Source: a virus
IMG/VR virus record: IMGVR_UViG_3300032287_000367
Span: 1-22,776 of that record
Direction: 5' to 3' (one strand)
Length of the DNA: 22,776 bases
A model generated the notes under the pieces. It did no database searches. It was not told the origin of the DNA and saw only the letters and a list, made by a program, of their open reading frames with translations. This document shows positions 1-22,776 of this stretch, piece by piece (position 1 is the first letter of the stretch; each line of letters starts with the position of its first letter). A program made the position numbers and the translations under genes.

Positions 1-2519
1 ACTCAGGCGGTGGGGTTCATGCCTACTGGATCATGGATGAGGACATCCCACGAGATGAGTGGAAGCCGGTCGCTGAGAAATTCAAAGCGTTATGTCTCCA
101 GCACATATCTATTGACCCAGTAGTTACAGCAGATGCCGCACGTATCATGCGCGCACCTGAGACGTTCAACTACAAGTTTGATCCACCCGAGCCAACGTCA
201 GTTGTCAGTGATGAGATTCATGTCTACAACTGGAACGAGTTTAAAGACTTCCTTGGCGTTACGCCAACAGCACCCGCAGTCTCACAGACACAAGAAGAGA
301 TTGAAGCGGAAGATATTCTTGCAAGTATCCCCAAGGGTATCGATGAAGACACTAAAGCAATTCTGAAGTTAGACAACTTTGCAAAATCATTTGAGGTACT
401 AGCACAAAAGAGTGTTGATGATGAAGGCGGATGCGCACAGATTAAATTTATGTGCGACAACGCAAAGACTTTAGAAGAACCATTGTGGTTTGCAGGGCTA
501 TCCATCGCTAAGTTTTGTGATGATGGCAAGACTGCTATCCATGAGTTTTCCAACGAACACCCAAAGTACACCTATGAAGATACAGAAGATAAGGCCAGCC
601 GCTTTCCTGCTCCGAGAACCTGTGAGTGGTTCATCGATAACTACCCTAGCCGTTGCGAGGGATGTCAGCACAGAGGAAGGATCACAAGTCCAATTGTGTT
701 GGGTAAACAGTTCAAGCCAGCCGCCGCGACAAATAAAGAGGACGCAGTTTGGGAAGTCCCGAATACCCAAAAAGTTCCTGATTTCCCAGACTACCTCTAC
801 CCCTACGTCCGAGGAGTAAACGGAGGCATTTACTTTGTGCCACCACCCAAGATTGACAAGAAGGGCGCAAAGCATCAAGACGATCCAATTCTGATTCTAT
901 CTAGCGATCTTTACCCACTGACACGCATGATCAGCCCACATGATGGCGAGTGCTTGCAGATGCGCTACGAGTTACCACACGACGGGTTCCGTGACTTCTT
1001 GCTTCCTATGAAAAGCGTCTACGCCAAGGAAGCGTTCAAAGCAATCACGACCAGCAATGGCGTATTGTTTGCATCAGTAAATGACCAACACCTTATGAAC
1101 TACATCATCAAATGGGGGCAGTACCTCCAGACAACTGACAAGGCGCTACAGATGCGCATGCAGATGGGGTGGACGGAAGATCGTACATCTGAGAACTCCA
1201 ACTGGGACAACCGCAGTTTTGTTATTGGCAAGAAAGAATACACGCTATCAGGTGAAGTTCTTGATGCGCCTTCATCTCCATGGGTTCGTGGACTGTCTAG
1301 GCATCTTACGCAAGCTGGTACGTTTGCGCGTTGGCGTGAGTCTATGGACTATTTGAACAAGCCAGAGTTTGAGTTGCATGCCTTTGCATCTATGTGCGGA
1401 TTCGGTTCTCCATTGATGCCATATACGTCAACTTCAGGCGTGACTGTGAGCCTTACTGGGCGCTCTGGCAATGCCAAGACGGGCGCTATGTATGCGGGTC
1501 TAAGCATCTTTGGGCATCCTAAAGACTTGAGCATCGTCAGGGCTACCGATAACGGTTTGACTGGTCGTTACCTTGGCTTGCACAGTATTTTGTTTGGACT
1601 TGATGAGGTTGGCGACAAGGATCCTAAAGAGTTAGGCAAGTTGATTCACGACATATCAAACGGCAAGGCAAAGGTTCGTATGCAAGGTTCAGTCAACGCT
1701 GAGCGTGAGTACGAGATGTCTGCATCATTGATTGCTATGCTAACTAACAACCACTCTGTCTACGGTAAGCTTGACTCTCTGAAGGCTAGCCCTGATGGCG
1801 AAGCAGCTCGTGTGATTGAGTTCTTAATCCACAGACCCGAACTACTTAACAAAGAAGGCAGGCTTGGTAAATACATCTTTGATGCGTTCCGCTTCAACTA
1901 CGGACACGCAGGTCCGATGTACATCAAAGAAGTTCTGCGTGGCGGTGACAACTATGTGCTAGACCACATCGCCAAATGGGACGAGAGGTTTGAGAAAGAC
2001 TTTGGCATCTATGCTGAGTACCGTTTCTACCAAAACTTGGTTGGCGCAACATTTGGTGGCGGCACTATTGCCAACGAACACAACGTCACAGCCTACGACC
2101 TTGAACGCATCTACCATCACACTGTGTTAAAGATGATTGAGATTAGGGACAATGTTGTGAAGGTAAACCGCACAGACTACCCATCTCTGCTTGGCGACTT
2201 CATTAACAAGAACATGGGCAACATACTTGTGCTTAAAGATGGCAAGGTCACTATGGAGCCACGGGGCCAGCTAGTAGGACGCATCGTCAGTGAAGAAGGT
2301 CTCTTGCAAGTGTCTAAGACTGAGTTCAAGAAGTTCTTGTCAGAGCGCCAAGTCAGTCTACGTGAGTTTGAGTTTGATATGCGGGAGAAGAAGATTCTTA
2401 TAGACGATAAGAAGGGACGCCTCACTACCGGGTGGAAGTCAGCGATTGCTGTCGATCCTGCATATCTCTATTGGTTCAAGACTGAGATTCCAGGTGAGTG
2501 GTTTGATGAATCCAAGTGA
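1..2519 (+). CDS. Phage primase-helicase (AEP primase end + zinc site + DUF927-like ATPase), 5' truncated
   Basis: DNA replication protein expected to make primers and unwind DNA at the phage fork. The reading frame is open from base 3, ahead of the first ATG at 33, and those codons read SGGVHAYW, a primase-type motif with a conserved His. The gene therefore starts outside the window; residues are numbered from the ATG at 33. RIMRAPETFNYK (about 45-56) matches the conserved end of archaeo-eukaryotic primase domains. A Cys/His cluster (C197, C208, C211, H213) followed by a conserved SPIVLG is the zinc-binding linker known in such fusions. The ATPase half has a Walker A GRSGNAKT (476-483), Walker B FGLDE (D524, E525) and a later LTNNH sensor-like stretch, in the order seen in DUF927-type helicases. 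It is followed by a small gene that overlaps its 3' end. The family call is strong; the exact polarity and in vivo role are inferred. Confidence 0.88.
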   Translation, partial: SGGGVHAYWIMDEDIPRDEWKPVAEKFKALCLQHISIDPVVTADAARIMRAPETFNYKFDPPEPTSVVSDEIHVYNWNEFKDFLGVTPTAPAVSQTQEEIEAEDILASIPKGIDEDTKAILKLDNFAKSFEVLAQKSVDDEGGCAQIKFMCDNAKTLEEPLWFAGLSIAKFCDDGKTAIHEFSNEHPKYTYEDTEDKASRFPAPRTCEWFIDNYPSRCEGCQHRGRITSPIVLGKQFKPAAATNKEDAVWEVPNTQKVPDFPDYLYPYVRGVNGGIYFVPPPKIDKKGAKHQDDPILILSSDLYPLTRMISPHDGECLQMRYELPHDGFRDFLLPMKSVYAKEAFKAITTSNGVLFASVNDQHLMNYIIKWGQYLQTTDKALQMRMQMGWTEDRTSENSNWDNRSFVIGKKEYTLSGEVLDAPSSPWVRGLSRHLTQAGTFARWRESMDYLNKPEFELHAFASMCGFGSPLMPYTSTSGVTVSLTGRSGNAKTGAMYAGLSIFGHPKDLSIVRATDNGLTGRYLGLHSILFGLDEVGDKDPKELGKLIHDISNGKAKVRMQGSVNAEREYEMSASLIAMLTNNHSVYGKLDSLKASPDGEAARVIEFLIHRPELLNKEGRLGKYIFDAFRFNYGHAGPMYIKEVLRGGDNYVLDHIAKWDERFEKDFGIYAEYRFYQNLVGATFGGGTIANEHNVTAYDLERIYHHTVLKMIEIRDNVVKVNRTDYPSLLGDFINKNMGNILVLKDGKVTMEPRGQLVGRIVSEEGLLQVSKTEFKKFLSERQVSLREFEFDMREKKILIDDKKGRLTTGWKSAIAVDPAYLYWFKTEIPGEWFDESK
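2492..2498 (+). promoter_or_regulatory. Ribosome binding site for the 68-aa gene
   Basis: AGGTGAG lies 7 bases before the ATG at 2506 and inside the end of the primase-helicase gene. It is the reason for choosing 2506 over the upstream ATG at 2446, which has no comparable site. Confidence 0.6.
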
Positions 2520-2712
2520 TATCAAAGAACCAGAGTGGATCTTTCCATTCGATGCAATGGAGGTGGGGGAGAGTTTCTTCATTCCCACCTTGCGCCCTGC
2601 CGAGATAATCTACGCCCTAGAGAGTGGAGCCAAGCGCGCCGAGGTAAGAGTCAAGTGCTATGTCACGCACAAGGACAACCACCTTGGAGTCCGCGCTTGG
2701 CGTCTTCGTTAG
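2506..2712 (+). CDS. Small conserved phage protein of unknown function (68 aa)
   Basis: A short soluble protein encoded directly behind the primase-helicase. An upstream in-frame ATG exists at 2446, but the ATG at 2506 is preferred because it has an AGGTGAG ribosome binding site 7 bases upstream and overlaps the helicase stop by only 14 bases. The protein has the pattern PFDAMEVGESFFIP near the start and GVRAWRL at the very end. I recognise this pattern from many small phage and plasmid proteins of about 60-80 residues, usually annotated as hypothetical; several basic residues lie between the two motifs. No catalytic motif is visible. Its position suggests a replication-associated or DNA-binding accessory role, but that is inference only. 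Its stop codon overlaps the stop of the convergent late operon. Confidence 0.75.
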   Translation: MNPSDIKEPEWIFPFDAMEVGESFFIPTLRPAEIIYALESGAKRAEVRVKCYVTHKDNHLGVRAWRLR

Positions 2713-5700
2713 CGCTCTAGCCCCATAGCTTTAAAGTCTTGTACAAGGCGGTACTTGAGCATATTTTGTTCAAGAATAACCAGCTTTAACAACGCATCTC
2801 TATCTTTTATAGCCAAGTATTTATTGTTCCGAATCTCGGTAGCCCGTTGACGCATTTCATTAAGCTCACCTTGTGCTGATTGGTACTGCTCAACAATGCT
2901 TGGATACAAAGGATTTTCAGCTACGAACTCCGCATAAAGAGCAGGGTTTCGTTTATCTAGAGTAACTAAACGTTTATCTATCTCTTTAATTTTTTGCTCT
3001 ATCTTGCCGTACTCACGAGAATCAACGTTGGTCTTAGCGCCAAAAAACGAACCAAACAATGGCAGGTCTGTCTTAGGATTAAATTCTTTTTCACCTTTAC
3101 CAAGATTAGTCCACGAATACATCAACTCTGCAATCTTAGCTACACCATCAAGGTAACTGTTTGTAAAGAAGTACATTGTGTTTGGAGATATATCAAAAGC
3201 GCCATGAGTTGATTCGTATAAACCATCAGCTACATCTTTGTAGATTTCTGGAATGCGGTCACCGCCTGTATAGGCGTCACCCATACGACGTTGAGAAGCG
3301 CTGTTAATTGCTTGCCCAACACCGTTTATGTTTGCAACCCATTCAATGAATGGACGAATTACGGTAGGGGCAACTGAGTCCAAGACCCACATAACTTTAT
3401 TGTCTACAAAAGGAATTTTAGACATTGGTAATGGCAAGAACGCATCAGTCATGATCGTAAATGCAATATTGCTTGCTGCCTCAAGAGGAGTAATTGTTCC
3501 AGCCAACATAGCAGCAAACTGTGCACCACTTGCAGCAAACGCGCCCGGGCCAAACCCCCAAGGTATTTGGAATACGACGTCTTTACCAAGACCAAGTCTT
3601 TCAGACACTTCATTTGGAATATGGAAGCGAGCATAACGAGACCACTGCTCCATGTTATCCGTTAATGCAGCGTTACGTTCCCATTCATCATCTGGTGCGC
3701 CCATCATAGACAGTGCAAAAAGTCCACCGCCCATAGCAATCAGCGATCCTGTCATAAAAGACGCGTTACGCTTTCGTATTCTAAAAGTTTCTTCGTATTT
3801 TGCTTTTGCGGTAGGGTTGTTTTCAATCACGGGCGGCAGGTCTTGCATTGCGCGTTTTACCGAAGTAAAAGCAGGTAACACTGATTCAAGCGCGCGTACA
3901 GCGCCAGTGGCTGATGGCTTACTAAACATATAGAAAGCCCCCATGACTTTGCCCCACTCACCTTGTTGTGAGAAGTTTGCAAGGTTCAGCGTAAATGCAG
4001 CTGCTTCTTCAGCTGCAGCACGTTCAGCTGGGGACAATTCTCCGTTTGGACCTTTCTTGTCTGACATACCGCCAGCAATGTTTTGTTTAAGTGCCCGTTC
4101 TTTGTACAGAGAATACATAGCCGTACGACTAGTAAACTCAAACATGTTGTTCCAGCTATCTAGCAGTTTAGTTGCGCTGATAGGGTCAGTGATAATGTTG
4201 TTTTTGCCAAAAGAATTTTCACTAAGAGTCTCAAGGTTTGACTTTAGAGAGAAGCTTTCCATGTAGGTGCTCTTGCCGCCATATCGAATCATCTCAAGCA
4301 TGTCACGAATGAACGGGTCTTTTGCCGCCATATCGCTCATGATTTTTTTACTGCCAGCGCTTCCAATTTCTTCCAGCACAGCAATATTCATGGCCTTACC
4401 CAAACCATTTTTAGTAACCGCCATAGCCACATCTTTTAGATATGCAGCAGCGCCTAGTGGACCAATCTTTTCGCTTGTGGCGGCGTTCCATGCGTTGGTT
4501 AACGTGTTTACTACAAAGTCTTTTGGTGCAAAGTTGTAGTTAAAACGTGTGTGCATCGAGCCAAAGAAGCCGGTAATACGGTTAGCCGCGTCCCATAACG
4601 GAGTTTTTTCTCTAAATGGGTAACGAATAGCTTGCAGCAATTTAGGATTGTCAATAGCGATGATGTTCATAGAACCATCAGCTTTGTAGTTAAAGATGTA
4701 CTTGCTATTAGCGCCTTTGTATTTAGATAAATCTACAGTTTCACGCTCCCAAAACGGGACTGTTTTAACCACCCTGCCAGGTATAACTCCTGTACCCGTC
4801 GGGTTATACGCATCTTTGCTAGTAGTTGGTTCAACTGCATTTTCAACAGACTGCGTAAAGTCTTTACGCCCAGCACGACTAGCCGCTCTATAACCGTCAT
4901 AGATCATTTGCAGCAACGGGTTATCCGACGTAGAGAAACGGCCTTCAGCAGCATGAATTTCATCCTGCATTTCAGCGCCATTCATCTTGCTGTTGGGGTC
5001 AATCATGTCATCCACTTTGGTGTGCTTAGACAGACCCTTAAACGGCATGTAGTATTGATAGTTATAGATGCCAACAATATTGGATACAGGCATTGACCAG
5101 TAGTTGCCAATCTTGTTGAGTTCGGCAGTGGCATCTGTAATGATCTTTACTTGATCAAACATTTCTTTAATTAACGCTTGCTCTTCCTTACTCTTTGCTA
5201 GGAACTCAGTCATACGTTTATTGACTGTAGCCTCTTCAATACCAAGAGCGTTATATATTGGAGCGTTTTTGTCCGTATCTATGCCCTTGTGCTTTGGATT
5301 TTTAGCAAAACGCTGACGCATCTTTTCGCTGATGCGGGGGCTATCACCTAGCGCATCGGCATGGTTGGTAGCAAGGTACTCTAGCTCTTTACGAATAGCA
5401 GCTTTTTGCTGATCATTCAATGCAACTTTATGTATCAGGCCGTCCACCCCAGTGCGAGGATCACCCATAAGCTGAATACGACGCTCAGCGGCGCTAATTG
5501 GTTTGCCGTTATGCGTCAGGTTTTGAGTTTTACTCAAAGGTACGGATGTAATCCATTTAGCAAAGCGGCGTTCAGTTGCGCCAAACATTTCTGCTAATCT
5601 ATGAAACTGATCAAGACCTTTTTCGGTATTTTGGTTAGACGTCAGCAACCAATTATTAAAAGTATCATGCAGTTTTTGCAAGGGCTGCTGCAGATAGTCA

Positions 5701-8700
5701 ATAGCAAATCTAACGCCTTGGTTTAAAGCTAAGTCTTGTTTTTCGCTGACATTATTAAACGCGCCCGTAGGATCACGATTAAGAAGCCCCGCCATATTTA
5801 ATTCATTTTCATACGCGCGAATATGCTGACGACGGCTCTGCGCTTTAGTAACAAAGTCTCTCCAACCGTGACGGCTAAAAGCGCGTTTGATCTTACCCAA
5901 TCTTGATAGGTCTCCGGCGGTATCTACGCCATACTTTTCTTTATTGCTCGGTTCATAATTTTTATCTTTTTCATACAGCCCAGTTTCTCGAGACTCAGCT
6001 GTCTTAGGCACTGCCGGCTGTTGCCCTTTTGGTTTTTTAGCCGACAGTGTTTCTAGATTAATTGGTTCAGTTGGTACAGACAAGATGTCTTCAAATGCGC
6101 CAGACAACTCCACCATAAAGTTGGGGGACTTTAACGCGCCAGCAGGCACTTTAAAGATACCCGCCATGGCTTTTTTAAACGCAGACCACTGAGACTTCTC
6201 TGTTGGCAGAATGGTAAAGATGTCTTCAGTGCCTAGCTTTAATTTGGCAGCAATATCCAACGCGCTGAACTCAGCGTAGTCAATCCCTTGCTCAGCCAAA
6301 TCTGCTTGGAAGAACTTATCAGTCATAGCATAGGCTATGAATTCAAATGGGCTTGTAAACGCCTCGGGGTAATCGCCTTGCAACTCAAACTGAGTTTGGC
6401 GCATGATTGTTAAAATCTGTTCAACACCTTTAATCTGGCGCTCGGTCAGTTGGTTCTTCTGACCGTTCATGTACATGTACATTACGCGAACAGTAGCAGC
6501 GTGGGCCACCTCGTGCAGTAATGTAGGCACAGTCAAGCCAGAAAGCGAAAGTGTAATAGTGTCAGTGTAGGGATCGTAGATACCCAAATCGCCATCAGGT
6601 AATCTATCAATAAATTCAATTTTAGTTTTTAGTCCAAGGTTACCCAATAGATTGGCAACGTAGCCAAACATTTTGTTGCGGGAGTCGCTGTTCTTTTTAA
6701 GTGTGTCGCTTACATCTTGCAGCGCTAAGCCAAGACGCCCTTTTTGCAAATGCTCAATGACACTCTTTGATAGTTGCAGCGTACCACGACCAAGAGATGT
6801 AGACGCCACATCGCCATATGTTCTACGAAGCTTCTCTAACTCTTCTTTGTTTTGTTCGGCTTCTTTGCGTACTTCTTCTTGGCGCTTGTTGATGTTAGCG
6901 AGTTCAGCTTTTTTCTGATCATCAGACAGTTCACGATTTTCTTTGAGCAACGCCTCACCGGCTTTTGCAAACGCAACGTCTTGTTGCAAGCCAGCGTTAT
7001 TTACAATTTGACTAAGGTAGGCTTGTTGCACTGCGCGTGATAGGTCGCCCCAACGCGGGAACGAAACATTAAACATCTTAGATGCAGTGTTTCGATTGTC
7101 TTCGTAATTTTTAATAGTGCGCTGTTCACCAACAGTTGTAGTACCTTGCCCGTACCCCTTGCCACGACCGCCTGTTTCTTTACGGTAATTAATTAACGCT
7201 TGCGCAGCTTTGCGATGTTCTGGCATGTTGCCATAACGGACGTTTTCAAAGTAGACATCTTTATCAACTGCACTTAGATCAGACCACTCTGGCAATTCAG
7301 GAAATTCTTCCCTTGCTTTATCATAGTTGTCACGGTTTTCTTGTGATATAGAGCCAGCTTTTGTAGGCTCCAACCCAAACTTTGCTTCAGCTTCAGTTTG
7401 CTTCCGTTCTTGTTCAGCGTCGTATCTAGCATAGATATCTTCTTTTTTTAAAGCGCCATTATCTGTAGATTCGTTAAGTAAACGAGTACGCTCTGCTTCA
7501 GCTTCCGCCTCATAGCGCTGACCAAGCTCCATAGCATCTTTTGCATTTTGCTCTGGCGTAGCATTTGGGTCAGCTACAAAAGCAGGATGAGAGTCTTGCT
7601 GAATAGCAGCAAGTTTAGGATCAGTCTCACCTGTCTTCAAGAAATGTTGTAGCCAACCTTTTACTGTTGTTGGTCGCTTGGCTGAAAGGGTTGAGGGCGG
7701 TTGTTTTCCTTCCGCTTTTGTTTGCTTGGTTTCAGTGGTCTCAGTGCCAAGGGTTTCTCCTGCTGGTGGTAAAGTTTTAATGTATTGGTCGATAGCAGCC
7801 GCTACTTCGGGGGAGTTACCGTATTTAGTAATTAATTCGGCAGGGGTTGCGCCTTCATTATGCTCATCTGCAATGATGCGCTGTGTTACGGGACTTATTA
7901 ATGTAAAGGGCTGCTGCTTTGCTCCAGCCAAATTTGCCCCAGCATTTGTTCCAGTAGATACCACTCCACCGGGTTGAGATCCAGCAGCTCCTGCGGCGGT
8001 CTGGCTTTGGTTGGCGAGTGTAGCCACTCCAGCGCCTGCTCCACCTGCTTGTGTGTTAATTCCTGTAGCATCAGGTGCTCCTTGTTGTGCAAGGTGGTTT
8101 CTAATAAGTTCAACAGCTTCACTATTTTTTGTTCCTACTGGAATGCTGAGACCAACTGCTCTTGCAATCTGTCTGTATTCAGATTGTTTAATAGTTTCAC
8201 CACTGTCAATTTTTCCAACGTAGTCATTAGCAGCTTGGATTGATTCGGGCGTTACACCTTCAGCAGTAATTTTGGGCGCTCTAGTTTTCTTAGGCGCTGG
8301 TGTAGTCTCAGTTACTTCAGGAGCCGCAACGTCAGCAACAATAGGATTGCCTGCCGCATCTGTAGCAGGCATCAATAGATTAGCGCTCTCTTTGTCAAAG
8401 CCTTTAATCGTAGGCGGTATGACGTCTTTATTAACTGTGAGGTCGCCTCTATATGTTTTACCAGCGGCTTCAGCTTCAGCGCCAGCTTTCTGAAGTTTGT
8501 TTACATAGTGAGTCTTAGCGCCGCCCACTGTTCCGGGGCCAACTGACATAGCAAACGCAGCGCCAGCAGTATCAACATATTCACGCAAAGCTTCCGCATC
8601 GGTCAATGACAATTTTGCGCCATAGCGTTCAGCCATTGTTTGGATTTCTTCAGCGGGGATTTCTTTGAGACCAGTTGTTGCAATACGCTTTGCAATGTCT

Positions 8701-9752
8701 AACGTTAAAGATTTAGTAGCTTGTTCACCAATCTTTAAAGCGTTAACACCAATTTTATTTATGAAGAAATCAGCTACGCTGTGAACAGCGGCAGCGGTAG
8801 CAAGACGACCATATTCAATATCTTCTACATCCATGCCAGCGCGTTCGGCTTCGTTTACCGCACGGCTTGTAGTCTCGCCCGTGCCGTGTAAACCAGCTTG
8901 ACCCACCATACCAGCAGTTGCGCCATACGCTTTAGCGCCAGCTTTTCCATAGGCTTTAGCCGCAGTCTCACTTGCCGCAAGCAAAACATTTTTACTCTGA
9001 GTTTCAATAAATTTAGCGCCAGCAGCTTCGCCAGCAACTTTAGCGGCTTGTTTAGTAGCGCCTTCAGCCAGAGCTTTTTTAGCCTCAGTCTCAATAATAT
9101 TTTCAGCAGCTTCTACGATTCCTTTTTTAACTAGAGTTTTAGAAACCGCAGCGCTTATTGCGCCGGGTATAGCTCCTGCTCCCGCGCCTGTTAAAGCACC
9201 TACACCAGCACCAATACCCATAACGGCAAGGGTCTCGCCTACGTTAGCAATACCTGAACCAATGTTGTATGGGAGCCATTCAGTAACAACAGAGCCAATA
9301 CCTTTTTCCCACGCTCTTGTCAGCGAATCAGACTCACGAGTCACTTGCTTGGACTCACCAATGTCCATCGACTCTTTACCGCTCTCAATTAGACTCTGCC
9401 CAGTTTCTGTAGCGCCAAGTTTCTTCAGGCCCATACCTGTAAATACTTTTGCGCCACCATAGGTTTCTTGAAGTTGAGGCAGGTAGTTATAAATGCCGCG
9501 CATGAAATCGCCAGTCTCATCATCGTCTGGCAACTGCGTTGTATTTTTCCCTTTAGGGCCTGTAGCCACAGGGGGTGTGGCGGGTTTAGGTGCTTCCTGC
9601 TTAGGAGTGCTTAAATGTTTAAGAAGAGCAGCGTCATCGTACCCCGCAGCCCTAGCTTTATTAATGTCTAAGGTGGAGTCCTTGGCTAAGTAATCTACGA
9701 TATCGGCATCGGAGTAGCCCGCTGCTCGTGCCTTCTCAATATCTAGCGCCAT
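2709..9752 (-). CDS. Giant virion-associated polyvalent protein with zincin metallopeptidase motif (2347 aa)
   Basis: Probably carried in the particle and ejected with the DNA, or acting early in the host; this role is inferred from size, domain mix and position at the end of the late operon. Visible parts in order: two copies of a LDI-KARAAGY-DA motif (residues 3-49); a glycine-zipper hydrophobic stretch (about 173-203); a SAP-like helical motif (about 510-555); charged Glu/Lys/Arg-rich and coiled-coil segments (about 735-795 and 935-976); a zincin motif HEVAH (H1080, E1081, H1084) with a candidate third ligand E1137 in FEFIAYAMTD; a region around 1720-1750 resembling the large polyvalent protein-associated domain 38; and a hydrophobic segment near 1996-2016. 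The start has an AAGGAG site 6 bases upstream. T7 gp16 (about 1300 aa) is an analogue in position and size class only. The metallopeptidase call is good from the motif; its substrate is unknown. Confidence 0.82.
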   Translation of the reverse strand: MALDIEKARAAGYSDADIVDYLAKDSTLDINKARAAGYDDAALLKHLSTPKQEAPKPATPPVATGPKGKNTTQLPDDDETGDFMRGIYNYLPQLQETYGGAKVFTGMGLKKLGATETGQSLIESGKESMDIGESKQVTRESDSLTRAWEKGIGSVVTEWLPYNIGSGIANVGETLAVMGIGAGVGALTGAGAGAIPGAISAAVSKTLVKKGIVEAAENIIETEAKKALAEGATKQAAKVAGEAAGAKFIETQSKNVLLAASETAAKAYGKAGAKAYGATAGMVGQAGLHGTGETTSRAVNEAERAGMDVEDIEYGRLATAAAVHSVADFFINKIGVNALKIGEQATKSLTLDIAKRIATTGLKEIPAEEIQTMAERYGAKLSLTDAEALREYVDTAGAAFAMSVGPGTVGGAKTHYVNKLQKAGAEAEAAGKTYRGDLTVNKDVIPPTIKGFDKESANLLMPATDAAGNPIVADVAAPEVTETTPAPKKTRAPKITAEGVTPESIQAANDYVGKIDSGETIKQSEYRQIARAVGLSIPVGTKNSEAVELIRNHLAQQGAPDATGINTQAGGAGAGVATLANQSQTAAGAAGSQPGGVVSTGTNAGANLAGAKQQPFTLISPVTQRIIADEHNEGATPAELITKYGNSPEVAAAIDQYIKTLPPAGETLGTETTETKQTKAEGKQPPSTLSAKRPTTVKGWLQHFLKTGETDPKLAAIQQDSHPAFVADPNATPEQNAKDAMELGQRYEAEAEAERTRLLNESTDNGALKKEDIYARYDAEQERKQTEAEAKFGLEPTKAGSISQENRDNYDKAREEFPELPEWSDLSAVDKDVYFENVRYGNMPEHRKAAQALINYRKETGGRGKGYGQGTTTVGEQRTIKNYEDNRNTASKMFNVSFPRWGDLSRAVQQAYLSQIVNNAGLQQDVAFAKAGEALLKENRELSDDQKKAELANINKRQEEVRKEAEQNKEELEKLRRTYGDVASTSLGRGTLQLSKSVIEHLQKGRLGLALQDVSDTLKKNSDSRNKMFGYVANLLGNLGLKTKIEFIDRLPDGDLGIYDPYTDTITLSLSGLTVPTLLHEVAHAATVRVMYMYMNGQKNQLTERQIKGVEQILTIMRQTQFELQGDYPEAFTSPFEFIAYAMTDKFFQADLAEQGIDYAEFSALDIAAKLKLGTEDIFTILPTEKSQWSAFKKAMAGIFKVPAGALKSPNFMVELSGAFEDILSVPTEPINLETLSAKKPKGQQPAVPKTAESRETGLYEKDKNYEPSNKEKYGVDTAGDLSRLGKIKRAFSRHGWRDFVTKAQSRRQHIRAYENELNMAGLLNRDPTGAFNNVSEKQDLALNQGVRFAIDYLQQPLQKLHDTFNNWLLTSNQNTEKGLDQFHRLAEMFGATERRFAKWITSVPLSKTQNLTHNGKPISAAERRIQLMGDPRTGVDGLIHKVALNDQQKAAIRKELEYLATNHADALGDSPRISEKMRQRFAKNPKHKGIDTDKNAPIYNALGIEEATVNKRMTEFLAKSKEEQALIKEMFDQVKIITDATAELNKIGNYWSMPVSNIVGIYNYQYYMPFKGLSKHTKVDDMIDPNSKMNGAEMQDEIHAAEGRFSTSDNPLLQMIYDGYRAASRAGRKDFTQSVENAVEPTTSKDAYNPTGTGVIPGRVVKTVPFWERETVDLSKYKGANSKYIFNYKADGSMNIIAIDNPKLLQAIRYPFREKTPLWDAANRITGFFGSMHTRFNYNFAPKDFVVNTLTNAWNAATSEKIGPLGAAAYLKDVAMAVTKNGLGKAMNIAVLEEIGSAGSKKIMSDMAAKDPFIRDMLEMIRYGGKSTYMESFSLKSNLETLSENSFGKNNIITDPISATKLLDSWNNMFEFTSRTAMYSLYKERALKQNIAGGMSDKKGPNGELSPAERAAAEEAAAFTLNLANFSQQGEWGKVMGAFYMFSKPSATGAVRALESVLPAFTSVKRAMQDLPPVIENNPTAKAKYEETFRIRKRNASFMTGSLIAMGGGLFALSMMGAPDDEWERNAALTDNMEQWSRYARFHIPNEVSERLGLGKDVVFQIPWGFGPGAFAASGAQFAAMLAGTITPLEAASNIAFTIMTDAFLPLPMSKIPFVDNKVMWVLDSVAPTVIRPFIEWVANINGVGQAINSASQRRMGDAYTGGDRIPEIYKDVADGLYESTHGAFDISPNTMYFFTNSYLDGVAKIAELMYSWTNLGKGEKEFNPKTDLPLFGSFFGAKTNVDSREYGKIEQKIKEIDKRLVTLDKRNPALYAEFVAENPLYPSIVEQYQSAQGELNEMRQRATEIRNNKYLAIKDRDALLKLVILEQNMLKYRLVQDFKAMGLER

Positions 9753-9757
9753 GACTA

Positions 9758-9763
9758 CTCCTT
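9758..9763 (-). promoter_or_regulatory. Ribosome binding site fused to the preceding stop codon
   Basis: Read on the - strand, TAAGGAG combines the TAA stop of the 926-aa gene with the AAGGAG site for the giant gene, 5 bases before the ATG at 9752-9750. It fixes the giant gene's start and suggests translational coupling. Confidence 0.65.
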
Positions 9764-12542
9764 ATTCTCTTTGCAAGCTTGGATCATCCAATGATACTGT
9801 AGGAGTGCCCTTTGGTTTTGTGTGCGTTGCCACTGCTTCTGGACTTAAACCTTTAACCCGACTAAAAGCAAGATCTTTTTCTTTTCGAGCATCTTCAACC
9901 GCAGTATTCCATGCTTCTTTACGGTCTTCAACACGTTTTAAAGTTTCAGCGTATGCATTTTTATATTCTTTGTTAATTTTTTCTGGATTAATTTCACCAG
10001 TCTTCTTGTCTTTAGCGCCCATAGTGTAGCGTTCTAATTTTTTCAAGTCATCTTTGTGCGTGTCACTAGACTCTTGTTTAGCAACAAATTCTTTAATGCT
10101 ATCGTATTGCTTAGTCGCAGCTTGATACCTGCCAAATATACGATCTTCATTTCTAAGCGCTTCCGCCTGCAATCTACCAAGTTTGTCTGAAGAGTTACGC
10201 ATTGCTGCGGCATCTGTTTGAGCTTTTGCTTGTATTTTTGCAACTTCAAGTGCTTTCTCATTGCCTTCACGTTGACCTTGAAGCGACAGCAAGTACTTGT
10301 TGTAGTCTTCAGCGTGCGAAGCAGCCTTTTCTTTCATCGCCGTAGCCTTGTCAATCATGCCAAGCTTCTCAAGACGGGTAGCTTCATCAATATCGTAAAT
10401 GATCTTGTCGGCTTCTTTGCGGGCCTTCTTAGCTTCTTTCTCGTCAGAAATAATATTAGGTATTGACTGCTTCAACGCGTTCATGCCAGCAACAAGCACT
10501 GGGCCAGGGGTTGATCCCCATGAAGCAAAAAACTCAGCCAAACGCATATGGCGTTGACGTTCTTTTTCATCAGCTAAGTTTGCGCGCTCAGCCATCTGTT
10601 GTGCGCGGAACTCTTCACGCGCTTTATTATCGCCAACACCTAAAGCCTCACGCTCAGCTTGAATTTCTTTTAACAACTCCGCAGTTGGTCTAGTTGCTTG
10701 AGCCGAATAAATATCACGTTGACGGATAGCTTCTTGTGCAATATCAGGTGATGGCTTAGGAGGAACGGCAGGGATAGGAGTTGTCGGAGCCGCAGTCATA
10801 ATGCCGCCAGCAGGAGGAGTCGATGGGGGAGCCATCGCTAAACGCTCTTCCATGCCAATCTTGGCTCGTTCTTCGCCGCTATCGTCTTCTGAAGAAGGGC
10901 CATAGTAGGGTTTAGTGCCGCCACCTTGTTGGAATGCAATGATGCCACCGCCACGCATAGCAGGCATCTGAGGTTGAGCCGCTTGGTACTGAACGCCCGC
11001 AGCGCCTGGATTTTTATTTTGCTCGCCCATTTGACGTTCACGCAAAATACGTTGCGCCATCTTGCGGATAGATGGGCTAGAAGATTGTTTAGCCTGAGCT
11101 TCCAGACCTTTCTCGTCCATGTTCTCAAGTTGTTCCTCAACTTCACCGCCCATGTCGTAAGACATGATGCCGCCACCCTTTGAGTATTTAAACTCACTAG
11201 GCAAACCGCCCGCAGCACCGCTAGGTCTCATGGCGTTATAGATAGACGCACCAGCACCAATTGTGCCGACTGCTTGTGACATTGGGCTAGGCGACGCAGC
11301 GTATTGGTTTGTCGTAGACGCTTGCATTGGCAGGCCACGAAGCATGTTAGACATAGTGCCCAACTGCATAAGTGGATACTGCTGTGCGTTGGCGTAGTCC
11401 AGCATAGACTGATTGATTCTGGCTTGCTCCAACTGTTGCTGCTGCGCACCCACTTGGTTCTGCATGCCGTAAATATCTTTTTGAGCATTAAGCCCCATCT
11501 GTCCGTAATTAGCGTAGTCACGCGCAGCGCCCAGAGCAGCTTGCTGTGATTGCAGGCCATAGTTAGCGCCGAATTGATTAGCCTGTTCTTGAAACTGACG
11601 CGTTTGTTCTTGGAACTGACGCGCTTGTTCTTGCTGCGCTTGAGTGCTAAGCAGAGCTTGCAAGTTAGCCTGCCCCATAGACAGATTCTTAGATTGGTTA
11701 CCTTGAGCCGCAGCCAACGAACGGCCCTGATCAGCATTGAACTGCTGCATGGCGTTTTGGTAAGCTTGATTAGAACCAATAGATTGGATGTCTCCCATCT
11801 GTTGACTGAGGTTACGATCAGCTTCAGCCATAGCAATGGCTTGACGTGAGCCACCAAACGCGCCAGCGCCCGCAAACTTAGCGGCGTTCTGAGACGCCAT
11901 CTGCCCTGCTTGACGATTTGCTTCGCGCTTCTGAATATCCACCACGTTTTGCATGTATGGATTCATGTACTGGTCAGCGGCGGCTTGGTCAAACTTACTA
12001 GTGGTGACATCGTCAACACCGTTCATCTGGTATTTCTGGAAGTCAGACGCCGTATAGCCCGGCGTATAGCCCGGCGTATAAGTTTGGCCCGCCAATTTTT
12101 GGCCAAGATCACCTACAAACGCAGATGCGTTTTGATACTGCCCTGGTACTTGCATACCCATAATCCCCTGCTGCGCTTGTATCTGCGAAGGAGAAAACCC
12201 CGCTACTGCTTTGGTAGGGTCATAAGATGTTTGGTTGCCTTGTTGGTCGTATGTGCCGCCGTACGCTTGATACGGTTTAAACCCAGTAATATTAAAATTA
12301 CCTCGCGTAACTTCACCCGTCTCTGGGTTTGTTACATCTGGGCCGCGAGTACCTGTAAACAACTGCTCTTGGGTTGCACCCAACATGTTCTCAACATAAC
12401 CCCTTGCGTAATCAGGAATGTTTGTGTTCTGAACAGTTGATGTAGTTTGAGTTGGGCCACCGCCACCACCACCACCGCCACCAAAATGGTATAGACGAAT
12501 GCCATCACGAGAATAGCCGTTAAATTTATTTGGAATCAACAT
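9762..12542 (-). CDS. Large Gln/Gly-rich virion protein, probable internal or ejection protein (926 aa)
   Basis: Function not established. The N-terminus has a run of nine glycines (residues 21-29), then an NIPDYARGYVENMLG-type segment that I recognise from uncharacterised structural proteins of aquatic phages. Residues about 180-380 are Gln/Ala-rich, with repeated QFQEQ heptads, and look like a long helical or coiled-coil rod. The middle (about 450-545) has the motifs KGGGIMSY and RGGGIIAF. Residues about 610-925 are rich in Lys, Glu, Arg and Ala and probably helical. No enzyme motif or signal peptide is seen. The start has AAGGAG 7 bases upstream and overlaps the previous gene by 17 bases. 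It sits between the 151-aa gene and the giant gene, in the place where podoviruses often keep internal core or ejection proteins. That assignment is inference; a tail-associated rod is an alternative. Confidence 0.7.
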   Translation of the reverse strand: MLIPNKFNGYSRDGIRLYHFGGGGGGGGGPTQTTSTVQNTNIPDYARGYVENMLGATQEQLFTGTRGPDVTNPETGEVTRGNFNITGFKPYQAYGGTYDQQGNQTSYDPTKAVAGFSPSQIQAQQGIMGMQVPGQYQNASAFVGDLGQKLAGQTYTPGYTPGYTASDFQKYQMNGVDDVTTSKFDQAAADQYMNPYMQNVVDIQKREANRQAGQMASQNAAKFAGAGAFGGSRQAIAMAEADRNLSQQMGDIQSIGSNQAYQNAMQQFNADQGRSLAAAQGNQSKNLSMGQANLQALLSTQAQQEQARQFQEQTRQFQEQANQFGANYGLQSQQAALGAARDYANYGQMGLNAQKDIYGMQNQVGAQQQQLEQARINQSMLDYANAQQYPLMQLGTMSNMLRGLPMQASTTNQYAASPSPMSQAVGTIGAGASIYNAMRPSGAAGGLPSEFKYSKGGGIMSYDMGGEVEEQLENMDEKGLEAQAKQSSSPSIRKMAQRILRERQMGEQNKNPGAAGVQYQAAQPQMPAMRGGGIIAFQQGGGTKPYYGPSSEDDSGEERAKIGMEERLAMAPPSTPPAGGIMTAAPTTPIPAVPPKPSPDIAQEAIRQRDIYSAQATRPTAELLKEIQAEREALGVGDNKAREEFRAQQMAERANLADEKERQRHMRLAEFFASWGSTPGPVLVAGMNALKQSIPNIISDEKEAKKARKEADKIIYDIDEATRLEKLGMIDKATAMKEKAASHAEDYNKYLLSLQGQREGNEKALEVAKIQAKAQTDAAAMRNSSDKLGRLQAEALRNEDRIFGRYQAATKQYDSIKEFVAKQESSDTHKDDLKKLERYTMGAKDKKTGEINPEKINKEYKNAYAETLKRVEDRKEAWNTAVEDARKEKDLAFSRVKGLSPEAVATHTKPKGTPTVSLDDPSLQRE
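11584..11640 (-). repeat. 21-bp tandem repeat coding for Gln-rich heptads
   Basis: A 21-base unit (for example starting at 11584 and 11605, with a partial copy at 11626) is repeated about 2.7 times with few mismatches. It encodes QF-QEQ-R heptads around residues 300-320 of the 926-aa protein. Because the unit is 7 codons, copy-number changes keep the frame and the coiled-coil register. Confidence 0.8.
12051..12080 (-). repeat. 12-bp tandem repeat coding for TPGY
   Basis: The unit cgtatagcccgg occurs twice in perfect tandem, followed by half a third copy. It encodes TPGYTPGYT near residues 155-164 of the 926-aa protein, so it is an in-frame, four-residue repeat. Confidence 0.85.
12456..12482 (-). 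repeat. Poly-glycine tract (nine Gly codons)
   Basis: Nine consecutive GGN codons encode residues 21-29 of the 926-aa protein, just after a short hydrophobic and basic N-terminus. A flexible linker is the likely outcome. The triplet run could slip during replication, but only in frame. Confidence 0.85.
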
Positions 12543-12981
12543 TTAAATGCTCCTTGCGGTAATCATCAAACCGCTCATAAAACACAGCCTTCCACATCTC
12601 TGGAAGAAACTCTTTTGCTTTCTCGGGACCTACACAAACATGCACTATGTAAGCCATGATATTTCCAGCTGCATACCTAAGGCCATGCGCTATTTCTATA
12701 CCGTGCGGGTCTTTGTCTCGTTCAAACTTATTAGCCGTTTGAAATGCAGAAACAACAGTCAACCACATTGGCAAGACTTGTTCTTGAATACTACGGTAGA
12801 ACGGATTAGCTGGCAAATAAACTAAGCAGATTAAAAACGCATTATTGATATCGTCTTCAGTAGCTTCTTTGTCTTTGTCAACAAGGTCGTCCCACAAATG
12901 CGCCAAGTCCACAAACATGCGGTAAACATTTAGGGCATCTTGATTGCCCCCAAACCATTCTAGTTTGCCTTCTTTGTTCAT
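12526..12981 (-). CDS. Conserved hypothetical phage protein (151 aa)
   Basis: Function unknown. The protein is soluble and mostly helical by composition, with no signal peptide. It contains the stretch DLAHLWDDLVDKDKE (about residues 25-39), an acidic patch, then LPANPFYRSIQ and a Trp/Tyr/Phe-rich C-terminal half. I recognise this pattern only as a recurring hypothetical protein found among virion genes of podovirus-like phages. The start codon directly abuts the TAA stop of the 492-aa gene (TAAATG) and no good ribosome binding site precedes it, so translation probably depends on coupling to that gene. Its 3' end overlaps the 926-aa gene by 17 bases. The position between two large putative virion proteins suggests a small partner, chaperone or assembly factor, which is inference. 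Confidence 0.72.
   Translation of the reverse strand: MNKEGKLEWFGGNQDALNVYRMFVDLAHLWDDLVDKDKEATEDDINNAFLICLVYLPANPFYRSIQEQVLPMWLTVVSAFQTANKFERDKDPHGIEIAHGLRYAAGNIMAYIVHVCVGPEKAKEFLPEMWKAVFYERFDDYRKEHLNVDSK
12550..12555 (-). promoter_or_regulatory. Ribosome binding site for the 926-aa gene
   Basis: AAGGAG on the - strand lies 7 bases before the ATG at 12542-12540 and inside the last codons of the 151-aa gene. It supports the start that overlaps the previous gene by 17 bases. Confidence 0.65.
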
Positions 12982-14460
12982 TTAGGCAAGGTATTTTTGT
13001 GGTTTGATTTGCTTTCCCTGCTTTGAGTTACCAGTACGCGCCTTGCGTACCTTGTCCATCATTGCATGAAGATGTTTAGCGCCAGCTTCCGTAGAGCCGT
13101 TGCCCAGATGTGACACCACATCAGCTGGGATTACAAACTCGCCATCTGCAAGTCGAGCAGGTTGGCGTCCGTTAATAGTTGCAGGAATGTTGTCTGACAT
13201 TCCATCTCCTGGGCCTTTGAGCAGTCGTGGGTTTCCACCAGCAGCATAACCACCAAGGCTAGACTGCATGATACCGCCTTGCGCTGCTTCAACGTCGCCA
13301 CCACCACTATCTTTACTCTTAGCGCTTGTAGGCATATTTAATTTGCCCATTGGCATAGGACGCTTAGCGGCGGGAGGAGAAACATATGCGCGTTGATTAA
13401 CTTTAGATTGACGAATCTGCGCAGCAGTCAGAGCATCTTGATAGCGGGTATCAGGGTCTTGGTCATAGTAAATGCCAACATCGCGCGACGCAGCGGGCGC
13501 TTCTTGTGGGCGACCTTCAAGCATTTTTTGGTACTGAGCAATAGATTCAGAAAGGCTACCGCCCCTAGCGTACTCAGGCACGTCACTATCTTCGCCATAA
13601 ACTGTAGAAGCATCGTAAGAACCGCCGCCCATAATACCGCCCTCCGCATAGCGAGGTCTGTATTGAAAATCTGCGGGATTAACATTAGAACTTTGAAAGT
13701 TAGGCGATAGTTTGTATCTTGACAAAGGCCCGTCGTATGGTTTGCTGTTAAACGTAGCGCCAGAAGGGTTCATAAGACCCAACATATTTGCGCCCATGTA
13801 TGCGCCTGTCATTGCAGTAAAGGGGTTTTTTTCTGCAAACTTTAAAGCTTTGTCAAATCCGGCCTCAAGCCCTGAAAGGGGAGGCGGAGGAGGAATGTTA
13901 GCTTGAGCCATAGCATTTTCCGCGCTATATGGCGCGCCTGATCCGGCTTCAATAAATTGATTAGCAGGTATTTGCCCTTCCATACCCATTGGATAGTTTG
14001 ATGGAGGCGTATAAGCACCGGGCATTTCAAGCCCCATAGGAGGCGTATTTGGCGCAAAAGGAGGCGCGGAAGGCGTAGCGGGCAACGTAGTATTTATAAA
14101 CTCTCCAGTAGCTGGGTTAAGAGAACCTTTAGCTGTAATTTCAGCCGCTGCTTCTGGGATACCAGTGATGCCGGGGTTAGCCAACTGCATAGCCGCGTTT
14201 TGTTGCGTTGCAACTTGAGCTGCGTTAATACCAGCACTACCAGCACCAGCACCGCCAGCCGCAGCGTTAGCAGCCATTGCATCTGCGCCAAGTAAAGCCT
14301 CCGCGCCTAAAGCACCGGGAGCAGCGCCAAGACCAGCAAGTTCAGCGCCCGCAAATAATGTAGGGGCAAGGGCTAAAGCAGCTTCACCAGCCGCATATGG
14401 GGCAAGTTCAGCGGCTAGGGCGGCTGCGGCTTCTTCAGCAAATATGGCTGCTATTGGCAT
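12982..14460 (-). CDS. Ala-rich virion protein with conserved C-terminal DGEFVIPADVV domain (492 aa)
   Basis: Function not proven; probably a structural or internal particle protein. Residues 1-100 are extremely Ala-rich and moderately hydrophobic (AEEAAAALAAELAPYAAG near the start), as in proteins that insert into or cross membranes. Residues about 120-210 are Pro/Gly/Asn-rich. A segment around 265-310 has AEGGIMGGG and ARGGSL motifs, and AAQGGIMQSS follows near 390. The last 75 residues hold GPGDGMSDNIPA, ARLADGEFVIPADVVSHLG and a helical basic tail ending in KVRKARTG. I recognise this C-terminal pattern as widely shared among phage neck, tail or internal proteins of unknown role. The start has AAGGAG 7 bases upstream. 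The gene lies one base after the cupin and abuts the 151-aa gene, in a run of probable particle proteins. Confidence 0.74.
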   Translation of the reverse strand: MPIAAIFAEEAAAALAAELAPYAAGEAALALAPTLFAGAELAGLGAAPGALGAEALLGADAMAANAAAGGAGAGSAGINAAQVATQQNAAMQLANPGITGIPEAAAEITAKGSLNPATGEFINTTLPATPSAPPFAPNTPPMGLEMPGAYTPPSNYPMGMEGQIPANQFIEAGSGAPYSAENAMAQANIPPPPPLSGLEAGFDKALKFAEKNPFTAMTGAYMGANMLGLMNPSGATFNSKPYDGPLSRYKLSPNFQSSNVNPADFQYRPRYAEGGIMGGGSYDASTVYGEDSDVPEYARGGSLSESIAQYQKMLEGRPQEAPAASRDVGIYYDQDPDTRYQDALTAAQIRQSKVNQRAYVSPPAAKRPMPMGKLNMPTSAKSKDSGGGDVEAAQGGIMQSSLGGYAAGGNPRLLKGPGDGMSDNIPATINGRQPARLADGEFVIPADVVSHLGNGSTEAGAKHLHAMMDKVRKARTGNSKQGKQIKPQKYLA

Positions 14461-14461
14461 A

Positions 14462-14812
14462 TTAAAACTCCTTGATTTCTGGCGACTCTAAGCCTGTGCC
14501 GCGAAGGTTATGTAAACAGCACAGCACCACATTATCAGTCAGCGCCATGAATGCGTGCTTCTTGCCCGCAGGTATTGTAATAACAGAAGGAGCGTCAAAG
14601 CGCCCCATAGACTCACCATCCTGCCAAGCTTCCACAGCGCCATGCGATATCAACGTCACATGAGGGTGGGCATGAACATGCTGAGATAATATAGTCTTAG
14701 ACTTTGGAATCGTATAGGAACGGACCCAGATGTCGTCTACTTCGACAAACTCCACATAGTCAAGATCAATTTTCTTGTACTTAGGGTTTTTACTAATAGC
14801 GTCAATGTTCAT
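14462..14812 (-). CDS. Small cupin-fold protein (116 aa)
   Basis: Single-domain cupin of the usual small size. The metal-site motif is visible: H45, H47 and H49/H51 in QHVHAHPHVTLISHG, with the following Gly-rich turn, then the second cupin motif PAGKKHAF with H86 and a late H101. This His pattern suggests a bound divalent metal. Many such cupins are dioxygenases, isomerases or simple small-molecule binders, and the sequence does not say which. It sits inside the late virion operon between the 151-aa beta-module protein and the Ala-rich 492-aa protein, with gaps of 9 and 1 bases, so it is expressed with particle genes. It may therefore be a virion or assembly component, or a metabolic passenger. 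The ribosome binding site TAAGGA uses the stop codon of the preceding gene. Confidence 0.82.
   Translation of the reverse strand: MNIDAISKNPKYKKIDLDYVEFVEVDDIWVRSYTIPKSKTILSQHVHAHPHVTLISHGAVEAWQDGESMGRFDAPSVITIPAGKKHAFMALTDNVVLCCLHNLRGTGLESPEIKEF
14468..14473 (-). promoter_or_regulatory. Ribosome binding site for the 492-aa gene
   Basis: AAGGAG on the - strand is 7 bases before the ATG at 14460-14458. It lies inside the last codons of the cupin gene, so the two are likely translated from one message. Confidence 0.65.
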
Positions 14813-14821
14813 ACAGATTCC

Positions 14822-15277
14822 TTATGGCACTATTTTAAGGTCACTTGTTATAGGGTCACGGTAGACCGTCCCCGTAACCCCACTATCTACAACAGCGACA
14901 TTTAGCGCATGACTAGCAGCGGTAGTACCGTACTGCCCACGGGTGCATCCGGTGAAAGTAACTGATGTAGTCCCTGTGTAGCTAATTTTTTCGTTTTCTA
15001 TGGTGATCACGCCAGATGTCGGGAAGTTTGTTGTAGACGTTACTGTAATCGTCGTATCAACATTGGTCAATGCTATAGTTAAATTAGTAGAAACAGGAAG
15101 CACTAGGGCTTGCGTAGTAGACGACGCATTTTCGTAGCCAGCCAATTGGAGAGTAGCGCCACGAAGATTACCGGGATTATCCAATGTATTGAAATAGGTA
15201 GTCAAAGTCTGGATAAACAGATTGAAATACTGACGGTCCCATTCAGTTGGGGGTGAAGGAAGTCGTGGGGCGGCCAT
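14822..15277 (-). CDS. Virion-associated protein with GCTRG beta module (151 aa)
   Basis: Probably a small structural protein of the tail or neck; the exact role is unknown. The N-terminus PRLPSPPTEWDRQYFNLF and the following TLTTYFNTLDNPG segment match a pattern I know from small phage proteins encoded next to tail or stabilisation proteins. The C-terminal half (about residues 72-130) is Thr/Ser-rich, beta-type, and contains TSTTNFPTSGVITIENE followed by ISYTG and FTGCTRGQYGT. The same module occurs inside the 767-aa protein encoded just upstream. The start overlaps that gene's stop by one base (TAATG), so the two are probably translationally coupled and may meet in one structure. A weak GGAAAG ribosome binding site precedes it. 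Confidence 0.75.
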   Translation of the reverse strand: MAAPRLPSPPTEWDRQYFNLFIQTLTTYFNTLDNPGNLRGATLQLAGYENASSTTQALVLPVSTNLTIALTNVDTTITVTSTTNFPTSGVITIENEKISYTGTTSVTFTGCTRGQYGTTAASHALNVAVVDSGVTGTVYRDPITSDLKIVP

Positions 15278-17580
15278 TATGATTTCTTTCCGTCAGGACG
15301 CGAGTCAATCCGTATAGCACCGCCCTGCCATTGAACACCCAAAGCCGTAGACTCAAGCCTCATAGCCATCTGTCGCCCACGAACGCGTGTGTTTAACTGC
15401 TGCGTAAACTGCTGCACGATGTACTGTTTGACAGAGGGAGAATAGGTCTGCGTACTAGTAGTTGGGCCATTGACCGAAGTGCCGTAGGGTGCGCCAGAGT
15501 TTTGACGCGGGATCAAAGATATAGTCATTGTGGGGTTAGCCACAGTTGAACCGGTAAAAGACACGTCTGGCAGCATGCGCCACACAAACATAAACTGATT
15601 CCCGTCTTCAATATCAAAGTCAGCAGACTGAATGTACGCCGTAATAGGGTTAGTCACGTTGGTAGATACGTCATCGTTACCCTGTTCTTGAATAATCGTT
15701 TGGCCAATTACAGAATTACCCGTCGCGGTCAAAGGGCCGGGCTGTAATGGGGAGTCAACCCATGCAGTGCGTGACAAGTTGCCATAATACCAAATACGCT
15801 CAAGGTGGTTATATATTACATATCGGTCTACAGTAGGGTCGCGTCCTTGAGACAGCGCTAAGTCTTCCTCAGTCTGCGATACATAGAACCACCAGATTTC
15901 GTTAAAACCCTCGTTTGTGGCTGAGAATGTTTGGTATTGCTGGTTATTTGAAATGTTAGTAAAAATGTACTGCCGCAAAGAACAAGGCAGTGTCTGTACA
16001 CGCCCGTCATACATGTAAAACTTATCCGCGCCCATCCAGTAAGCCGCGTTGTTAACCGTAGCTACAGCGTTAGGACTAATGATTGACAAGTTGCTCATCA
16101 ATGGGTTGACGCCCCACACAAACGGTGGGCCAAGGTACTGCATTGAATACAGCGCTGCATCCGTCCACACCAAAATCTCTTGCTTCATTTTGGCTGCGGT
16201 AACGATAAATGAGCCTGTAGATAGACGCTGCTCGCCTGCTTGGTTAATAACAGTAGGTGTCCAGTTGTAGGCGTTTTCTTGATCTGACCAACGAATTAGC
16301 ATGGGGTCAAAGACCGTGCCGGAGTTAAAGGGGTCGTATGAGTTTGCGCCAAAAGCAATTGCAAACCGTGATACGTCGGACACCATGATCTTGTTTGTAG
16401 TCGTCGGCACAAAGTTGTAAATTGTGCTTGGATATCCAGCAGCTTGGGATTTATCTTTAAGAGTCACGGCCCGCGCAAACGAGCTAGTATCTTTTGCCCA
16501 GTAATAAATTGCACCGCCGCGTGGAGCTATTAACAAGTCTTGGCCATAGTTATCCGAAGTCCACAAGCGCAATTGTTGGCCAACACCGCTAACTGCGGAT
16601 GCCTGTCCCCAACCTGTAACGCCGACAAGAGCGGTAAATTGACGCACTGGAATTGGGATAACACTACCACCGTTACCTGCAGTTGGTTGAACAGCATGGA
16701 AAGACGCTATGCTGCCGTTAGTGCCTCGTGTACAGCCTGTAAAAGACGTAGCAGTTTTGCCAGTGTAGGTAATGATTTCCCACTCAATCTGGATTGTGCC
16801 CGCTGCAGGAAATGACGTTGTGGATGCTACGTTGATTGTAGTAGCTATGGCGTTCAAATATACGTTTTTAGTTACGCCAGTGCCCGCAGTCACCGCTAAA
16901 GTAGTTGCACCAGCGCCAAGGCTAGAGCCGTTCCAAGGGCCTGCGCCCCAGCCATTACCCAACGTATACACAGGAAGGCCAACAGAAATTTCATAAGCCG
17001 CGTTGACTGAAGCCCCACCGCCAGTTGCAGAAGATGTAGCGGCTGTACCAAAGCTTACAGTATATGTATTTAAATCAATAACTGTCCTGATTTGATAACC
17101 TACAGTGCTGTTAATCGTAGCGGCACCAATACCGCCAACAGCAGCGGAACCGGAGAAAATTACAAAATCACCGGCGGCTGCGCCGTGCGCATTGTCTACA
17201 ACAGTAACTACAGAAGAGCCACTCACTGTAGTAAAAGGGTTTGTCAGCGCATTGGTAGGTGAACGGTAAGGGGTGATGTTGCGATATACCCCGCCATATA
17301 GCAAGTAGTAGCGCAAGTGTGTGCCCGCACCAATTAAGTTTTCTCCCGACAGCGACGCCCAGTTAACAAGGTCTCTACAAACCCCCTGAAAGTTATACGA
17401 ATAGTAGTTAGTACTAGCCGGATCTACATCATAGTTAGTGGCAAGTATCCAACCGCCTATTTTTTCAGGTGTGCCAGAACGAAACCGTACCTTATCCATC
17501 TGATACCACCCACCTTCATTGGTGTAGTTGGTATTTTCAAGATTGATACCCGGTCTAAAGACAATTTTCTGTAGTGCCAT
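15277..17580 (-). CDS. Large tail structural protein, tail nozzle/stabilisation-like (767 aa)
   Basis: A beta-rich virion protein. The N-terminus has IVFRPGINLENTNYTNEG, then GWYQMDKVRFRSGTPEKIGGW, a signature I recognise from podovirus tail proteins often annotated as stabilisation or nozzle-type proteins. Next come two inserted beta modules: one with NAHGAAAGDFVIFSG (about residues 115-200) and one with TSFPAAGTIQIEWE, ITYTG and FTGCTRG (about 240-295). The rest (about 300-767) is Trp/Tyr-rich, with propeller-like stretches such as NYGQDLLIAPRGGAIYYW and MQYLGPPFVWG. The size is close to T7 gp12 (about 790 aa), but I see no sequence basis for calling it that. It is the last large gene before the lysis cassette, 30 bases after the endolysin. 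Its start has only a weak ribosome binding site. The structural role is fairly secure; the precise position in the tail is not. Confidence 0.78.
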   Translation of the reverse strand: MALQKIVFRPGINLENTNYTNEGGWYQMDKVRFRSGTPEKIGGWILATNYDVDPASTNYYSYNFQGVCRDLVNWASLSGENLIGAGTHLRYYLLYGGVYRNITPYRSPTNALTNPFTTVSGSSVVTVVDNAHGAAAGDFVIFSGSAAVGGIGAATINSTVGYQIRTVIDLNTYTVSFGTAATSSATGGGASVNAAYEISVGLPVYTLGNGWGAGPWNGSSLGAGATTLAVTAGTGVTKNVYLNAIATTINVASTTSFPAAGTIQIEWEIITYTGKTATSFTGCTRGTNGSIASFHAVQPTAGNGGSVIPIPVRQFTALVGVTGWGQASAVSGVGQQLRLWTSDNYGQDLLIAPRGGAIYYWAKDTSSFARAVTLKDKSQAAGYPSTIYNFVPTTTNKIMVSDVSRFAIAFGANSYDPFNSGTVFDPMLIRWSDQENAYNWTPTVINQAGEQRLSTGSFIVTAAKMKQEILVWTDAALYSMQYLGPPFVWGVNPLMSNLSIISPNAVATVNNAAYWMGADKFYMYDGRVQTLPCSLRQYIFTNISNNQQYQTFSATNEGFNEIWWFYVSQTEEDLALSQGRDPTVDRYVIYNHLERIWYYGNLSRTAWVDSPLQPGPLTATGNSVIGQTIIQEQGNDDVSTNVTNPITAYIQSADFDIEDGNQFMFVWRMLPDVSFTGSTVANPTMTISLIPRQNSGAPYGTSVNGPTTSTQTYSPSVKQYIVQQFTQQLNTRVRGRQMAMRLESTALGVQWQGGAIRIDSRPDGKKS

Positions 17581-17610
17581 AGCTTATTTTCCCATTAATT
17601 AGGAACCGCA

Positions 17611-18039
17611 TCAAGCATACAGCCGCGTGCCAGTTTTGTCGATAATTAACGCTTGTTTTCTTGGGGCGCGAGCAGGTTCGTTTGGAATACTAATATGCGT
17701 CCAGCGATCAAATTCACGAATGACTTGGTCATAGGGCAAGCCAGCGGCAATGATGGTTTTGACAACCTCATCAGGAGTCACGCCAGGAACCCGAATGTCA
17801 GCAGCGCAGCCGATGCGGTGTTGAGAAGTATCTTTTGAACCCACCGCATCATTGACTTGCTTACTACGAAAAGCTGAATTAACCATGATGGGCTTGCCGC
17901 CCAAGGCAGTTTTGACCTCCTCAAGGAACGCCGCAAGGCGTTTAATGTTCTCAAGTTCAGCTTCATTTGGCTCATTGTCAAACTCCCGGTGGTCAGTGTG
18001 AGTTAACTCTTCAAGCGTAAAGTGTTCAGTCAAGTTCAT
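17611..18039 (-). CDS. M15-type peptidoglycan peptidase, endolysin (142 aa)
   Basis: Cell-wall peptidase expected to cut peptide stems of peptidoglycan at the end of infection. The zinc ligands of the M15 family are in place: H74 in SQHRIG, D81 in AADI and H115 in WTHISI, with acidic residues E109 and D111 just before the last ligand, as expected for the catalytic acid. The conserved SAFRS at 55-59 is also present. Its length matches single-domain endolysins of this type, and there is no separate wall-binding domain or signal peptide, so it needs the holin for access. It overlaps the holin gene upstream by 4 bases (ATGA). Whether it acts as a carboxypeptidase or an L-alanyl-D-glutamate endopeptidase cannot be told from sequence alone. 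Confidence 0.93.
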   Translation of the reverse strand: MNLTEHFTLEELTHTDHREFDNEPNEAELENIKRLAAFLEEVKTALGGKPIMVNSAFRSKQVNDAVGSKDTSQHRIGCAADIRVPGVTPDEVVKTIIAAGLPYDQVIREFDRWTHISIPNEPARAPRKQALIIDKTGTRLYA

Positions 18040-18443
18040 TTTTTCAACCTATCAGCAATTTTTTCCATAGTGCGTCCGCCAAAATAGAAGGACATAACAA
18101 GCATACCCCACTGCCCTAGTAGTTCTACGTATGCGCCACGAGTTTCATACTCGAAGATAGACGCAATGGCAAAGCCAGAATAGGCTACCAGCAAAAAGAT
18201 CAACGTCATGGGTCGGATGTTTTTAGATAGCCAAGAATCACTAGCCATGTCTGCTTCAGTGCGGCGGGTGACGTTTTCTTGCTCAATCTCATACAACTTG
18301 GTTTCGTTAGCCAGTTTAGTCAACTCACCGTCTTGCGCCATCTTAGCCAGTTCAAGTTGCGCCTTGGCTTTGGCCTCTGGGTCTGGAATTAGTTTGTCAA
18401 TCAGTTTGCCACCAACTTGTAGCAGTGCGTCTAGTCCTAGCAT
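18036..18443 (-). CDS. Holin, '3TM holin' family (135 aa)
   Basis: Inner-membrane pore protein that times lysis and releases the endolysin. The N-terminal half is a charged amphipathic helix region (about residues 20-65) and is followed by WLSKNIRPMTL, a hallmark of the holin family first described for gene-transfer-agent release. Two clear membrane segments follow (about 79-97 and 105-124), then a short basic tail ending KIADRLKK. The family name refers to three segments; the first is less obvious here and could be the weakly hydrophobic N-terminus. The start has a strong GGAGG site 7 bases upstream. The stop overlaps the endolysin start by 4 bases (ATGA), the typical arrangement of a lysis pair. 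Confidence 0.9.
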   Translation of the reverse strand: MLGLDALLQVGGKLIDKLIPDPEAKAKAQLELAKMAQDGELTKLANETKLYEIEQENVTRRTEADMASDSWLSKNIRPMTLIFLLVAYSGFAIASIFEYETRGAYVELLGQWGMLVMSFYFGGRTMEKIADRLKK

Positions 18444-18445
18444 AT

Positions 18446-19165
18446 TTAATCCTCCGACATATCAGTTGCAGCCAAGTTTATGCGGGTCTTTAACGCCGCA
18501 ATATCTTCTGGCTTATCTTTAAACCCAATAGCTACATACCCTGCAAACTTACCCATGTCAGGGGGAATGGAGCCTCGGCACATGAACTTTACACCCTGCT
18601 TTACACCCCATTCGCCAACTTTAGATGACGGGTTGAATTCTTCGCAAAGAATTTCACCATTAAGCATGGCCACCATAGCGGCATTGCGGTCTGAGCTTGC
18701 ATTAAACAAAGACGTTACCGTGCCTTCCAACGCCTTTTCTCTTGAGCCATCAGAGTTGAGCGCCAACACCGTGGTGCGGCTGTTAACCGTTAAATTGGCT
18801 TTGTGAACCAACACCACTAAACCGTCAACGTCTTTCATCAAACTACGAGCAGGGGCGAGTAGTGCTTCCTGCTTTGCTAACTGGGGCATTTTGTCCTGAA
18901 CCGTAATAGCATGAAGGATGACCTGCCTAGAATCCCAAGCAAAGTACCCAGCAAAGAACAGGAACGACAGCAGAATAACTGTGAACAGTTTAAACGGGTT
19001 ATCTACCCACTCAATCAGCCCAATGATTTTTCCAAGGTTGCTGTCGTCTTTTTTGACTTCAGGCTTGGGCGCAGGAGGAGTTGGGGGGGCAACGACTTCC
19101 ACCTTGGGTTTAACAATCCTACGCTTAACGGGCGCTACCTTGGCTGGGGGTTTCTTTGTAACCAT
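18446..19165 (-). CDS. Single-pass membrane protein with Pro/Lys-rich N-terminus and large outer domain (239 aa)
   Basis: Function unknown. Residues 1-46 are rich in Lys, Pro and Val, with repeats such as PPTPPAPKPEVKK. One clear membrane segment follows (about 58-77, FKLFTVILLSFLFFAGYFAW), and then about 160 residues that should face the periplasm, given the positively charged N-terminus. The outer part includes NLTVNSRTTVLAL, a C-containing EILCEEFNPSSK and FMCRGSIPPDMG-KFAGYVAIGF, reminiscent of small alpha/beta sensor-like domains, though I cannot name a family. It is 2 bases upstream of the holin and downstream of three more small genes. A role in lysis control, spanin-like membrane disruption or superinfection exclusion is possible; none is shown. 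The start overlaps the stop of the preceding gene (TAATG) and lacks a good ribosome binding site, so coupling is likely. Confidence 0.72.
   Translation of the reverse strand: MVTKKPPAKVAPVKRRIVKPKVEVVAPPTPPAPKPEVKKDDSNLGKIIGLIEWVDNPFKLFTVILLSFLFFAGYFAWDSRQVILHAITVQDKMPQLAKQEALLAPARSLMKDVDGLVVLVHKANLTVNSRTTVLALNSDGSREKALEGTVTSLFNASSDRNAAMVAMLNGEILCEEFNPSSKVGEWGVKQGVKFMCRGSIPPDMGKFAGYVAIGFKDKPEDIAALKTRINLAATDMSED
18451..18455 (-). promoter_or_regulatory. Ribosome binding site for the holin
   Basis: GGAGG on the - strand lies 7 bases before the holin ATG at 18443-18441 and inside the end of the previous gene. It is the strongest ribosome binding site of the lysis region. Confidence 0.65.
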
Positions 19166-19404
19166 TATGCGTATATGTCCAATTTACGGTTTGTAAAAAT
19201 CTCTAGGCTAAGTTGGTTGCGTTCTGCCTTCTTTACATACAACTCAAACTCAAGATCGTCAATTTTGTCCTTCACCTTTTTCATCTTCAACGCTTGTGCA
19301 TATTCTTCTTGCATACGTTCTGCCCTGCGTTCTAACGCATCTGTCTTAGTTGGCTCGCTTCCCGGCTGAACCATTGGATACCATTTGTGTATGGGCGGGA
19401 TCAT
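19165..19404 (-). CDS. Small coiled-coil protein (79 aa)
   Basis: Unrecognised protein. After a short Pro-rich N-terminus (IPPIHKWYPMVQPG) it is almost entirely charged and helical. Residues about 25-65 form a likely coiled coil with regularly spaced Leu, Met and Ile, ending EIFTNRKLDIYA. No membrane segment or signal is seen, so it should be cytoplasmic. It overlaps the secreted-protein gene before it by 4 bases (ATGA) and the membrane-protein gene after it by one base (TAATG). That tight coupling suggests equimolar products that act together, possibly by binding the cytoplasmic Pro/Lys-rich tail of the next protein, which is speculation. Two short genes this tightly packed are unlikely to be chance reading frames. 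Confidence 0.62.
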   Translation of the reverse strand: MIPPIHKWYPMVQPGSEPTKTDALERRAERMQEEYAQALKMKKVKDKIDDLEFELYVKKAERNQLSLEIFTNRKLDIYA

Positions 19405-19688
19405 TTCTTTTCACGCTCAAGTGCTTTTTTGTATCCGTGTATGACCAATCCTCGCAACGTATGGTGATCCGAATTCCCATTCCACTCACTCATATTGTTC
19501 CACAACACTACGTAATCGGAACTCCGGCAAAACGGCTCATTTACCACCAACCAATCGTACATCTTCCGGTAACGCTCTGTTGGGTCATGTGTTCCCCAAG
19601 CGATTGAATAATACTCGCGTACATAGCAACCATTTTTGGCTGCGGCTCCAACCAACCCCAACAGCAGTAACAGAATGAGCCAACGCAT
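19401..19688 (-). CDS. Small secreted or signal-anchored protein (95 aa)
   Basis: Unrecognised protein with an obvious Sec signal: MRW, a run of seven hydrophobic residues (ILLLLLG), then VGAAAKNG, consistent with signal peptidase cleavage after AAA near residue 17. The Cys at 21 does not sit in a normal lipobox, so a lipoprotein is unlikely. The mature part has two further Cys-region features (C21 and C54 could form a disulfide), many aromatic residues, and a basic C-terminus GYKKALEREKK. The length and location beside the holin would fit an outer spanin, but the lipobox is missing. The start abuts the stop of the 31-residue gene (TAAATG) and the stop overlaps the coiled-coil gene. A lysis or exclusion accessory role is inferred. 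Confidence 0.65.
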   Translation of the reverse strand: MRWLILLLLLGLVGAAAKNGCYVREYYSIAWGTHDPTERYRKMYDWLVVNEPFCRSSDYVVLWNNMSEWNGNSDHHTLRGLVIHGYKKALEREKK

Positions 19689-19784
19689 TTACCACGCCCA
19701 ACTCCATGCAATCATGTAAGTGCCAAAGATGACAAAGACCACCATACAGGTTGCCGCAATCAATGCTTCAACCCAGTCTCTCAT
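19689..19784 (-). CDS. 31-residue single-span membrane protein
   Basis: A very short gene that fills the only apparent gap in this part of the operon. Read on the - strand it starts with ATG at 19784-19782 and ends with TAA at 19691-19689. The product is MRDWVEALIAA, then a hydrophobic core TCMVVFVIFGTYMIAW, ending in SWAW: one membrane helix with almost nothing outside. Its stop directly abuts the ATG of the secreted protein (TAAATG), and its start lies 2 bases after the stop of the tail assembly chaperone, so it is positioned exactly as a translated member of the operon. No good ribosome binding site precedes it. Membrane location is clear; a role as lysis regulator or antiholin-like peptide is a guess. 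Confidence 0.68.
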   Translation of the reverse strand: MRDWVEALIAATCMVVFVIFGTYMIAWSWAW

Positions 19785-19786
19785 GA

Positions 19787-20236
19787 TTAGGGTGACTCAG
19801 GCCAAGTAACTGTCCAAGGAAAACCGGACTGTGTAGTGATATCACGCAAAGCTTGGCGGTAGGGTACCCAAGAAGCAGCGTCTACAGGAGCGTCAGCTAA
19901 CTGTGTCCAGTCTGATTTTGCCAAACGCGCATTGCGATCACTGCGCACGCGGTCTTCCACGGCACTTTTAATACGTGCTTTTTCCTCGTCTGAACGTGGA
20001 GTTTCTATCCAGTTTGTCGCCCAGACCCCGTCTTGAATGGTGGGCACGCCCAGCGCATACGTATAGGCTAAGTTGTAGGGGGGGTTTGTGCCCTTGACCA
20101 CCACATACCCATCAGGGATTGGCGTGCCGTGCGTGTCCATTGGGAACAAAAGGTCTGGAAAACGATTAGCCAAATCGCCTTCGTAGAGAGGGAATTCAAC
20201 GGCAACACCATTTTCAATTCGTGCGTAAGTCGTCAT
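19787..20236 (-). CDS. Tail fibre assembly chaperone-like protein (149 aa)
   Basis: Likely helps fold or attach the tail fibres encoded just upstream. The C-terminal part carries the recognisable chain: charged helix, RNARLAKSDWTQLADAP, then SWVPYRQALRDI and FPWTVTWPESP. This combination is typical of phage tail fibre assembly proteins (the TAP/DUF4376-like group). The N-terminal 70 residues contain the usual small beta region (ARIENGVAVEFP at 5-16). It lies 8 bases after the propeller-type tail protein gene, the classic position of such a chaperone behind its fibre. The ribosome binding site TAAGGA uses the preceding gene's stop codon. Which of the two fibre genes it serves cannot be decided from the sequence. 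Confidence 0.85.
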   Translation of the reverse strand: MTTYARIENGVAVEFPLYEGDLANRFPDLLFPMDTHGTPIPDGYVVVKGTNPPYNLAYTYALGVPTIQDGVWATNWIETPRSDEEKARIKSAVEDRVRSDRNARLAKSDWTQLADAPVDAASWVPYRQALRDITTQSGFPWTVTWPESP

Positions 20237-20241
20237 GTTTT

Positions 20242-20247
20242 TCCTTA
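20242..20247 (-). promoter_or_regulatory. Ribosome binding site fused to preceding stop (tail chaperone)
   Basis: TAAGGA on the - strand is both the stop codon of the 453-aa tail protein and the ribosome binding site, 5 bases before the ATG at 20236-20234. Confidence 0.6.
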
Positions 20248-21606
20248 TGTCAGTTGTGTCAGTATGTAAGTGGCAGAAAACGATGCTTCAGGATTTGTAC
20301 TGGTTGAGGAAGTTTGCGTACCTGCAGAATCAACAACACCAACAGTCCCAGCCACAAAATCGCTTGTTGCGGAAGTTAAAGATGTGCTCAGTCCAAAAGA
20401 CATGTTTAAAGGTGCTTTGTACATGTACGAAGCAACGGTGTATTGTTGCGAACCAAGCGCAAGTTGAGTTGAGCCTGCGGTAACGCTACTTGCTCCAGTG
20501 CTAGTACCGTTACTAATATACCTTTGCGCAATTATGGAGCCGGTAGTAGCATTTAGTTTAACAAATGACGGGCCTACAGAACTATTCGACCTGCCAGCTG
20601 AATAGTAGGCTGTTCCGTCGGTACTTACGGCTTCTAGAAAGTTGCCTATGCCGCCAGAATTAAGCTCTTTCTGCCAACCAATAGTTGTGTTATATATAAG
20701 ATACTCTTGATAACTAGCGGTATAGGTATTATTGTATGTTGTGAAGCCAAACAAAAAGTCTGATCCTAAAGACGTAAAACCCATGTAACCGTTTGTAAGA
20801 GATCTGGTAGGAGACGCTAATGCAATTTGCCCTATCACTACGCCTGCTGTATCGTATGTACCCGCACATATTTGGTTGGCCCCGGTAGCGCCAGCCCCTA
20901 CCACAAACGAATACGCAATGCCCGTCCCACTGGCAAAAGAGGTTAAATTCATGCGCGCTTCTGGGGCAACCGCAGGTAATATGTTACGAACCCACCGCTG
21001 TGTGCCAGCACTGGTAAAACTCATGATAAACATAGAAGCGCCAAATTCATCCCACCCGCCTACATACACGTTTTCTGATGCATCAAGACAAATACCTTCA
21101 CAATAAACATTACCACTAGCAGAAATGTGTCGCTGCCATTGCAAAACACCCGACGAGTTGTATTTAACAAGAATCCCGACAGTATTTCTAACACCTGTAA
21201 TGTACGAGTTGCCTGCAGTTGTAGTAACCATGCGGGTGTATTGTCCCCCAGTAGTAAAAGAGCGCGTAAATTGGTTTGCGCCAAGGCTAGCTACTTTGTT
21301 AAATGTCGGCAAGGAACTAGAACGGTTCATTGCAGAGTAGTAGTTGTCTGAACTGTCAAACCCTACTGATGCAAGGCTAAAGTATGTGTTGTTTGATTGC
21401 TGTTGCTGCCAGTAAGTAAAACCTACAGATTTACCGTAAAAATCGGTTGGCATTGTAATCGCGCCAGAAGCAACACCGGCTAACGAACGCACGTTGGCGT
21501 CATTCAAAGACACCGTAGCCGTTGACGCTTGACTAAGCTCAAGATTAATAGATGCCCCGGTAGTAGCACCGCCAAGACTAATTGGTCCAGAAACATTAAG
21601 AGTCAT
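20245..21606 (-). CDS. Tail protein with beta-propeller-like repeats, candidate receptor-binding protein (453 aa)
   Basis: Surface protein of the particle, likely involved in host recognition. The N-terminus (about residues 1-60) has SGPISLGGATTGASINLEL, SLNDANVRSLAG and DFYGKSV, a module I know from many phage tail proteins, probably for trimer formation or attachment. From about residue 70 onward come repeated short segments of the type DSSDNYY, TTAGNSYITG and LDASENVYVGG-WDEF, resembling SBBP-type propeller blades. The composition is rich in Ser, Thr, Gly and Asn and nearly free of Cys, as in fibres. There is no signal peptide or enzymatic motif. The gene overlaps the S74 fibre gene by one base (TAATG), has a GGAG site 8 bases before its start, and is followed by the assembly chaperone. 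The receptor-binding role is inferred. Confidence 0.8.
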   Translation of the reverse strand: MTLNVSGPISLGGATTGASINLELSQASTATVSLNDANVRSLAGVASGAITMPTDFYGKSVGFTYWQQQQSNNTYFSLASVGFDSSDNYYSAMNRSSSLPTFNKVASLGANQFTRSFTTGGQYTRMVTTTAGNSYITGVRNTVGILVKYNSSGVLQWQRHISASGNVYCEGICLDASENVYVGGWDEFGASMFIMSFTSAGTQRWVRNILPAVAPEARMNLTSFASGTGIAYSFVVGAGATGANQICAGTYDTAGVVIGQIALASPTRSLTNGYMGFTSLGSDFLFGFTTYNNTYTASYQEYLIYNTTIGWQKELNSGGIGNFLEAVSTDGTAYYSAGRSNSSVGPSFVKLNATTGSIIAQRYISNGTSTGASSVTAGSTQLALGSQQYTVASYMYKAPLNMSFGLSTSLTSATSDFVAGTVGVVDSAGTQTSSTSTNPEASFSATYILTQLT

Positions 21607-22776
21607 TATTTAGTCTCCAGCGCCTCTACGCGTTTAGTCAACTCAACTAGCGCGGCAAAGGCAAGAACTCCTAGTTTCTCATAGTCCACAGCTAGCGTAC
21701 CGTCCTCACGTTCACGCACTGCAATGGGGAAAACTTTCTGTACATCTTGAGCAATGACACCGAAATCAGCTTTCTGTACAAAGTATCCATCCACACCACC
21801 CTTGGACTCAAGATACTCATCTGTCCAGTCAAAAAGTTTGCCTCCAATAGCGCTTACCGTAGCCAGCGCATCGGGAATTGGGCGTACGTTTTGTTTAAAT
21901 TTAATATCTGACGAATAGAACGCCGTGACGTTGTTAGTAGCGCGAATCTCGCCAGTCGTACCAGACGCCGGAGTACCCACACCAAAAGAGCCAAACTGCA
22001 CAGATGAAGTTGTGGTGATAGCTTGCGGGATTGAAAGCGCAATTGTGCCGGACGTAGTGATAGGCGAACCAGATACAACCGTAATGTTTGTGCCAGTTAT
22101 GCCTACCGAAGTTACCGTGCCTGAACCAGTAGCAGGTGTAACCCAAGATAGCGTTCCTGCGGCGTTAGAGCTAAGTAGCTGCCCAGCAACGGTCGCGTCA
22201 GCGGAAGGCAGTGTCCAAGTCACGTCAGCAGTCAACGTGTTCGGTGCTTTAAACGATACATAGTTTGTACCGCTGGTTGAGCCTTCAAGTAAGCGGATTG
22301 ATGCGCCCACAGTTGTAGATACTGGGTTGGCCTGAATAATACCTGTAAAAGTGGGAGCGCCAGTATCGTCAATTGTCGCGCCTACCGAGTTCTTCAAAAG
22401 CTGGCCAGTTGTGCCGTTATATCTAGCAATAGCGTTGGCTGTTGAAGATGCTGGGCCTGTTACGTTAGCTGTTGAGGAAGACTGAATACCAGCCAAAGCG
22501 TTGATACCGTTACAGAACACCAAAGTAGCGTTGGCATCTAGGACGGTGACACCACCAACTTGCGCTGAAGTTTTAACAGTTAGGGTTTGCCCTGTACCGT
22601 TGCGTACAACGTATAGTTTTTGAGACGCAGGAATGATGATGTTTGTCGCACCGCCGGGAGAGCCGCTAAAGCTAAGCACTGCGCAACGCGCTTCGTCAGA
22701 AGTACCATTAAGCGATTGCAATGTGTAATCGGCACTTGTTGTAAGCACAATAGATGCAACGCCCGCCACGGCCTGC
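21606..22776 (-). CDS. Tail fibre with C-terminal S74 intramolecular chaperone domain, 5' truncated
   Basis: Trimeric tail fibre or spike. A GTG at 22769 is the first possible start in the window, but the frame stays open to base 22776, so the true start lies beyond the edge; residues are numbered from that GTG. The fibre part has a beta region with ASQKLYVVRNGTG (about 45-60), then repeat modules of the type NYVSFKAPN, VTWTLPSADATVAGQLL and TVTSVGITGTNITVVSG, common in phage fibres. The C-terminal 110 residues are a Peptidase S74 domain: S287 and K292 in SDIKFKQN match the catalytic Ser-Lys dyad that releases the chaperone after trimer folding, followed by DFGVIAQDVQKVFP and a terminal coiled coil LVELTKRVEALE. 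The gene is coupled by TAATG to the next tail gene. Confidence 0.9.
   Translation of the reverse strand, partial: QAVAGVASIVLTTSADYTLQSLNGTSDEARCAVLSFSGSPGGATNIIIPASQKLYVVRNGTGQTLTVKTSAQVGGVTVLDANATLVFCNGINALAGIQSSSTANVTGPASSTANAIARYNGTTGQLLKNSVGATIDDTGAPTFTGIIQANPVSTTVGASIRLLEGSTSGTNYVSFKAPNTLTADVTWTLPSADATVAGQLLSSNAAGTLSWVTPATGSGTVTSVGITGTNITVVSGSPITTSGTIALSIPQAITTTSSVQFGSFGVGTPASGTTGEIRATNNVTAFYSSDIKFKQNVRPIPDALATVSAIGGKLFDWTDEYLESKGGVDGYFVQKADFGVIAQDVQKVFPIAVREREDGTLAVDYEKLGVLAFAALVELTKRVEALETK

Follow-up and report, generated by a model that had tools for sequence, protein, structure and literature searches.

The holin T of phage T4 is described as having a cytoplasmic amphipathic helix, a transmembrane (TM) segment and a bridge helix, the N-terminal helix and the TM making the hole, whereas its globular domain is needed only for regulation by antiholins (PMC12162936). 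RI of T4, a small protein that binds T, resides in the periplasm and has a cleavable signal (PMC8385771, PMC11413866). Before ICP1, lysis inhibition was, according to an eLife paper of 2020, well characterised only in the T-even coliphages; the TeaA protein of ICP1, assigned to the family PF11351, is reported there to act as a holin with lysis inhibition (PMC7182436). A 2025 preprint names two dissimilar E. coli phages with lysis inhibition, T4 and N4 (PMC12642591). As for the last barrier to phage release, 91 of 677 surveyed phages (about 13%) had no identifiable spanin (PMC6139136). In the literature searched, with subscription papers outside it, there was no description of a class III holin with a GAF domain in phages, nor of a holin combined with a GAF domain and an antiholin.

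Here we describe a block of four small genes, p31, p95, p79 and p239, that is likely (probability about 0.6) to be the leading half of a phage lysis cassette, concerned with regulation and hole formation and composed of a T-type holin (p239), a regulator (p95) and the accessory proteins p79 and p31.

Gene organisation of the locus

The window, that is the whole stretch of DNA analysed, is the 22,776-base virus record IMGVR_UViG_3300032287_000367, and all genes of the block lie on its minus strand. Gene p31 (19689..19784) encodes a 31-aa peptide with a single TM and p95 (19401..19688) a 95-aa secreted, all-helical protein, whose residues 1-17 (19638..19688) resemble by eye a signal peptide with a putative cleavage site between AAA and K. 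Gene p79 (19165..19404) encodes a 79-aa charged, helical protein which, having neither TM nor signal in the hydropathy scan and family alignment, is probably cytoplasmic, and p239 (18446..19165) a 239-aa protein. The TAA stop of p31 directly abuts the ATG of p95 (TAAATG), p95 and p79 overlap by 4 nt (ATGA) and p79 and p239 by 1 nt (TAATG). After a gap of 2 nt p239 is followed by the gene of a 135-aa protein (18036..18443, minus strand) belonging to GTA_holin_3TM (PF11351), with a score of 41.3 bits against a curated cut-off of 24.8, and to the holin family phrog_3427 (E 2e-25). This gene in turn overlaps by 4 nt the gene encoding a 142-aa endolysin (17611..18039, minus strand), recognised as Peptidase_M15_3 (PF08291, E 2.6e-17) and as endolysin family phrog_894 (E 5.7e-37), in which no signal peptide was seen. 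The four-gene chain, its three junctions and its run into a holin and an endolysin are thus exactly where the first-pass annotation had placed them, and its description of p95 as secreted and of p239 as single-pass agrees with the sequences and the AF2 models.

Upstream of the block are found a gene encoding a tail-assembly-chaperone-type protein (PF16778) and tail-fibre-like genes. The 767-aa structural protein of the record is closest to those of phages of about 50-65 kb, namely DSL-LC04, 023Pt_psg01, Roseobacter phage CRP-902 and Pelagibacter phage HTVC027P (about 30-35% identity). A 2347-aa ORF (window 2709-9752) has no PHROG match and adjoins a 926-aa ORF that is likewise unmatched, both probably encoding large virion or ejection proteins. 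A 453-aa ORF (window 20245-21606), placed after a tail-fibre gene with an S74 chaperone, has no confident family; its match to beta-propeller repeats is weak and below the cut-off. An NCBIfam search with the three larger proteins of the block gave no meaningful match.

Fold and genomic context of p239

The AF2 model of p239, built from 29 sequences, has a mean pLDDT of 73, with the periplasmic domain mostly at 82-90, and contains a disordered tail of 41 residues, a helix at residues 43-53, a helix at 57-88 and an alpha/beta domain at 97-239. By DSSP of this model and the alignments, residues 57-88 (18902..18997), which start at an invariant P57, would comprise the TM helix and a periplasmic 'bridge' helix, preceded by the cytoplasmic helix 43-53, and residues 97-239 (18449..18877) a predicted periplasmic GAF-like domain with invariant C174 and C196; the orientation is presumably N-in. 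When this model was compared with solved structures by VIA-align, chains of the T4 holin T occupied ranks 1-3 of 999 (6px4_T and 6psk_T with Z 13.8, rmsd 3.2 and 3.1, and 130 and 131 aligned residues of 142 and 144, respectively; 6pxe_B with Z 13.5), the match extending over residues 97-239 of the model and 77-217 of T. Ordinary GAF domains, at Z 13.2 and below, tie with T in this ranking, differences of less than 1 being ties. Foldseek gave T at E 1.2e-4 and 2.5e-4 (the latter for 6psk_T, TM 0.69 by target) in a list headed by GAF domains, and the BFVD matches included a 'Class III holin' of Proteus phage Stubb (3.6e-6), a 'T holin lysis mediator' of Serratia PS2 (1.1e-4) and a 'Holin' of Proteus phiP4-3 (1.8e-4).

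The link to T at the sequence level is weak. Neither p239 nor four of its diverged homologs matched the Pfam family PF11031, in a test where T4 T scored 1.5e-118, and hhalign against the T family gave near full-length alignments with probabilities of 22% (E 9.6e-4) and 19% (E 1.2e-3), compared with 0.1% for an unrelated comparison. We therefore call p239 T-like and not a member of PF11031. The hydrophobic moment of the N-terminal helix was 0.27 in p239, 0.27-0.49 in its family and 0.37-0.51 in T4, none of these being significant by shuffling. Single-sequence and profile searches of the PDB sequences with p239 and p95 returned nothing meaningful. p239 belongs to phrog_31287 (E 2.4e-24), which was not detectable in seven records carrying a T holin, a search with no positive control within it. 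No relatives of p239 were found in the genome contigs collection, nor in the viral contigs when the homolog of Cronobacter phage S13 served as query.

The genomic context points in the same direction as the fold. In all ten Edwardsiella/Vibrio-type loci, which include IMG/VR phages and one contig that is probably GF-2 itself, the p239 homolog is followed by a lysozyme and Rz; the lysozyme has no visible signal, and the antiterminator Q lies upstream in GF-2 and Edno5. In three of these loci (L003, L006 and L173) the cassette has no TM-bearing ORFs other than p239, Rz and Rz1, and the records of GF-2, Edno5 and IKEMa6-1 yielded no PF11351 gene, so that p239 is the sole holin candidate in these phages. 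Homologs of p239 are also present in two Straboviridae, Cronobacter phage S13 and Citrobacter phage Ci1, from which the PF11031 T holin is absent, the four controls (T4, T5, Gary and AS4) being all found.

On the basis of the predicted fold and of the cassette context, p239 is most likely a holin of the T4 T type. The first-pass annotation had placed the four genes ahead of the holin; there is indeed a holin-family gene downstream, but the block itself probably contains a holin as well. As a single-TM, 'class III' holin, with a short helix in its cytoplasmic N-terminus and, after the TM and bridge helix, a GAF-like domain in the periplasm, p239 would gather in the inner membrane and, once triggered, would let out the signal-less endolysin, with the PF11351 protein as a second holin-type gene product.

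Conservation of the block and exchange in the holin slot

Scans of viral contigs gave 198 stretches with p239 relatives and 359 with p95 relatives, of which the best 80 of each were taken. With later scans and annotated phages they make up the 215 loci analysed, a sample biased to the closest matches in which some contigs are counted twice (e.g. L205/L250) and one IMG/VR contig (L175) is counted beside GF-2. The median dN/dS was 0.283 for p31, 0.097 for p95, 0.142 for p79 and 0.063 for p239, which indicates purifying selection on all four. Since the homologs of all four keep turning up side by side in numerous contigs (those of p31 in 98 of the 215 loci) and dN/dS is low, the block is more than a chance arrangement. 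We regard it as a genuine set of lysis-control genes that many freshwater phages have conserved. The order of the genes varies (p31-p95-p79-p239, p31-p239-p95-p79, or p239-p95 alone) and the genes remain together. In this sample p95 is present in 124 of 149 p239 loci, 42 of them with a 4-nt overlap of p239 and p95, and when identical genes are collapsed it is in the locus of 92 of 113 distinct p239 sequences. With p239 clustered at 70% identity, p95 lies in the locus for ten of 15 clusters, among them L222, a second p239 copy with p95 beside the neighbouring copy; the five without it comprise the Edwardsiella/Vibrio group, two T4-like phages, the L243 group and the L245 group.

Among loci with full flanks, 78 of 82 with p239 and 107 of 110 with p95 have an endolysin no further than 4.5 kb away, the exceptions being L223, L224 and L237 and, for p239, also L005. 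These endolysins are of four types (GH24, M15, GH108 and GH19), and a membrane protein of the PF11351 or phrog_6637 type is usually next downstream. The genes thus stay in lysis cassettes, and the random presence away from these which the first-pass annotation named as contrary evidence is not what the full-flank counts give.

Some cassettes have features of their own. In two very large phage contigs, L223 (345 kb) and L224 (262 kb), the p239-p95-p79 block has no recognised endolysin within 4.5 kb. Two p239 paralogs of 201 and 250 aa are found in a single cassette (L222 3553-4158 and 4902-5654; also in L225), and the 232-aa gene between those of L222 resembles by eye an Asp/Glu racemase. Proteins of 145-257 aa belonging to phrog_32327 are recurrent in these cassettes, where they adjoin p239 (L243 5611-6102, L241 5646-6113, L239 4526-4963 and L220 6180-6953); three have a C-terminal hydrophobic segment.

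In 60 of the 190 sampled p95 loci p239 is replaced by an unrelated membrane protein of about 93 aa (L089 4521-4805 and its equivalents), which takes exactly its place between p79 and the membrane gene that follows. It has a K/P-rich N-terminus, one hydrophobic segment by hydropathy scan and a second one by eye, and its only family matches are weak ones to holins. The mutual exclusion is exact, the 93-aa gene being found in none of the 149 p239 loci, and it holds when identical genes are collapsed (113 p239 and 144 p95 sequences); a whole-contig check of three contigs with the 93-aa type (G001, G002 and G004) found no p239 elsewhere. That membrane proteins with no relation to each other alternate at one position would be expected of holins. 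On a poorly resolved tree of p95 (120 sequences, about 95 columns) the label changes between the p239 type and the 93-aa type at least 16 times, compared with a mean of 28.9 (range 25-32) for shuffled labels. A strict specificity of p95 for p239 was considered and rejected on these switches and on the 60 loci with the 93-aa protein, which also mean that p95 has no exclusive tie to a single holin.

It is conceivable, and in our judgement rather unlikely, that p31, p95 and p79 form a portable, holin-independent lysis-timing unit, with p95 as a periplasmic sensor, p79 as its cytoplasmic helical partner and p31 as a membrane peptide. Such a unit would serve either a T-type GAF-domain holin or the 93-aa protein, together with various endolysins, in a widespread group of freshwater phages.

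Candidate regulators, spanins and known lysis systems

If the globular domain of T serves regulation, the conserved globular domain of p239 predicts a periplasmic regulator, for which p95 is the obvious candidate. Its C21 and C54 are invariant in alignments of 16 and 24 sequences, and the AF2 model (mean pLDDT 89) is a compact globular domain of four helices (23-32, 36-53, 56-73 and 76-94). Fold searches found no significant Foldseek match in the PDB, the best among 116 chains by VIA having Z 5.6. With hhalign p95 and RI gave a probability of 0.3% over 7 columns, that is no detectable homology, and the antiholin role is for this reason argued from analogy and position. T4 RI was not detectable in six p239-bearing phage records, in a search with no positive control within it, and the only relatives of p95 in the phages collection are in MW202825. 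That p95 acts as an antiholin-type regulator of lysis we regard as having somewhat less than an even chance. It would reach the periplasm by export, fold there into a small domain of four helices, in which a disulfide is probable, and determine or postpone triggering in the way that RI does with T. Accessory regulation may also come from p79 at the cytoplasmic face and from p31 within the membrane, a more tentative assignment, which we hold doubtful; BLASTP of p79 against T4 RIII gave no alignment at E<=100.

No ordinary Rz/Rz1 pair is visible in the window, a mere 22.8-kb record, as the first-pass annotation had observed. We extended the scan, a lipobox search in all frames that found the o-spanin in 6/6 control stretches, to 12 relative contigs (34-63 kb, completeness uncertain), and no convincing Rz1-like ORF or spanin was found in these or in the window; the unfiltered lipobox candidates numbered 14 in the 12 contigs, of which some were judged by eye, and 0 in the window. 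T4 spanin proteins were not detectable in nine p239 records, except for the i-spanin at E 0.0117 in S13, the T4 control being found in both cases.

These results give some room to the view that p31, p95 and p79 are an outer-membrane or envelope disruption unit standing in place of spanins, with p239 as the holin or as part of the unit. Besides the scan and its controls, the persistence of p95 in the cassette whatever the type of holin or endolysin speaks for it, as does the fact that the Edwardsiella/Vibrio loci that bear Rz/Rz1 are without p95, and phages without identifiable spanins are not exceptional in the survey cited above. The alternation is however not clean, since in two p239 contigs, G013 and G014, p95 is missing and no o-spanin was detected either, and the replacement of spanins by p95, as judged from presence and absence, was rejected as unproven. 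Moreover none of the four block genes has a lipobox or the layout of an i-spanin with its periplasmic coiled coil, p95 being predicted as compact and globular and p79 as cytoplasmic, and we find this explanation improbable. A similarly low probability is given to a role of p239 in which it makes no hole itself and, as a GAF-like sensor or antiholin anchored in the membrane, controls the adjacent PF11351 holin. GAF domains are commonly sensory, a PF11351 gene lies directly downstream, and p239 can give way to the 93-aa protein without loss of the holin-like gene downstream; the holin activity with lysis inhibition of TeaA, assigned to the same family, would also fit. Yet the checked Edwardsiella/Vibrio cassettes have no PF11351 gene or other TM candidate while their signal-less lysozyme needs a holin, the best-ranked solved structure is a holin, and TeaA is neither matched by the Pfam model nor similar by BLAST to the 135-aa protein.

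The first-pass annotation had also offered superinfection exclusion, and modules of this kind typically encode small proteins that are membrane-bound or secreted. An exclusion or other accessory module hitchhiking in the cassette could claim the PADLOC match of p79 to PDC-M63B (E 1.5e-4 over 43 residues), which is weak and probably due to helical composition. No defence model was matched by p95, p239 or p31, and the tight, repeated linkage to endolysins and the T-type fold of p239 argue against it, so that we consider it very unlikely; nothing favours exclusion beyond what a lysis inhibition like that of T and RI would imply. In the alternative that the same annotation had put forward, a different outer-membrane disruption or a lysis-timing system, the timing half is favoured by the endolysin linkage and the fold of p239, and the disruption half is weakened by G013 and G014 and by the missing lipobox and spanin layout.

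If p239 is a T-type holin, as is most likely, the cassette comprises a divergent, unannotated holin of this type, a linked exported protein and a second holin-family gene, and a likely function would be supplied for phrog_31287, a family annotated as of 'unknown function'. A T-type holin with a regulatory GAF-like domain under strong purifying selection would suggest that regulated, signal-responsive lysis is widespread, given that p239 is spread over phage contigs from the environment, the largest of 345 kb, Edwardsiella/Vibrio phages and T4 relatives without T. The few examples from the laboratory may thus understate how common timed phage release is.

Compared with T of T4 (PF11031, phrog_860; PDB 6PSK, 6PX4 and 6PXE), p239 has the same predicted layout, with an N-terminal cytoplasmic helix, a single TM, the bridge helix and, on the periplasmic side, a domain with the fold of T; the lysis context is shared as well, and T5-type relatives too are placed directly before an endolysin. 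It differs in having no PF11031 match and about 8-9% identity in the structural alignment, in the position of its two invariant cysteines, in a much longer K/P-rich cytoplasmic tail and in its linked lysis genes. Like RI, p95 is a small exported helical protein with two conserved cysteines, paired with a T-type holin candidate; unlike RI, which is encoded away from T, it is encoded beside the holin, lacks profile similarity to RI and also occurs with a holin candidate that is not of the T type. The 135-aa protein is a PF11351 member that here follows a T-type holin candidate as a second holin-family gene. The cassette neighbourhood is the same as that of Rz/Rz1 in the Edwardsiella/Vibrio relatives of p239, whereas no such pair was found in the window and its four genes have no lipobox or i-spanin layout. 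If p31, p95 and p79 were a portable unit, lysis would be controlled in another way than by the dedicated holin-antiholin pairs of T4 and ICP1.
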